DNA from: Methylomonas koyamae
GTDB lineage: Bacteria > Pseudomonadota > Gammaproteobacteria > Methylococcales > Methylomonadaceae
Assembly: GCF_019669905.1 (NCBI RefSeq)
Contig: NZ_AP019777.1
Location: 1,860,001-1,924,000 of the forward strand
Length of the DNA: 64,000 nucleotides
Direction: 5' to 3'
Every line of letters begins with the position of its first letter. Within the stretch, counting starts at the first letter, position 1. Below are positions 1 through 64,000 of this stretch, piece by piece. The notes beneath the pieces were generated by a model. The model was not told the DNA's origin. It did not search any database and saw nothing but the letters and a program-made list of their open reading frames with translations. A program made the translations under genes and the position numbers.

Positions 1-70
1 TAAAGGTCGGCAAGCGTCGGATGGTCAACATTTTGAAACTTTGCGAAATCGCGGCGGAGTAGGGGGTTTT

Positions 71-406
71 ATGGAAAATCAATTACACCATTCGGCCTTT
101 ACTACTTTTGAATGCGAGATTGAGTCGGTCCTTTACCGTGTTCAGCGCGGATCTGTGTCTTTTACTGCGGTTCGCGAGCTACGTGAAAAGGCTGATTTTG
201 TCGCTCGTATATTTTCGGAGTCGTCCGTTATGTGGGCGCGCTTTCGGGCTCTTTGGGAAGCTATCGGCGATTGTTACCGTTTTGCCTGCCATGCTGATAT
301 GGCTGATTCCGCCAGTCGCTCTAGCCTGGTCTCTAAACTTCAAAAATTGGTCGAAATCGTTCGTTGCTGGCGGTTGCAGGCTAGCCCATTGCGGGAGGCG
401 TTCTAA
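71..406 (+). CDS. small inovirus-module protein, unknown function
   Basis: A 111-residue product that I do not recognise. I start it at the ATG preceded by AGGGGGTTTT, because the same G-rich ribosome binding site stands before other genes of this phage (654, 4777, 7785). It is rich in Arg, Leu and Ser, with no signal peptide or clear membrane segment. It overlaps the next gene by one base (TAATG), which suggests translational coupling. Placement within the prophage is inferred from the shared ribosome binding site and the compact overlapping layout. The window starts inside the element, so upstream context is missing. Confidence 0.6.
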   Translation: MENQLHHSAFTTFECEIESVLYRVQRGSVSFTAVRELREKADFVARIFSESSVMWARFRALWEAIGDCYRFACHADMADSASRSSLVSKLQKLVEIVRCWRLQASPLREAF

Positions 407-660
407 TGTCTCGCCAAAAGCTTTTCTACTCCCGCACCTTTCGCCGCCGGATACGAAACGGTGCCATTGTTTACGCCGGTTCTCGTTATGTCTCGCCTGC
501 GTTCGATTATCTGGAAGGCACGGAAGTGGATGTAACTAAGTTCGGCTACGAAGTCGGCACCTTTGATATTTCAAAGCTGTTTGTACAGGTGCGGCCGTTC
601 TCGTTGGTTTGTCCTGGCTTCTGGTGTTTTCCTACCAATGGCGAGGGGGTTTTATGCTAA
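406..660 (+). CDS. small inovirus-module protein, unknown function
   Basis: An 84-residue product of no family known to me. Its ATG overlaps the stop of the preceding gene (TAATG) and its 3' end overlaps the start of the next, so it sits in a tightly packed co-translated row. The N-terminus is strongly basic (several Arg in the first 18 residues) and the rest mixes aromatic and acidic residues. A short basic protein here could bind DNA, but nothing in the sequence proves that. Confidence 0.5.
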   Translation: MSRQKLFYSRTFRRRIRNGAIVYAGSRYVSPAFDYLEGTEVDVTKFGYEVGTFDISKLFVQVRPFSLVCPGFWCFPTNGEGVLC

Positions 661-881
661 TCAGCGCCAAAACCCTAGCCGATACCTGCGACTATCTTGT
701 CAATTCCTGCCGTCGTGACATCAACCGAGCGCCCGACGAACTGGAACGCTGCAAGGCTCGTTACCGTGAAAATCTGCGTGGTTTGTCTTTGCTGTTGATC
801 GGTCGGCGCGAAAAAAGCCACGTAGAAAACGCCATTAAGCAAATTGAAACCATACAACCCCGGAGGGCCAAACATGGCTAA
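654..881 (+). CDS. small inovirus-module protein, unknown function
   Basis: A 75-residue, Arg/Lys-rich, probably helical product. The start at 654 is chosen for the GCGAGGGGGTTTT immediately upstream, the same type of site as at gene 71-406; a longer version from 609 would ignore it. The gene overlaps both neighbours (406-660 and 874-1176). There is no recognisable domain and no membrane segment. Function unknown. Confidence 0.55.
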   Translation: MLISAKTLADTCDYLVNSCRRDINRAPDELERCKARYRENLRGLSLLLIGRREKSHVENAIKQIETIQPRRAKHG

Positions 882-1176
882 CCAAACACTTGACCCGTTG
901 GCCGACGCCGATTTGCCGGCCGACTACATGCCCGAGCGGGCCGACATGGCCGAAGCCAAGGCGAAAGAGCGCACCTTCCGTACCGGCGTAACCAATGACA
1001 TTTATTTCAAGCTTGAAAAGGAAAGCGTGGAACGTGGCATTAAGCCCTATGGTTTGACACAGCGCGTCATGACTCTTTACGCCCTGCGAAAATTGGTCTA
1101 CGTCCGCGACCTGCCGGCGGAGCTACAAACCGCAATCGCGGCCCACTACGCCGCCCAGCCTCCGCTTGTCATATGA
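874..1176 (+). CDS. small inovirus-module protein, unknown function
   Basis: A 100-residue product with an acidic N-terminal third and a C-terminal part that looks helical. The start is the ATG after CCCCGGAGGGCCAAAC, a good ribosome binding site. No signal peptide or membrane segment. It is the last gene before the non-coding region at 1177-1605. A small soluble protein next to the putative phage origin could be a regulator, but I cannot assign a family. Confidence 0.6.
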   Translation: MANQTLDPLADADLPADYMPERADMAEAKAKERTFRTGVTNDIYFKLEKESVERGIKPYGLTQRVMTLYALRKLVYVRDLPAELQTAIAAHYAAQPPLVI

Positions 1177-1605
1177 GTGCGGCCAGACACTTCTGGGGAA
1201 TGGGGCCTTTGCCGGTTCAATTCTTTCTAGTGGGTTTAGGTTGGGGGGGAGCCTCTCGCCGTCGCATCGGTCGCGGCCCAACCTTGCGCGGGCCGGTGAG
1301 GGCGTCAAGGGCGCAGCTTGCGGAGAGCGAAGCGGCCCTTGACGCCCTCGGCGGTTTGCGCAAACTCGGCCGCAAACTGACCGATGTGCCGGCTAGGGGC
1401 TTCTCCCCAACCGGCCTGGGGGGGAGTCTTGAGCCCGAGCGGAGGGAGCAAATCAAAATAAGCGGCGCAGCCACATTAATTGGCAAGCGGAGCGCGCAGC
1501 GTAGCGGAGGCGAGAGGGATTGTAGCGTAAATGGCCGGGCTTACGCGGTGTTAGCAATGATGCCCGGTTATTGTAGCGGAAAGCCCGGCCCGTAGGGCTC
1601 GCACT
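1177..1605. other. non-coding region with multiple inverted repeats, candidate phage origin/packaging region
   Basis: About 430 bases without a convincing gene inside the filamentous-phage module. It holds a 15-bp perfect inverted repeat (1298-1312 with 1335-1349), the 12-bp palindrome GTTTGCGCAAAC (1354-1365), a GC-rich hairpin (1388-1415) and a 10-bp inverted repeat (1533-1542 with 1581-1590). In filamentous phages the intergenic region carries the plus/minus-strand origins and the packaging hairpin. By position and structure this is the best candidate for that role. A 140-codon open frame crosses it, but its composition and repeats argue against a protein. Confidence 0.55.
1298..1349. repeat. 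15-bp perfect inverted repeat
   Basis: Arms GAGGGCGTCAAGGGC (1298-1312) and GCCCTTGACGCCCTC (1335-1349) are exact complements around a 22-nt loop. In single-stranded phage DNA this would fold into a stable hairpin, the kind that serves as packaging signal or complementary-strand origin in inoviruses. The role is inferred; the complementarity is visible. Confidence 0.75.
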
Positions 1606-1848
1606 ATGCACTACAGCTATCAGCCCGACTACATGCAAAAGCCACGGCCCGACCTGCGGCACTACGCGCCAAAGGCCGAGCTAATCGACTTTTTCGAATC
1701 ACAGATTGAACGGCTATCGATCCAGCTTGAAGACGAAACCTTAACCCCGAAACAACAGGCGGTAAAAGACCAGCTACTTCAAAACTATCAGCACCACCTA
1801 AACAGATTAAACCAACCGGCGCTTATCGCCACCCACAACCAACCGTAA
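1606..1848 (+). CDS. small inovirus-module protein, unknown function
   Basis: An 80-residue, highly polar product with a probable helical middle (residues about 25-65, rich in Glu, Gln, Leu). No ribosome binding site is obvious before the ATG at 1606; an internal Met at 1633 is an alternative start. It lies between the repeat-rich region and the probable ssDNA-binding protein gene, on the same strand. No family recognised; moderate confidence that it is expressed. Confidence 0.45.
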   Translation: MHYSYQPDYMQKPRPDLRHYAPKAELIDFFESQIERLSIQLEDETLTPKQQAVKDQLLQNYQHHLNRLNQPALIATHNQP

Positions 1849-1866
1849 CAAACTGAGGCAATCAAC

Positions 1867-2319
1867 ATGCAAACCAATGACCTGGAAACCATAACTACAA
1901 CGTTCGTCGGTCAAGTCGAATCTGCCACCAAATACGAGATTGACGCCGATAACAAAGGCGCGTCCTTATGGGTGACTAAGCCCACCAGCGGCCGCAATCC
2001 CAACGTAATCGGCCGCGAAATCATAAAAGTACGCATGCCCCACGACATGTTCGCCAAACTCAAAGCCGACCACGACGCCGGAGATATTCAATTCCCGTGC
2101 TTAATGGAAATCCAAGCCGAAGTTGACATGGGCGGCGGCAATCGCGCAGCACTAACGGCAATTAGCATCCGCAAACACATACCCGAGCCGTTAGATGTTT
2201 CGGCCGACAAAATCGACACAACGACCGGCGAAATCCTACCCGGTCCCGGTGCGGCCATGGCTGAAGGCCTAAAACCCGATGCCAAAACCGACATAAAACC
2301 AGACAACAAAACCAAATAA
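1867..2319 (+). CDS. probable phage ssDNA-binding protein (gpV-like)
   Basis: A 150-residue protein directly upstream of the coat genes, the usual place for the gene V-type single-stranded DNA-binding protein that coats progeny DNA and halts double-strand synthesis. Residues about 8-105 alternate in a beta-strand-like pattern with conserved-looking glycines and could form an OB fold. The C-terminal 40 residues are acidic and low-complexity (Pro, Asp, Lys), like the acidic tails of many SSBs. A TGAGG ribosome binding site precedes the ATG. The assignment rests on position, size and tail rather than on a diagnostic motif. Confidence 0.55.
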   Translation: MQTNDLETITTTFVGQVESATKYEIDADNKGASLWVTKPTSGRNPNVIGREIIKVRMPHDMFAKLKADHDAGDIQFPCLMEIQAEVDMGGGNRAALTAISIRKHIPEPLDVSADKIDTTTGEILPGPGAAMAEGLKPDAKTDIKPDNKTK

Positions 2320-2325
2320 ACAGCC

Positions 2326-2571
2326 ATGCAGACAATTGCCTGCAATGGCGAACTGACCATAACCGGAACCGCTACGCTAATCACCGATGCGAGCTGTTCT
2401 GGTACATGGGTTGCGGTCGGAGTGGGTGAGCCATTCAACCCCGCAACGCTTGACCCGTCTGCCGTCGTCGGTGCGATCGGCAGCGGCTTTATAGTGGCCG
2501 GAATCCCTCTGTTAGTGGTTCTTCTCGGTCGTATCGTCCTTGAACAAATTAGAGGTTCAAACAATGACTAA
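2326..2571 (+). CDS. small inner-membrane phage protein, probable minor structural protein
   Basis: An 81-residue protein with no cleavable signal. The N-terminal part has two cysteines (C6, C24) followed by a conserved-looking Trp and a PFNPATLDPS stretch, and a single hydrophobic segment spans roughly residues 48-68 before a short charged tail. Many gammaproteobacterial inoviruses encode such a small Cys-Cys-Trp plus one-helix protein just before the major coat gene; it may be a tip protein or a membrane assembly partner. It overlaps the major coat gene by eight bases, indicating coupled translation. Confidence 0.6.
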   Translation: MQTIACNGELTITGTATLITDASCSGTWVAVGVGEPFNPATLDPSAVVGAIGSGFIVAGIPLLVVLLGRIVLEQIRGSNND

Positions 2572-2803
2572 CTCAAAACGCAAAAACGCAAGCTTTCTAC
2601 TGAAAGCTTTTCTGGGCTTATTCCTGATGGCCTTCGGTCTGGATGCCTTCGCGGAACCTCCAGACTTCACCGATCTGACCGATGCGGTTGATTTTTCAAC
2701 CGTCATAACCGCCTTGATGACAATCATGGGCGCGTTGGCCGGTGTTTACATCGTCAACCGTGGCGGCAATATGATCCTCGGCAAGATTGGCGGTCGTCGC
2801 TAA
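2564..2803 (+). CDS. major coat protein precursor (pVIII-like)
   Basis: A 79-residue precursor. Residues 1-30 are a classic signal peptide: basic start, hydrophobic core and a cleavage-like AFA before Glu31. The mature part is about 49 residues: an acidic N-terminus (EPPDFTDLTD), a hydrophobic membrane helix and a basic C-terminus ending in Arg-Arg that would face the packaged DNA. This is the standard plan of filamentous phage major coat proteins. The start at 2564 gives the proper signal peptide; an upstream TTG does not. A hairpin terminator follows ten bases downstream, as after gene VIII of Ff phages. Confidence 0.85.
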   Translation: MTNSKRKNASFLLKAFLGLFLMAFGLDAFAEPPDFTDLTDAVDFSTVITALMTIMGALAGVYIVNRGGNMILGKIGGRR

Positions 2804-2812
2804 TCAAAAAAC

Positions 2813-2840
2813 AACGGCCGGGAAACCGGCCGTTTCCTTA
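2813..2840 (+). terminator. hairpin terminator after the major coat gene
   Basis: AACGGCCGG (2813-2821) pairs perfectly with CCGGCCGTT (2826-2834) around a GAAA tetraloop, followed by a short T-rich stretch. Its place between the major coat gene and the minor/adsorption genes parallels the strong terminator after gene VIII in Ff phages, which limits expression of the downstream genes. Confidence 0.75.
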
Positions 2841-2868
2841 TTCAAAAACTTAAACAACAGGGGGCAAC

Positions 2869-3219
2869 ATGCCAACGCTTCCGCCGTGCCCGTCTGACGG
2901 CTCCATACAACCGCCGGCCTGCAAAATCGACCAGTTCAAAGACTTTATGCATACCATTGTAGAGGGAATCGGCGCCTTTCCGTCTGCGCTGATCTCTGTA
3001 ATGGCGACCGCGGCCGGGCTCTATATCGTCGTAGCCGGCGGCAACATGATCCTTGGCAAAATCAGCGGCCGAACCGAAACCAGCGGTACAGAATCGAGCG
3101 GTACAGATTTAGCCGTTGCTGACGACCGCGCCGATTATTACAACAACTCTAGCTATGAAACCGTTCACGATGACTACATCGACGTTCGGGATTATCGTCG
3201 GGTTCGGGACGATGACTAG
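2869..3219 (+). CDS. second coat-like membrane protein with acidic tail
   Basis: A 116-residue protein whose membrane helix and following motif (GLYIVVAGGNMILGKISGR) closely match the end of the major coat protein (GVYIVNRGGNMILGKIGGR), so the two genes look like paralogues. It has no cleavable signal; the N-terminus carries two cysteines and many prolines. After the coat motif it runs on for about 48 residues rich in Asp, Tyr, Ser and Thr. Translation starts from a strong site, AACAGGGGGCAAC, which is repeated before the microprotein at 3244. It may be a minor coat or an assembly protein; its function is unknown. Confidence 0.7.
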   Translation: MPTLPPCPSDGSIQPPACKIDQFKDFMHTIVEGIGAFPSALISVMATAAGLYIVVAGGNMILGKISGRTETSGTESSGTDLAVADDRADYYNNSSYETVHDDYIDVRDYRRVRDDD

Positions 3220-4768
3220 CCAAACCAACCAACAGGGGGCAACATGGCCGACCTTTATTACTGGGCGTTTTTCTGTACTGGCATTGGCATTGCTTTTGTT
3301 GCTTTTAAGCCCTTTCGTTAATGCCGCGGACCTTATTCACTGCGCTAACTATCCGGGTACATCAACCGCTACGGGTGACTATCAGTGTGATTATGTAACG
3401 TCTCGAACTCGCCCGTTAGGCCGCATGGATAACAACGGCCAGTTGTGTCTAGCTTCAAATAGTTGGAGCGCTACCGCGTTCGCTGATAGGTGCGGAACGT
3501 TGCAGGCCCCGGCGCAGACTGCCATGCAACCTTGTGCTGAGGGTGTCAATTCGTCTTGCTACGACACTCTTTCTACGTTCCAACCTGCCTGTGCCAGCGG
3601 CGAAACGCGCGGCGCTGACTTGGTTTGTCATGCGCCGGCGCAATGCCCCGAATTCCATACCGGCACTCCGCCAAACTGCTTGCCGCCGTGCGTCGGTGGC
3701 GAGCACCGAAACGAACAAGGGATCTGTACGTTTAACCCCAACTGCTACCAAACCAGCGGGCCGGGGTTCTATTTCGACATTAACGAACGCCAATGCATAA
3801 CGGAACCGAACGTGGTTGGCGAGTGTACCGGCAGCCGGAAGCAATATTGCACGCCTACAAACGATTGCATTTTCGAAAACGAAACCTGCTCAAACAATCC
3901 GCTCGATAAAGTCGCGCGGGAGCTGCTGCGGTCCGATTGGAACCCTCCAAGCCATGATCGAGTTGAACAGGCAGATTCAACCGTCGATCAGTACAAATTA
4001 GCCGCACAACAGGCCGTTAGCAATTTCCAAGATATAGCCGACCAGGCCCAGGCCGACTATGACGACGCTCAACAAGCGTACCAAAACGACCCAACGCCAG
4101 AAAACCTTAACAACATGATTGAGGCCGCTAATAACCTGGCGAGCGCTCAAAATGACCTGGCCGGCGCTACGGCGTCCTCTCAAGCCATCGGCAACAAGTC
4201 GAACAAAATAAACGAAATAGACGAAAACTTCGACGAAGAGGAAACCATGCCAGGCATCGGCGAAAACTACGCCGAAAACGCCGAAGAAGAGGCCGAAGAG
4301 GCCTTCGATGACCTAGACGACGCCCTAGACGGCGATTATCCCTGTGAAGAGTTCTTTGATTGGGTCGTTTGCTATGAAGAAGACGGCCCAACCGACGGCG
4401 ATCCCGACGGGGACGGCGGCACCAGCGGCGGTTCGACCGATGAAGGTTCCGACATTAACGAGGGCGACATAAGCAACGGCCAAGGCCCGAAGTTCGGCGA
4501 AACTGACACGGTCGGCGAAACCGGTGAAAAGTGGGTTGATGCGCTGGAAAAGTGGGAGCCTGTTAAGGGCATTAACGAAATCCGCGGAATGGATTTTTCC
4601 GCCAATGGTGAATGCCCGATTCTCGAAATCGACACGACCGAAGACTTCTTCGGCGTCTTGTCCACCGACTTTCACTGCGAATTAATCGGCGAACATTACA
4701 CCATGATTCAGAATTTCGCCCGGCTGAGCTGGGTTATCGGTGCCTTTTTCTTATTTCTGATGATGTAG
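3212..4768 (+). CDS. adsorption/attachment minor coat protein (pIII/TspB-like)
   Basis: A 518-residue protein with a signal peptide (hydrophobic core about residues 20-37, cleavage near VNAA). A cysteine-rich N-terminal region follows (to about residue 230), then an Ala/Gln/Asp/Glu-rich helical stretch, an acidic Gly/Asp spacer and a C-terminal domain with paired cysteines ending in one membrane helix (LSWVIGAFFLFLMM). This is the layout of filamentous-phage adsorption proteins that cap the virion and bind the receptor. Size and Cys-rich region resemble the TspB-type proteins of Neisseria phages. The ATG overlaps the preceding stop; it is the only ATG giving an intact signal peptide. Confidence 0.75.
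   Translation: MTSQTNQQGATWPTFITGRFSVLALALLLLLLSPFVNAADLIHCANYPGTSTATGDYQCDYVTSRTRPLGRMDNNGQLCLASNSWSATAFADRCGTLQAPAQTAMQPCAEGVNSSCYDTLSTFQPACASGETRGADLVCHAPAQCPEFHTGTPPNCLPPCVGGEHRNEQGICTFNPNCYQTSGPGFYFDINERQCITEPNVVGECTGSRKQYCTPTNDCIFENETCSNNPLDKVARELLRSDWNPPSHDRVEQADSTVDQYKLAAQQAVSNFQDIADQAQADYDDAQQAYQNDPTPENLNNMIEAANNLASAQNDLAGATASSQAIGNKSNKINEIDENFDEEETMPGIGENYAENAEEEAEEAFDDLDDALDGDYPCEEFFDWVVCYEEDGPTDGDPDGDGGTSGGSTDEGSDINEGDISNGQGPKFGETDTVGETGEKWVDALEKWEPVKGINEIRGMDFSANGECPILEIDTTEDFFGVLSTDFHCELIGEHYTMIQNFARLSWVIGAFFLFLMM
3244..3321 (+). CDS. nested 25-residue membrane microprotein (pVII/pIX-like candidate)
   Basis: A 25-codon frame lies out of frame inside the signal-peptide coding part of the pIII-like gene. 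It starts at an ATG preceded by AACAGGGGGCAAC, identical to the site before the coat-like gene at 2869; that strong site has no other start to serve. The product begins MADLYYW, has a Gly/Ile/Phe/Ala hydrophobic core and ends in a basic KPFR. The tiny tip proteins pVII and pIX of Ff phages are about 32-33 residues, also one helix, also unprocessed. Standard gene callers would miss it. Confidence 0.65.
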   Translation: MADLYYWAFFCTGIGIAFVAFKPFR

Positions 4769-4776
4769 GGGGTTAT

Positions 4777-5085
4777 ATGTACCAAGTCGGTTATTTACAG
4801 GACATATTTAAATTTTTTATTGATCTCATTAAATACGCGCTGGAAAAAATAGGCGAGTTATTACTTGAGGCCTTAACCGCAATTTTCGAAATTTTACCCG
4901 ACCCCTGCTGTGTCAAAGAGGCGGTTAGCATGTTTCGCTGGCTCTCTAATTCCTTGCATTCTGGCGGTCATTTCTCTTTGTTGTCTTGGGTATTCGATGT
5001 AATCGATTTCGAATTTGGTTTCCGCGTTATTCTCTGCACCCTAATCGCTCGTTTTATTATTCGTCGGCTTCCAGGGATCGGCTAA
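4777..5085 (+). CDS. pVI-like minor coat/membrane protein
   Basis: A 102-residue hydrophobic protein with an amphipathic or membrane N-terminal segment, a Cys-Cys pair (PDPCC) near residue 43 and a C-terminal hydrophobic stretch ending in basic residues. Its size, hydrophobicity and place between the adsorption gene and the Zot gene match the pVI-type (DUF2523-like) proteins of inoviruses, which cap the pIII end of the particle. The start is fixed by TAGGGGGTTAT before the ATG. It ends two bases before the next gene. Confidence 0.65.
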   Translation: MYQVGYLQDIFKFFIDLIKYALEKIGELLLEALTAIFEILPDPCCVKEAVSMFRWLSNSLHSGGHFSLLSWVFDVIDFEFGFRVILCTLIARFIIRRLPGIG

Positions 5086-5086
5086 T

Positions 5087-5275
5087 ATGAACGATCATAT
5101 ATTTGTTTATTTGTGTCCTTCTGTTGCCAGGCGTATATCTTACCCGCTTTGCAATTGTAAAAACCCTGTTTACGGTTACTGGGGTTTTAAGGGCAAAAAC
5201 CATCCGCATTACCGGAAACCCTTTGCGGATCGCGTGTGCTGCGACCGGTGCGAAACCTTCGCCGTTCTCGCCTAA
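5087..5275 (+). CDS. small Cys-rich protein, unknown, between pVI-like and zot
   Basis: A 62-residue frame filling the gap between two phage genes; its stop abuts the ATG of zot. It has six cysteines (10, 22, 24, 51, 52, 55), including C-x-C and C-C-x-x-C pairs that could bind zinc. An overlapping frame (5103-5294, TTG start) gives an alternative basic, hydrophobic product. The ATG start and tight packing favour this frame, but I cannot exclude the other. Confidence 0.4.
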   Translation: MNDHIFVYLCPSVARRISYPLCNCKNPVYGYWGFKGKNHPHYRKPFADRVCCDRCETFAVLA

Positions 5276-6361
5276 ATGGCTATCCCGGCGCTAGTAGGCC
5301 TTCCAGGTCATGGCAAAAGCTATTCAGCGGTTGAGCTATTTATTATTGCGGCGATAACCGAAAAGCGCAAAATAGTTACCAATATCCCGCTAAATATCGA
5401 TAATTTAAAGCGCGATTATCCCGACTATAATTTCGACGGGTGTTTAATCGATATTGATTTAGACAAGCTCAAAACCGCCGGCCCGGAAGCCTGGCGCGAT
5501 CCGGCTACTATGCCGCCTTCAGCCTTATATCTGCTCGATGAATTATGGAAAATATGGCCGGCCGGCCTTAAGGCGTCGAATATTCCGCCTTATCAACTCT
5601 CGTTTATAAAAGAACACCGCCACTATCTGGACGAAACCGGCCGGGAGCCCGATATAGTCCTCGTGACTCAAAACCTTGAGGACATTTGTAACGCCGTTCG
5701 AACGATGGTTGAAACAACCATTATCTGCACGAAATTAACCGCGGTCGGTAAAAAGGGCAATTTCCGCCGCGATTACTACGAAGGATCGGTAAAAGGTTTT
5801 CAGGGTCCGAAAAGTAAGTTTATTCGGTCCGATCACATGGTGAAATATCAAGCTGAGGTCTGGCAATATTACAAAAGCCACACAAAGGCCAGCGGTAACG
5901 TTACCGCCGTCAATAATACCGGCGTTGTCTCTGCGACGGTATTTAACGGCCTCGGCTTTAAGATTGGTGTAGCTGCCTTGGTTCTATTTATTTCGATGGC
6001 TATTTGGGGTTACTTTAAAACATCAAGCGATGTTGAAAAACTCACAAAAAAACCGGTAACAATCGCAAAACCCGCGCCCCCTGCCACCGTCAACGCCGCC
6101 CCTCGTACTGCGCAGCCCCAAAACCAACCAAAACCAACACAGTTGGTTTCGTCCAGTTACCGCCTGGCCGGTATTTACGTGCTGCCGGGGTCGTCTATCG
6201 CGGTGATAGCGACCAATGACGGCCGGTCGATTCGGATTGATGCCACTAAACATTGCCATTTAGATATTGAGTATTCCTGCGATTTTGAGCAACAGAAAGT
6301 AACCCGTTATAGCGGCTCTTCCGGTTCAATCTTATCTTCTCCAAAAGATTCAGCCGGCTAA
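5276..6361 (+). CDS. zot: Zot/pI-like phage assembly ATPase
   Basis: A 361-residue inner-membrane ATPase that drives extrusion of filamentous particles. It has the Walker A motif GLPGHGKS at residues 8-15, a Walker B strand ending in Asp-Glu (ALYLLDE, 83-89) and a sensor-like LVTQN (129-133). One membrane helix at about 229-247 is followed by a periplasmic C-terminal part with two cysteines (HCHLDIEYSC region) typical of Zot proteins. The ATG comes directly after the preceding stop. This is the hallmark inovirus gene and secures identification of the element. Confidence 0.93.
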   Translation: MAIPALVGLPGHGKSYSAVELFIIAAITEKRKIVTNIPLNIDNLKRDYPDYNFDGCLIDIDLDKLKTAGPEAWRDPATMPPSALYLLDELWKIWPAGLKASNIPPYQLSFIKEHRHYLDETGREPDIVLVTQNLEDICNAVRTMVETTIICTKLTAVGKKGNFRRDYYEGSVKGFQGPKSKFIRSDHMVKYQAEVWQYYKSHTKASGNVTAVNNTGVVSATVFNGLGFKIGVAALVLFISMAIWGYFKTSSDVEKLTKKPVTIAKPAPPATVNAAPRTAQPQNQPKPTQLVSSSYRLAGIYVLPGSSIAVIATNDGRSIRIDATKHCHLDIEYSCDFEQQKVTRYSGSSGSILSSPKDSAG

Positions 6362-6366
6362 CCCTC

Positions 6367-6474
6367 ATGCCGTTTTTTAAAAGCCTAAACAGTGAACAGA
6401 ACGAACCGGCGGCGGCTGAGAGTGTAGCGGTTCAGTTGCCGCCGGTCACGTCCTTGTATCACGTGACAGACTAA
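6367..6474 (+). CDS. 35-residue open frame between zot and rep
   Basis: A short frame five bases after the zot stop, encoding a Pro/Ala/Val/Glu-rich peptide that starts MPFFKSLN. It fills the gap between zot and rep on the same strand, but no ribosome binding site is clear. It may be a real small phage protein or chance; no function is suggested. Confidence 0.35.
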   Translation: MPFFKSLNSEQNEPAAAESVAVQLPPVTSLYHVTD

Positions 6475-6502
6475 CCCTTAAAAAGTGTGGATAAGTAGCA
6501 TT

Positions 6503-7768
6503 ATGAAATATTCAGATAGATATGATTTAGCTGCGTTGTCGTCCTATGATCCAACGCCGAACCAAACCGGTTCAATTTTCATTAACGATGTCGGCTTTTA
6601 CGATCTGTCGAACGTGTCGATAGTCGGTCGTTTCGTCGATACCGTTCGCCAGTTGTTTTATGGCCTGCCACGGCCCGAAATGATTCGCCGTCTTGAAACT
6701 TTTTCGGAGGCAAAAACGCCGTTGGTCACATTGAACGAGAATGGCGGCGATTTATGGCATTTTTCCAAAATGGGTAAAGTCGCCCGGTATCGCTACAAAT
6801 TGCAAAATAACGACTTAGGGATAGTTATCCTGTTCGGTTCGTACTTTCAAAAGCTCGATTCGATAGGCCAGCACCTAAAAATTGAACTGTCGCCACATTT
6901 CATAAGCCAACGCAGTATAACGAAAATATGGCAACGCCTTTTTTCTGGCTTTGGCTCTTTTGCTAACGCCTTTTTAGAAAATCCCATTCCTAAAGGTTGT
7001 GCTGTCCATTTGGCGGTTGATTATCAAAACTTTGCGTTACCCGCCGATTTCGTTTCTAACGTTAAATGCTACGCTCGGACTATTCGAGCATTTGACGATG
7101 TAACGGAATTGGATTTATCGCAATTAACGGCGGGGGTTTCCTCGTTCGGTGGTCCTGGTGTTGAGCAAAATTATTTAATCGGTTCAGCCTCTAATTTCCA
7201 GGTTTGTCTATACGATAAAACCAAGTCGGCCATTCGCGACGACAAAATCGACTATTTTAAAGCCCAGTGGCAAAACCACGACGAAAATCAAAAGGTTCGG
7301 CGTATTGAATTACGCTTTCACCACCAAATTACCCGTGAGGTAGGGCAGCATCTAGGGAGGAGCCTGGAAGCCTGGCCGGATGTTGCAGAAGTGCTAACCG
7401 ATCTGTGGCGCTATGGCATGGGGCTTGTTCGTTATCATCTTGATAAAAATCTAGTTCACCCTATTTGGCAGCTATTAACCTTTGATGCACAGTTTTACGT
7501 TCCGGCCGACGGCCTAAATATTAGCCGAAAAAAAAAGGACTCTATCGACCCTGTAGCGAAGAACGTCGCGATGATGATCGGCAATATAATTACACTGGCG
7601 GCGCGTCGTGGATTCAATGCGAAACAAACGCTATCGCAACTCTATAAACTCACGTTTTACGATGAAATAATTAGTTATTACCGGTCCAGGGGGTTAGGCG
7701 AATCCGATTTGCAGGAAACTATCGAAAAGGGTTTGGCGTTACGAAAATTAATAGGCAAAGCTGCGTAA
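6503..7768 (+). CDS. rolling-circle replication initiator (Rep_trans-like)
   Basis: A 421-residue protein matching the replication-initiation proteins of RstA/Rep_trans type that nick the phage origin. The diagnostic stretch is in the middle: a glycine-serine turn, then VCLYDK and, about 30 residues later, RRIELRFHHQI, the YDK...RxExR pattern of these initiators. The likely catalytic tyrosine lies in this family region, but I cannot fix its position by eye. I start at the ATG at 6503; a GTG 18 bases upstream is possible, and neither has a strong ribosome binding site. The origin it acts on is probably in 1177-1605. Confidence 0.75.
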   Translation: MKYSDRYDLAALSSYDPTPNQTGSIFINDVGFYDLSNVSIVGRFVDTVRQLFYGLPRPEMIRRLETFSEAKTPLVTLNENGGDLWHFSKMGKVARYRYKLQNNDLGIVILFGSYFQKLDSIGQHLKIELSPHFISQRSITKIWQRLFSGFGSFANAFLENPIPKGCAVHLAVDYQNFALPADFVSNVKCYARTIRAFDDVTELDLSQLTAGVSSFGGPGVEQNYLIGSASNFQVCLYDKTKSAIRDDKIDYFKAQWQNHDENQKVRRIELRFHHQITREVGQHLGRSLEAWPDVAEVLTDLWRYGMGLVRYHLDKNLVHPIWQLLTFDAQFYVPADGLNISRKKKDSIDPVAKNVAMMIGNIITLAARRGFNAKQTLSQLYKLTFYDEIISYYRSRGLGESDLQETIEKGLALRKLIGKAA

Positions 7769-7784
7769 ATAATAGGGGGTTAAT

Positions 7785-8009
7785 GTGGGATTCTTTTCGA
7801 GTTATCGCGACCAAATCGACCTGCCAACAGGTTACACGGTGCAAACATGTATTTCCGATTCGTTGAACGCAATGGATTTAATACCGGCGCCGTTTTTTAT
7901 CCTCGGGCTTATTTTGGGTTGGGCGTCGTTCTGGCTTATTGCCTATTCAATCGATTATCGAGCGTTGAAGTATTGGATAATTCGTTTTATGCGGTCGCGT
8001 CGTGGTTGA
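7785..8009 (+). CDS. small inner-membrane protein of the phage
   Basis: A 74-residue protein with one strong hydrophobic segment (about residues 36-55, FFILGLILGWASFWLIAYSI) and a basic C-terminus (RFMRSRRG). I use the GTG at 7785 after TAGGGGGTTAAT, the phage's standard ribosome binding site; an ATG two bases earlier opens only a 27-codon frame. Its end overlaps the putative GTG start of the integrase at 8002. Function unknown; a virion or assembly membrane protein is plausible. Confidence 0.5.
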   Translation: MGFFSSYRDQIDLPTGYTVQTCISDSLNAMDLIPAPFFILGLILGWASFWLIAYSIDYRALKYWIIRFMRSRRG

Positions 8010-8245
8010 GCCAAAAAAAAGCGGTGATAAGTGGCTAGTAGACTTTCGGCCGGACGGTGTGTCCGGTCGTCGTATCATTCGAAAATTTGAAACTAAGGCC
8101 GACGCTAACCGCTTCATCAAAGATTTTCTATCAGGCCGAATTGAGCCGCTAGCAGGCTGGTGAAAAACTCCCAAAGCTGCAGTCATCAAGGCGCATAGCC
8201 TCAGCAAACAAGTAAAATAGCGCATCTAAATTGGAGAAGCCCCCC

Positions 8246-9343
8246 ATGCGCGGACACGATGCCATTCAAAATAGCTGGTTCAGCTACGTTAGCCTGGAAG
8301 ACCGTATTCCCAAACAGCATCCGTTGCGTCGTTTACGGCTACTCGTCGATGGCGTATTGGCCTCTATGGATGCGGTCTTTGCCGAATGCTACTCCCATAC
8401 TGGCCGCCCGTCGATTGCGCCCGAAAAACTGCTGCGCGCCTTGCTATTGCAAGTGCTGTACACCGTTCGTAGCGAACGCCAGTTGATGGAACAGCTGGAC
8501 TACAACCTGCTGTTTCGCTGGTTTGTCGGTTTGGGTATCGACGATGCTGTCTGGGAACGCAGCGTGTTCAGCGCCAACCGCGAGCGCCTGCTGTCCGAAG
8601 CACTGAGTCGCGAGTTTTTTGAGCGGGTCTTGGCCATTGCCGAATGGCAAAACCTGGTGTCCGACGAACACTTCAGTGTCGACGGCAGCCTGATCGAAGC
8701 CTGGGCCTCGCACAAAAGCTTCGTGAAGAAAGACGGCAGCGGTCCTGATAAACCCGCCGGCCGCAATCCCGAGGTCGACTTCAGCGGCGAAAAGCGCAGC
8801 AATGCCACGCATCAGAGCACGACAGACCCCGAAGCGCGGCTTTACAAGAAAGGCGAATACACCGAGGCCAAACTGCGTTACATCACCCATGCCCTATCCG
8901 AGAATCGTAACGGCCTGATTGTCGATGTCGAAACCACCCAAGCCACCGGCACCGCTGAAATCGAAGCCGCGCAAACAATGATCAAACGCCGTGTTCCCAA
9001 AGGCGGCAGCGTCGGTGCCGACAAAGGCTATGACCAACCGGCGTTCGTCAACAAACTCAAGACGCAAGACATCAAAGCCCATGTTGCTCGCAAAAAGACC
9101 GGCAGTGCCGTCGATGGCCGCACCGCGCGCGGCAAAGCGTACGCTCAAAGCCTCAAGCGCCGCAAAATCGTCGAAGAAGCCTTCGGCTGGATCAAGACCG
9201 TCGGGGGCCTGCGTAAAACCCGCCACATCGGCTTAGCCAAAGTCGCAGGTCAGGCCTTGTTTTGCTTTGCCGCCTACAACCTGACGCGCTTGCTCAACCT
9301 ATTGGTGTTCACGCCGAAACCGGCGTGGAGTGCGCCCACCTAG
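8246..9343 (+). CDS. IS5-family transposase
   Basis: A 365-residue DDE transposase. The N-terminal part has the SYVSLEDRIPKQHPLRRLR stretch typical of the DUF772 domain. The DDE domain follows: HFSVDGSLIEAW supplies the first Asp, VGADKGYD the second, and the Glu is probably in the RRKIVEEAFGWIKT motif near residue 315. I start at the ATG at 8246, with GGAGAAG just upstream. It cuts and joins IS ends. Its CDS is complete here, in contrast to the copy cut by the window end at 63137. Confidence 0.92.
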   Translation: MRGHDAIQNSWFSYVSLEDRIPKQHPLRRLRLLVDGVLASMDAVFAECYSHTGRPSIAPEKLLRALLLQVLYTVRSERQLMEQLDYNLLFRWFVGLGIDDAVWERSVFSANRERLLSEALSREFFERVLAIAEWQNLVSDEHFSVDGSLIEAWASHKSFVKKDGSGPDKPAGRNPEVDFSGEKRSNATHQSTTDPEARLYKKGEYTEAKLRYITHALSENRNGLIVDVETTQATGTAEIEAAQTMIKRRVPKGGSVGADKGYDQPAFVNKLKTQDIKAHVARKKTGSAVDGRTARGKAYAQSLKRRKIVEEAFGWIKTVGGLRKTRHIGLAKVAGQALFCFAAYNLTRLLNLLVFTPKPAWSAPT

Positions 9344-9352
9344 GGCGAAGTG

Positions 9353-9385
9353 CGCCTGAAAACCGTCCACAGACGGCTTCAGGCG
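9353..9385. terminator. hairpin downstream of the transposase
   Basis: CGCCTGAA (9353-9360) pairs with TTCAGGCG (9378-9385), with an inner CCGTC/GACGG stem. It lies ten bases after the transposase stop and probably ends or stabilises its transcript. There is no strong T-run directly after the stem. Confidence 0.45.
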
Positions 9386-10495
9386 AATAAAAAGCCCTTG
9401 AAACAGGGGCAAAACGGTTGAAACTCGATGTCATGACCGATTTCAACACGAAAAAATCACGGAAACCGTGGGTAAGGGGAAATATCAGTGGGTTTTTCAC
9501 CAGCCTGCTAGGCGATAATCGGCGTTTATCTCAATTAATTTCCGATTGGTACGACTTGCACGGGGTAAGCCTGAAAAGTGCGGTTGGTACGAAAAGACGC
9601 CTTTTAGCGTTGGCGCATTCTCTTGGTGATCCGGTTGCCCAAAAGTTAAGCGTTCCTGATTTTTCCAAGTATCGCCGCTCTCGGCTCGATGCTGGCATTT
9701 CGCCGGCAACTCTCAATCGTGAGCTGCAAACGCTTAAAGCGGTGTTTCGGGAGTTGAAGCGATTGTCTGTCATTGACTACGAAAGCCCGCTGCAAACCGT
9801 TCGCAAGCTTCACCAGGCCAAAACCGAATTGAGCTATTTGACCCATAATCAAATCGCCCGGCTGTTGAGCGAGTGCCGAAAATCCCGCAATCGTGGCTTG
9901 TTCTATGTGGCTTTGGTCTCGCTGGCGACCGGTGCCAGGTGGTCGGAATCGGAGTCTTTGACGTTGCGGAACTGTAAAAATGGCGGGTTCACCTTTTGCA
10001 ATACCAAAAACGGATCCGATAGATTCGTACCGGTTTCGGCCGATGTGTTCGAAGTCGTTACCGCCTTTCTCGGTTCTGAGTCCTTCACCTCTTGCCGTAC
10101 TTCGTTTTCGCGAGCGTTGAAGCGCGCGTCTATTCAGTTGCCACCCGGCCAGGCTACCCATGTGCTTCGCCATACGTTCGCGAGTCATTTCGTTATGGCC
10201 GGCGGAAACCTTCGCAGCCTTCAAACAATACTCGGCCATTCCTCTTTGACCGTAACAACGCGTTACGCTCATTTGTCCCCGGATTACCTTGGCCAGGCTG
10301 TTACGTGCGGACCGTTATCAGTTTTTACAGGTGGTAACAATGTGGAAAGCGGCGATACTGCTCTAAAAATAACGGATTTTTAATGGCTTCAAGCCATTGA
10401 TATTAAACAAGAAAAATTGAAGGTTTCGCGGGGCTGGTAACTGGTGCGAGCATTGGCTATGCTCGGCCGTTTTCAGATATCGTTCAGGAGGCGGC

Positions 10496-11134
10496 ATGCC
10501 GATTACCCCCGTTATTTTTCCGGAGTTGGTCCGGGCTTTGATCGCCGTTATCGACGCTAACGCCGCTGAGGTTACCGAATTGGACCAGGCGATAGGCGAC
10601 GGTGACCATGTCTTTAATTTGCAACGCGGTTTGCAGGCGTTACAACAGCATGCCGAGGAAATTGCGGCGCTGGATTGGCCGGCGGCCTGGCAAAAGATAG
10701 GGATGACCGTGATGTCGGCCGTCGGCGGCGCTTCGGGATCGTTGTATGCTACGCTGTTTATCGGCTTGGCCAAGCATGGCCGCGACCAAGCTGCGGACGT
10801 TTGCGGTTTTTCGGAAGCGTTGCTGCAAGCGGTGGAAGCGGTCAAGCAGCGTGGCAAGGCGGATGTCGGCGAAAAAACCATGTTGGATGTATTGGTGCCG
10901 GCCGCTCAGGCCTTGCATGCGGAGGCGGCGGCGAATAGCGCGCTGCCGACGATTTTGGCGCGTTTGCGCCAAGTCGCCGCGGACGGGGCCGAAGCCACGC
11001 GGGATATGGTGGCAACCAAGGGCAGGGCCTCGTTTCTCGGCGAACGCAGCAAAGGCCATGTCGATGCCGGTGCCAAAACCGCACAGTTGATGATCGCAGC
11101 GATCGCCGACGTGCTGGATAAGACGCCTACTTAA
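10496..11134 (+). CDS. dhaL: dihydroxyacetone kinase subunit DhaL
   Basis: A 212-residue homologue of the nucleotide-binding DhaL subunit, which transfers phosphate to dihydroxyacetone bound on DhaK. It shows the Mg-ADP-binding motif AIGDGDHVFN (residues 32-41), GGASGSLY and the late RASFLGERSKGHVDAGA motif of the family. An AGGAGG ribosome binding site precedes the ATG. It runs towards dhaK on the opposite strand with only 16 bases between the stops, unlike the usual dhaKL co-directional operon. No DhaM or PTS gene is nearby, so the phosphate donor (ATP or a distant PTS) is unclear. Confidence 0.88.
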   Translation: MPITPVIFPELVRALIAVIDANAAEVTELDQAIGDGDHVFNLQRGLQALQQHAEEIAALDWPAAWQKIGMTVMSAVGGASGSLYATLFIGLAKHGRDQAADVCGFSEALLQAVEAVKQRGKADVGEKTMLDVLVPAAQALHAEAAANSALPTILARLRQVAADGAEATRDMVATKGRASFLGERSKGHVDAGAKTAQLMIAAIADVLDKTPT

Positions 11135-11150
11135 AGCCGGCCTGGGCGGG

Positions 11151-12137
11151 CTAACAGCCCCAGCGCAGTGCTGCAGTATTTACCGGCGCGTCCCAGTAGG
11201 CCAGCATCTCGTCGTCCAGCAGGGTCAAGGTCAGCGAGCAGCCGGCCATGTCCAGTGACGTCGTGAAATTGCCGACCAAACTACGTTGAATGTTCAGTCC
11301 GCGCCGGTTGAACTGCTGCCAGGCCAGTTCGTAAATCGAATGCAGCTCGATTAACGGCGTTGCGCCGAAGCCGTTGACGTGCAGCAAGGCATGTTGCCCG
11401 GCGCCAATCTGCAATTCGTCGGCAATGTGCTCGGCCAATTGGGCGACGATTTCGCTGGCCCCGGCCAGTTTGACGGTTTCCCGGCCGCGTTCGCCGTGGA
11501 TGCCGACGCCGTATTCCATTTCGTCCTCGGCCAGCGCGAACGTGGGGTGGCCCAGCGCGGGTACCGTGCAACTGGTAAGCGCTACGCCCAGCGATGCGGT
11601 TGCTTGATTGACGCGTTCGCCCAGGGCCTTGCAACTGGCAAGGTCGGCACCGGCTTCCGCCGCGGCACCGACGATCTTTTCGACAATCGTAGTGCCGGCT
11701 ACGCCGCGCCGGCCGATGCTATGCGATTTCGGCAGAGAGATGTCGTCGTTGACCAAGACGCTGGCATTCGGCAGCGCTAGCATTTCCCCGGCCATTTCGA
11801 AATTCATCACGTCGCCGGCGTAGTTTTTGACGATGAACAATACGCCGGCGCCGCCGTCGACGGCTTCGGCTGCGGCCATCATCTGGTCCGGCGTCGGCGA
11901 GGTGAACACTTGGCCGGGGCAGGCGGCGTCGAGCATGCCGAAGCCGACGAAGCCGCTATGCAGCGGTTCGTGGCCGGAGCCGCCGCCGGAGATCAGCGCT
12001 ACCTTGCCGGATTTCCGTTGTTTGCGGTAGACGAAGCGCGGTTCCGGATTCAAGTCCAGGATGTCGGCATGGGCCTTGGCAAAGCCTTGCAGGCTGGTAT
12101 CGAGCAAGCTGTTGGGATCGTCGATGAATTTTTTCAT
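11151..12137 (-). CDS. dhaK: dihydroxyacetone kinase subunit DhaK
   Basis: A 328-residue substrate-binding subunit that holds dihydroxyacetone covalently on a histidine. Visible are GGGSGHEP (residues 51-58), KNYAGD (104-109), GRRGVAGT (142-149) and the GVGIHGERG segment with the substrate-binding His214. The length is normal. The start at 12137 has GCGGAGA upstream. It follows a HAD-family phosphatase gene by 29 bases on the same strand, suggesting a two-gene unit. Its partner dhaL is convergent. In a one-carbon-assimilating bacterium this enzyme could feed dihydroxyacetone into triose phosphates; that context is inferred. Confidence 0.9.
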   Translation of the reverse strand: MKKFIDDPNSLLDTSLQGFAKAHADILDLNPEPRFVYRKQRKSGKVALISGGGSGHEPLHSGFVGFGMLDAACPGQVFTSPTPDQMMAAAEAVDGGAGVLFIVKNYAGDVMNFEMAGEMLALPNASVLVNDDISLPKSHSIGRRGVAGTTIVEKIVGAAAEAGADLASCKALGERVNQATASLGVALTSCTVPALGHPTFALAEDEMEYGVGIHGERGRETVKLAGASEIVAQLAEHIADELQIGAGQHALLHVNGFGATPLIELHSIYELAWQQFNRRGLNIQRSLVGNFTTSLDMAGCSLTLTLLDDEMLAYWDAPVNTAALRWGC

Positions 12138-12166
12138 GGAATGTCTCCGCGAATTTAAAGAGAGAA

Positions 12167-12988
12167 TCAGGCCGGTAAATCCAGCAGCATCCGGGTGACG
12201 TCGCGGATATCCGGCACGATCCAGGTCGGGCCGAAGTCGGCGGCTTCCACGTCGGCCCGGCTGGAAACGCCGCTGAGTACCATCAGGCTGCGGATGCCGG
12301 TACGCACAGCGCCGAGAATATCGGTATCCAGGCGGTCGCCGATGGCTATGGTCCGCTCGGGGGGCGTGTTCAGCAAGCCCAGCGCTTGACGGTAGATGAT
12401 CGGCTCCGGTTTGCCGATGATCATCGGCTTGACGCCGGTGGTGGCGGTTAACGCTGCCAGGATCGCGCCGTTGCCATGGGTTTCGCCGCGCTCGGTGGGT
12501 AGCGACATGTCGCCGTTGGTACCAATGAAGTGCGCGCCGGCTCGCAAGTTCAGCGTTGCGGTAGCAAGTTTGTCCCAGCTCAGCTCGCGGTCCATGCCGC
12601 AAACCACCAGGTGTGCCCGGGTTTGCGGTTCGGTATCGTTGAGTCCGGTCAAGGTAAAGCCCAAATCGATCAAAGGTTGGCGGGCGCCGATGCCGCCGAT
12701 CACAAACACTCGGGTCGATTGCGGTTGGTAGCGCTGCGCCAAATATAAAGCGGTGGCCATGCCGGAGGTCAGAATTTCGTGTAAGCCAACTTCGACGCCC
12801 ATGCCGGCCAATTTGGCAACATACTGTTCGGCGGTCATACTGGCGTTGTTGGTGGCCAATACAAAGGGCAGTTGCCGATTGCGCAGGGCCTGGAAGAAAT
12901 CGCCGATGCCGGTCTGGGCGCGGTCGCCATGCCATAACACGCCGTCCATGTCGATGATTAAGCCGCGGACGTCGTTGAATTCTTGCAT
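12167..12988 (-). CDS. HAD-IIA family phosphatase (NagD/phosphoglycolate phosphatase-like)
   Basis: A 273-residue HAD hydrolase. The catalytic DMDGVL is near residue 12, followed by an ATNNAS motif II, a C2-type cap, and late IGKPEP and IAIGDRLDTDILGA motifs carrying the conserved Lys and acidic residues. This is the class IIA architecture shared by NagD, 4-nitrophenylphosphatase and glycerol-3-phosphate/phosphoglycolate phosphatases; the substrate cannot be told from the sequence. Start set at 12988 so that the DxD motif sits near the N-terminus; a start at 13024 is possible. Co-directional with dhaK, so the substrate may be a triose phosphate, but that is a guess. Confidence 0.85.
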   Translation of the reverse strand: MQEFNDVRGLIIDMDGVLWHGDRAQTGIGDFFQALRNRQLPFVLATNNASMTAEQYVAKLAGMGVEVGLHEILTSGMATALYLAQRYQPQSTRVFVIGGIGARQPLIDLGFTLTGLNDTEPQTRAHLVVCGMDRELSWDKLATATLNLRAGAHFIGTNGDMSLPTERGETHGNGAILAALTATTGVKPMIIGKPEPIIYRQALGLLNTPPERTIAIGDRLDTDILGAVRTGIRSLMVLSGVSSRADVEAADFGPTWIVPDIRDVTRMLLDLPA

Positions 12989-13148
12989 AACTGGTTTCGA
13001 TGGTCGATGTTGGCGAAATGGCAAATGCCGGCTCGTAAACGGGTCGAAAACGAGCGGAACCGGGCTCTAAACGGCCGGCTAACAGGCGGCGAAGAATTGC
13101 ATAAAAAGCCGTGCGTTGTCCAGTTCGTGGCGGAGTGCGTGTTTTTGC

Positions 13149-13177
13149 TTGACGAAATGCGGATAACCTAGTTTAAT
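13149..13177 (+). promoter_or_regulatory. promoter of the tRNA-Phe pair
   Basis: TTGACG (13149-13154) and TTTAAT (13172-13177) are separated by 17 bases and lie 18 bases before the first tRNA-Phe, a good sigma-70 arrangement for a stable RNA gene. The sequence after the -10 is GC-rich, as in stringently controlled promoters. Confidence 0.65.
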
Positions 13178-13194
13178 GGACGGCTCTTAACGCC

Positions 13195-13270
<76 letters not shown>

Positions 13271-13292
13271 CAGATTTTTTGGATAGGCCGTA

Positions 13293-13368
<76 letters not shown>

Positions 13369-13390
13369 TTCCTAAGCGTGGTTTGAAAAA

Positions 13391-13420
13391 CCGAAAGCCC
13401 CTTTATGGGGTTTTTTGTTT
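13391..13420 (+). terminator. rho-independent terminator after the tRNA-Phe genes
   Basis: AAAGCCCC and GGGGTTTTTT form a short hairpin (CCCC/GGGG with A-T flanks, loop TTTAT) followed by TTTTTTGTTTT. It ends the tRNA transcript before the rimP operon. Confidence 0.8.
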
Positions 13421-13468
13421 TGTGGGCTTTCGAAAACGGAATCCCAAGGCAGTGTTTGACGTTTATGG

Positions 13469-13492
13469 AAGAGCCTGAGGCTCTTTTTTTTT
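13469..13492 (+). terminator. terminator or attenuator in the rimP-nusA leader
   Basis: AAGAGCC (13469-13475) and GGCTCTT (13479-13485) form a perfect stem with a TGA loop, followed by a run of T. It stands only about 24 bases before the rimP start, so it could be a second tRNA terminator or an attenuator in the leader of the nusA operon, where NusA is known to autoregulate in other bacteria. Which one applies depends on where the rimP promoter lies. Confidence 0.7.
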
Positions 13493-13515
13493 GGGTTTGA
13501 AAAGGCGAGACGGCA

Positions 13516-14001
13516 ATGAAACAGGCTCCGGAACACTTGGTGGATTTGATTGAGCCCATCGTGGAAGGATTGGGTTACGAATGCGTGGGCATCGAATATA
13601 ACCCGCATCCTTCGCACGGTATGCTGCGCGTTTATATCGACAGCGAACAAGGTATTTTGTTGGACGACTGCAGCAAAGTTAGCCACCAGTTGAGCGGCAT
13701 GCTCGACGTCGAAGATCCGATTCCCGGCGAGTACCAGTTGGAAGTGTCTTCGCCCGGCGCCGACCGGCCGTTTTTCAAACCAAGCCAGTTTCAGCGTTTT
13801 GTCGGCAGTAAAGTCAATATCAGCCTGTTTAAGCCGATCGATAAGCGGCGCAAACTCAGCGGCGAAATCAAAAGCGTCGACGGCGAGGCGGTAGTGATTC
13901 AAGAAGGCGAAAAGTTATTCAGCGTGCCGTTTCAGGCAATGAGCAAGGCGCGCTTGGCGCCGGATTACGATTTTAATAGAGGAGGTCGCAGTGGCGAATA
14001 A
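13516..14001 (+). CDS. rimP: ribosome maturation factor RimP
   Basis: A 161-residue protein needed for 30S subunit maturation. The N-terminal alpha/beta domain contains CVGIEYNP and LRVYIDSEQGI, followed by the family signature SSPGADRPF (residues about 78-86) and a C-terminal SH3-like beta domain. It is the first gene of the rimP-nusA-infB-rbfA-truB-rpsO-pnp string. It overlaps nusA by 11 bases, and the GAGGAGG near its end serves as ribosome binding site for nusA. Confidence 0.96.
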   Translation: MKQAPEHLVDLIEPIVEGLGYECVGIEYNPHPSHGMLRVYIDSEQGILLDDCSKVSHQLSGMLDVEDPIPGEYQLEVSSPGADRPFFKPSQFQRFVGSKVNISLFKPIDKRRKLSGEIKSVDGEAVVIQEGEKLFSVPFQAMSKARLAPDYDFNRGGRSGE

Positions 14002-15502
14002 AGAAATTCTATTGGTGGCGGATGTTTTTGCCAACGAAAAAGAAATCGATAAGGAAATCATCTTTCAGGCGATCGAATCGGCACTGGAAGCGGCCACCGT
14101 CAAACGTTACGAAAATCCGGTTAAAGTTCGGGTTGCGGTCAACCGCCAGACCGGGGACTACCTGACCTATCGCCGCTGGCAAGTGGTCGACGCCAATCCG
14201 GAAATCAACGGCGATGTCGAGCATCCCGGCTGGCAGATTCTGTTGGAAGCCGCCCAGCTCGACAACCCCGAGGTGCAGGTCGGCGATTACGTCGAAGAAG
14301 AGATCGAATCCGTTGCCTTTTGCCGGATTGCCGCACAAACCGCCAAGCAGGTGATTATCCAGAAAGTGCGCGAAGCGGAACGCAAAAAAATCGTCGAGGC
14401 ATACCAGGACCGGGTGGGCGAGCTGGTGACCGGCGTTGTCAAACGGCTGGAAAAGGGCAGCGTGTATCTGGATTTGGGCGGCCACGTCGAGGCTTACATT
14501 GCGCGCGAAGATATGATTCCGAAAGAGCCGGTACGCATGGGCGACCGGGTGCGCGGTTACTTGAAAGCGGTGCGTTCCGAACCGCGCGGCCCGCAGTTGT
14601 TCGTCAGCCGTACCGCGCCGGAGTTGCTGATTGCCCTGTTTCGCCTGGAAGTGCCTGAAGTGGGCGAGGGTTTGATCGACATTCTGGCTGCGGCGCGCGA
14701 TCCGGGGTCGCGGGCAAAAATCGCCGTCAGAGCCAACGACCCGCGCTTGGATCCGGTCGGTGCCTGCGTCGGTATGCGCGGTTCGCGGGTGCAGGCGATT
14801 TCCAACGAATTGGCCGGCGAACGGGTGGATATCATCCTGTGGAACGCCAACGACGCCCAGTTCGTGATTAATGCCATGTCGCCGGCCGAAATCCAATCGA
14901 TCGTGGTCGACGAAGATAAGCACAGCATGGATGTGGCGGTCGCGACCGACAGCCTGTCGCAAGCGATCGGCCGCGGCGGCCAAAACGTGCGTTTGGCCAC
15001 CGAATTGACCGGTTGGGAATTGAATATTCTCGATGCCGCCCAGGTCGGTAAAAACCACGATGAAGCGGCCGCTAAGGCCAAGCAGCAGTTCATGGATTTG
15101 CTGGACGTCGATGAAGAAATCGCCGGCATCCTGGTCGATGTTGGATTGAATAACGTCGAGGAAATTGCCTATATCCCGGTCGACGAAATGCTGGAAATCG
15201 AAGGTTTCGACGAGGAATTGGTCGAAGCTCTGCGCAGCCGCGCCAAAGACGCATTGTTGATCAGTGCGATCGCCTCGGAAGAGAAAATCGAAACCGCCGA
15301 ACCGAGTCCGGAGTTATTGGCCATGGAAGGTATGAGCGAGGAGTTAGCTAGAGAGATGGCGGCCAAAGGCATCGTGACTTTGGACGATCTGGCGGAGCAG
15401 GCCATCGATGATATTATCGAATTTACCGGAATGACCGAAGAGCGTGCTGGTAAACTAATCATGAAAGCCCGCGAGTCTTGGTTCGCAGAGGATAAGGGCT
15501 GA
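13991..15502 (+). CDS. nusA: transcription termination/antitermination factor NusA
   Basis: A 503-residue RNA polymerase-binding factor. In order: N-terminal polymerase-binding domain (to about residue 125), S1 domain (about 135-200), two KH domains ([18 protein letters not shown] and [17 protein letters not shown]), and two C-terminal acidic repeats that end the protein ([23 protein letters not shown]). The GTG start is preceded by GAGGAGG within rimP. Length and domain order equal those of E. coli NusA. Confidence 0.97.
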
Positions 15503-15516
15503 GACCGGAGGATATT

Positions 15517-18150
15517 ATGAGCGATAAAACAGTACAGGAATTAGCGGAAGTTGTTGGCATCCCTCTGGAACGTTTTTTGGAACAGCTAAAAGAGGCCGGC
15601 CTTAGTGCCAGCGCGCCGGACGACGTTATCGACGACGACGAAAAAGTTAAGCTGCTGGCCCATCTGCGTAAGCGTCACGGTAAGACCGATGTCGACCAGG
15701 AAGCGGCCACGCCGAAACGGATCACATTGAAGCGCAGTACCAAGACCGAACTGAAACAATCGACTCCGCCCGGTGCGGCGGTCAAGACGGTCAGTGTCGA
15801 AGTCCGTAAGCAAAAAACGTACATCAAACGCAGCGATTTGCTCGGCAACGAGGAGCAAAGGCAAGCGGAGCTGGCTAAGCAGGCCTTGGAAGAGCAGCGT
15901 AAACAGCAGTTGCTGGACGAGGAAAAACGTAAGCAGCAAATCGAACTTAAAGCCGAGGAAGAAGTCGCCGCCGTCGCGGTAAGCAATGATGCGACCGTTC
16001 CGGAGCCGGTGCCGGTTCAACCGAGCCCGGCACCGGAAGCGCAGCCGGAAGTTCCGGCGGTTGAAGCTCCGGCTCCCGCCAAGCCGGTGGAAATGACCGA
16101 AGAGCAGCGGTTGGAAGAAGAAAAGAAACAACGTCTGGAAGCGGCGGTACAACGAACTGCCGAGAAGGTCAAAAAGAAAGCCGAAGCCAAGCAGCAACAA
16201 ACTCTGCACAAGAAAAAAGCCGAATTCAAGCCTTCGCGCGGACCGACGCCGGATGTCGAAGTCGGCGGCGGCGACGCGCGGCGCGGCAAGGCCAAGAAAG
16301 CGAAACCGGCCCCGCGGCGGGAAAAACCTGAGTTCGAGATCGATCTGCACCAGGGTCGGCATAAGTTCGAAAAACCGCAAGCCCCCACCGTTTACGATGT
16401 CACGATTCCGGAAACCATTGTGGTGTCCGATCTGGCGCAGAAGATGAACATCAAAGCGGCGGAAGTGATCAAGCATTTGATGAAATTGGGCATCATGACC
16501 ACGATCAACCAGACCATCGACCAGGAAACGGCGGTGATCTTGGTTGAAGAGATGGGTCACAAAGCCATCATGCAGAGCGAGGACGATTTCGAGCAGGAAA
16601 TGTTGGCCGAAGTGATTGGCGATGCCGGAGACGTCAAGCTGTCGTCGAGAGCGCCGATCGTCACGATCATGGGCCACGTCGACCACGGTAAAACCTCGTT
16701 GCTGGACTACATTCGCAAAACCCGCGTCGCCGCGGGCGAGGCCGGCGGTATTACCCAGCACATCGGTGCATATCAGGTTAAGACCGACCACGGCGCGGTT
16801 ACCTTCCTCGACACCCCGGGCCACGCCGCGTTTACCGCGATGCGCGCCCGCGGGGCGGAAGTCACCGATATCGTAATCGTCGTGGTTGCTGCCGACGACG
16901 GCGTGATGCCGCAGACCAAAGAGGCGATCGAACACGCTCGTGCCGCGAACGTGCCTATCATTGTCGCCCTGAATAAGATCGATAAGCCGGAGGCCAATCC
17001 GGACCGGGTCATGCAGGAGTTGGCCACGCTCAACGTGGTGCCGGAAGAATGGGGCGGCGACGTCCAGTTCTTGAAAGTGTCGGCGAAAACCGGCGCCGGC
17101 ATCGACGATCTGATCGAAGCGCTGATCGTTCTGGCCGAGGTGTTGGAGTTGAAAGCGCCCAAAGACGGTATCGCATCCGGGGTCTGTATCGAATCGCGGC
17201 TGGATAAAGGCCGCGGTGTGGTCGCTACCGTGCTGATTCAGAAAGGTACGCTGAACAAGGGCGAGTTTGTCTTGTGCGGCCATGAATACGGTCGGATTCG
17301 GGCCATGTTCGACGAGAATTCGCATGCGATCAAGTCGGCCGGCCCAAGTGCGCCGGTGGAAATTCTGGGCTTGTCCGGTACCCCGGATGCCGGCGACGAG
17401 TTCCTGGTGGTGCAAAACGAGCGCGTGGCGCGGGAATTGGCGGCCCACCGGGAAGAGCGCAAACGATCCAGCCGCCATGCTGCGCAGCATGCGTCGAAAC
17501 TGGACGACGTGTTCTCCCGGATGTCGGCAGGCGAAACTTCGACCCTCAACGTCGTCATCAAAACCGACGTGCAGGGCAGTCTGGAAGCCTTGCGCGAATC
17601 TTTGGTCGGCCTGTCGACCGAGGAAGTGCAAGTCAAGTGCATTTACGGCGGGGTCGGCGGTATCAACGAGGGCGATGCCAACTTGGCTTTGGCTTCCAGC
17701 GCGATTCTGATCGGCTTCAACGTTCGCGCCGATGCGGTGGCCCGCAAGTTGATCGAGGAAAAAGACATCGATCTGCATTACTACAGCATCATTTATGAAG
17801 CGATCGACGAAGTGAAACGCGCCATCAGCGGCATGCTGGCGCCGGACATTCAAGAGAAAATCGTCGGTCTGGCCGAAGTCCGCGACGTGTTCCGTTCGCC
17901 GAAGTTCGGCGCCATCGCCGGTTGTATGGTCGTCGACGGTTTCGTCAAACGCAATTTGCCGATCCGGGTGCTACGCAACAACGTGGTGATTTTCGAAGGC
18001 CAATTGGAATCGCTGCGCCGTTTCAAAGACGATGTCAACGAAGTCAAAATGGGCATGGAGTGCGGTATCGGCGTGAAAAACTATAACGACGTCAAAGCCG
18101 GCGACCAGATCGAGGTTTACGAACGTATCGAAGTCAAGCGGGAAATCTAA
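15517..18150 (+). CDS. infB: translation initiation factor IF-2
   Basis: An 877-residue GTPase that places initiator tRNA on the 30S subunit. The N-terminal IF2_N domain starts at residue 1 ([19 protein letters not shown]). A long charged, repetitive Lys/Glu/Ala linker follows, then the G domain with GHVDHGKTS (about 385-393), DTPGHAAF and NKIDKPEA, then domains II-IV with SRLDKGRG and a second beta barrel. CCGGAGGAT precedes the ATG. It lies 14 bases after nusA and two bases before rbfA. Confidence 0.97.
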
Positions 18151-18152
18151 AT

Positions 18153-18548
18153 ATGGGTAAAGAATTCGGCCGCAGCCAGCGGGTCGCTTCGGAGATGCAG
18201 AAGGAATTGGCCGCTATTATGCTGCGCGACGTCAAGGATAGCCGGCTCGGTTTCGTGACGATCAACGATGTCGAGCTGTCGAAGGACTTGGCGGTGGCGA
18301 AAATTTTTGTCACCGTCTTGAATGCCGACGACGCCGGCAAGGCGGCTAATGTCAAAGTGTTGAACGAAATATCTCCGTTTATTCGTCACGAGTTGGCCAA
18401 GCGCATGCGCTTGCGGCATATCTCCGAATTGCATTTTTATTACGACAATTCCTTCGATACCGGTATGCGGGTCGCGGCCCTATTGCACGATTTGGAAGGC
18501 GGTAAGCCCGCTGCTGCTGGCGACGATACTCCGGAGCAGGACGCTTAA
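18153..18548 (+). CDS. rbfA: 30S ribosome-binding factor RbfA
   Basis: A 131-residue KH-like cold-adaptation factor that binds the 16S 5' helix during 30S maturation. It shows the family's opening GRSQRVASEMQKELAAIM, the DVELSKDLAVAKIFVTV strand and RMRLRHISELHFYYDNS near the end of the fold. It overlaps truB by one base (TAATG). Confidence 0.95.
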   Translation: MGKEFGRSQRVASEMQKELAAIMLRDVKDSRLGFVTINDVELSKDLAVAKIFVTVLNADDAGKAANVKVLNEISPFIRHELAKRMRLRHISELHFYYDNSFDTGMRVAALLHDLEGGKPAAAGDDTPEQDA

Positions 18549-19465
18549 TGGCAAAACGCAAGACCGGGCGCGATGTGCATGGCATCGTGCTGCTCGATAA
18601 GCGGCTGGGCGTGTCTTCGAACCAGGCGCTACAGGAGGTCAAAAGATTGTTCAATGCCAACAAAGCCGGGCATACCGGGGCTTTGGACCCGCTGGCGACC
18701 GGCCTGTTGCCGCTCTGTTTCGGCGAGGCGACCAAAGTGTCGGCGCTGATGCTCGACGACGACAAACGCTATTTGGTGACACTGCAGTTGGGGGTGATGA
18801 CCGACACCGGCGACAGCGAAGGTAAAGTCATTGCCGAAATGCCGGTTCCGGCCTTCGACAACGTCCGCTTGCGCGACTGCTTGGCCGGATTTGTCGGCGA
18901 GATCGAACAAGTGCCGCCGATGTATTCCGCGCTTAAGCACCAAGGCAAGAAATTGTACGAGTTGGCTCGGGAAGGCAAGACCGTGGAAAGGCAGGCCAGG
19001 CGTATCAGAATACACGAGCTGCAGTTGATCGAAGCCGATATCGAGCATGGGAGGCTGACGCTGGACGTTTCGTGTTCTAAAGGGACTTATATCCGTTCCT
19101 TGGCCGAAGACATCGGTCACAGCTTGGGCAGTTGCGCCAGCGTAACGATGCTACGCCGGACCGCGGCCGGCATGTTTGGCATTGGCCAGGCTCATACCCT
19201 GACGGAGTTGCAAGCGATGAACGCCGAACAATTGCAGCAGGTTTTGATCGCATTGGACCAGCCTTTGCTTGGTATGCCGGAAATTGCATTGACAGCCGAA
19301 CAAGCCGAACGCATTCGCCAAGGCCAGCGCATTCGCGTGGCGGAAGCCGCGGCGGAGCGGGTCAGAATCTATTCGCCGGAATGCTTTTTGGGGTTGGGGG
19401 AAATTTCAATGGATGGTAAACTAGCCCCGAAAAAATTGTTTCATCTGGATAGCCAAACTGCTTGA
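18548..19465 (+). CDS. truB: tRNA pseudouridine-55 synthase TruB
   Basis: A 305-residue enzyme making pseudouridine 55 in tRNA. The catalytic Asp47 lies in HTGALDPLATGLLP. KLYELAREGKTVERQARR and CSKGTYIRSLAEDIG are further family motifs, and a C-terminal PUA-like domain follows. Normal length for a proteobacterial TruB. Confidence 0.96.
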   Translation: MAKRKTGRDVHGIVLLDKRLGVSSNQALQEVKRLFNANKAGHTGALDPLATGLLPLCFGEATKVSALMLDDDKRYLVTLQLGVMTDTGDSEGKVIAEMPVPAFDNVRLRDCLAGFVGEIEQVPPMYSALKHQGKKLYELAREGKTVERQARRIRIHELQLIEADIEHGRLTLDVSCSKGTYIRSLAEDIGHSLGSCASVTMLRRTAAGMFGIGQAHTLTELQAMNAEQLQQVLIALDQPLLGMPEIALTAEQAERIRQGQRIRVAEAAAERVRIYSPECFLGLGEISMDGKLAPKKLFHLDSQTA

Positions 19466-19479
19466 TTATCCGGGTAAAT

Positions 19480-19541
19480 GCACCGTCGCTGCACCCTATT
19501 GCGGAGACGGTGCCATCCTCGCCATCGCCAGATGGTTTTTT
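19480..19541 (+). promoter_or_regulatory. structured rpsO leader with terminator-like hairpin
   Basis: GCACCGTC (19480-19487) pairs with GACGGTGC (19506-19513). Just after, CCATC/GATGG (19522-19535) is followed by six T, a minimal terminator. Together they form a two-hairpin leader between truB and rpsO, either ending the upstream operon or attenuating read-through. In E. coli, S15 autoregulates its own mRNA through a pseudoknot; I see no clear equivalent here. Confidence 0.55.
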
Positions 19542-19570
19542 AAATCAAAATTAATCGATAGGGATTAAGA

Positions 19571-19840
19571 ATGTCATTAACCGCAGAACAGAAAAAAGCC
19601 GTCGTTGAAGAATACCGTTTGTCGGAATCCGATACCGGCTCCACCGAAGTCCAGGTTGCCTTGTTGACCGCCAACATCAACCAACTGACTCCGCATTTCG
19701 CTACCCACAAGAAGGACAACCACTCGCGCCGCGGCCTGCTGCGCATGGTTAACCAACGCCGCAAACTGCTGGATTATTTGAAAGACACCGATGTGGCGCG
19801 TTACCGTTCCTTGATCGAACGCCTGGGTATTCGTAAGTAG
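19571..19840 (+). CDS. rpsO: 30S ribosomal protein S15
   Basis: An 89-residue S15, the standard length. It contains the signature [23 protein letters not shown] and [25 protein letters not shown], which contacts 16S rRNA helices 20-22. TAGGGATTAAG precedes the ATG. Located directly before pnp, as in most gammaproteobacteria. Confidence 0.98.
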
Positions 19841-19850
19841 CACAATCTGG

Positions 19851-19873
19851 AAACGGCGCATGGGGCGCCGTTT
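19851..19873 (+). terminator. hairpin between rpsO and pnp
   Basis: AAACGGCGC (19851-19859) pairs perfectly with GCGCCGTTT (19865-19873). It can act as the rpsO terminator or, as in E. coli, as a structured RNA processed by RNase III in the pnp leader. There is only a weak T-tract. Confidence 0.7.
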
Positions 19874-19924
19874 CTGCTTTAGGGCAAAATTTTCAGCATA
19901 ACCTTTAACCGAAGGAACCTTATA

Positions 19925-22003
19925 GTGAATCCTATCAGGAAACAATTTCAGTACGGCGATCGTCTCGTCACGTTAGAAACCGGCGAAATTGCCCGCCAAG
20001 CCAACGGCGCGGTGATTATCGACGTCGAAGGCACCACACTGTTGGTGACTGTGGTCGGCAAAAAAGAAAGCAGCGGCGGCGATTTTTTTCCGTTGACTGT
20101 CGACTATCAAGAGAAAGCCTTTGCCGCAGGCAAAATTCCCGGTGGTTTTTTCAAACGTGAAGGCCGTCCGAGCGAGAATGAAACGCTGATCTCGCGCCTG
20201 ATCGACCGCCCGATTCGCCCCTTGTTTCCCGAAGGTTTCACCAACGAAGTACAGATCATTGCCACCGTACTGTCTTTGAATCCGGAGATAGACACCGAGG
20301 CGCCGGCTATCCTAGGCGCTTCCGCGGCACTGGCCGTATCCGGCCTGCCGTTCAACGGACCGCTCGGCGCGGCGACCATCGGTTACATCGATGGCCAGTA
20401 TGTGTTGAACCCTACCTTGCCGCAACTGAAGGAATCGCGTTTGCGTTTAATGGTTGCAGGTACGCAAAAAGCCGTGCTGATGGTCGAATCCGAAGCCGAT
20501 TTGTTGCCGGAAGATGTGATGCTGGGCGCAGTATTGTTCGGCCACGAGCAAATGCAGGTTGCGATTAACGCGATCAACGAATTTGCTGCGGCAGCCGCGA
20601 CCCCGGTAATCAGTTGGGCGCCGCCGGCCGACAACGAAGCCTTGAAAGCGGCTGTTGCCGCCGAAGCCGAAGCGCAAATCAAAGCCGCATACCAAATCCC
20701 CGAGAAATTGGCCAGACAGGATGCGTTAAGCGCGATCCGCAGTGCGGTGGTCGAAAAATTGACCGCGGAAGGCCTTTACGACGAAAAAGAAATTCGCAAC
20801 GTCATCGAAACGCTGGAATATAACATCGTGCGCGGTGCGATCCTGAACGACCGCAAACGTATCGACGGTCGCGATTTGACCACGGTGCGGCCGATTACCA
20901 TCCGTACCGGCGTACTGCCCAGAACCCATGGTTCCGCATTGTTCACCCGTGGCGAAACCCAAGCGTTGGTCGTCGCGACATTGGGCACAGAGCGAGATGC
21001 GCAAATCATCGACGCGCTGGCCGGCGAATACAAAGATACCTTTTTGTTTCATTACAACTTCCCGCCGTTCAGCGTCGGTGAAACCGGCCGTACCGGCTCG
21101 CCGAAACGCCGCGAAATCGGCCACGGCCGTCTGGCCAAGCGCGGTGTGCAATCGGTGTTGCCCAACATGGGCGAATTCCCTTACGTCCTGCGCGTCGTAT
21201 CGGAAATCACCGAATCCAACGGATCCAGTTCGATGGCGTCGGTCTGCGGTAGCAGCTTGGCGTTGATGGATGCCGGCGTGCCTATCAAGGCGCCGGTAGC
21301 CGGTATTGCAATGGGTTTGATCAAGGAAGGCGACCAGTTTGCCGTGTTGTCAGATATCCTGGGCGACGAAGACCATTTGGGCGATATGGATTTTAAAGTC
21401 GCCGGTTCCGAGAGCGGCGTCACCGCGTTGCAGATGGATATCAAGATCGACGGTATCACGCCGGAGATTATGAAAGTTGCTTTGGACCAAGCCAAACAGG
21501 GCCGCCTGCATATTCTGGGCGAGATGAACAAAGCCTTGTCCAGCTCGCGTACTCAAATGTCCGACTTTGCGCCGCGTATCATCAGCTTCAAAATCGATCC
21601 AGCCAAAATCCGCGAAGTTATCGGCAAAGGCGGCGTAACGATTCGAGCCATCACCGAACAAACCGGCGCCAGCGTCGATTTGACCGACGACGGTACCGTC
21701 AATATCGCTTCGGTCGATAAGGCAGCCGGCGAAGAAGCCAAGCGCATGATCGAAGAGATTACCGCCGAAGTCGAAGTGGGTAAAACTTACGAAGGTAAAG
21801 TAGTACGGCTGATGGATTTCGGCGCGTTCGTGACTATTCTGCCTGGCAAAGACGGTTTGGTGCACATTTCGCAAATTTCCGACGAGCGCGTCGAGAAGGT
21901 CAGCGACAAGTTGTCCGAAGGCGATGTGGTCAAGGTCAAGGTATTGGAAATCGATCGCCAAGGCCGGGTGCGTTTGAGCATGAAGGAAGTCGATAGCGAC
22001 TGA
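19925..22003 (+). CDS. pnp: polynucleotide phosphorylase
   Basis: A 692-residue 3'-5' phosphorolytic exoribonuclease, core of the degradosome. Two RNase PH domains flank an alpha-helical linker; the first includes [21 protein letters not shown] and the second [19 protein letters not shown] domain ([20 protein letters not shown]) and an S1 domain ([21 protein letters not shown]) close the protein. The GTG start follows GAAGGAACC. A strong terminator lies 28 bases after the stop. Confidence 0.97.
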
Positions 22004-22030
22004 TTTGTTGCCGTTGTTGCGTCGATTGGA

Positions 22031-22058
22031 AAAGGGCCGTACTACGGCCCTTTTTTTT
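22031..22058 (+). terminator. rho-independent terminator after pnp
   Basis: AAAGGGCCGT pairs with ACGGCCCTTT around an ACT loop and is followed by a run of eight T. It closes the nusA-pnp operon. Confidence 0.92.
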
Positions 22059-22249
22059 GCGCCGCTGACGGGTTCGAATACTCGGCAGCGGATTACGCTG
22101 TGAGCGGTGGGTTATGGTAATGCGGGAGGGGCGTTGCGTTTTGCCGGTTTTCTGATTAGCGCCGGCTTCGCATATCCGGGCTTCCGACGTCGAAGCGGCA
22201 GAATTTCGTCGGCTCGGGTAAAATCAGCAAGATTTTTTTGGCTTTTGTT

Positions 22250-22897
22250 ATGTTGGATTCGAATTGCTTTAACCAGGATTGTCGGGATTGCCAGCGTTTG
22301 GCAGGATTTCTCGATAACGTCAAGCTTAAATACCCTGATTACCACGCCCAGCCGGTTGCGCCGTTCGGCGATCCTGCTGCGCGGTTGCTGGTGGTCGGTC
22401 TGGCGCCGGGTATGCATGGCGCTAATGCCAGCGGCCGGCCTTTTACGGGAGATTATGCCGGGCTGCTGCTGTATCAAGCCTTGTACGATTTCGGTTTCAG
22501 TAATCAAGCGGATTCGGCCGCTCTCGACGATGGCTTGGTTTTGAACAATTGCCGGATCACCAATGCGGTGAAATGTCTGCCGCCGCAAAATAAACCTACC
22601 GGCGACGAAATTAAACGCTGCAATCGTTATCTGGCCGCCGAGATCGAGACTTTGCCGGACAATGCCGTCATTTTGGCTTTGGGTAATATCGCCCACCAAG
22701 CCGTGTTGCGCGCTTATGGCTTGAAAAGTAGTGCCGCCAAATTCGGCCATCACCAGTGTTTTCAGTTGCCCGGCGGCAATGTTTTGGTCAGCTCCTACCA
22801 TTGCAGCCGCTACAATGTGCAGACCAAGCGTTTGAGCATGGCGATGCTGGCCGACGTATTTGCGACCATTCGATCTTTGTTGGCGGGCCGTGACTGA
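22250..22897 (+). CDS. uracil-DNA glycosylase superfamily protein (family 5/UDGb-like)
   Basis: A 215-residue DNA repair glycosylase. It contains GLAPGMHGANASGRPFTGD (about residues 47-65), the motif-1 form typical of the UDGb (family 5) branch, NNCRITNAVKCLPP in the middle and SSYHCSRYNVQT at the late motif that replaces the usual HPS. Two early Cys pairs (C-x(4)-C-x(2)-C near residues 5-12) resemble part of the Fe-S ligation in family 4/5 enzymes. It overlaps uvrC by eight bases, forming a small repair unit. Start taken at the ATG rather than the upstream TTG. Confidence 0.85.
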   Translation: MLDSNCFNQDCRDCQRLAGFLDNVKLKYPDYHAQPVAPFGDPAARLLVVGLAPGMHGANASGRPFTGDYAGLLLYQALYDFGFSNQADSAALDDGLVLNNCRITNAVKCLPPQNKPTGDEIKRCNRYLAAEIETLPDNAVILALGNIAHQAVLRAYGLKSSAAKFGHHQCFQLPGGNVLVSSYHCSRYNVQTKRLSMAMLADVFATIRSLLAGRD

Positions 22898-24728
22898 TAG
22901 CGACGCAGCAGGCTTCGACGCCAAGGCTTTCATCAAAACGCTGACGCAACGTCCGGGCATTTACAAAATGCTGGGCGACAAAGGCGAGATTATCTACATC
23001 GGCAAAGCTAAAAACCTGAAGAACCGGGTGTCGAGTTATTTCAGGAGTAACGCCGCTTCGCCCAAACAGCAAGCGATGGTCGCTAAAGTCGCCGGCATTG
23101 AGGTCACTGTGACTCATACCGAAGGCGAAGCGCTGTTGTTGGAAAGCCAGCAGATTAAGCGCCACAAGCCGCGCTATAACATTAGTTTGCGCGACGACAA
23201 GTCGTATCCGTATGTGTTTATTTCCAGTTTTCACGACTTTCCGCAATTGACTTTCCACCGAGGCGCCAAAAAGCGGCGCGGCAGATATTTCGGGCCGTAC
23301 CCGAGCGCCAGCGCCGTTAAAGAAACCTTGAAACTATTGCAGAAAATATTTCCGGTGCGGCAGTGCGAGGATTCCTATTACAACGCCCGTTCCCGGCCGT
23401 GCTTGCAGTATCAGATCGAGCGCTGTACTGCGCCTTGCGTCGGATTAGTGGCTAGGGAGCGATACGCCGCGGATGTCGACAACACTATTCTGTTTCTGGA
23501 GGGAAAGGGCGGATTGCTGATCGATCGGCTGGTCGGCAAGATGGAGGCGGCTGCAGCAGCGCTGGAGTTCGAACAGGCCGCTGCGTACCGCGATCAAATC
23601 GCGCGGTTGCGTGCGGTGCTGGAGAAACAATGCGTGGAAGGGGAGCGCGGCGATGTCGACATCGTTGCCTGCGCCGCAAAAACCGGCATGGCGTGTGTGC
23701 AAGTGTTTTACATCCGTAATGGCCAACACTTGGGCAATCGGCAGTTTTTTCCGAAGATGCTGGAGGAAAACCGTCCGGAAGAAATATTGCAGGCGTTTAT
23801 TGCCCAGTATTATCTGGATAAGACGGCGCCGCACGAACTTATTGTCAGTCATGCTTTGCCGGAATCGGCTTTGGTCGGCGAAGTGCTGGCCGAGCAGGCC
23901 AAGCACGCGGTGGCGATCTCGAACAATGTGCGAGGGGAGCGATTGAAATGGTTGCAAATGGCGGTTACCAATGCCGAGAACGCGTTGGCCGCTCGTCTGG
24001 CGGATAAGCAGGGACTGTTCGGCCGATTCGCCAGTTTGCAGCAGGAGTTGGCTTGTGACGCCATTCCCGAAAGATTGGAGTGTTTCGATATCAGCCATAC
24101 CCAAGGCGAACAGACCGTGGCGTCGTGCGTGGTATTCGACCGGGAGGGGCCGGTGAAAAGTGATTACCGGCGGTTCAATATCGAAGGCATAAGGCCGGGC
24201 GACGATTATGCGGCGATTTACCAGGCGGTTTACAGACGGTTCAAGCGCTTGAAGCAAGGTGAGCACCGGGCACCGGATATTCTGTTTATCGATGGCGGCA
24301 AGGGGCAGGTTGCGGAGGCGGAAAAGGCTTTGGCCGAATTGGAGATAAACGATGTTATGATAGTCGGGGTTGCCAAGGGGCCAGATCGCAAAGCCGGCAT
24401 GGAAAAAATCATTCTGGTTGGTAATAGCCAGCCGTTGGATGTGACACCGGGAGCGTCCGCTTTACTATTGATTCAACAGATTCGCGACGAGGCGCATCGT
24501 TTTGCTATAACCGGGCACAGACAAAGGCGCGGTAAAGTCAATAAGCAATCGGTATTGGAGGATATCGCCGGACTGGGGCCGAAAAGAAGACAGGTTTTGC
24601 TGAAGCAGTTTGGCGGTTTGCAGGGGGTGTCCAGTGCGGGTGTGGATGCTTTAGCCAGTATAGATGGCATTAGCCGACAATTAGCGCAGCGGATTTACGA
24701 TACGTTTCACCACCAAGATGGCCATTAG
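22890..24728 (+). CDS. uvrC: excinuclease ABC subunit C
   Basis: A 612-residue nucleotide excision repair nuclease. It shows an N-terminal GIY-YIG domain (PGIYKMLGDKGEIIYIGKA), a cysteine-rich patch, a UVR domain (LEFEQAAAYRDQIARLRAV) that contacts UvrB, an RNase H-like C-terminal nuclease domain (ECFDISHTQGE) and a terminal helix-hairpin-helix pair. The GTG start overlaps the glycosylase gene. It overlaps pgsA by 11 bases; the uvrC-pgsA pairing is common in gammaproteobacteria. Confidence 0.96.
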   Translation: MTDSDAAGFDAKAFIKTLTQRPGIYKMLGDKGEIIYIGKAKNLKNRVSSYFRSNAASPKQQAMVAKVAGIEVTVTHTEGEALLLESQQIKRHKPRYNISLRDDKSYPYVFISSFHDFPQLTFHRGAKKRRGRYFGPYPSASAVKETLKLLQKIFPVRQCEDSYYNARSRPCLQYQIERCTAPCVGLVARERYAADVDNTILFLEGKGGLLIDRLVGKMEAAAAALEFEQAAAYRDQIARLRAVLEKQCVEGERGDVDIVACAAKTGMACVQVFYIRNGQHLGNRQFFPKMLEENRPEEILQAFIAQYYLDKTAPHELIVSHALPESALVGEVLAEQAKHAVAISNNVRGERLKWLQMAVTNAENALAARLADKQGLFGRFASLQQELACDAIPERLECFDISHTQGEQTVASCVVFDREGPVKSDYRRFNIEGIRPGDDYAAIYQAVYRRFKRLKQGEHRAPDILFIDGGKGQVAEAEKALAELEINDVMIVGVAKGPDRKAGMEKIILVGNSQPLDVTPGASALLLIQQIRDEAHRFAITGHRQRRGKVNKQSVLEDIAGLGPKRRQVLLKQFGGLQGVSSAGVDALASIDGISRQLAQRIYDTFHHQDGH

Positions 24729-25278
24729 ATTCACAATTCCGACTTATTTGACCTTGCTGCGGATCGCACTGATCCCGTTGTTGGCCGTCGTGTTTTATTT
24801 GCCTTGGCAATATTCGAATATCGCCAGTACGCTAATTTTTCTGATTGCCGGCGTTACCGATTGGTTGGACGGTTATTTGGCGAGAAAGATGAATATGCAA
24901 ACGGCTTTCGGCGCCTTTTTGGATCCGGTTGCCGATAAATTGATGGTAGCGATCGTTCTGGTTTTGATTGTGCAGGAGCAAGGCAATCCTTTTTTGGCGG
25001 TGCCGGCGGCCGTTATCATCGGCCGTGAGATTGCCATAGCGTCGCTACGGGAATGGATGGCGGAGATCGGTCAACGGGCCAAGGTTAAGGTGTCGGTGTT
25101 GGGAAAGTGGAAAACCACTGCGCAAATGACTGCAGTCAGTTTGCTACTGTACCGGGAAGACTTATTCGGCTTGCCGATCAACTCTATGGGTTATTGGCTA
25201 TTATATTTGTCGGCAATTTTGACGTTGTGGTCGATGGTCAATTACCTTGTAGCGGCTTTTTCCACCATCAGCGAATAA
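24718..25278 (+). CDS. pgsA: CDP-diacylglycerol-glycerol-3-phosphate 3-phosphatidyltransferase
   Basis: A 186-residue inner-membrane enzyme making phosphatidylglycerophosphate. The CDP-alcohol phosphotransferase signature is complete: DWLDGYLAR followed by GAFLDPVADK with the spaced Asp residues. About five hydrophobic segments. Length matches E. coli PgsA (182). It is the last gene of the glycosylase-uvrC-pgsA run. Confidence 0.95.
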   Translation: MAIRFTIPTYLTLLRIALIPLLAVVFYLPWQYSNIASTLIFLIAGVTDWLDGYLARKMNMQTAFGAFLDPVADKLMVAIVLVLIVQEQGNPFLAVPAAVIIGREIAIASLREWMAEIGQRAKVKVSVLGKWKTTAQMTAVSLLLYREDLFGLPINSMGYWLLYLSAILTLWSMVNYLVAAFSTISE

Positions 25279-25287
25279 AATAATAAA

Positions 25288-25303
25288 GCGGTATTAATAC
25301 TGC
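25288..25303. promoter_or_regulatory. palindrome upstream of the TetR gene, candidate operator
   Basis: GCGGTATTAATACTGC contains the perfect 10-bp palindrome GTATTAATAC with near-symmetric flanks. It lies 43 bases before the TetR start, where an autoregulatory operator would be expected. Binding is inferred. Confidence 0.4.
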
Positions 25304-25345
25304 AATAACAGAGAGTAAACAGCAGGTAAAGCTGTATATAAGAGC

Positions 25346-25957
25346 ATGGAACAAGAATTAGAATTAACATCAGAGAATACGCAGAAAAAAACGGTTAGCC
25401 AGGACGAAGTATTGCAGGCGGCGCTGAAACTGTTCGCCGAAAAAGGCTATTTCAATACGTCGTTGACCGATATCAAGAGTGCGCTGGGTATTAAAACCAA
25501 CAGCGGGATTAACCAGTTTTTCAAAACCAAACAAGCCATCGCGCAGACTTTACACGAGAATATTCTCGATAGTTTAAGTATCTCGATAGACGATATTCGC
25601 CGCCGCAACCGTAAGGCGGCGGAACAATTGCGGGAAATTGTCGATTTATTGTTCCGACTAACCGACGATGCGCCCGAGGTTGTGCAGTTTCTGCTATTTG
25701 TCAATAGCGATGAGTTTTTGTCCGAACCCAAACCTTTAATCGAGACGGCTGCATTCGTCAAAATCAAGCGTATCTTTCAGAACGGCGTTAAAGACGGTGA
25801 AATCAAGGCCATTGATCCGTTGCTAGCCTACACTTACTTTTTTGGCATCATCAACCATACTTTGGAAATGGTGTTGAAAGGGGGGCTTCCCAAGACCGCC
25901 GATAGCTACCTCTCGCAAGCTTGGTTGGTGGCATGGGGCTGCATCGCCAAAAAATAA
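25346..25957 (+). CDS. TetR-family transcriptional regulator
   Basis: A 203-residue regulator. The helix-turn-helix at about residues 20-65 (VLQAALKLFAEKGYFNTSLTDIKSALGI ... FFKTKQAIAQTLHENI) is typical of TetR DNA-binding domains; the rest is an all-helical ligand/dimer domain without a recognisable subfamily. It stands just before the sugar-nucleotide genes on the same strand and may control them, but the ligand is unknown. Confidence 0.85.
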   Translation: MEQELELTSENTQKKTVSQDEVLQAALKLFAEKGYFNTSLTDIKSALGIKTNSGINQFFKTKQAIAQTLHENILDSLSISIDDIRRRNRKAAEQLREIVDLLFRLTDDAPEVVQFLLFVNSDEFLSEPKPLIETAAFVKIKRIFQNGVKDGEIKAIDPLLAYTYFFGIINHTLEMVLKGGLPKTADSYLSQAWLVAWGCIAKK

Positions 25958-25999
25958 CTCACTTAAAAAGTATCAGTCCGGCAGTGGAGGAATTAGTCG

Positions 26000-27271
26000 A
26001 TGTTGGATAACATAAAAATTGGCATGATTGGTTTGGGCTATGTCGGATTACCATTGGCGGTCGAGTTTGGCCGTAAGTATCCGACAGTGGGTTTCGATAT
26101 CAATCGGCATCGAATTGAGGAATTGCGTGCCGGGCGCGATCACACTCTGGAAGTCAGCGAAGAAGAGTTGGCTGCCGCCACAAAGCTGACCTACAGCGCC
26201 GATTTGCAGGATATAGCCGATTGTTCGGTCTACATTGTGACGGTGCCGACGCCGATAAACGAACACAAACAGCCCGATTTGACGCCGTTGCAAAAAGCCA
26301 GCGACCTGCTGGGCAAGGTTATTAAACGCGGCGATATCGTGATTTACGAATCGACAGTCTATCCCGGCGCCACCGAGGAAGTTTGCGTGCCGATTCTTGA
26401 GAAAGTTTCCGGTTTGAAATTTAACCAGGATTTTTACGTCGGCTATAGCCCCGAGCGAATTAATCCCGGCGACAAACAGCATCGGGTGACCAATATTCTG
26501 AAGGTAACTTCCGGCTCGACGCCGGAGATTGCCGAAAAAGTAGACGCGCTATATAAAAGTATCATTACTGCCGGCACCCATAAAGCCAGCAGTATCAAAG
26601 TCGCCGAAGCCGCTAAAGTGATTGAAAACACGCAACGCGACGTTAATATCGCGTTGATCAATGAGTTGGCATTGATCTTCAATAAACTGGGTATCGATAC
26701 CGAAGAAGTACTATTGGCTGCCGGCACCAAGTGGAATTTTTTGCCGTTTAGGCCTGGCTTGGTGGGCGGGCATTGTATCGGCGTGGATCCTTACTATTTG
26801 ACTCATAAAGCCCAAGCGATCGGTTATAACCCGGAAGTGATTCTGTCCGGTCGCCGCATCAACGACGGTATGGGCGTTTATGTGGTATCGCAACTGGTCA
26901 AATTGATGCTGAAAAAGCGTATCCACGTCCAGGAAGCCAATGTACTGATCATGGGTTTGACCTTCAAGGAAAATTGCCCGGATATACGCAACACCAGGGT
27001 AGTGGACATTGTTGCCGAGTTACATACTTACGGGGTTAACGTCGACGTATACGACCCTTGGGTCAATGGCGAAGAAGCGCGCCACGAGTATGGTATATCT
27101 CCTGTCGATCACCCGGAAAAAGGCAAATACGACGCAATTATTCTGGCAGTGGCCCACGATCAATTCCGACAAATGCCTATTGCCGAGATCAGGAGCTTAG
27201 GTACGCCGCAGACCATTATCTACGATTTGAAGTATTTGTTCCCGGCCGACCAAACCGATGCAAGGTTGTAA
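26000..27271 (+). CDS. UDP-sugar dehydrogenase (TviB/WbpA-like)
   Basis: A 423-residue member of the UDP-glucose/GDP-mannose dehydrogenase family, closest by eye to Vi-antigen TviB/VipA-type UDP-N-acetylhexosamine 6-dehydrogenases. It has an N-terminal NAD fold ([14 protein letters not shown]), the [12 protein letters not shown] loop, the central [16 protein letters not shown] helix, the [12 protein letters not shown] motif with the catalytic Cys, and the C-terminal [26 protein letters not shown] precedes the ATG. With the epimerase three bases downstream it would supply an acidic UDP-sugar for polysaccharide. Confidence 0.9.
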
Positions 27272-27274
27272 GCG

Positions 27275-28282
27275 ATGAGAATTATGGTGACCGGCACGGC
27301 CGGTTTTATCGGCAGCCATTTGGCGATTAAACTGCTGGAACGCGGCGACGAGGTTATCGGTATCGACAATCTCAACGACTATTACGACGTCAATCTCAAG
27401 CTCAGCCGTTTGGCTCGAATCAAAGATTATTCCGGGTTTATCGACGTCAGATTGGATATTGCCGATCGGACAGGTATTGACGCCGCTTTCAAACGGTACC
27501 AGCCGCAAAAAGTTGTCAATTTAGCGGCGCAGGCCGGCGTCCGGTATTCGCTGGAAAATCCGCACGCCTATATCGATAGCAATATCGTCGGGTTTATCAA
27601 TATTTTGGAAGGGTGCCGACACCACAACGTCGAGCATCTGGTTTACGCCTCCAGTAGTTCGGTTTACGGTGCCAATGAATCGATGCCGTTTTCGGTACAT
27701 GACAATGTCGACCATCCGTTAAGTTTGTACGCCGCCTCGAAAAAAGCCAATGAATTGATGGCGCATACATACAGCAATCTGTATCGGTTGCCGACCACAG
27801 GGCTGCGTTTTTTCACGGTTTACGGACCTTGGGGGCGTCCGGATATGGCGTTGTTTTTGTTCACCAAGGCTATTTTGGCGGGTGAAAAAATCAAGGTGTT
27901 TAACTACGGCAAACACCGGCGCGATTTTACTTATATAGACGATATCGTCGAAGGCGTCATGCGTACGCTGGATCATAATGCTCAGCCCAATCCGGACTGG
28001 AACGGATTGAACCCGGACCCGGGCACCAGCAGGGCGCCCTGGCGCGTTTACAATATCGGTAACCAGAATCCGGTAGAATTGATGGCATACATCGAGACGT
28101 TAGAGCGCTATTTGGGCAAAACGGCGGAAAAAGAGTTATTGCCGCTACAACCGGGCGATGTCCCGGATACCTACGCAGATGTCGAAGCTTTAGTCAGCGA
28201 TGTCGGTTATAAACCGAATACCAGTATCGAGCAAGGTATAGCGCGTTTTGTCGAGTGGTATTTAAACTATTATCAAGTGTAA
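27275..28282 (+). CDS. NAD-dependent UDP-sugar 4-epimerase (UDP-glucuronate epimerase-like)
   Basis: A 335-residue extended SDR enzyme. NAD-binding [11 protein letters not shown] is at the start; the catalytic triad appears as SSSSVYG and YAASKKANE (YxxxK); [17 protein letters not shown] matches UDP-glucuronate 4-epimerases (CapI/LspL type). It follows the dehydrogenase by three bases, so the pair oxidises and then epimerises a UDP-sugar in the same pathway. The substrate (GlcA or N-acetylated uronate) cannot be fixed from sequence alone. Confidence 0.88.
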
Positions 28283-28650
28283 GCGGTCGCGCAATTTTGC
28301 CGATTTTTTCTAGCAGGAGGCCCGAAAAAATCTTTCGGCAAATAGTGACTCTCCGAGCCGGGTTTTTGCGTGCCCATCAAGCATGCAATTTCTACTATCG
28401 GTTTGAATACTGGTATTCGAAAAAAATCGGCGTTCACGGGGGGGGGGGGGCGACTAATTGGTGTCAAATTTTTATTTTTTTCCTTAAATTATAGACTCAA
28501 TTGGTCGCAAAAAAGAGTTTTTCATCAATCTGTTAGGCCAAAATAATCTAACTCTATTAATCTACATTGGCTTTATCAGCGAACAAATCTGATATTCTGA
28601 GCTACTAGAATCGCGAAAAACCATCGTGTTTTAAACAAAGTAGAGGTTAC
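28283..28650. other. intergenic region between convergent units, with a G13 tract
   Basis: A 368-base gap between the epimerase (+) and the sulfatase-like gene (-). It contains a weak hairpin CCGAAA/TTTCGG (28322-28338), possibly a terminator, and a run of 13 G at 28438-28450. I see no protein or RNA gene; a 79-codon frame across the G run has no support. Confidence 0.6.
28438..28450. repeat. homopolymeric G tract (13 G)
   Basis: Thirteen consecutive G, the longest homopolymer noticed in the window, lie in the intergenic region beside the polysaccharide genes. Such tracts can vary in length by slippage; this one is about 200 bases beyond the 3' end of the sulfatase-like gene and not in a convincing promoter or gene. 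Confidence 0.85.
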
Positions 28651-30729
28651 TCACTGCTGCGGGGCGGGTTTAACCGGGTCGTTCGCGATATGTGTATCCA
28701 ATAGTACTTTCAGCTTATCGAATATATCCGGGAATTGATTAATAACATCTTTATATGGATCGGTTTCCAAATCATATAGCTGATAAATTGGGCCGTCATA
28801 AGTTGGAATGTATATCAGCTTCCATTTTTGATTTTGTATGGATCTGTTTTTGGCATAGATAACGTCCGGGTAAAATTTCTCGTTAACGACCAATGTTCCG
28901 CTATTTTTATTAGGTATATCCAATAACTCGACAATATTTGGATAGTATATTTGGCGTGGATGTAATCCTGGGATTTTCCCCAGCCATATCCCGGTTTCTT
29001 GGTACGCGAAAAGCTCAGGAGATGTCTGATTCTCGATATTAGGAACTAAACTAGTGCCGTCTATATTCTCTGGCCTTGGAATATTCAAAAGTTCCAGCAA
29101 GGTCGGCATTACGTCGATCGAGCGAGTAATTGGCTCGAATTCTATACCTTGTGGAATGCCGGGTCCTTTTAAAATCAATGGAATCTTACCGCTCGGGTCG
29201 TTTCCGATAAGGGTGTTTCCCTGTCCCCAGCATCCGGTTTCGAAGAAGTCGGCTCCGTGATCACTGTAGATTATGATGATTGTATTGTCTGACAAACCGG
29301 ATTTATCTATATAGTCTATGATTTTGCCAACCTCGTCATCGAATTGTTTTACACAACTGTCGTAGAGATTGATAATTTGTGGTACGTCGAAAAACTCACT
29401 GCTTTTTTCTTGTTTGTTAATAACTTCTTCAGGGGACGCCAGTCGAGTCATTATAAATCGCGACTCTCCTTTGTAATCTCTGGAAGTGAATAAATTATAG
29501 TAGGGGTATTCGGAATTGAACGGGACGTGCGTAGTGGACGTGAACAAGTTGATAAAAAAAGGTTGTGAACTTTGTGCGCAGCGGGCCAAATATTTTCTGC
29601 ACTCGCGGCCCAGTTGGCTCGTTAATGTCGCACCTGCCAAGTAATAAAATTCGGGTAGAAAACGTTTACCTAGTGCATTTTTTGCGAACAGCGATAGAAC
29701 GTTTCTAATTAGAGAAGGTCCTTGGCGCAATAAAAGTTTAATGTTCCATTGGTCTTCAGCTACAGACGTTTCAGAAAAGTTAAAACTTAGTTTTGCAAAA
29801 TCACCACCGCACCAGTCGGATATTGCTGCTGTGAGATATCCATGCTGATTAAGTATATCGATCAATGATGCGTGCGGTAACTTGCAATCCGGCTCGGAGG
29901 GATAATTGTCTCGAATACGGTGGTTCTGTGGCCATAGGCCGGTAAAAAGCGATGCAATACTCGGAGCAGTTCTGGCCAGAGGGGTGATGCAAGTTTTTAA
30001 TCTGACGCCTTGGATTCTTAGTTTGTCGATGTTTGGAGTGAGATCGCGTGGGTAACCGTTGCCACCGATACGATCAGAGCGTAACGTATCGGCGCCTATC
30101 ATGACAATGTTGGTTTTTTTTTGTTTGATTGATCGAATTAGCGGCGGCTCTTCTTCATGCACGGCATAGTAAATAGATAGGTAAAAAATAGCTGTAGCCA
30201 ATGTGTAAAAAAGAAACGGCAGGTCATGTTCCTGTGCAGAGAAACAAAGTGCAGTAATCCAGGTCAAAATAAAAAATGATAATAATATATTCTTTATTAA
30301 CCCAATTAAACTGGGGGATAAAAGCTCCCATAAGAAAAATAATCTTGAAAATCTATATTGAAAGGAAATTTGAATGCTTCCTGGAGAGTATAGTAGTTGG
30401 TGTAGAAAAAAATAAAATGTGATGGCTGCGCTTGAAATAAAGCAGCCGGGGTAGTTGCTAATCAAATTGAAACTTATATGAGAGGATATTTTTGAAATCG
30501 AATAAATAGCAATGCTGCCAGGTAGTGAAGTTAAATTGAATATAATAAATAACCAAAGCGCCAATCTTGCTGTAGCAAGTACTAGGTAGTAGCCAAATTG
30601 CTTTTCAATTTCCTTTCGAATTCTGGGGCCGGTTCTTGAATAGTTGCTCGCGGCAAGTGTTATAATGGTAATCGTTAAACAGAGTGCGGTAGTGAAACAA
30701 CTATAAAGAGATATTAATAAGTTTTCCAT
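28651..30729 (-). CDS. membrane-anchored sulfatase/alkaline-phosphatase superfamily protein
   Basis: A 692-residue protein with about five hydrophobic segments in the first 190 residues and a periplasmic-type catalytic domain. Metal-binding motifs are visible: GADTLRSD (about 213-220) and YSDHGADFFE late. The nucleophile segment reads TAPSIASLFTG, with Thr254 where sulfatases have Cys or Ser (CSPSRASLLTG), so formylglycine cannot form. Thr is used by LtaS/EptA-like phosphotransferases of the same superfamily. It may modify a surface polysaccharide. It lies in an AT-rich minus-strand block with an O-ligase-like gene two bases upstream. Confidence 0.82.
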   Translation of the reverse strand: MENLLISLYSCFTTALCLTITIITLAASNYSRTGPRIRKEIEKQFGYYLVLATARLALWLFIIFNLTSLPGSIAIYSISKISSHISFNLISNYPGCFISSAAITFYFFLHQLLYSPGSIQISFQYRFSRLFFLWELLSPSLIGLIKNILLSFFILTWITALCFSAQEHDLPFLFYTLATAIFYLSIYYAVHEEEPPLIRSIKQKKTNIVMIGADTLRSDRIGGNGYPRDLTPNIDKLRIQGVRLKTCITPLARTAPSIASLFTGLWPQNHRIRDNYPSEPDCKLPHASLIDILNQHGYLTAAISDWCGGDFAKLSFNFSETSVAEDQWNIKLLLRQGPSLIRNVLSLFAKNALGKRFLPEFYYLAGATLTSQLGRECRKYLARCAQSSQPFFINLFTSTTHVPFNSEYPYYNLFTSRDYKGESRFIMTRLASPEEVINKQEKSSEFFDVPQIINLYDSCVKQFDDEVGKIIDYIDKSGLSDNTIIIIYSDHGADFFETGCWGQGNTLIGNDPSGKIPLILKGPGIPQGIEFEPITRSIDVMPTLLELLNIPRPENIDGTSLVPNIENQTSPELFAYQETGIWLGKIPGLHPRQIYYPNIVELLDIPNKNSGTLVVNEKFYPDVIYAKNRSIQNQKWKLIYIPTYDGPIYQLYDLETDPYKDVINQFPDIFDKLKVLLDTHIANDPVKPAPQQ

Positions 30730-30731
30730 CT

Positions 30732-32021
30732 CTAACGAATGGCTGAGTTTAAGTTACTATCAATGGCTTGTCTTCGGTTGGTTGTTAGTTTTTCGGAGGA
30801 GAGTCTTTCTTTTTCTGAAAATTCTTGCATGGCAAATTGCTTTATTAGTACCGATATAAATATCAAATGGTATATCAGATCCCAATAGGACAAGCCTAAA
30901 AAGGCGGTGCCTATCATATAGCAAATAATAGAGGCTCTGATCATAGAACTGTAGTGAACTACCCATTCCATGCCGTTAATCTGCTTGGCTTTTCCTTTCA
31001 AGCGGGTTAAATTTACAACGCTGCCAATTATCATGGATAGCCATAATCCGAAGGCGATAAAGCCGTGTTCGGCAAGCATTTCAATGTAAGAGCTGTGCCA
31101 ATCGCGCATGGTGACATGTATCCAGCCATCGAATCCAGCGCCGGTAAATGGGTGACTCAAGGCGTAGTTCCACCCGTCTGTCCAAGCCTCTATCCGTGAC
31201 ATTGCCGAGGCGTCTTCCTCATAGGTCTCGAGAGTATGCATGCGCCCGAACCATTCATCAGGCATGGCTGGTATCATTAAGAATATTCCTGCAATAATAA
31301 TCGGTATTATCAGGTGTTTACGTCTGCTATTTGAAATCAACATAAAAGTTAATGCTATCATCGTCAAAAGAGCTCCTCGTGACCAAGAAGATAACGAGGC
31401 TGCATAAATAACTGGGATGGATAGCGTTATGCCGGTTTTAAGCCATTTTTTAGTTAATTCTTTCTCCAAAACCAATAAAAGAGGGATGGCCATAAGCATG
31501 GCTACTGCAAACAAATTATTGTCTTCGAATTGCGTATTTGGCGGGCCGTAAACACGGTGTCCAAATGCAGTTAAAATTGCAAAAATGCCGCCTTTAACAG
31601 CTACAATACCAATTGAGGCGCCTATTGTTGAAATCAGGTAATAAAGCTTTTCTCTTGTATTGATTAATACCCATGTAAAATAAAAAGGTATAAATATTTT
31701 GCAAATAAACCAAAATTTTGCCCATGCGATTTCCTGTAGTGGCGCCTGAGTTGTTGTAAAAATAAAATATATCCAAAGCGCTATAAAGCTAGCGATGCGC
31801 CAGTCTCTAGGAATTGGTTGTTTATCTTTCGTTGCGAATGTACTGGCCGTTACCACTAAAAATAGAACGTAATAAACCGGCAGAGATCTTACGAATCCCC
31901 ATGCGTAAGCGTGCGGATTTAGATAGCTGAATACTGCTAATGAAAGTACGCCCCACCATGGCTTTTTTATTGCAGCGATAATACAAGCTGCTAAAAATAT
32001 CAGAACAACAATGTCGCGCAC
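30732..32021 (-). CDS. O-antigen-ligase-like membrane protein (exosortase A-associated type)
   Basis: A 429-residue polytopic protein with about ten hydrophobic segments and a Wzy/WaaL-type periplasmic loop (FGRMHTLETYEEDASAMSRIEAWTDGWNYALSHPFTGAGFDGW). The N-terminus (KKPWWGVLSLAVFSYLNPHAYAWGF) fits the putative O-glycosylation ligases associated with exosortase A loci. The start is GTG. No exosortase or PEP-CTERM protein is in the window, so that association is from family resemblance only. It probably ligates or polymerises surface glycan together with the neighbouring glycosyltransferase. Confidence 0.82.
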   Translation of the reverse strand: MRDIVVLIFLAACIIAAIKKPWWGVLSLAVFSYLNPHAYAWGFVRSLPVYYVLFLVVTASTFATKDKQPIPRDWRIASFIALWIYFIFTTTQAPLQEIAWAKFWFICKIFIPFYFTWVLINTREKLYYLISTIGASIGIVAVKGGIFAILTAFGHRVYGPPNTQFEDNNLFAVAMLMAIPLLLVLEKELTKKWLKTGITLSIPVIYAASLSSWSRGALLTMIALTFMLISNSRRKHLIIPIIIAGIFLMIPAMPDEWFGRMHTLETYEEDASAMSRIEAWTDGWNYALSHPFTGAGFDGWIHVTMRDWHSSYIEMLAEHGFIAFGLWLSMIIGSVVNLTRLKGKAKQINGMEWVVHYSSMIRASIICYMIGTAFLGLSYWDLIYHLIFISVLIKQFAMQEFSEKERLSSEKLTTNRRQAIDSNLNSAIR

Positions 32022-32063
32022 AAAATTATATTTTAATCGGATTGAATGGTGGTGGCTCTTGAT

Positions 32064-33008
32064 TTATTCATATTTCCAAATAAATAAGCAGCCGATGATT
32101 TCGCCAGCAGTATAGCTGATGTTCATTGCTTGTCTCAAGCCGCTTCCTGTTTTTAGTAATTGCATTAACCATTTATAGGTTTGTTTAATGCTTTGCACTA
32201 TTAAAAACGGCGGTACACCAAAAATTGCCCGATTGTATTCTGGGGAGTCATTTAACGCACAGCGGTACCCGGCTAGATAATGAATTTTTATAAAATATTC
32301 TTTTTTAAGGCGCCAAGCCTCTATTGCGTGCAGAATGACCATATCCGGCCTGTAACGAATTTTATGTTTCGATTTTAGTAATTGGTTGAACATAATTACG
32401 TCTTCGCCACCGCCTATAGTTTTTCCCTTCCGGTCGAATCTTTTATCGAATCTCAGCTCAGGGGTATTGCGGAATAGGTTCATGTCGTAAGCGATATTTC
32501 CAGCCCAGATTGGAGTACTCGCATCTTCGATCCAAAAAGCAGAGTTTCCGTGATCCAGTGCGCCTAAAAAACCCAGTAATTCGTCGCTCAGCCAATTTGG
32601 GCGTGCCAGCGTTCTAAAATCTATGTCGATGCGGCCGCCCACACATTCGGCGCCTTCGTTGATAATAGCGTCTACCGCTGCTTGCAACAGTCCGGGCTGA
32701 GGAAGTTCATCGTCATCGATAAAAACCAGAATGTCGGAGTCGAGAGATTCGGCAATCGCCCGATTACGCGCCGCTACGATACCTTGATTCGGCTCATGTG
32801 CGTATCTAAGCTTGGGTCCCGGAAGTTTTGATATACGCTCCAAAACGCTGTGCGTGTCGTCGTCGCTGTTATTATCGATGGCCAGTATTTCGAATGGAAT
32901 CGGGCATGTTTGCATACGCATTGATGCCACTAAATTCGGCAATCGCTCTGCCCGGTTGAAGGTGCAGAAAGCAAAGGTAAGTTTTCGGCCCGAGCGATTT
33001 TTATCCAT
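32064..33008 (-). CDS. family 2 glycosyltransferase
   Basis: A 314-residue GT-A enzyme. The N-terminal nucleotide-sugar domain has CTFNRAERLPNLVASM, EILAIDNNSDDDT and the DxD-type metal site in ILVFIDDDELPQPG; a late GGGEDVIMFNQLL holds the acceptor-side acidic residues. A C-terminal stretch is hydrophobic and may associate with the membrane. It belongs to the minus-strand polysaccharide block, between the ligase-like gene and the deacetylase. Donor and acceptor unknown. Confidence 0.88.
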   Translation of the reverse strand: MDKNRSGRKLTFAFCTFNRAERLPNLVASMRMQTCPIPFEILAIDNNSDDDTHSVLERISKLPGPKLRYAHEPNQGIVAARNRAIAESLDSDILVFIDDDELPQPGLLQAAVDAIINEGAECVGGRIDIDFRTLARPNWLSDELLGFLGALDHGNSAFWIEDASTPIWAGNIAYDMNLFRNTPELRFDKRFDRKGKTIGGGEDVIMFNQLLKSKHKIRYRPDMVILHAIEAWRLKKEYFIKIHYLAGYRCALNDSPEYNRAIFGVPPFLIVQSIKQTYKWLMQLLKTGSGLRQAMNISYTAGEIIGCLFIWKYE

Positions 33009-33154
33009 TTCAATTCGATTGCGGTCGAGAATAGTAGTTTATGTTCGGTAATTGCGAGCAGTCTGGCGTCGTCAAATAGCTTCCCCGTCGGGGAGGCTGT
33101 CGATCGAACGGGTTTTTGGAATTTCGTTTAACAGGCCATTACCGATTGCAGTTG

Positions 33155-33931
33155 TCACTGGATGCCGACATTGATGTGCAACTTGCTTAGTATGCGGCCA
33201 GTATAGTAATTCACGATTTTTTTCCAAGAAACGTCGTTGTCGGCATAGGCTAGTTTTCTAGCCAGTACGCTGGGGCTGTCGCCGGAAAATATCGCTATGC
33301 GGCGTACTAGAAAGGGGTTGTTTTCGCTTCCGAACCAACCGGGGCGGGTTGTGCAGGCGCGAGAGTAGCCCGAGCGTTCAGCAGCGGCAATCGAATCGGC
33401 GTTGAATCGGCCAAACGGATACGCCAAGCTTGTCACTGGGGTGGACAATAAGTTCTCCAGCACTTTTTTTGCGGTTTCGAATTCGGCCAATTGCTGGTCG
33501 TAGCTAAGCAGCGATAGGTCAGGATGCGAGCATGTATGGGACGCTATCTCCATGCCTGCTGAATGCATTTCGAGCAACTGTGCGGCGTCGAGCATTTGTG
33601 TTTGCCCGGAAGTTTTGCCTAGCCAGTGGGCGTGGCCGCCGATGCAGTCAGTTGTGATAAACCAAGAAGCCTTCATGCCCTGTTCCGCCAATGGTAAAAA
33701 AGCCCCTTGGAAGTTGTCTTTGTAACCGTCATCGAAAGTCAGCACCACGCTTTTCTCGGGCAACGACTGCGCTTGGTCCAGGTCCTTGAACAGAACGGTG
33801 CTCCAGCCGTTTTGTTGCAGGTATTTTAGGTGCTTGGCGAATACTTGAGATTTTATCGAATACACCGAATCCGGCGTTTCGTCCGGGGTGCCGTGGTACA
33901 TCAAAATGATGGGGCTGCGTATGTGTGACAT
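33155..33931 (-). CDS. polysaccharide deacetylase (NodB-like)
   Basis: A 258-residue carbohydrate esterase family 4 protein. ILMYHGTPD opens the barrel, LTFDDGYKDN carries the catalytic Asp and metal-binding Asp, SHTCSHPDL gives the two metal His, and SLAYPFGRF the next conserved motif. No signal peptide is apparent, so it probably acts in the cytoplasm or is an exopolysaccharide-locus deacetylase of the XrtA type. First gene of the minus-strand polysaccharide block. Confidence 0.9.
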   Translation of the reverse strand: MSHIRSPIILMYHGTPDETPDSVYSIKSQVFAKHLKYLQQNGWSTVLFKDLDQAQSLPEKSVVLTFDDGYKDNFQGAFLPLAEQGMKASWFITTDCIGGHAHWLGKTSGQTQMLDAAQLLEMHSAGMEIASHTCSHPDLSLLSYDQQLAEFETAKKVLENLLSTPVTSLAYPFGRFNADSIAAAERSGYSRACTTRPGWFGSENNPFLVRRIAIFSGDSPSVLARKLAYADNDVSWKKIVNYYTGRILSKLHINVGIQ

Positions 33932-34096
33932 TGTTACAACTAATTCGGTGTCGGTTTACGGCTGAGTAGGCTAAAAGTGTATTGCAAAAATCCAAATGTT
34001 TCAGTGAAAGTTGGATTGCAATTATACGAGCACGGTTTCGGCGGGCCAGAACGAGTCTTTTGACAGCAATCTGTGTGCGGTAGAATAACCAAGCTA

Positions 34097-34132
34097 TTTA
34101 CTCGGAATTTAAAGTAGACTAAAATGGTCCTA
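34097..34132 (+). promoter_or_regulatory. promoter and candidate Rrf2-type operator of the suf operon
   Basis: TTTACT (34097-34102) and TAAAAT (34120-34125), 17 bases apart, form a likely promoter. Over the -10 lies the imperfect inverted repeat TAGACTAAAATGGTCCTA (34115-34132), resembling Fe-S-regulator operators with GACT/AGTC half-sites. The first gene downstream is an Rrf2-type regulator, so autoregulation by cluster status is a good inference. Confidence 0.6.
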
Positions 34133-34149
34133 ATTTTGGAGGACGGTGA

Positions 34150-34599
34150 ATGTTGCGGCTGAGTAAATTAACTGATTATGCAACGGTAATCCTAAGCCAC
34201 ATGGCTCGGGAGGCAGATCGTTTACACGGTACTTTTGAGCTCGCCGATGTTACCGGGATTGCCCAGCCGACGGTCAGTAAAATTTTGAAAATTTTGACCA
34301 AGGCGCATGTCGTCGTATCGGTGCGCGGCGCTAAAGGCGGATATGCTTTGGCCCGGGAGCCGGGGAGAATCACAGTGGCCACAGTGATTAGCGCCCTCGA
34401 AGGGCCAATAGCCTTGACCGAATGCAGCGCTTCGCACAAAGGCTGCGATCAGGCCAGCGGTTGCCGAATTCAGGGTAATTGGCATCTGATAAACCAGAAA
34501 ATTGCGAATGCGCTGGAATCGGTCACTCTGGCCGATATGGTGTCGCCATTTAAGCAGCCGGAAGAAGTATATATTTCGGTTAACCAATTGTTTCGATAA
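34150..34599 (+). CDS. Rrf2-family SUF operon regulator
   Basis: A 149-residue winged-helix regulator. LSKLTDYATVILSHMA begins the domain and TGIAQPTVSKILKILTKAHVV is the recognition helix region. Three cysteines in ECSASHKGCDQASGC (about residues 97-111) match the cluster ligands of IscR-like proteins. It matches the regulator family that precedes sufBCD in xanthomonads and other gammaproteobacteria. TTGGAGGACGGTGA precedes the ATG. It heads the suf operon and likely represses it when its cluster is loaded. Confidence 0.92.
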   Translation: MLRLSKLTDYATVILSHMAREADRLHGTFELADVTGIAQPTVSKILKILTKAHVVVSVRGAKGGYALAREPGRITVATVISALEGPIALTECSASHKGCDQASGCRIQGNWHLINQKIANALESVTLADMVSPFKQPEEVYISVNQLFR

Positions 34600-34612
34600 G
34601 TATTAAAAGCCT

Positions 34613-36061
34613 ATGTCCACATCCGCTCAAGAAATCGAAAACCTGATCAGCCAGGAATACAAACAAGGCTTCGTCACCGAACTGGAAGCCGATACCTTTC
34701 CGCCGGGCTTGGATGAAGACGTGATTCGCCGTTTGTCCAAGGTCAAAAACGAGCCCGAGTTCATGCTCGAATACCGGCTGAAGGCGTTTCGCCATTGGCA
34801 AACCATGCCGTCGCCGGATTGGGCGCAACTGAAAATCGACCCGATCGACTATCAGGCCATCAGTTATTACTCGGCGCCAAAGTCCAAGAAAGATGGCCCG
34901 AAAAGTTTGGACGAAGTCGATCCCGAGTTGCTGGAAACCTATAAAAAGCTCGGCATTCCTTTGGATGAACAAGAGCGCTTGGCGGGTATAGCGGTTGATG
35001 CCGTGTTCGATAGCGTCTCCGTTGCCACCACATTTAAAGGCAAGCTCAAAGAAGCGGGAGTGATTTTTTGCCCTATTTCCGAAGCGCTGCAAGAACATCC
35101 GGAGTTGGTTAAACAATACCTCGGTAGCGTGGTACCGGTTGGCGACAATTTTTTCGCCGCGTTGAATTCTGCAGTGTTTACCGACGGTTCCTTCGTTTAC
35201 ATCCCCAAAGGCGTGCGCTGCCCGATGGAGTTATCCACCTATTTTAGAATCAACGCCGCCAACACCGGCCAATTCGAAAGAACCTTGATCATCGCCGACG
35301 AAGGCTCGCATGTGTCCTATCTGGAAGGCTGTACCGCGCCGATGCGCGACGAAAACCAGCTACATGCAGCGGTGGTCGAGTTGGTCGCCCTGGATAACGC
35401 CCAAATCAAATATTCCACCGTGCAAAACTGGTATCCCGGCGATAAGGATGGCAAGGGAGGGATCTACAACTTCGTGACAAAACGCGCCGAATGTCGCGGT
35501 CACAATTCCAAAGTCTCCTGGACCCAAGTCGAAACCGGTTCGGCGATCACCTGGAAATACCCGAGCTGCGTGCTGTTGGGCGACGATTCGGTCGGCGAGT
35601 TTTATTCGGTGGCGTTGACCAACAATCTGCAACAGGCCGACACCGGCACCAAGATGATCCACATCGGCAAGAACACCCGCAGTACCATTGTGTCCAAGGG
35701 GATTTCTGCTGGCAAGGCCCAAAACACTTATCGCGGCTTGGTGAAGGTTGCTAAATCCGCCACAAACGCCCGCAACCATACCCAATGCGATTCGTTGTTA
35801 GTCGGGGATAAATGCGGCGCGCATACTTTTCCCTATGTTGAAGTGAAGCAACCGACTGCGCAGGTCGAACACGAAGCGACCACATCCAAGATCAGCGAAG
35901 ATCAATTGTTCTTTTGCCAGCAGCGTGGTTTATCGGCCGAAGATGCGGTGTCGATGATTGTGAATGGTTTTTGTAAGGAAGTGTTTAAGGAATTGCCGAT
36001 GGAGTTTGCGGTTGAGGCGCAGGCCTTGTTGGGGATTAGTTTGGAGGGGGCCGTTGGGTAA
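34613..36061 (+). CDS. sufB: Fe-S cluster assembly scaffold SufB
   Basis: A 482-residue scaffold subunit of SufBC2D, which builds Fe-S clusters under stress. Typical segments include [46 protein letters not shown] and [43 protein letters not shown]. Normal length. It overlaps the next gene (hicA remnant) by one base. In other genomes sufC follows directly; here 2.6 kb of accessory genes intervene. Confidence 0.96.
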
Positions 36062-36318
36062 TGGGCAAATACGATAAGCTGCTGTATAAGATTCTCGGCG
36101 GCAGATCGGATGGCAATATCGCCTTTGCCGAGTTGATGCAGTTACTCCAACGAATGGATTTCGAGGTCAGAATCCGCGGCGACCACCACATTTTTACTCG
36201 CGTCGATATTGCGGAAATTTTGAATTTGCAACCAAACGGCGCAATGGCAAAAAGCTATTAAGTCAAACAAGTGCGACAAGTGATCGTCAAATATCAATTG
36301 GGATTACGTGATGAATAA
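36061..36318 (+). pseudogene. hicA: hicA toxin gene interrupted by one nonsense codon
   Basis: The frame encodes a HicA-type mRNA interferase: short basic fold, active-site histidine in RGDHHIFTR and LNLQPNGAMAKSY near the end. A TAA at 36259-36261 stops it at 66 residues. Reading past it in the same frame gives VKQVRQVIVKYQLG and a stop at 36318, exactly the canonical HicA C-terminus. A single C-to-T change (CAA to TAA) explains this. The restored 85-residue frame overlaps hicB, as in intact hicAB. The truncated protein lacks the last helix and is probably inactive, but this is inference. Confidence 0.85.
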
Positions 36319-36520
36319 ATACGAAATGATTGTTTATTGGAGCGAGTCGGATCAAGCCTATCTTGTGGAAGTGCCGGAGCTATCAGGTTGCATGGCTGAT
36401 GGCAAAAGTTACCAAGAGGCTGTCAAAAATGCCGAGGTGGTGATCCAGGAGTGGATCGATACTGCTTTGGAGCTGGGTAGAGTGATTCCTGAACCCAAGG
36501 GGCGATTGTTGTATGCGTAA
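36311..36520 (+). CDS. hicB: HicB-type antitoxin
   Basis: A 69-residue HicB with the partial RNase H-like fold: YEMIVYWSESDQAYLVEVPELSGCMADGKSYQEAVKNAEVVIQEWI. It is the short form without an added DNA-binding domain. It starts inside the end of the original hicA frame and is intact, while its toxin partner carries a stop codon. Start at the ATG at 36311; a GTG one codon earlier is possible. Confidence 0.88.
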   Translation: MNKYEMIVYWSESDQAYLVEVPELSGCMADGKSYQEAVKNAEVVIQEWIDTALELGRVIPEPKGRLLYA

Positions 36521-36530
36521 ATTGTTGGTT

Positions 36531-37100
36531 TTCGTAGGTTGGGTTTACCCCTTAGGGCATAAAAGGCGATAACCGTAACCCAGCACGATGGTTTTCGGAT
36601 TATTTGGTGGCTTTTGTTTTTGTGGTGTCGCTATCGCGAAGGATGGTTTTGAAGTCGGGTCTCGGCCCGACGGCCGAGTGACTTTTCTTTGCTTGGCCAA
36701 AGAAAAGTCACCAAAAGAAAGGCCACCCGGAATTCCGCCAATTTCCTGCGCTTTTACGAAAACCATCCATGGTTTTCGCCTTGCGGGCCAGCCTATCGGC
36801 TGTTCAAATTTGCTCCAGGCAAATTTGTCGCTTTTGGCGAGGGTTTTCGGAAGGGGCTTCCCAGCCCCTCCGAAAACGAGCGGCATCCCTGCCGCTCCCC
36901 TGCGGGCTGATCTCGCCAAATACCCAAAGGGCACAAGAGCTGCGATGCTCGGGGCGGAATAACGGGAATAACCCCTTCTTGGATTTAAAGCGATTGGAGT
37001 TTTGGATGGGCAAAAATTTTTAGGATCTGCCGACGAAAGGAGGCGCATAGTTAGTGCTAGATGCGCTTCACTCCGTTCAGCACAGCCTACGAGTTGCTCA
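36531..37100. repeat. repeat-rich region; possible split MITE-like sequence around the hairpin element
   Basis: The 639 bases between hicB and the putAbiC-like gene contain no convincing gene. Near the left, CGTAGGTTGGGTTTAC with a downstream GTAACCC resembles palindromic intergenic repeats; near the right, GCACAGCCTACGAG contains the complementary CCTACG. Between them lies the multi-hairpin element (36624-36975). Open frames here, read on either strand, are products of repeat sequence. Confidence 0.5.
36624..36975 (+). repeat. multi-hairpin element, copy A
   Basis: A string of hairpins: TCGC/GCGA (36628-36639), GTCGGG/CCCGAC (36654-36671, loop TCTCGG), GTGACTTTTCTTTG with CAAAGAAAAGTCAC (36678-36711), GTTTTCGG/CCGAAAAC with an inner AGGGGCT/AGCCCC (36843-36877), and GAGCGGC/GCCGCTC (36878-36897, loop ATCCCT). 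An extra segment (about 36745-36840) carries more hairpins. An inverted, diverged copy is at 37870-38140. Stems differ between copies but stay paired, while loops are nearly unchanged. Confidence 0.8.
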
Positions 37101-37159
37101 ACTCATCCTATAAACACTATTTGAAATAAATATTGGGTTTAATAGGTGAAGAGTTAAAG

Positions 37160-37810
37160 ATGCGAAAATCGGAAGCGAATGTATTTAAAACGAAAGAAAT
37201 GATTTTTATATACGCAATTGTTTTATTTGTTTTTGCTAGCTATTTTATCAACTTTAATGATCAAATTTCGAATGATACTCAAGTTTGGGCGGCATTTGGG
37301 AGCTATATAGGTGGTATCCTCAGTCCTATCGTGGCTGTATTTGCTTTTTACTTGATTTGCAAGACTTATGAATTGCAGAAAGATGAGCTTGAAAAGACAA
37401 GGCAGTTGCTACAGCAATCAACTGATGCGCAAGAGAAGAATATAAAACTAGCTGCACTAACTCAATTTATCAATATAAATTTAGAACGTATTAGTGTTTT
37501 GCAAGTTGAATATGATCGAATGTTAAATTGTCTTATTTCTGGAGTTAATAATACGCAGATTGTGCATAGATTAATGTTTCTCGAAAAGTATAGAGGACTT
37601 GGAAATGTTTCTCCAGATGACCCTCAATTTGAAAAAGAGATAGAAGAGTCTGATCAACGATCTGCTGAGTGTGATTCGCTCCAAAATGAACTTAGGGAAA
37701 TTGGTGAAGAGTTTTCAATGATGTTTTTTAGGTTGCGGAGTATAGAAATAGAGATTTTTGAATATAATATGGACATCGACAGTTTAAAAACAAAAATCAT
37801 AAACATTTAA
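37160..37810 (+). CDS. putAbiC-like two-helix membrane protein, possible phage-defence protein
   Basis: A 216-residue protein with two membrane helices (about residues 14-31 and 48-67), the motif VWAAFGSYIGGILSPIVAVFAF between and within them, then a charged coiled coil beginning LQKDELEKTRQLLQQS. This N-terminal plan matches the putative abortive-infection family (putAbiC), whose members read W-x-x-FGxxxGG-xLxPIxxFxxF and then a helical arm. Base composition is clearly more AT-rich than in the flanking suf genes. It is framed by two inverted hairpin elements inside the suf operon. A defence role is inferred, not shown. Confidence 0.65.
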   Translation: MRKSEANVFKTKEMIFIYAIVLFVFASYFINFNDQISNDTQVWAAFGSYIGGILSPIVAVFAFYLICKTYELQKDELEKTRQLLQQSTDAQEKNIKLAALTQFININLERISVLQVEYDRMLNCLISGVNNTQIVHRLMFLEKYRGLGNVSPDDPQFEKEIEESDQRSAECDSLQNELREIGEEFSMMFFRLRSIEIEIFEYNMDIDSLKTKIINI

Positions 37811-37869
37811 CCCAGAGTAGGTCCGATTAGCGAGGCGTAATTGGACCTACTATTTCGATTTATAGCTTT

Positions 37870-38140
37870 AATTTGCGGGGTGGTTTTCTTCCCGTTTTGC
37901 CGCGCCGAGCACCGGAGGGTTGAGCGGAGTTGCCCGCAGGGGCGATGCAGGGATGCATCGCGTTTTCCGAAGGGGCTGGGGAAGCCCCTTCGGAAAACCC
38001 CGCTCAAACCTGAGGAGCGCAGGATTAACGCGGCATTCGGGTCGCCTTTTCTTTGGATACTTTCTTTTGGCAAAGCAAAAGAAAGTATCTCGCCTGTCGG
38101 TGCGAGAACCGACATTAAAAAACCGTCGCGATAGCGACAC
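37870..38140 (-). repeat. multi-hairpin element, copy B (inverted relative to copy A)
   Basis: Read on the minus strand it repeats copy A. Hairpins on + coordinates: GTCGC/GCGAC (38125-38138), GTCGGT/ACCGAC (38096-38113), GATACTTTCTTTTG with CAAAAGAAAGTATC (38056-38089), GTTTTCCGAAGGGGCT with AGCCCCTTCGGAAAAC (37962-37998) and GCGATGC/GCATCGC (37942-37961). All stems are perfect. Loops read on the minus strand (TCTCGC, CTTTGC, ATCCCT) match those of copy A, although many stem bases differ. The extra segment of copy A is absent. Confidence 0.8.
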
Positions 38141-38168
38141 TAAAAGTAGAGAAAATAACTAAACCCCA

Positions 38169-38423
38169 ATGCCTGAAATATCTCGCTTCTACGGAATTAT
38201 TATCCGAATGTTCTTGATCGATAAGGAGCATCCTCCTCGTCATATTCATATCAAATACGGCGAATATCAAGCAGTAATGGAGTTGGAGAATTTGAATATC
38301 ATTGACGGCAGTATTCCCAGAAGATGTCGCATATTAGTTAGAGAATGGGCTGAATTACATCAGGATGAATTGATAGCCATGTGGGATAGTCAAAACTTTC
38401 ACAGTATCGCCCCTTTGGAGTAA
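38169..38423 (+). CDS. DUF4160 protein, probable toxin-antitoxin component
   Basis: An 84-residue protein: MPEISRFYGIIIRMFLIDKEHPPRHIHIKYGEYQAVMELENLNIIDGSIPRR, the characteristic DUF4160 core with the PPRHIHIKYG histidine motif. The family is regularly paired with DUF2442, as here five bases downstream, and the pair is predicted to be a toxin-antitoxin-like module. It lies in the accessory block between sufB and sufC. Confidence 0.82.
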   Translation: MPEISRFYGIIIRMFLIDKEHPPRHIHIKYGEYQAVMELENLNIIDGSIPRRCRILVREWAELHQDELIAMWDSQNFHSIAPLE

Positions 38424-38428
38424 AGAAA

Positions 38429-38671
38429 ATGAAGCTTAAGAAATTTGAACATCTCGATGGATACAGTTTTGAACTGGTCTTTGAAAATGGCCAAACATCC
38501 AAAGTAAATTTGCAGGATTTAATCAGTCAATATGTTTCTCCGGATGAGGTCAAAACGGCCCGGATTGATCCTGAATGGGGCTGTTTGGAATTTAACGATG
38601 GCGCAGCGGATATTGAGCCAAAAACGCTCTATCAATTTGCCATGAAAACGACGATACAACATGCAGCCTGA
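38429..38671 (+). CDS. DUF2442 protein, probable partner of DUF4160
   Basis: An 80-residue protein whose strands YSFELVFENGQTSKVNLQDLI and RIDPEWGCLEFNDGAADIEPKTLY match DUF2442. It is co-directional and nearly adjacent to the DUF4160 gene. Last gene of the insertion before sufC, whose start is 36 bases further on. Confidence 0.82.
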   Translation: MKLKKFEHLDGYSFELVFENGQTSKVNLQDLISQYVSPDEVKTARIDPEWGCLEFNDGAADIEPKTLYQFAMKTTIQHAA

Positions 38672-38707
38672 TTGGGCGGCCCGAATTTTTTATCCTTAGG
38701 TAGACAC

Positions 38708-39457
38708 ATGCTCAGCATCAAAAATCTCCACGTAACCATCAACGACAAACCCATACTAAAAGGCCTAACCCTGGATATAAAACCCGGAGAAGTCCACGCC
38801 ATCATGGGCCCCAACGGCGCCGGCAAGAGTACCTTGTCGCACGTGCTGTCCGGCAAACCCGGTTACGAAGTCACCGAGGGTAGCGTGACTTACAACGGCA
38901 AAGACTTGCTGGATATGGCCCCGGAAATCCGTGCCCGCGAAGGCGTTTTTCTGGCGTTTCAATATCCGGTCGAGATTCCCGGTGTGAGTAATATTTATCT
39001 GCTGAAGGCCGCATTGAATGCGATGCGGAAGCACAAGGGTCTGCCGGAAGTCGATGCGATGGACTTTTTGACCATTGTCAAAAGCAAGGTCAAGTTGCTA
39101 CAGATGGACGAGAAGTTTTTGTACCGCGCGGTCAACGAAGGCTTTTCCGGCGGCGAAAAGAAGCGTAACGAAATTTTGCAGGCGGCGGTTTTGGAACCGA
39201 ATCTTTGCATTCTCGACGAGACCGATTCTGGCCTGGACATCGACGCCTTGCGTATCGTCTCTGATGGCGTCAATTCCTTGCGTTCCGCCGAGCGGTCGTT
39301 CCTGATGATTACCCATTACCAACGCTTGCTGGATTACATCAAGCCGGACGTGGTGCACGTGTTGGCCGATGGCAGAATCGTTAAATCCGGTGGGCCGGAC
39401 TTGGCCCTGGAGTTGGAAGAGAAAGGTTATAGCTGGCTGGAGGGGCAAGCCGCATGA
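38708..39457 (+). CDS. sufC: Fe-S cluster assembly ATPase SufC
   Basis: A 249-residue ABC-type ATPase that powers SufBC2D. Walker A is GPNGAGKST, the signature is GFSGGEKKRNEILQA, Walker B LCILDETDSGLDIDA, with a final switch His in MITHYQRLL; all intact. I start at the ATG at 38708 (MLSIKNLHV), which is the usual SufC N-terminus. It overlaps sufD by four bases. Confidence 0.97.
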   Translation: MLSIKNLHVTINDKPILKGLTLDIKPGEVHAIMGPNGAGKSTLSHVLSGKPGYEVTEGSVTYNGKDLLDMAPEIRAREGVFLAFQYPVEIPGVSNIYLLKAALNAMRKHKGLPEVDAMDFLTIVKSKVKLLQMDEKFLYRAVNEGFSGGEKKRNEILQAAVLEPNLCILDETDSGLDIDALRIVSDGVNSLRSAERSFLMITHYQRLLDYIKPDVVHVLADGRIVKSGGPDLALELEEKGYSWLEGQAA

Positions 39458-40758
39458 TCGCCGCCGAACAATCCGCTTATTCGTATTTGAACGCGTATCA
39501 GGACTTGGCAGCGTCATTGCCGGGTCACAATTTGCCGTGGTTGCAGCAACTGCGTGCCGAGGGCTTGGCCGCATTTGCCGAGCGCGGGTTTCCGAATATT
39601 CGCGAGGAAGAATGGCGTTACACCAATCTGGCGGCGTTGAACAAAACTGTGTTTGCGCCGGCCGCGGAGCAGGGCGTTGACACCGAGTGGTTACAGCAAT
39701 ATCGCCTGGAAGATGCTTATAGCGTGGTGCTGGTTAATGGCCGGTTTGATTCGGGCTTGTCGGCATTGGCCGGTTTGAGCAACGGCGTTAGCGTCCGCAG
39801 TTTGGCCGAGGTGTTGACACAAAATCCCGAGTCGATTGCCGGCCAATTGGGACAAGCCGTGGCCAGTAGCGAACATAACTTGATCGCGTTCAATCAAGCC
39901 TGGTTTGCCGACGGTGTGGTAATCGAAGTCGCCGCCAAGCAGCAACTGGATAAACCAATCCAGATTCTGCATGTGGCTACCGAAGCCAATGCGCTGGCCG
40001 TGACTCGCAACGTGTTCATCATCAATGATCAGGCCGAAGCGGAAATCATCGAGACTTATCTCGGCAGCGCCGACAGCTATTTCACGGCATCGGTCAACGA
40101 ATGCCTATTAGGCCGCAATGCCGGTTTAACGCTGTACAAAGCCCAACTGGAAGCTGCCAAGGCCCAACATTTTGGCGGCACTTACGTCAAACAAGCGCCC
40201 GACAGCCGCTTCGCTCATCATAATTTCGCGTTGGGTAGCTTGCTGGCGAGGACTGACATTCATAGCGATCTGGACAAGGCGTCGGAATGCAGCTTGAACG
40301 GCTTGTTCGTCGCCGGCGGCCGCCAGCATTTGGATAATCACACCCGCATCAACCATTTGCAGCCGCGTGGCATTAGTCGCGAGTTTTACAAAGGGGTGCT
40401 GGATAACAGGGCACGCGGCGTGTTTCAGGGCCGGGTCATCGTTGCCGAGGGCGCGCAAAATACCGATTCGGAAATGAACAACCGCAACCTGCTGTTATCG
40501 GCCGATGCCGAAGTGGATACCAAGCCGCAGCTGGAAATTTACAACGACGACGTCAAATGCTCGCACGGCGTCACCGTCGGCCAGTTGGAGGAAAAGTCGG
40601 TGTTTTATCTGCAATCGCGCGGCGTCGATGCGGAAACGGCTCGGAATATTTTGACCTTCGCCTTTGCCAACGAGATGGTCGATAAAGTAGGCCATGCCGA
40701 GCTGAGAGGCTTCCTGTTGCAGGAGCTGCTGGCGCGGTTTCCGGCGATGAGTTTGTAG
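39454..40758 (+). CDS. sufD: Fe-S cluster assembly protein SufD
   Basis: A 434-residue partner of SufB. The N-terminal helical part has EEEWRYTNLAAL, and the beta-helix core ends with NDDVKCSHGVTVGQLEEKSVFYLQSRGVDAETARNILTFAFANEMVDKV, the SufD/SufB C-terminal signature with the conserved Cys and His. Starts within the sufC stop (ATGA). It is followed by a minus-strand gene, so the suf transcript is broken here or reads through. Confidence 0.96.
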   Translation: MIAAEQSAYSYLNAYQDLAASLPGHNLPWLQQLRAEGLAAFAERGFPNIREEEWRYTNLAALNKTVFAPAAEQGVDTEWLQQYRLEDAYSVVLVNGRFDSGLSALAGLSNGVSVRSLAEVLTQNPESIAGQLGQAVASSEHNLIAFNQAWFADGVVIEVAAKQQLDKPIQILHVATEANALAVTRNVFIINDQAEAEIIETYLGSADSYFTASVNECLLGRNAGLTLYKAQLEAAKAQHFGGTYVKQAPDSRFAHHNFALGSLLARTDIHSDLDKASECSLNGLFVAGGRQHLDNHTRINHLQPRGISREFYKGVLDNRARGVFQGRVIVAEGAQNTDSEMNNRNLLLSADAEVDTKPQLEIYNDDVKCSHGVTVGQLEEKSVFYLQSRGVDAETARNILTFAFANEMVDKVGHAELRGFLLQELLARFPAMSL

Positions 40759-40769
40759 TGGGCTAACGC

Positions 40770-41330
40770 CTACAGGATGTCGGCGACTTGAACCTGAATC
40801 TCCGTTAACGAAACCAGATTGATATGATCGGTCTTGGCTAACGTAATCTGCTCCCGGTAATCGCCATTTTCCGGCTGCCGGTATATTTCCAGGCAGTTGT
40901 CGATTAGATTGACGATCCAGTATTCGGGAATTAGGTGAGTGGCATATAAAAGGCGCTTTTGTTCGCGGTCGAAGCGCAAGGTGCTGTCGGATACTTCGAT
41001 CAATAACAGTACATCGGCGGCCTTGGGATGGCGGGTAGTATAGTCATCAATCTCTGGCGTCAATAGCGCCAAATCAGCGTGGGGTTCGGAGAACGCGCTC
41101 AATTGTATCGGATGATTTATGCCGACGATTGCCGGTAAATCGGGTAACAAGTTGAAACGACTTGTTAAGCGCATACGGTGTCCGGCATGATTGGGGCTTA
41201 TCGGCCCCATATCCAGAATTTCGCCGTCAATCAACTCTAAATGATTTTCGGGATCGAAGACATTGGCTTCTCCCATGCGATGCCATTCTTCAACATGAAA
41301 TCGGTGCGAAATTGGGGATTCAAAAATCAT
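40770..41330 (-). CDS. Uma2-family (DUF820) protein, PD-(D/E)XK-like
   Basis: A 186-residue Uma2-type protein. HRFHVEEWHRMGEANVFDPENHLELIDGEIL begins the fold; PHADLALLTPEIDDY and VLLLIEVSDSTLRFDREQKRLLYATHLIPEYWIVNL supply the conserved acidic and ExK-like residues of the nuclease-like core. The family is very common in cyanobacteria and some gammaproteobacteria; its role is unproven. It runs against the suf genes and diverges from the NYN gene 15 bases away. Confidence 0.85.
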   Translation of the reverse strand: MIFESPISHRFHVEEWHRMGEANVFDPENHLELIDGEILDMGPISPNHAGHRMRLTSRFNLLPDLPAIVGINHPIQLSAFSEPHADLALLTPEIDDYTTRHPKAADVLLLIEVSDSTLRFDREQKRLLYATHLIPEYWIVNLIDNCLEIYRQPENGDYREQITLAKTDHINLVSLTEIQVQVADIL

Positions 41331-41345
41331 TCTCGGATTTGATAG

Positions 41346-42581
41346 ATGATTGACAGCAATAGGATAGCGGTTTTTATCGATGCCGAAAATGTTGGCAGTT
41401 GGATCAAACAAGGTGGCGTCGAGATCCTAATCAGCGAACTGAAAGCGTTGGGACAAATAATCATTCGGCGCGCTTATGGCGTTTGGAGCAGACCTCATTT
41501 AGCAATGTATCAGGCGACGCTAAATAAGCAGGGATTCGAATTGATCCATTGTTACCATCCGGCATCAGGCAAAAACTCAGCGGATATTTATATGACGGTC
41601 GATGTCATGGAATGCGCTTGGCAATTTAATAATATCAATTATTTTGTTCTGGTTACCGGAGATTCGGATTTTAGTCCGGTTTTTCGCCGGTTACGAGCGA
41701 TCGGCAAAGAAGTAATTGGTGTTGGGCAAAGTTCGACCTTGAGTCAGTGTGTTGAGGGAACGTGCAGTCGGTACATCTATACTGATGAGTTTGTCGAATG
41801 TTCGCAAAATTTGCCAGAAATAAACGCTAGCATCGAAGGTCTTCCACAAGCAAATGTGCCTTGTAAAACTCAAAAATCGTCAGATCAAGATGTGATTAAA
41901 CAAAAAATATTGAGCGTCGCAATTGAGTTAACGAAAACAGTTTTGAAATCCGAGAAAGGGTCAATTAATATTTCGCAATTGCGTAATAAGTTGGTGGCGA
42001 GAGATAAGGCTTTTGATCATAAAGTATTGGGTTTTAGCCAGTTCAGCGCCTTTCTTGCGGCGATTAACGGTATCAAACTGGAGAAAAAAGGGACAGCCCA
42101 ATTTGCGTCCTTGGTTAATAAGGCCGAGAAGGATAAGCCGGCTAGTACGATCGAAAAAATAAATTTAGCAGAAAAATACAAAGACTTGTTGCATAAAAAG
42201 GGAGTTTTTCTGGTTGATGTTGAAAAGCTTAAATTGATTTATAGCTTGTCTTGTAAAGCGAATTCGGCATTCTCAGACATTTCGGTTGAAGAGTTTATGG
42301 CTGAATTGTCCGTTCAGAAAATGAAAATCAATAAAGATGACATAAGAAATGCCATAGATTTATTTCGCAGGGCAAACTTAACAATTAATAAGAATGGAAA
42401 CATCGCGCTAAAAAAGCTATCGACTCAGGAATTTCTTTCAGCTATAGATGTTATGTTAATTGCTGAGTTAATTGAAATTAAAAAATCAATTTCTCTGGAA
42501 CTTAAGGCTAAAGAAATTAAAAAATTATCTTTTTCTACTATTAGTAAAGACGAAATCAAAAATATTATTAAGGTTGGTTAA
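41346..42581 (+). CDS. NYN-domain (LabA/DUF88) putative ribonuclease with C-terminal extension
   Basis: A 411-residue protein. Residues 1-150 form a PIN-like NYN domain: IAVFIDAENVGSW, the SADIYMTVDVME and VLVTGDSDFSPVFRRLRAIGKEVIGVG motifs carry the acidic metal-binding residues of this nuclease family. A segment at about 185-250 (ISQLRNKLVARDKAFDHKVLGFSQFSAFLAAI) resembles an OST-HTH/LOTUS RNA-binding domain. The C-terminal 150 residues are Lys/Ile-rich, AT-rich in sequence and unrecognised. Likely an RNA-processing or defence-type nuclease inserted between sufD and sufS. Confidence 0.8.
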   Translation: MIDSNRIAVFIDAENVGSWIKQGGVEILISELKALGQIIIRRAYGVWSRPHLAMYQATLNKQGFELIHCYHPASGKNSADIYMTVDVMECAWQFNNINYFVLVTGDSDFSPVFRRLRAIGKEVIGVGQSSTLSQCVEGTCSRYIYTDEFVECSQNLPEINASIEGLPQANVPCKTQKSSDQDVIKQKILSVAIELTKTVLKSEKGSINISQLRNKLVARDKAFDHKVLGFSQFSAFLAAINGIKLEKKGTAQFASLVNKAEKDKPASTIEKINLAEKYKDLLHKKGVFLVDVEKLKLIYSLSCKANSAFSDISVEEFMAELSVQKMKINKDDIRNAIDLFRRANLTINKNGNIALKKLSTQEFLSAIDVMLIAELIEIKKSISLELKAKEIKKLSFSTISKDEIKNIIKVG

Positions 42582-42597
42582 TTAAATTTTTTATATT

Positions 42598-43818
42598 ATG
42601 AGTTATCCCATTGAACAAATCCGTGCCGACTTCCCAATCCTCGGCGAGAAAATCCGTAACAAACCCTTGGTTTACCTGGACAACGCCGCCAGTTGCCAGA
42701 AGCCGCAAGCGGTGATCGACGCCATCGTCCACACCTACAGCCACGAATACGCCAATATCCACCGCGGGGTGCATACCCTCAGCGTCAAGGCCACCGATAA
42801 ATTCGAAGCGGCGCGGGAAAAGGTCAGGGCGTTTATCAACGCTAACAGCGACAAGGAAATCATCTTCGTGCGCGGCGCCACCGAGGCCATCAATCTGGTC
42901 GCGCAAAGTTACGGCAAGTCGCAACTAAAAGCCGGCGACGAGATTGTCATCAGTGCCATGGAGCACCACGCCAATATCGTGCCGTGGCAGATGTTGTGCC
43001 AGCAGATCGGCGCGGTGTTGAAAGTTGCACCGATCAATCAACAAGGCGAATTGCTGTTCGACGAGTTTGAAAAATTGTTGAACGCCAACACCAAATTGGT
43101 GGCCATCACCCATATGTCCAACGCTTTGGGGTCGATCAATCCGGTCGATAAAATCATCGCCGCCGCGCATGCCAAAAACATTCCGGTGTTATTGGACGGC
43201 GCCCAGGCTATCCCGCACATGGCGGTCGATGTGCAGGCTTTGGATTGCGATTTTTACGTGTTTTCCGGACATAAATTGTACGGCCCGTCCGGCACCGGTG
43301 TGCTTTACGGCAAGCAGGCCTTGCTGGAAGCGATGCCGCCGTACCAGGGCGGTGGCGACATGATTCGGCAAGTGACCTTCGAAAAAACCACCTACGCCGG
43401 CTTGCCGCACAAATTCGAAGCCGGCACGCCGGCTATCGCCGAGATTATCGGTTTGGGCGCGGCGATCGATTACGTCAGCGCGATTAGCATGGACAAGATT
43501 GCCGCGTACGAAGCGGAACTGCTGGATTATGCGACCGAACAAGCGCGGGAAATCAAAGGACTGAACATCATCGGCCAAGCCGAGCACAAGGGCGGCATTC
43601 TGTCGTTCACGCTGGACCATATTCACCCGCACGACATCGGCACCATGCTCGACAGCCTGGGCATCGCCGTGCGCGCCGGCCACCATTGCGCGATGCCGGT
43701 GATGGATTTTTACGGTGTGCCGGCGACGGCGCGCGCTTCGTTTGCCATGTACAATACCCGGCAAGAAATCGATGTTTTGCTGCAAGGCATCAAGTCCCTA
43801 ATTGAGGTGTTTGGCTAA
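42598..43818 (+). CDS. sufS: cysteine desulfurase SufS
   Basis: A 406-residue PLP enzyme delivering sulfur for cluster assembly. The PLP lysine is in VFSGHKLYGPSG, the active cysteine in RAGHHCAMPVMD, and the N-terminus YLDNAASCQKP is typical of SufS. Codon use returns to the GC-rich suf pattern after the AT-rich NYN gene. It overlaps sufU by one base. Confidence 0.96.
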   Translation: MSYPIEQIRADFPILGEKIRNKPLVYLDNAASCQKPQAVIDAIVHTYSHEYANIHRGVHTLSVKATDKFEAAREKVRAFINANSDKEIIFVRGATEAINLVAQSYGKSQLKAGDEIVISAMEHHANIVPWQMLCQQIGAVLKVAPINQQGELLFDEFEKLLNANTKLVAITHMSNALGSINPVDKIIAAAHAKNIPVLLDGAQAIPHMAVDVQALDCDFYVFSGHKLYGPSGTGVLYGKQALLEAMPPYQGGGDMIRQVTFEKTTYAGLPHKFEAGTPAIAEIIGLGAAIDYVSAISMDKIAAYEAELLDYATEQAREIKGLNIIGQAEHKGGILSFTLDHIHPHDIGTMLDSLGIAVRAGHHCAMPVMDFYGVPATARASFAMYNTRQEIDVLLQGIKSLIEVFG

Positions 43819-44273
43819 TGTTTGACGAACTACGCGACCTGTACCAAGAGGTCATCTTCGACCACAACCGCAACCCGCGCAACTTCCGCATCATGGCAGA
43901 CGCCAACCGGCGGGTGGACGGGTTTAATCCGCTGTGCGGCGACAAGCTGACGCTGTTTTTGAAAATCGACGATGACCATGTGATCCAGGATGCCAGCTTT
44001 CAGGGTTCCGGCTGCGCAATCTCCACCGCCTCGGTGTCGCTGATGACTGAGATCATCAAAGGCATGAGCGAGGACGAGGCGGAAGCCTTGTTCAAGCAAT
44101 TCCATGAAATGACCACCGGCAAGACCGAGGACGTCAACCTGGAAGCGATCGGTAAATTGGCGGTATTGGCTGGCGTCCGCGAGTATCCAGCGCGCGTTAA
44201 ATGCGCGACGCTGGCTTGGCATACGCTGGACGCGGCTTTGAAAAATCAGCAGGAAGCGGTTTCGACCGAATAG
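43818..44273 (+). CDS. sufU: SUF-type sulfur acceptor/scaffold SufU
   Basis: A 151-residue IscU-like protein. The three conserved cysteines are in PLCGDK, GSGCAIS and RVKCATLAWHTL. The roughly 20-residue spacer before the last Cys and the ending fit SufU rather than IscU. It takes persulfide from SufS. TAATG overlap with sufS, and one-base overlap with rsmJ. Confidence 0.93.
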   Translation: MFDELRDLYQEVIFDHNRNPRNFRIMADANRRVDGFNPLCGDKLTLFLKIDDDHVIQDASFQGSGCAISTASVSLMTEIIKGMSEDEAEALFKQFHEMTTGKTEDVNLEAIGKLAVLAGVREYPARVKCATLAWHTLDAALKNQQEAVSTE

Positions 44274-45028
44274 TGGCTGCATCCAACCTGTCCGTGTTGC
44301 GCAGCGATGACCAGCGAGATGCTAGTCTGGCGCAACATTTGGATGTCGATTTGCTGGGCATGGAGCAAGCGCTGGCTGGCGATGGAGAGATTTTCCTGGC
44401 CTATCGCGACGGCTGCTTAAAACTACTCGACCGGCAAACCCTGAAAAAAGGTGGTCTAGCGGTTGAGGTTGATCCGCGCCCCGGCGAACAGCATTCTTAT
44501 CCGGCGCCGAAAAAAGAATTGCTGGCGCAGGCGGTCGGCAAGAAAACCCATACCATCGTAGACGCGACCTGCGGCTGGGCCCAGGATAGTCTGGCTTTGT
44601 TTCGGATGGGTTACCAAGTGACTTGTATCGAGCGCTCGCCGGTGATGGCTGCCCTGATTCAGGACGGTTTCGAACGGCTGGCCAAGAAAGACTGGGTGTT
44701 GCGACGCGAACTCAGTCCGCCCAAATTGCTGCTCGGCAACGCCATCGAATTGCTGGCTAACTTGCCGGAGCAGCCCGACTGCATTTACCTGGATCCGATG
44801 TTTCCCGCCAAGAAAAAGCAGAGCGCGGCGACGCGTAAATCGATGGCGATCCTGCGCGATATTCTGGGCGACGACCTGGACCGGCAGGCATTGTTCGACG
44901 CGGCCTGGGCGGCAACCGGCAGACGGGTTGTCGTCAAAAGCCCGGATTACGCCGAACCGCTGGGCGGCAAGCCGAGCGAGAGCTTGCACGGCAAACTGTT
45001 GCGCTACGATGTGTATTTGAAATCGTAG
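44273..45028 (+). CDS. rsmJ: 16S rRNA (guanine-1516-N2) methyltransferase RsmJ
   Basis: A 251-residue SAM-dependent methyltransferase. IVDATCGWAQDSLALFRMGYQVTCIERS is the SAM-binding strand-loop, and DCIYLDPMFPAKKKQSA is the catalytic DPMFP motif of RsmJ. Start is the GTG at 44273 overlapping the sufU stop, giving the same length as E. coli RsmJ. Its presence at the end of the suf cluster is probably positional only. Confidence 0.92.
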   Translation: MAASNLSVLRSDDQRDASLAQHLDVDLLGMEQALAGDGEIFLAYRDGCLKLLDRQTLKKGGLAVEVDPRPGEQHSYPAPKKELLAQAVGKKTHTIVDATCGWAQDSLALFRMGYQVTCIERSPVMAALIQDGFERLAKKDWVLRRELSPPKLLLGNAIELLANLPEQPDCIYLDPMFPAKKKQSAATRKSMAILRDILGDDLDRQALFDAAWAATGRRVVVKSPDYAEPLGGKPSESLHGKLLRYDVYLKS

Positions 45029-45139
45029 CAGCGACGCTTTGGTCGCGAAACAGGCCTAGCGCCTGCAACCGCAGGTCTTTCATTTTTCGGGGCGATACAA
45101 GCTTTCTTATGATTTTTAGAAATAACAAGCGAGAACGGC

Positions 45140-45454
45140 ATGACTGAGTGGATTGATGTGGTGGCCGCATCGGCCTTGGCCGACGGCGAACATGTGGTAG
45201 TGGATGTGGATGGCGACGACGTCGCGGTGTTCAACATTGGCGGCGAGTTTTACGCGATTGCCGATGTCTGCACCCACGACGGCGCCGAGATCGCCAGCGG
45301 CGAGCTGGACGGCGACGAGATCGTCTGCCCACGCCACGGTGCCCGGTTTTGCGTAAAGACCGGCCAGGTCAAATGCGCGCCAGCGTACGAGGATGTCGCC
45401 ACGTTTCCGGTTCGGGTCGCGGGTGGCAGGCTTCAGGTGGCCGCCCCGACCTGA
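45140..45454 (+). CDS. Rieske-type ferredoxin
   Basis: A 104-residue small Rieske protein. The cluster ligands are in DVCTHDGAEI (Cys and His) and IVCPRHGARF (Cys and His), 19 residues apart, in the typical beta sandwich of NirD/bedA-type non-heme dioxygenase ferredoxins. No partner oxygenase is nearby; the adjacent suf genes would supply clusters. Downstream gene is convergent. Confidence 0.9.
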   Translation: MTEWIDVVAASALADGEHVVVDVDGDDVAVFNIGGEFYAIADVCTHDGAEIASGELDGDEIVCPRHGARFCVKTGQVKCAPAYEDVATFPVRVAGGRLQVAAPT

Positions 45455-45479
45455 AACCGATCCGCACAAAAGGTCGAAA

Positions 45480-45926
45480 TTACACCAACATATAACCGAC
45501 GCTACCGGCCAAAAAGGCGAATTCGACCAACAACAATTGCAACTTCTGCAACACCGGCAACATGTCCCAATAGGCCTGCCAGCGCTGGCGCAATCGCTCG
45601 CAGCATTGAATACAGTAGCGTTTAGCCTGCTTCAACCACAACGGCAAATGGCGGGCCATACGGTACAAAATGCCGGCGCCGATGGCGCAACTGGTGTAGA
45701 ACACGATCATCTGCGCCTGGAACTTGCTGAAACCGAACACGTGCGTCAACAACTCCTCGACGGCAAAAGCCACGCTTTCATAAACGGTGTGGGCCACCCC
45801 GGCAAAAAAGTGCAAGGTCTCGACAGGGAACTTAATGCAGACGATCAACAAACCGATAAACAACAAAGCCTTGATCGTCGTCGTTCGAGAAAAATTCGCA
45901 TTGTCAGATTTTCTAATCATACTCAT
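45480..45926 (-). CDS. membrane protein of unknown function, last gene of the export operon
   Basis: A 148-residue protein with hydrophobic segments near residues 16-40, 63-82 and 128-147, a basic Arg/Trp-rich middle and a Cys-Cys pair. Start taken at 45926 after GAGGTG; a second ATG two codons later is possible. It begins immediately after the TolC-like gene stop on the same strand, so it is probably co-expressed with the ABC/HlyD/TolC system. I do not recognise the family. Confidence 0.6.
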   Translation of the reverse strand: MSMIRKSDNANFSRTTTIKALLFIGLLIVCIKFPVETLHFFAGVAHTVYESVAFAVEELLTHVFGFSKFQAQMIVFYTSCAIGAGILYRMARHLPLWLKQAKRYCIQCCERLRQRWQAYWDMLPVLQKLQLLLVEFAFLAGSVGYMLV

Positions 45927-45930
45927 CACC

Positions 45931-47343
45931 TCATTGTCCGTAATCCAAAGGTGCGGCGACCGTGGCTTGAAAGTCGGCATGGGCCTTAAACAGGCTGGCC
46001 GCCGCATCGGCCGCTTGCAGCGTCGCATCGCCGCTGGCTATCTCGCGTAAATTGACAAATAACAAAGTCGTTTCGCCCCATTCGAAGCGGGTGCGTTCGC
46101 CTTCCTCCAACTTGCGGGCGGCCTGGCGTTGCTGTTCGCTCAGCGTCAGGCGCTGGCGGGCGGCGTTCAGCGCCGACAGCACGTCCTTCACTTCGGCGTT
46201 AATCCGGTCTTCGGTGCCGGTCCGTTCCCAGCGCAGGCGGCGTAGATTGGCCGCCGCCGCTTGGGCCCGGCCGCCGGCGACCCGCTGTTGGAGCGGTATA
46301 TCGACATTCAAACCCAGATAGAGTTCGTCGCGATTCAGCTTATCTTTGGCGTAGCCGATGTCGCTGGCACCCATCACCGAGAAATCCACGGCCGGGTTGC
46401 GTTGGTTGTTTTGCAACGCCAGTTCGGTTTCGGTTTGTTGGCCTTGCAGTTCCAAACGTTTTAACTCCGGACGCTGGCTGCGGGCCAAATGGGCTGCGGA
46501 TTCGAAATCGGCTTCGATTTTGGGTTCGCGTTCCGGGAAACCGTTAGGCAGCAATTCGTCGGTCGGCAATTGCGGTTGGCCGTCGGCGTCGCGCCAATAT
46601 AAGGACAACTGGATAGCGCTTTGTTCCAGCAAGCGCTTGGCGGCAACCAGCCGCTCGCGGCGCTCGATGATGGCGCGCTGGTTGTCCAGCGCTTCGAAAT
46701 CCGGAATGTCGCCGGCGGCGACCCGCTGCAAAATGCCGTCGTTGCGTTGTTCGGCGATCTGCAACAATTGCGCTGCGGTACGGGCACGCAGGCCTGCCAA
46801 CACCCAGTCCCAATAACGGTGGCTGGCTTGGCGCCGCACTTCCAGCAAGACTTGGTCGAACTCGTGGCCGGCGATCAGTTTGCCGAGTTCGGCTTGCTGC
46901 AAGCTGGCCCGGCGCCGGTCGATCTCGCGGTTGCGCCACAACGGGATATTGACGCCGATGCGGGCTTCGCCGTCGTCGGCGGTCTGGCTCTTACCTTCGT
47001 AAAGCGGATATTGGCCGGTACCGCGCCGCCAGCCGCCGAAAAAGGTCGCCCCCCACAGACTGGTCGGTTGTTCGATCACGACATCGTAATTGCGGTTTTC
47101 GTAGATGCCGGCCACCGACCAACGGTTTTGCGATTTCAACAAGGTATCGAATCCGCCTTCTGCCGTTTGCAACTCGCCTTCGGCAACCTGTTTGCGCTGT
47201 TCCGCCGCCAATAGACCCGGAAAGGCCCGCAAAGCCGCATCCAGCACTTCCGCCAAGGCCAACGGCCGCGGCGCGGGGGCAGGCTCGGCCGAGGCCAGCA
47301 GCGGCAGCAAGAGCAAAATCAGCACAGTCGCCTTGGTCTTCAT
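45931..47343 (-). CDS. TolC-family outer-membrane channel
   Basis: A 470-residue protein with an N-terminal signal peptide (MKTKATVLILLLLPLLASA) and two long helical repeats with heptad-like patterns (about residues 150-240 and 360-450), each followed by strand-like segments; the second repeat contains LGLNVDIPLQQRVAGG. These are the marks of OMF/TolC proteins. It overlaps the HlyD gene by four bases (ATGA) and completes a tripartite export system. Confidence 0.88.
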   Translation of the reverse strand: MKTKATVLILLLLPLLASAEPAPAPRPLALAEVLDAALRAFPGLLAAEQRKQVAEGELQTAEGGFDTLLKSQNRWSVAGIYENRNYDVVIEQPTSLWGATFFGGWRRGTGQYPLYEGKSQTADDGEARIGVNIPLWRNREIDRRRASLQQAELGKLIAGHEFDQVLLEVRRQASHRYWDWVLAGLRARTAAQLLQIAEQRNDGILQRVAAGDIPDFEALDNQRAIIERRERLVAAKRLLEQSAIQLSLYWRDADGQPQLPTDELLPNGFPEREPKIEADFESAAHLARSQRPELKRLELQGQQTETELALQNNQRNPAVDFSVMGASDIGYAKDKLNRDELYLGLNVDIPLQQRVAGGRAQAAAANLRRLRWERTGTEDRINAEVKDVLSALNAARQRLTLSEQQRQAARKLEEGERTRFEWGETTLLFVNLREIASGDATLQAADAAASLFKAHADFQATVAAPLDYGQ

Positions 47344-48695
47344 TCTTTTTTCTCGCCGCTGTCGGCTTTCTTGTCGTCGCCTTTACCGCCGTCTTTAACT
47401 TCGGGTTCCGGCAACACCAGCGGCGGAAAGCCGTTGAAGATCCGCCATAATTCGTAGCCCAGCGTGACTTGGCCCAGCAGTACCCAGCCGTTGACCCGTA
47501 CGCCTTGGCGTAGAAAGCGCACTTCCGGCCAGGGAATGTCGTCAGGATCGTGCTGTACCAGGATGCGGAAATGGCCTTTGCCGTCGTCGGTGGCGTCGAT
47601 CAGCACCACTCGGCCGCCGAACGAGCCGATGGAGAATTCCGGCCAGCCGCCGAACTGAATGGCGGGGTAGCCTTCGAATTGCAAGCGTACCTTGCTGCCG
47701 GACACGATCAACGGCAGGTCGTTGCCGTCGACCCATAATTCCACCGCGCGCTGGTCGGTGTCAGGCACCAGAATCGCCAACGGTTGGCCGGCCTTGACCA
47801 TCTCCGCATTCGGGTTGGCCAGCAGCCTTAACACAGTGCCGTCGCGCGGCGCGGTGATGGTTTGGGTTTGCTGGCGGGCCAGCCGGGTTTCGACTTTCAG
47901 CAAATCCGCGCGTAGGTAATTTTGGTCCTCGATAGCTTTATTCAGCTCGGCGCGGGCTTTCTCGACGCCGGCCGTGGTGTCGGCGGTTAGCTTGCGCAAG
48001 TCGGCGCCCAGCGCGTCGACTTCGCTCCTGGCCGCCGCCAGCGCGGCGTGGGCGCGGTCGAGGTCGGCGCTACGCTGGGCTATTTCCAGTTGCGCCAGTT
48101 CCAGCGTGCGCCGCGAGGCCAGGCCTTTTTCCTGCAGGGTTTGCTGACGGGTCAAATTCAACGACGAGGTCAACCGGGCGGCGCTGGCGGCTTCTGCGCC
48201 TTGCACCGCTTGGCGCTGGCGTTGCCGGGCCATTTCCAAACGCGATTCGGCCGCAGCCAACGCTTGCGGCCGCGCTTGTTCGGCCATGCGCAATTGTTCG
48301 CGGAAGGTCTCCACCCGGTTGTCGATCGCGGTTTGCCGGCCGAGCAAGGCCTGGCGTTCGCCTTCCAAACGTTGCAGCAACAAAGGATCGTTATCGCGCA
48401 ATTCGGCGATCACTTCGCCAGCCTTGACCTTGCTGCCTTCTTTGACCAGCCAGCGCGAAATACGGCCTTCGACCGGCGCGCCGACCGTTTGTTGGCGGTC
48501 GCCGGGAATGTAGGCCACGACGCGGCCGATACCGCGCACGTTTTGCTGCCACGGGGTCAGTAACAGCAAGAACAGCAGCACGATCAACAGCAATATCAGG
48601 GAACGGGCGAGCTTGCCGGCGATCGGCGCGGTAATCGCATCGGTCAACAATTTCAAACGGGTATCCGGCAGCCATTCTTCGGTTTTGCCATGCAT
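47340..48695 (-). CDS. HlyD-family periplasmic adaptor
   Basis: A 451-residue membrane fusion protein with one N-terminal helix (about 28-47), a split lipoyl domain (VGAPVEGRISRWLVKEGSKVKAGEVIAELRDND and TITAPRDGTVLRLL) around a long alpha hairpin (about 105-280), then beta-barrel segments. The C-terminus is Lys/Asp/Gly-rich. It links the ABC protein (gap of two bases) and the TolC-like channel. Confidence 0.9.
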   Translation of the reverse strand: MHGKTEEWLPDTRLKLLTDAITAPIAGKLARSLILLLIVLLFLLLLTPWQQNVRGIGRVVAYIPGDRQQTVGAPVEGRISRWLVKEGSKVKAGEVIAELRDNDPLLLQRLEGERQALLGRQTAIDNRVETFREQLRMAEQARPQALAAAESRLEMARQRQRQAVQGAEAASAARLTSSLNLTRQQTLQEKGLASRRTLELAQLEIAQRSADLDRAHAALAAARSEVDALGADLRKLTADTTAGVEKARAELNKAIEDQNYLRADLLKVETRLARQQTQTITAPRDGTVLRLLANPNAEMVKAGQPLAILVPDTDQRAVELWVDGNDLPLIVSGSKVRLQFEGYPAIQFGGWPEFSIGSFGGRVVLIDATDDGKGHFRILVQHDPDDIPWPEVRFLRQGVRVNGWVLLGQVTLGYELWRIFNGFPPLVLPEPEVKDGGKGDDKKADSGEKKE

Positions 48696-48697
48696 GG

Positions 48698-50356
48698 TTA
48701 TGCTCCTTCGGTCAGCGTTTCCTGTAGCCGGCCCTCGACCAATACCGCTTGGCGCCGAAAACGGGCCAGCACCAGCGGCTCATGGCTGATTACCAGCAAG
48801 CTCCAGGGTGCATCGGCTGCGGTCAGGCATTCGAGTATGCCGGGTAAGTAACGGGCGTCGATCCGGTCCAGCGCCTTGTCGATTAGCAACAATTGCGGCT
48901 TAACGGCGATGGCGCGGGCCAGCGTCAGCCGTAGGGCCTGTTCTTCGCTGAGCGGTGCGCCGTGCGGGCACAGTGCGGTATTCAAGCCGTCGGGCAGGGC
49001 CGAAATGGTTTCGAGCAGTCCGACCTGGTCGAGGGCGCGGCGCATGTCGGCCAAGGCCAGGTCGCTGCCCAAGCTCAGGTTTTCCGCAACGGTGGCCTCC
49101 ACCAGTTCGGCATGGCGTACCAGGCCGATGCTGTCGCGTAGATATCGCAAACTCAGGTCGCGCAGGTCCTCGCCGTTTAACAGGATTTGTCCGGAACTCG
49201 CCGCACGTAACCCAAAAATCGCATCCAGCAGCGTGCCGCGTTCGGCACCGGTGCTGATAGCAAGGCGCTCGCCGGGCTCCAGGGTCAAGTCGAGCCGGTT
49301 GGCCGGGTCGGAATACGGCGTGTCCGGCAAGCAGAGCTGTCTGATTTCGACCCGGCAGCCCCGCTCGAAATGTTGCGGTTGTCCGCCGTGGCCGGCTTCC
49401 TGCGGCAGATCCAGCAGGTAGCCGATTTTGTCGACGCTGGCGACCAGTTCGTAAAAGTTATCCAGGGTTTTGCCGAGCCGGGTCAGACCGTAGACCATGG
49501 CGTTGACCACCAGCTCGGCGGCGATCAATTGGCCCAGGCTGAGCTGGCGTTCGATCACCATCCAGCCGCCCATACCCAACAGCGCGGTATTGGCCAGGGT
49601 ATGCAATACCAGTGCGCCGATATTTTGTCTGGACAGGATCCGGAAGTGGTTAACGCAGGCGGCAAGATAATGTCTGGCGATGCGCTCGGTCTGTTGGTTG
49701 ACGAAGTCCTCGCCGCGCCGGCTCTTGCCGAGTAAGGGGTTGGCGGCGATATTTTCCAGCCAGGCGGCGGCCGTGTATTTGGCTCTGGATTGCTCGATCG
49801 CGGTCGGGATGCCTTGTTTGCCCATCACGAACAGGATCAGATACAGCGCCGCAACCAGAAACAAATCGAACGCCAGCAACAAGGGGTGGTAAAACGCCAG
49901 CAACAGCATTCCGATTAGGGTTTGCAATAAATAACCCAAGGTTTCCAGCAATAACGACGCGGCGGTTTTTTGCAGCGACACCACGTCGAAAAAGCGGTTG
50001 GCCAATTCCGGCAGGTATTGTTGGTCGCGTACCGTGATCGCCGCATTGCGCAGCCGTTCGGCGGCTTCGCCGAACAGCCGGACGAACAGACGGCGTTGCA
50101 GCATTTCCACCACGTAGAATTGCAACGCGACCAGACTGTTGCTGAACGACAGCAACACCAGCAGAATCAGCGTCAACACCACCAAGGGCTGCAACAGCGC
50201 GCCGAAGGCGATGGTATTGACCAGTGCCTGTACCGCGACCGGCGTGGCCAGCGACATCAGGCCGATACCGACGCCGTAAGCCACTAACGAGCCGATATCC
50301 TCCCGTTCGATCAGGATTAGCTGTTTCAAACGTTGTAATGGATCGTGCGATGCCAT
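48698..50356 (-). CDS. ABC exporter-like protein with degenerate ATPase site
   Basis: A 552-residue half-transporter. About five or six membrane segments (roughly 25-45, 53-85, 135-180, 245-290) are followed by an ABC domain from about residue 335. The domain's catalytic motifs are eroded: Walker A reads ISTGAERGTLL (368-377) without the GKS/T lysine, the signature is LSEEQ (469-473), and Walker B is LLLIDKALD (489-497) with Lys494 replacing the catalytic Glu. The switch His (VISHEP, His525) remains. It may transport by other means, heterodimerise or act as a scaffold. An AAGGAG site precedes it; ppc is 21 bases upstream. Confidence 0.85.
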   Translation of the reverse strand: MASHDPLQRLKQLILIEREDIGSLVAYGVGIGLMSLATPVAVQALVNTIAFGALLQPLVVLTLILLVLLSFSNSLVALQFYVVEMLQRRLFVRLFGEAAERLRNAAITVRDQQYLPELANRFFDVVSLQKTAASLLLETLGYLLQTLIGMLLLAFYHPLLLAFDLFLVAALYLILFVMGKQGIPTAIEQSRAKYTAAAWLENIAANPLLGKSRRGEDFVNQQTERIARHYLAACVNHFRILSRQNIGALVLHTLANTALLGMGGWMVIERQLSLGQLIAAELVVNAMVYGLTRLGKTLDNFYELVASVDKIGYLLDLPQEAGHGGQPQHFERGCRVEIRQLCLPDTPYSDPANRLDLTLEPGERLAISTGAERGTLLDAIFGLRAASSGQILLNGEDLRDLSLRYLRDSIGLVRHAELVEATVAENLSLGSDLALADMRRALDQVGLLETISALPDGLNTALCPHGAPLSEEQALRLTLARAIAVKPQLLLIDKALDRIDARYLPGILECLTAADAPWSLLVISHEPLVLARFRRQAVLVEGRLQETLTEGA

Positions 50357-50377
50357 GCTTAGCTCCTTGTGATGTTC

Positions 50378-53176
<2,799 letters not shown>

Positions 53177-53243
53177 GGGCGATCTCGGAAAAATTTGGCT
53201 TGACCAAAAGATAGGGCTTGTTAGAAAAATAGTAAAATCGGAT

Positions 53244-53257
53244 AAATAAATTTATTT
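53244..53257. promoter_or_regulatory. AT-rich palindrome in the ppc/nhaR divergent region
   Basis: AAATAAATTTATTT is a perfect 14-bp palindrome in the 108-bp gap between divergent ppc and the LysR-family gene. LysR-type regulators often bind AT-rich dyads in such gaps, so it is a candidate operator. No experimental mark is visible. Confidence 0.35.
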
Positions 53258-53284
53258 CATAGAAAATCCCGATGTAATAACGCC

Positions 53285-54247
53285 ATGGATCGAATCAATT
53301 ACCAGCATCTGTACTATTTTTGGGTCGTTGCCAAACACGGCAGCATCAGTGCCGCCTGCGAAGTATTGCATTTGGCCCAGCCCACTATCAGCGGCCAATT
53401 GGCGATTTTCGAACAGGCCGTGGGCTGCCAACTGTTCGTCAAGCAAGGCCGGAAATTGGTGCTGAGCGATACCGGCCGTGCGGTATTTCACTACGCGGAG
53501 GAGATATTCAGTCTGGGACGCGAGTTGACTCATATGCTGAAAGGCGGTGCCGGCCGCGGCATGCGTCTGAATTTGGGCATCAGCGATGCGTTGCCGAAAT
53601 TGTTGTCGTACCGCTTGGTTGAGCCTTTGCTGCGTATGGCGGAGCCGGTGCAAATCCATTGCCTGGAAGACAAGACCGAGCGCTTGTTGGCGGAACTGGC
53701 CCTGCACGGTGTCGATCTGGTGTTGTGCGACGTGCCGGCCACGCCGGCCAGCGGCGCCCGAGTCTTCAACCACTTTCTGGGCGAGTCGCAGGTGGCGATT
53801 TTTGCCGCTCCGGCTTTGGCGGAACGTTACCGGCGCGATTTTCCGCGGTGTCTGAACGGTGCGCCGTTTCTGTTGCCGACCGCCAATACCGCATTGCGCC
53901 GCTCGTTGGACCAGTGGTTCGATGTCAATCAAATCAGCCCGATGGTGCAAGTCGAGGTCGAAGACAGCGGTTTGCTGAAAACCTTCGGCGCCGGCGGCAG
54001 CGGTTTGTTTTTCTCGCCGCTGGCGGTGGCGGAGGCGATCGAAAGCCAATACGGGGTAGCCATGCTGGGTATCGCCGACGGCGTGGTCGAGCGGTTTTAT
54101 GCGGTGACCGTCCAGCGCCGGCTGAAACATCCTTTGGTCAATACGATTCTGGAACAAGCGCAAAAAGGCCTGTTTGGCTTATTGGGCAATGCCGCGCCCG
54201 CTTCGGAATTGTCGCTGTCGGCCGGGCCGGCTAAGCGCGGCGATTAG
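53285..54247 (+). CDS. nhaR: NhaR-like LysR-family regulator
   Basis: A 320-residue LysR regulator. The N-terminal winged helix INYQHLYYFWVVAKHGSISAACEVLHLAQPTISGQLAIFEQAVGCQLFVKQGRKLVLSDTGR is close to NhaR of E. coli (sodium/biofilm regulator), and the rest is a periplasmic-binding-like effector domain. No nhaA is next to it; divergent ppc is the nearest possible target. Confidence 0.85.
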   Translation: MDRINYQHLYYFWVVAKHGSISAACEVLHLAQPTISGQLAIFEQAVGCQLFVKQGRKLVLSDTGRAVFHYAEEIFSLGRELTHMLKGGAGRGMRLNLGISDALPKLLSYRLVEPLLRMAEPVQIHCLEDKTERLLAELALHGVDLVLCDVPATPASGARVFNHFLGESQVAIFAAPALAERYRRDFPRCLNGAPFLLPTANTALRRSLDQWFDVNQISPMVQVEVEDSGLLKTFGAGGSGLFFSPLAVAEAIESQYGVAMLGIADGVVERFYAVTVQRRLKHPLVNTILEQAQKGLFGLLGNAAPASELSLSAGPAKRGD

Positions 54248-54316
54248 CTCGGTGGATTTGCCCCGGTTTTTGTAACCTAGTAACCTTTACCGATCTCAAA
54301 CTTGCTCATTACCGTC

Positions 54317-55105
54317 ATGGAACACTTGATCTGGAACATCGATCCGATTCTGGTCGATTTCGGTTTTTTAAAAATTCGCTGGTATGGATTGTTGTTTGCT
54401 TGCGGCTTCGTCGGCAGCTTTTTGACTATGCAATGGATTTACCAGCGCGAAGGCAAGAATGTCGAGGAGCTGGATAGCTTGCTGTGGTACATGGTGGTAG
54501 CCACCATCGTCGGCGCCCGGCTCGGGCACACGCTGATTTACGATCCGGGCTATTATCTGTCGCATCCGCTGAAAATCCTGGCGGTATGGGAAGGCGGCTT
54601 GGCCAGCCACGGCGCCACCCTGGGCATCATTTTGGCGTTGTACCTTTACCGGCGCAAATACGGCGATAGCTATTTCTGGCTGCTGGACCGGGTCAGCATT
54701 CCGACCGCGTTGGCCGGCGCTTTGATTCGGATCGGGAATTTTTTTAATTCCGAGATTTTGGGTATCCCGACTCAACATCCCTGGGGAGTGGTATTTTCCC
54801 GTATCGACCACTTGCCGCGCCATCCGGTGCAACTGTACGAGGCGTTTTGCTATTTGCTGGTTTATGCGGTGTCGCTGAGGATTTACACCCTGCGCGGCAA
54901 CCAGCCCGGTTTCACGTTCGGCAGCTTTATTGCGATGTTGTTCAGCGTGCGCTTTGTGCTGGAGTATTTCAAAACCGAGCAAGCCATGTACGACAACGGC
55001 CTGGCTATCACTACCGGCCAGTTGTTGAGCGTACCTTTTGTACTGGCCGGAATCGCTTGTATCGTTTGGTCTTTCCGCACGCGGGAATCCAAACCGGCCG
55101 GCTAA
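54317..55105 (+). CDS. lgt: prolipoprotein diacylglyceryl transferase
   Basis: A 262-residue polytopic enzyme that adds diacylglycerol to lipoprotein precursors. It has IRWYGLLFACGF at the first helix, the catalytic region with GARLGHTLIYDPGYY, EGGLASHGATLG, LIRIGNFFNSEILG (signature GRxGNFxN-like) and HPVQLYEA. Start at ATG 54317; the longer TTG form adds only five residues. Confidence 0.95.
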   Translation: MEHLIWNIDPILVDFGFLKIRWYGLLFACGFVGSFLTMQWIYQREGKNVEELDSLLWYMVVATIVGARLGHTLIYDPGYYLSHPLKILAVWEGGLASHGATLGIILALYLYRRKYGDSYFWLLDRVSIPTALAGALIRIGNFFNSEILGIPTQHPWGVVFSRIDHLPRHPVQLYEAFCYLLVYAVSLRIYTLRGNQPGFTFGSFIAMLFSVRFVLEYFKTEQAMYDNGLAITTGQLLSVPFVLAGIACIVWSFRTRESKPAG

Positions 55106-55133
55106 TCGTTTATAATTGCCTGTTTTTTATCTG

Positions 55134-55158
55134 CGCCGGGTTTTACGCCCGGCGTTTT
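55134..55158 (+). terminator. rho-independent terminator between lgt and prfB
   Basis: CGCCGGG (55134-55140) pairs with CCCGGCG (55148-55154) and is followed by TTTTGTTT. A TATAAT at 55111-55116 lies before it, so either the lgt transcript ends here or a short leader of prfB is attenuated. Confidence 0.75.
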
Positions 55159-55174
55159 GTTTGAGCATAGGTTC

Positions 55175-56272
55175 ATGCAAGAAATTAATCCGATCAAATA
55201 CAAGATTGCCGATCTGCGCGAGCGTAGCGCCGGGTTGAAGAACTATCTAGATTTCGACAGCAAAAGCGAACGTCTGGTGGAGGTCTTGCGCGAACTGGAA
55301 GACCCGGCAATCTGGAACAAACCGGAACAGGCGCAGGCGATGGGTAAGGAACGGGCGATGCTGGAAGGTATCGTCAATACCATCAAGGACCTGGAACAAG
55401 GCCTGAACGACGCCGAGGAATTGCTGGCGATGGCGGTCGAGGAGAACGACGAGGATACTGTCGATACCGTCGCCGCCGATTTGGAAGGCTACGAGAAACA
55501 GGTCGCCAATCTGGAATTCCAGCGCATGTTCGCCGGCGAGATGGACCCGAATAACGCCTTCTTGGACATTCAGGCCGGTTCCGGCGGCACCGAGGCTCAG
55601 GATTGGGCGTCGATGATCGAACGCATGTATTTGCGCTGGGGCGAAGCCAAGGGTTTTAAAACCGAGTTGATCGAAGAATCGCCGGGCGATGTGGCCGGCA
55701 TCAAGAGCGCCACCATCAAATTCGAAGGCCCATATGCCTTTGGCTGGCTGCGAACCGAAACCGGTGTGCACCGCTTGGTGCGCAAATCGCCGTTCGATTC
55801 CGGTAACCGCCGTCACACCTCGTTTGCGTCGGTGTTTGTCTCGCCGGAAATCGACGACGATATCGAAATCGACATCAACCCGGCCGATTTGCGTATCGAC
55901 GTCTACCGCGCCAGCGGCGCCGGCGGCCAGCACGTCAATAGAACGGAGTCGGCGGTGCGGATCACCCACGCCCCCAGCGGCATCGTCACCCAATGCCAAA
56001 GCGACCGCTCGCAGCACAAAAACAAAGACACGGCGATGAAGCAGCTCAAAGCCAAACTCTATGAGATGGAAATGCTGAAACGTAGCGAAGGCTTGCAGGC
56101 CATCGAAGACTCCAAGTCCGACATCGGCTGGGGCAGCCAGATTCGCTCCTACGTGCTGGACCAATCGCGGATCAAGGATCTGCGCACCAATGTCGAAACC
56201 GGCAATACCCAGGCGGTTTTGGACGGGGCACTGGATCAGTTTATTGAAGCTAGTTTGAAGAGCGGGTTGTAA
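55175..56272 (+). CDS. prfB: peptide chain release factor 2, no programmed frameshift
   Basis: A 366-residue RF2. The stop-recognition region contains the SPF of [14 protein letters not shown] and the catalytic GGQ lies in [18 protein letters not shown]. In most bacteria the early codons carry an in-frame UGA and a +1 shift near residue 25. Here the reading runs straight through [18 protein letters not shown] without a stop, so autoregulation by frameshifting is absent. Start at ATG 55175 ([11 protein letters not shown]). Confidence 0.95.
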
Positions 56273-56301
56273 AACGAACCTTACCTGAATCGGAGGGCGT
56301 G

Positions 56302-56532
56302 ATGAAAAATTTTCAACGGATTACTTTCGACCCGAGTCTAATGGGGGGGAAACCTTGCATACGCAGCCTTAGGGTTACCGTTGGTACGGTGGTCGGTTTG
56401 GTTGCCAGCGGTTATTCGGTGCAGCAGATTCTCGATTTATACCCTTATTTAGAAGCTGACGATATCACCGAGGCGTTGCACTTTGCGGCTTGGAGAGCCG
56501 AAGAGATCGAATTGCCTTTGCACGCAGCGTGA
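56302..56532 (+). CDS. DUF433 antitoxin-like protein
   Basis: A 76-residue DUF433 protein: RITFDPSLMGGKPCIRSLRVTVGTVVGLVASGYSVQQILDLYPYLEADDITEALHFAAWRAEE, a compact helix-turn-helix-like fold that serves as antitoxin (VapB45-like). CGGAGGG precedes the start. It overlaps its partner toxin gene by four bases (GTGA). Confidence 0.88.
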   Translation: MKNFQRITFDPSLMGGKPCIRSLRVTVGTVVGLVASGYSVQQILDLYPYLEADDITEALHFAAWRAEEIELPLHAA

Positions 56533-56897
56533 AACTGTTGCTGGATATGAACCTGTCGCCGGCGTGGTTGCCAGTGTTAGTCGGCGCCGGTTTTGAAGTG
56601 CTGCATTGGTCAGAAATAGGCGCCGCAAATGCCGCTGATCACGTGTTGTTTGAATGGGCTCGTGAGAATGGCGCCGTGGTTTTTACCCATGATCTGGACT
56701 TCGGGACTTTGTTGGCGCTGACGGGTGCTGAATCGCCCAGTGTTTTTCAAATTCGCACTCAAAACATCGCACCGCAAGCGTTGGGACCGCGGGCAATCGA
56801 GTTGTTGTGCCGTTTTCATACTGAACTCGAGAACGGCGCTCTGGTTGTTGCCGACGAGTTACGCGAACGGGTGCGCTTGCTGCCGCTGGACCGATAG
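56529..56897 (+). CDS. DUF5615 PIN-like toxin
   Basis: A 122-residue PIN-like protein: KLLLDMNLSPAWLPVL has the first acidic site, VVFTHDLDFGTLLALTG the later acidic pair, and SVFQIRTQN the following strand. This is the DUF5615/Mut7-C-like RNase partner of DUF433 antitoxins. GTG start overlaps the antitoxin stop; longer starts inside the antitoxin are less likely. Confidence 0.88.
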   Translation: MKLLLDMNLSPAWLPVLVGAGFEVLHWSEIGAANAADHVLFEWARENGAVVFTHDLDFGTLLALTGAESPSVFQIRTQNIAPQALGPRAIELLCRFHTELENGALVVADELRERVRLLPLDR

Positions 56898-56930
56898 TTA
56901 ATTTTTATTTTTGCTTTAGTTTTTAAGAAC

Positions 56931-58427
56931 ATGTCAGAACTCGAACACGACGAACAGGAACAAATTAGACAACGCCGGGAAAAACTGAATGCCATCCGCG
57001 AGGAAGGTATTGCGTTTCCGACCGATTTTCGACGTAACGTGGTGGCCGGTGAATTGCTCGCCGAATATGGCGATAAATCCGAAGAAGAATTACTGGCCGA
57101 ACCAGTCCGTGTCAAGATCGCCGGGCGGATGATGACGCGCCGGATCATGGGCAAGGCCAGTTTCTGCCATTTACAAGACATGTCCGGGCAGATTCAGGTT
57201 TACGTGGCCCGCGACAACTTACCGGAAGGCGTTTACAACGACCAGTTCAAGAAATGGGACATCGGCGACATCCTCGGCGCCGAAGGCGTGCTGTTCAAAA
57301 CCAAGGTTGGCGAGCTCAGCGTCAAGGTCGACGACATCCGGCTGTTAACCAAAGCCTTGCGGCCGTTGCCGGAAAAATTCCACGGCATCGCCGACCAGGA
57401 GATCAAATACCGCCAGCGTTATCTGGATTTGATCATGAGCGACGAGACGCGCAAGACCTTCGTAATGCGCTCGAAAATCGTCAATTACATTCGCGAGTTT
57501 CTGGTTCAACGCGACTTCTTGGAAGTCGAAACGCCGATGATGCAGGTCATTCCTGGCGGGGCGACGGCAAGGCCGTTCACGACCTTCCACAATGCGCTGG
57601 ACATGGAACTGTATCTGCGCATCGCGCCGGAGCTTTATTTGAAACGCTTGGTGGTCGGCGGTTTCGAGCGGGTGTTCGAAATCAACCGCAACTTCCGCAA
57701 CGAAGGCCTGTCGACCCGCCATAACCCCGAATTCACCATGATGGAGTTCTATCAAGCCTATGCCGAATACGGCGACTTGATGGACTTGACCGAAGCTTTG
57801 TTGCGCGGCATCGCCGAAGACATCGTCGGCAAAACCATCATCGAATACCAAGGCGAAACCTACGACTTCGGCAAACCATTCGAGCGCATGACGGTGCTGG
57901 AGTCGATTTTGCATTTCAATCCGGAATTGACGCTGGCCGATCTAAGCACTCGAGAAGCGGCGGTCAAGGTTGCCGAAAATCTGAAAATTCCGGTCAAGGA
58001 CAGCTACGGCTTGGGCAAGGTGCAGATCGAGATTTTTGAAAAAACCGTCGAGCACCGCTTGATGAACCCAACCTTCATCACCGCCTATCCGGTTGAAGTG
58101 TCGCCGCTGGCGCGTCGCAACGACAACGATCCGCATGTCACCGACCGTTTCGAATTTTTCGTCGGCGGCCGTGAAATCGCCAATGGTTTCACCGAGTTGA
58201 ACGATGCCGAAGATCAGGCAGAGCGCTTTAGAAAGCAAGTCGAGGACAAAGAAGCCGGCGACAACGAAGCCATGCATTACGACGCCGATTACATCACCGC
58301 GCTGGAGCACGGTATGCCGCCGACCGCCGGGGAGGGCATAGGCATCGACCGGCTGGTGATGCTGTTCACCAACTCGCCGAGCATACGCGACGTGCTGTTG
58401 TTCCCGCACATGCGGCCTAAAAATTGA
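56931..58427 (+). CDS. lysS: lysyl-tRNA synthetase, class II
   Basis: A 498-residue synthetase. The N-terminal OB domain covers residues 60-165 ([33 protein letters not shown]). Class II motif 1 is near [21 protein letters not shown], motif 2 [30 protein letters not shown], and motif 3 [30 protein letters not shown]. Normal length and order. Confidence 0.97.
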
Positions 58428-58532
58428 CGAAATAGTTGGCGTAATTCCGGCCACGGGCGTTCCGTTGCCGGGTTTGTGCCGCCACCAATCGCGAAACTGC
58501 ACGAATCTTAATCTTACGGGAAGTGACTGATC

Positions 58533-59021
58533 ATGGGTGTCGAAGCTAAACAATTCAAAGGTGCTCTGAAATTATGGGCCAGCGGGGTAACGGTGGTGAC
58601 CACCCAAAGCCGCGAAAATCAGCCCAAGGGTATGACCGCGACCGCTTTCAGCAGCGTTTCGCTGGATCCGCCGCAAATTCTGGTGTGCCTGAACCAGGCC
58701 ACCGATACCGGTGCCGCGTTGCTGGAGAGCCGGCACTTTGCAGTGAATATCCTGAGCGAAGCCCAAGAAGACGTTTCCAACCAGTTTGCCGGCAGCACCA
58801 CGCAGGAGCAGCGGTTCGCGGCCGTACCTTGGCAAGCCGGGGAAAACGGTGCGCCGCTGTTGAGCGACGCGCTGGCGGCTCTGGAATGCCGGGTGGTGCA
58901 GCAAATCCAGGCCGGGAGCCATTGGGTGGTTATCGGCGAAGTCGACCGCGTCGTTTGCCGCGATGGCGATCCATTGTTGTATTACCACTCCGCGTATCGG
59001 CGCGTGGCCGCGGCAGATTAA
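58533..59021 (+). CDS. flavin reductase-like FMN-binding protein
   Basis: A 162-residue member of the flavin reductase domain family. FKGALKLWASGVTVVTTQSRENQPKGMTATAFSSVSLDPPQILVCLNQATDTGAAL is the canonical FMN-binding start, and HWVVIGEVDRVVCRDGDPLLYYHSAYRRV the end. Such proteins supply reduced flavin to two-component monooxygenases; no partner lies nearby. CGGGAAGTGA precedes the ATG. Confidence 0.9.
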   Translation: MGVEAKQFKGALKLWASGVTVVTTQSRENQPKGMTATAFSSVSLDPPQILVCLNQATDTGAALLESRHFAVNILSEAQEDVSNQFAGSTTQEQRFAAVPWQAGENGAPLLSDALAALECRVVQQIQAGSHWVVIGEVDRVVCRDGDPLLYYHSAYRRVAAAD

Positions 59022-59223
59022 TTGGCGGGCGGTTTGCCGATTTGTCGTATTGTTGGGTTTACGACAAATTTACTAGAGTTTGTAAGGGAAAACGTTGAGC
59101 GCGGTTAGCGGGTCCCGTTAAATCGCCGCGAAAGCAGTGATATTTCCGATTTAATAACTGGCAGAAATTTTGCTTCCATGGAAATGGATTTCATCCATTT
59201 TCAGTAATACCACGGAGTGAACA

Positions 59224-59442
59224 ATGTCAGTAAAGGTTATTAAAGAATTTTCCGAAAAAGCCAAAGTCGATCAGGACTTGAAAGAAAAGCTCAAGGCCTG
59301 CTTGAAAATCAAAGAATTGATTTTGTTGGGTAAAGAGTACGGCTTCGATATAGACGAAGTCTCTTTGTATCCGCCGAACGAACCGCAATTCGTCGAGGAG
59401 CAATTGTCGGAGAGACTGGTTAAAGCCTTGCTCAGAGCTTGA
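59224..59442 (+). CDS. Nif11-domain small protein
   Basis: A 72-residue helical protein: MSVKVIKEFSEKAKVDQDLKEKLKACLKIKELILLGKEYGFDIDEVSLYPPN fits the Nif11 pattern (phase of SxxxLxxFxxKxxxDxxLxxKL...LxxLAKExGFDI). Nif11 domains occur in nitrogen-fixation regions and as leader peptides of some modified peptides. Here no GG-type cleavage site or Cys/Ser/Thr core follows and no maturation enzyme is near, so a RiPP precursor is unlikely. GGAGTGA precedes the ATG. Confidence 0.8.
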   Translation: MSVKVIKEFSEKAKVDQDLKEKLKACLKIKELILLGKEYGFDIDEVSLYPPNEPQFVEEQLSERLVKALLRA

Positions 59443-59561
59443 TCCACCCGCCGCCTCGCTCGTTCCAGGGTGAGGCGGCAGTCTGCCGGTTCCATGCACC
59501 GGTCCCCTATATTCTCTCCGAGACGGTAAACTATCCGGCTGTCTTCGAAGAGAACCAAAGC

Positions 59562-60380
59562 ATGTTCAACCTCAGCGATAAACCCCAATTGATGGGGATC
59601 CTCAATGTCACCCCCGATAGTTTTTCCGACGGCGGCAAGTTTTCCGGTCTGGCAGCAGCGGTGAGCCAAGCTGAGAGAATGATCGCCGAAGGTGCCGACA
59701 TCATTGACGTCGGCGGCGAATCGACCCGGCCCGGTTCCGATCCGGTCGCGGCGGAAGAACAAATTCGCCGGGTGGTCCCGGCAATTACCGCAATTCGCCA
59801 ACTCAATCCGACGGTACGAATCAGCATCGATACCATGTCCAGCCGGGTGGCCGCCGCCGCTCGCGATGCCGGTGCCGACATCGTCAACGACGTATCGGCC
59901 GGGCAGGCCGACAGCGATATGCTGGCTTTCGCCGCCCGTAGCGGCATGGCCATCGTTTTGATGCACATGCAAGGCGAGCCGAAAACCATGCAGGATCGCC
60001 CCTACTACGAGAACGTCGTCGAGGAGGTGGCGGCAGCGTTGCAGCAACGCATCGATGCGGCGTTGGATGCCGGAATTGCGCCGCAGAATATTGCCATCGA
60101 CCCCGGCATCGGTTTCGGTAAACGCAAGCAGGACAATTTGCAATTGTTGGCGCATCTGCAGCGCTTCGTCGGCATGGGCTATCCGGTGCTGCTGGGCGCC
60201 AGCCGCAAGCGCTTCATGGGCAATATCTGCAATGTAGAACAGCCCGCCGAGTTAGTCACCGCCACTGCGGTAACCACAGCTTTGGGCGTGATGGCCGGGG
60301 TGCGGATGTTTAGAGTGCACGACGTAACCGCCAATCGCCAGGCCATCGACGTGGCCTGGGCGATCAAAACGGCGCAGTGA
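59562..60380 (+). CDS. folP: dihydropteroate synthase
   Basis: A 272-residue folate enzyme. LMGILNVTPDSFSDGG and IIDVGGESTRPGSDPV are the two DHPS signatures; DIVNDVSAG, IAIDPGIGFGKRKQDN and LGASRKRFMG complete the pterin and phosphate sites. Start at the ATG after GAAGAGAACC; a longer upstream reading from 59439 is not family-like. Its stop overlaps the GTG of the next gene. Confidence 0.95.
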   Translation: MFNLSDKPQLMGILNVTPDSFSDGGKFSGLAAAVSQAERMIAEGADIIDVGGESTRPGSDPVAAEEQIRRVVPAITAIRQLNPTVRISIDTMSSRVAAAARDAGADIVNDVSAGQADSDMLAFAARSGMAIVLMHMQGEPKTMQDRPYYENVVEEVAAALQQRIDAALDAGIAPQNIAIDPGIGFGKRKQDNLQLLAHLQRFVGMGYPVLLGASRKRFMGNICNVEQPAELVTATAVTTALGVMAGVRMFRVHDVTANRQAIDVAWAIKTAQ

Positions 60381-61300
60381 GCGGCCTGCATCCCAGGCTC
60401 CAAGCGTTTCAAACGCGATTGCAGCGGTCGCCGCTGGCCCGGATCGACGACCCGCTTGTGTCCGAACGCGGTATCTGGCTTTGGCTGAAGCGCGACGATT
60501 TGTTGCACCCCGTCGTATCCGGCAATAAATGGCGCAAACTTAAATACATCCTGAACGATGCGTTGCATCGCGGCGCCGATACCGTGCTCAGTATGGGCGG
60601 GGCCTACTCCAACCATTTGCACGCATTAGCCTTCGTTGGCCGCGCCTTAGGGTTAAATACGGTGGGCTATATTCGCGGCGAGCGGCCGGCCGAGCTGAAC
60701 CCGACGCTGCTTGATTTGATCGCCTGGGGCATGGAGTTGCGCTTCGTATCGCGCCAAGACTACCGGCAGTTGCGCGGTTTTAAATCGTGCGACAGCTTGC
60801 CGGGTCTGAAATCGGGCCAATATTGGCTCGCGGAAGGCGGGGCAACGGCGTTGGCATTGCAGGGCGTCGCCGAATCGGCCGCCGAAATCGATGTCGCGTT
60901 CGATACCTTGGCGGTCGCCTGCGGCACCGGCACGACCTTGGCGGGTTTGATCGGCGCTGCGCCGGCAAGTACCCAATTGATCGGCGTCGCCGCGCTGAAA
61001 GGCGGCGGATTTCTTACCGAAGACATCGCGGCGTTGCTTAACCGCAGCGGCGGGGCGGACCGGGCCGTGTGGCGGGTGCTGACCGATTACCACTGCGGCG
61101 GCTTCGCCAAGACCACTCCGCAGTTGCTCGATTTCATCGCCGATTTTCAGCGCCGGCATATGATCGAGCTGGAGCCGGTCTACACCGGTAAATTACTGTA
61201 TGCGCTATACGACCTGATCCGGAGCGGCTATTTTCCGGCCGGGCATTGCATCGTCGCCGTGCACACCGGCGGTTTGCAAGGCAAGCGTAGCGAGGCTTAA
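60377..61300 (+). CDS. PLP-dependent enzyme, ACC deaminase/D-cysteine desulfhydrase family
   Basis: A 307-residue fold-type II PLP enzyme. WLWLKRDDLLHPVVSGNKWRKLKYIL contains the PLP-binding lysine (in NKWRK), SMGGAYSNHLHALAFVGRALG the phosphate-neighbour region, and ACGTGTTLAGLIG the glycine loop. It aligns by eye with D-cysteine desulfhydrase and 1-aminocyclopropane-1-carboxylate deaminase, which cannot be separated safely from sequence alone. GTG start overlaps the folP stop by four bases. Confidence 0.87.
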   Translation: MSGLHPRLQAFQTRLQRSPLARIDDPLVSERGIWLWLKRDDLLHPVVSGNKWRKLKYILNDALHRGADTVLSMGGAYSNHLHALAFVGRALGLNTVGYIRGERPAELNPTLLDLIAWGMELRFVSRQDYRQLRGFKSCDSLPGLKSGQYWLAEGGATALALQGVAESAAEIDVAFDTLAVACGTGTTLAGLIGAAPASTQLIGVAALKGGGFLTEDIAALLNRSGGADRAVWRVLTDYHCGGFAKTTPQLLDFIADFQRRHMIELEPVYTGKLLYALYDLIRSGYFPAGHCIVAVHTGGLQGKRSEA

Positions 61301-61384
61301 CCGTCGGAAAAACAAAGCGTATTGAGTCGCGAGGCAAAATGGCGATAATAACGGCTGCCGAAAATAATAACGATAGGTGGCACC

Positions 61385-62434
61385 GTGGCGACAGTAATCC
61401 TGACCAAATCCCAACCCGACACCGCCCGGCCGATGGCGGTGTCTTTCCGTTTTTTGCTGAGTTTGTACGCCATCGTGCCGTTGAGTCTGGCCTTGGTTTG
61501 GCTGGACAGCGCCGGATTCGACCATGCCTTGCGCGAAGCCTTGCCGACCAGCCCCAGCCATTTCCTGTTGTTTCAGGTCTTGTTCGGCACGCCGCATATC
61601 GTCGCCAGCAATTTATTGCTGGCCAGCCACTCCGACTATCTGGCGGCCTACAAAGGCAAGTTAATCGCGATGACCGGGTTTATCGTGCTGTTTTTCGGGG
61701 TCGGCAGTTTGTTTATTCCGTACCGGGTGTTATATCTGATCAGCGCCTGTTGGACCGTTTACCACGTGTTGAAACAACAGCACGGCGTCGCCAAAGCGGT
61801 GTGCCGTTTGCCGAATTGGGCGTTTCATCTGCAATTGTGGCTCAGCGTTAGCGCCGGCATCTTTACCTATATCGGCATCTTCATGCACAACAGTCTGGAG
61901 CCGGAACAGGCGGCGCAGGTGTTACAGATCGCAGTGCTGTTGACCGCGGCTTTGTGCATTTCCACCTTTGTCTGCCAACGCTATGTGCCGAACCGCTTGG
62001 GCTGGTATTTTTTGTGGGCCAATACGTTGTTGGTGGTCGCCAGTTGTTATGTCTACAGCCAACAGTATTATTTTTTGGCTATTTTGATGCCGCGCCTGGT
62101 GCACGATATTACTGCCTACAGTTTTTACGTGACCCACGACGTCAACCGCCACGGCAATCGCCCCGAAAACGCCTTGTTCCGCTTGGCGGCAAGTTGTCGG
62201 ATTCCGCCGGCGGTGGTGTTGCCGTTGTTATCGTTTCTGTTGACTTACCTGTTGCAGGCCTACGGCGACGATCTGGTGAATCTGCTACTGCAAACGCTGT
62301 TTGCCACCCAGGTTTACAAGGCCGTCACCTTGGGCCTGATCGGTTATCTGGCCTTGATGCATTACTACACCGAGGCTTTCGTCTGGACTGCCGGCTCGCC
62401 GTTGCGGCATTACATCCGGTTCAGCGGTGTCTGA
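61385..62434 (+). CDS. polytopic membrane protein with conserved-looking histidine clusters
   Basis: A 349-residue protein with about eight to nine hydrophobic segments. Histidines sit at membrane edges: FGTPHIVAS, TVYHVLKQQHG, PRLVHDITAYSFYVTHDVNRHG and ALMHYYTEAFVWTAGSPLRHYI. The pattern recalls di-iron membrane oxygenases/desaturases or the Brp/Blh carotenoid oxygenases, but the spacings do not match any family I can name with confidence. GTG start. It overlaps the methyltransferase gene by eight bases and may be co-expressed with it. Function unknown. Confidence 0.75.
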   Translation: MATVILTKSQPDTARPMAVSFRFLLSLYAIVPLSLALVWLDSAGFDHALREALPTSPSHFLLFQVLFGTPHIVASNLLLASHSDYLAAYKGKLIAMTGFIVLFFGVGSLFIPYRVLYLISACWTVYHVLKQQHGVAKAVCRLPNWAFHLQLWLSVSAGIFTYIGIFMHNSLEPEQAAQVLQIAVLLTAALCISTFVCQRYVPNRLGWYFLWANTLLVVASCYVYSQQYYFLAILMPRLVHDITAYSFYVTHDVNRHGNRPENALFRLAASCRIPPAVVLPLLSFLLTYLLQAYGDDLVNLLLQTLFATQVYKAVTLGLIGYLALMHYYTEAFVWTAGSPLRHYIRFSGV

Positions 62435-62975
62435 CACGCCTTCGAAACTCTTGCTTAACGGCGGCAGCATAGGCTATGCCGCCGGCAGTTGTTCTTTGGG
62501 CGCTGTCCTGGTCGCCGGCGGCGTAAACGGCGTTTGCGCCATTGCGCTGGGCGACGTTGCCGACAGCTTGGTCCACCAAGTGCGGTTGCGGTTTCGGGAC
62601 GCGGAAATCGGCCGCAGCGATGCCGATTGTGCGGATTGGCTGCAGCAAACCATCGCTTTTATCGAACAGCCGGCAACGGAATTGGCCTTGCCCTTGGCGC
62701 TAAGCGGTACGCCGTTTCAACGGCGGGTGTGGCAGGTGTTACGCGAAATTCCGTTGGCTGCGACGCTAAGTTATAGCGCTATCGCCGGCCGTATCGGCGC
62801 GGAACGGTCGGCACGCGCGGTGGCTGCGGCTTGTGCGGCCAATACGCTGGCGTTGGCGGTGCCTTGCCACCGGGCGGTTCGCAGCGACGGCAAACTGGCC
62901 GGATACCGCTGGGGGCTCGAGCGCAAAGCCGAATTGCTGAAACGCGAACGCGAGGCCTTGGCCGCCGGCCAATAA
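62427..62975 (+). CDS. ogt: methylated-DNA-[protein]-cysteine S-methyltransferase
   Basis: A 182-residue DNA repair methyltransferase. GTPFQRRVWQVLREIPLAATLSYSAIAGRIG is the helix-turn-helix region and ALAVPCHRAVRSDGKLAGYRWGLERKAELLKRE has the active-site PCHR. The N-terminal part is the usual small RNase H-like domain. GTG start inside the previous gene. It repairs O6-methylguanine; the protein is complete. Confidence 0.93.
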   Translation: MSDTPSKLLLNGGSIGYAAGSCSLGAVLVAGGVNGVCAIALGDVADSLVHQVRLRFRDAEIGRSDADCADWLQQTIAFIEQPATELALPLALSGTPFQRRVWQVLREIPLAATLSYSAIAGRIGAERSARAVAAACAANTLALAVPCHRAVRSDGKLAGYRWGLERKAELLKREREALAAGQ

Positions 62976-63043
62976 GCGCGGCTCAGACGCCGATGTCTTC
63001 GTTCCAGAGTTTCGAGGCGGGCGGCGATGAAATTGCGCATTAA

Positions 63044-64000
63044 CAGGCTGGTGAAAAACTCCCAAAGCTGCAGTCATCAAGGCGCATAGCCTCAGCAAAC
63101 AAGTAAAATAGCGCATCTAAATTGGAGAAGCCCCCCATGCGCGGACACGATGCCATTCAAAATAGCTGGTTCAGCTACGTTAGCCTGGAAGACCGTATTC
63201 CCAAACAGCATCCGTTGCGTCGTTTACGGCTACTCGTCGATGGCGTATTGGCCTCTATGGATGCGGTCTTTGCCGAATGCTACTCCCATACTGGCCGCCC
63301 GTCGATTGCGCCCGAAAAACTGCTGCGCGCCTTGCTATTGCAAGTGCTGTACACCGTTCGTAGCGAACGCCAGTTGATGGAACAGCTGGACTACAACCTG
63401 CTGTTTCGCTGGTTTGTCGGTTTGGGTATCGACGATGCTGTCTGGGAACGCAGCGTGTTCAGCGCCAACCGCGAGCGCCTGCTGTCCGAAGCACTGAGTC
63501 GCGAGTTTTTTGAGCGGGTCTTGGCCATTGCCGAATGGCAAAACCTGGTGTCCGACGAACACTTCAGTGTCGACGGCAGCCTGATCGAAGCCTGGGCCTC
63601 GCACAAAAGCTTCGTGAAGAAAGACGGCAGCGGTCCTGATAAACCCGCCGGCCGCAATCCCGAGGTCGACTTCAGCGGCGAAAAGCGCAGCAATGCCACG
63701 CATCAGAGCACGACAGACCCCGAAGCGCGGCTTTACAAGAAAGGCGAATACACCGAGGCCAAACTGCGTTACATCACCCATGCCCTATCCGAGAATCGTA
63801 ACGGCCTGATTGTCGATGTCGAAACCACCCAAGCCACCGGCACCGCTGAAATCGAAGCCGCGCAAACAATGATCAAACGCCGTGTTCCCAAAGGCGGCAG
63901 CGTCGGTGCCGACAAAGGCTATGACCAACCGGCGTTCGTCAACAAACTCAAGACGCAAGACATCAAAGCCCATGTTGCTCGCAAAAAGACCGGCAGTGCC
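63044..64000 (+). mobile_element. second copy of the IS5-like element, cut by the window end
   Basis: It begins with the same CAGGCTGGTGAAAAAC end as the element at 8153 and is preceded by TTAA, a YTAR target. The 957 visible bases match the first copy wherever compared. The right end and target duplication lie beyond the window. Both copies point in the same direction, 54.9 kb apart. Confidence 0.93.
63137..64000 (+). CDS. IS5-family transposase, partial (3' end outside window)
   Basis: The first 288 codons of the same transposase as at 8246-9343, with identical N-terminus and first DDE motifs (HFSVDGSLIEAW, VGADKGYD). There is no stop within the window; the gene is cut by the end of the sequence, not by a mutation. 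Confidence 0.92.
   Translation, partial: MRGHDAIQNSWFSYVSLEDRIPKQHPLRRLRLLVDGVLASMDAVFAECYSHTGRPSIAPEKLLRALLLQVLYTVRSERQLMEQLDYNLLFRWFVGLGIDDAVWERSVFSANRERLLSEALSREFFERVLAIAEWQNLVSDEHFSVDGSLIEAWASHKSFVKKDGSGPDKPAGRNPEVDFSGEKRSNATHQSTTDPEARLYKKGEYTEAKLRYITHALSENRNGLIVDVETTQATGTAEIEAAQTMIKRRVPKGGSVGADKGYDQPAFVNKLKTQDIKAHVARKKTGSA

Follow-up and report, generated by a model that had tools for sequence, protein, structure and literature searches.

Inverted multi-hairpin ends in Methylomonas koyamae belong to a widespread bacterial family and appear to fold as single-stranded DNA

Integron attC sites are folded single-strand recombination sites around exchangeable genes. The elements described here would resemble them in this respect, but they form inverted ends on both sides of a cargo at scattered sites, with no array. 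In TIRtrons (TIRYT), RAYT-like transposases are flanked by long terminal inverted repeats, and many of the described repeats carry a GGGGWSAS motif (PMC3733652). REPs are 20-40 bp long and tagged with GTAG or CGTC (PMC3733652, PMC6006769), and Y1 transposases work on single-stranded, folded ends (PMC6006769). The TM-ECO/PIT motif is composed of a pyrimidine stem, a loop, a purine stem, a loop and an antiparallel purine third strand. For the G/C-rich DNA motif a triplex was characterised in vitro, and the motif has been linked to genome rearrangement; the same study saw no mobility genes around it and did not obtain support for a triplex that is stable in vivo (PMC4666352).

As in TIRtrons, the ends form dispersed families, often dimers (PMC3733652), and a RAYT-type gene may sit between long inverted ends in the present family, although most units have none. 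Unlike TIRtron ends, these are about 270 nt long, contain pseudoknots and a mirror strand as well as a branched domain, and often enclose unrelated cargo or nothing. Inverted hairpin pairs, a single-strand logic and the association with RAYT genes are shared with REPINs and REPtrons, and bare pairs in other genera resemble giant REPINs; however, the ends are not short GTAG-tagged REPs, since the terminal repeat GTGTCGCTRNCGCGAC does not start with GTAG and each end spans about 270 nt. The new ends have the same strand order as TM-ECO/PIT (PMC4666352), but they are A-rich, pinned by a pseudoknot and part of a much larger mobile end. We place the family near TIRtrons and REPINs, with an intrastrand-triplex core, and consider it better read as folded DNA ends than as RNA. 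Word searches of open-licence papers found no earlier description of it.

The unit in the suf region

The window is a stretch of 64,000 nt of the M. koyamae chromosome (NZ_AP019777.1, positions 1,860,001 to 1,924,000). By direct reading and an inverted-repeat search, copy A (36625 to ~36975, plus strand) and copy B (~37866 to 38140, minus strand) both read inward. They are the two inverted ends of one unit, and the same layout recurs at other sites and in other genomes. As a sequence-only reading of the window had described, the two copies frame a gene in the suf region; the genes flanking the unit are presumably sufB and sufC, names read by eye from the protein sequences. The features are collected in Table 1.

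Table 1. Features of the unit and its flanks, with positions in the window
Feature	Position	Strand	Basis
Whole unit, 1,516 bp, two inverted folded ends with cargo between	36625..38140	.	read directly, inverted-repeat search, BLAST
5' flank of end A, C-depletion zone	36500..36624	+	family-wide statistics only
End A, outer terminal repeat GTGTCGCTATCGCGA..., small hairpin, one mismatch to consensus	36625..36641	+	
End A, hairpin GTCGGG/CCCGAC, loop pairing downstream (pseudoknot 1)	36654..36671	+	
End A, pseudoknot 1, 3' strand, CCGAG pairing with loop CTCGG	36674..36678	+	
End A, long hairpin: pyrimidine arm, loop CTTGGC, purine arm	36678..36711	+	inverted-repeat search, covariation
End A, third strand AAAAGAAA, mirror of purine arm, triplex candidate	36713..36720	+	
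End A, pseudoknot 2, 3' strand, partner the long-hairpin loop	36721..36725	+	
End A, branched 3' domain, interrupted by nested module	36726..36975	+	
Nested hairpin module of ~75-80 bp inside copy A	~36755..36831	+	limits by eye
Cargo gene, 225 aa, GC 0.33	37133..37810	+	
End B, complete folded copy, inverted	37866..38140	-	
End B, first hairpin	38113-38096	-	
End B, pseudoknot 1 strand	38093-38089	-	
End B, long hairpin	38088-38057	-	
End B, mirror third strand AAAGAAAA	38054-38047	-	
End B, pseudoknot 2 strand	38046-38042	-	
End B, 5' fold (first hairpin to pseudoknot 2 strand)	38042..38113	-	read directly, covariation, mirror strand
End B, branched 3' domain	37891..38043	-	
5' flank of end B, C-depletion zone	38141..38290	-	family-wide statistics only

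The matching hairpin series that had been noticed in A and B is real, and both copies fold far better than shuffled sequences. Folded as DNA, end B reaches -77.7 kcal/mol, whereas its shuffles average -43.7 (z -8.2) and none of 200 does as well; for end A the values are -100.6 and -59.0 kcal/mol (z -9.3; 0 of 100). The stems quoted as differing between the copies (GTCGGG/CCCGAC and GTCGGT/ACCGAC; GTGACTTTTCTTTG and GATACTTTCTTTTG; GAGCGGC/GCCGCTC and GCGATGC/GCATCGC) are present, and direct reading finds the quoted loops in both. Beyond what had been noticed, copy A contains a nested module, both copies have terminal repeats, and the hairpins are part of a larger fold that comprises two pseudoknots, a third strand mirroring one stem, and a 3' domain with branches. 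Each copy starts with a terminal repeat of consensus GTGTCGCTRNCGCGAC, which occurs in the host genome 34 times exactly and 38 times at ≤1 mismatch (reversed control 1+1), and all 34 exact instances sit at these elements. Nested hairpin modules of about 75 bp are located at varying positions within copies, hairpin loops included (36755-36831 in the window; 949177, 3425660 and 1731100 in the host genome); we read them as a second repeat family that targets the fold.

The cargo had been called AbiC-like. This name found no backing, with no Pfam family at E<=1e-3, none in PADLOC at E<=0.01 and one NCBIfam match far under its cut-off. The gene has a GC content of 0.33, compared with 0.567 in the host stretches examined. 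By eye the product looks like a membrane protein, and a 40% identical protein is the cargo of another species' unit (L044). Several homologues are called 'large-conductance mechanosensitive channel' by one source, and 6 of 81 carry a HicB-type domain in the same polypeptide. A HicB-like antitoxin gene (36061-36520, Pfam) lies between sufB and the unit, preceded by a small HicA-like ORF (by eye), and a link between the HicB-like gene and the cargo is hinted at by these sequences. DUF4160 and DUF2442 genes (38169-38671, Pfam), possibly a toxin-antitoxin-like pair within the suf region, are found between the unit and sufC. The expectation that chance open frames across such elements are annotated as proteins held for one such frame, which matches 17 predicted proteins, 10 of them called 'hypothetical protein' by a source.

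Distribution, cargo and mobility

BLAST of the 5.1-Mb host genome gave 68 matches for copy A and 46 for copy B. The genome contains 38 whole or partial copies of the 270-nt unit, of which 22 form 11 pairs (a plus copy, then a minus copy) spanning 0.65-4.1 kb, and the remaining copies are single or partnered by a bare terminal repeat. Two mini-units of 75 and 83 bp have the terminal repeat at both ends. One 652-bp unit with two ends and almost no cargo is present twice (host contig 2271794-2272445 and 4686697-4687348); because the identity runs at least 50 bp past its ends, a larger segment was duplicated and not the unit alone.

Relatives were searched with R1, a covariance model of the 5' half in which the pseudoknots are not included. 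Of 121 genomes of the taxonomic family, 52 have matches; these include every one of the eight same-genus genomes listed, of which the host is one. At class level the model matches in 78 of 369 genomes. In a draw of 299 genomes from the phylum, with the host's class included, 21 have matches, and all 21 belong to that class. The matches listed per genome are subject to a cap. Named records with matches are from Methylobacter, Dyella, Lysobacter, Aeromonas, Burkholderia, Polaromonas, Acidovorax and Silvimonas. A Desulfobacterales, a Desulfobulbus and a Ruminococcus MAG also match R1, possibly through contamination. The family is widespread in bacteria. Blastn of end B gave one short match only against plasmids and none against phages. 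The 87 loci from other genera contain 31 neighbouring matches within 4 kb, and 27 of them are arranged plus then minus, which is the inverted pairing of two hairpin units known from REPINs, and many further pairs occur in family and class genomes among the matches listed. Since 25 of these 27 pairs are shorter than 0.8 kb, with room for little or no cargo, carrying cargo may be only a secondary use.

Within the genus, the genes enclosed by the ends are diverse and for the most part AT-rich, and elsewhere the ends usually form a bare inverted pair. Among 79 cargo ORFs listed in the genus, 44 have a GC content below 0.45. Family scans covered part of the 79 (three overlapping sets of ten proteins each). 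They identified Septu PtuA in L142, with a PtuB-like neighbour below the PtuB cut-off but above that of TIGR02646, as well as PDC-S19 in L055, DUF2971 in L011, GGDEF in L051 and OmpA in L135; several of the scanned proteins had no family.

At one site occupied in nine congeners, between genes that we take by eye from their protein sequences to be tusA and argJ, five species have A ends with identities of 0.91-0.97 to one another. Comparisons that include any of the remaining four A ends give 0.76-0.92, and A against B ends 0.77-0.92. The trimmed middles have stretches of 30-260 bp common to several pairs, some of them probably parts of elements, and a longer common middle (611 bp) only in L119 and L120. 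Because five A ends are near-identical while the cargo mostly differs, content changes more than the ends. The same observation would be expected if the ends were old fixed repeats between which cargo was swapped only by homologous recombination after DNA uptake. We consider this unlikely, since the sites of units are empty in some congeners and insertions are found at many loci, so that whole units come and go. Movement is here inferred from comparisons between species, none having been seen within a single one.

The terminal inverted repeats, the mini-units with both repeats and the empty sites would also suit a MITE-like transposon moved by an unknown DDE transposase, with the fold being incidental. 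No abutting direct repeat longer than 2 bp, as a target-site duplication would leave, was found in 43 units. When the unit ends were shifted by up to 4 bp, a 3-5-bp direct repeat appeared in 12 of the 43, a count without a chance control that would favour such a transposon. Against it, no DDE transposase, nor any other transposase, was recognised as common to the units among the 79 listed cargo ORFs, part of which were scanned against families, and the fold is conserved and covarying. We consider a MITE quite improbable. The outer flanks of a unit tend to be mutually complementary at the terminal repeats (43 units, permutation p 0.0005), as if units had been inserted into small palindromes.

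Near copies, 11 distinct RAYT-type genes were found in 7 genomes, counted with queries from four units after removal of one duplicate locus. Ten are on the 3' (inner) side of a copy, and one lies between two same-direction copies. NCBIfam calls all three scanned genes RAYT. Within the host genome, 3 of 9 Y1 hits are at elements, which make up an estimated 1% or so of the genome, and two more RAYT-like stretches were seen at host elements in separate searches. GTAG-tagged REP-like hairpins (GTAGGGTGGGCACGG...) are visible by eye just outside several host elements. The RAYT association fits a single-strand transposition model and is no proof of it. The RAYT genes may be passengers, because the queries came from four units, most units have no RAYT, the RAYTs fall in two groups, and other IS genes, by eye presumably IS3, IS5 and IS110, are also located inside units. 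Mobilisation of the units by RAYT is perhaps the case, though somewhat doubtful.

A strand-specific mark in the flanks

Cytosine is depleted over about 120-150 bp outside the terminal repeat on the strand reading toward the copy, i.e., the folding strand. At third codon positions of neighbouring ORFs, the C fraction is 0.05-0.15 within 60 bp, 0.09-0.26 at 60-120 bp and 0.31-0.40 at 200-800 bp, and the depletion is present in genes reading toward and away from the element. Of 118 flanks in the genus, 108 have less C close to the copy than far from it (p 1e-19), and so do 89 of 108 flanks in other genera (p 5e-14). Around 24 host copies, 8 of them unpaired, the scar was present on the 5' side and absent from the 3' side.

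Orthologous sites with and without a unit were compared without regard to species kinship. For tusA-argJ, nine species with the unit were set against nine of eleven empty ones (L107, a possible element loss, and L123, with a one-codon offset, were set aside). Near the unit in tusA, 60 of 97 C at conserved third positions had changed to T and 18 to G, compared with 4 and 3 of 44 far from it. In argJ, 5 of 38 C near the unit had changed to T and 1 to G (far, 0 of 37), and A had changed to G at 15 of 28 positions near and 8 of 27 far. At a second site, between what we presume by eye from the proteins to be urtB and urtC, eight species with a unit were compared with eight without, gap length being the only criterion for the distinction, and L132 may have a remnant. 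Near-unit C was 0.05-0.12 in filled and 0.23-0.33 in empty species, with A lower too, and just beyond the near zone it was similar (0.31 and 0.33; 0.30 and 0.31). The mark is a shift to G and T, chiefly through loss of C, and it follows insertion, because the filled orthologous sites are shifted and the empty ones are not.

A preference for C-poor targets was rejected, as the empty orthologous sites are not C-poor. A general codon bias at gene ends was rejected as well, its effect being far smaller (C at third positions is 0.33 over the ten codons at either end of a gene and 0.37-0.43 from codon 20 inward). As for a context-specific deaminase, TC was the least retained C context (0.48, compared with 0.58-0.74), a difference too weak to claim one. 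Pure cytosine deamination would not predict the pattern, since the change in argJ is mostly A to G and the urt sites lose A too.

We read the scar as damage to, or error-prone filling of, the template on the 5' side of a fold that halts copying and leaves this part single-stranded. Stalling is perhaps its origin, a tentative suggestion made less probable by the loss of A as well as C at some genes. The 3' side has no matching scar, though a fold free of G-U could form on both strands, which also speaks against our explanation. Alternatively, the scar may come from selection for unstructured flanks.

Covariation, the third strand and the nature of the fold

Covariation is not provable from copies A and B alone and was assessed in 24 full host copies. 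In an unguided column scan, the top ranks were mainly Watson-Crick helices, with the pseudoknot pairs near the top and cross-correlations lower down. The full structure has 85 pairs in 12 helices, two pseudoknots included. Standard pairs make up 98.2% of 2,039 cells, compared with 40.5-45.4% in slid controls, and 36 of the 85 pairs (231 cells) show two-sided change. One of five covariation measures, further pair types, was not above shuffles (185 of 500 as high). The earlier proposal of compensatory change, and of selection on structure, is borne out by these copies.

The 87 loci from other genera gave an alignment of 122 matches, with 13 Methylomonas records left out. The 5' half structure pairs at 94.3% in them, and at 37.8-53.0% when slid by 1-3 columns. 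The two pseudoknots pair in 86.0% and 90.9% of cells, and since they are absent from R1, the alignment did not impose this pairing. Gaps replace the first hairpin and pseudoknot 1 in 29-53 of the 122 matches and pseudoknot 2 in 6-8. Loop and junction sequences are retained in many distant copies. A second model, R2, describes the branched 3' domain; it has 44 matches in the 87 loci, and in 38 cases a 5'-domain match lies immediately 5' of the R2 match.

The purine arm of the long stem is mirrored in the segment that follows the stem, and where a C-G pair of the stem moves, a G in the segment moves along. Across 18 distinct stem alleles (rows with fewer than 8 letters were dropped), the mirrored match exceeded all 20,000 permutations, and the unmirrored match was weaker (p 0.011). 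Exceptions are L268 (twice), L267, L165 and L172, with a single change in L195. Apart from these, a third strand that mirrors the purine arm is what an intrastrand purine-motif triplex presents, and by analogy with the known motif the layout would be such a triplex, here pinned by pairing of the loop with a downstream strand. That a stable triplex in vivo found no support for the known motif (PMC4666352) counts against this reading. The known E. coli-type triplex motif (CCCTC...GAGGG...GGGGTGAGG) was seen by eye directly outside the terminal repeat in 4 of 68 flanks (L020, L023, L024 and L049).

The sequence-only reading had left open RNA or folded single-stranded DNA. The structure itself was upheld, and the choice can be narrowed, with folded single-stranded DNA favoured over RNA from the sequences, because G-U is nearly absent outside three constant columns, a purine strand is mirrored and the flank mark is strand-specific. 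Structured RNAs are usually richer in G-U. Here, 75 of 2,002 paired cells of the 24 host copies are G-U, 67 of these 75 being in the three constant columns, as are 41 of about 2,800 paired cells (summed by hand) in helices 2-5 of the 122 distant matches, wherever they lie; a tRNA control (4 tRNAs, 7 G-U among 84 pairs) was too small.

The fold could instead be a structured RNA, for example a guide or regulatory RNA, that is carried on a mobile element and acts post-transcription. Folding as RNA is also far beyond shuffles (z -7.6), the two pseudoknots and the branched 3' domain recall known structured RNAs, and the copies point inward to the cargo. Such an RNA is nonetheless improbable given the scarcity of G-U, and an Rfam scan of the window found no family at threshold except two tRNAs (the best sub-threshold match was RsmW, 29.5 bits vs 52). 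In addition, the flank DNA is altered on the folding strand regardless of the direction in which the neighbouring gene is transcribed, and the mirrored third strand suits the purine motif known for DNA (PMC4666352). Compensatory changes produced by hairpin-templated mutation (quasipalindrome correction) and not by selection on structure would explain why both arms change with very few one-sided intermediates, but are very unlikely, as the pseudoknot pairs and the mirror strand, which are not adjacent palindromes, covary too and many distant copies retain their loop and junction sequences.

From these patterns, it appears that single-stranded DNA of the ends folds into a knotted triple helix, and this DNA fold is the best supported piece of our explanation. 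As a whole, we think it somewhat more probable than not that a non-autonomous mobile unit has A and B as its two ends and that these ends work as folded single-stranded DNA. The folding strand, once single-stranded, would form a compact block in which a hairpin and a branched 3' domain are joined by an antiparallel purine third strand, pinned through pairing of the loop. This block could be recognised in trans by a HUH/Y1 transposase of the RAYT type that is specific for single strands. The block would also stall copying; over 120-150 nt on its 5' side the template would stay exposed and mutate, and cargo would then be exchanged between the conserved ends. Our confidence in the whole is slightly lowered because the argJ counts are weaker than those of tusA and most pairs outside the genus carry no cargo.

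We further suggest, as a rather speculative proposal, that the family is a class of mobile element not described before, with ends that form a knotted DNA triple helix in single-stranded DNA and are recognised in this form; that in methanotrophs cargo, phage-defence genes included, is traded through it between fixed chromosomal ports; and that repeated folding during replication writes a strand-specific G/T scar into neighbouring genes, recording where single-stranded DNA folds in living cells. If true, the family would represent a natural and widely distributed DNA structure with pseudoknots and a third strand kept by compensatory change, and rare evidence that such DNA folds matter in cells. 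From the scar, a genome sequence alone would reveal the strand that folds and the extent of single-stranded exposure. Some spurious 'hypothetical proteins' are also explained by the family, and in the genus its units would serve as dispersed ports for small genes, including anti-phage ones (Septu PtuA and the candidate PDC-S19).
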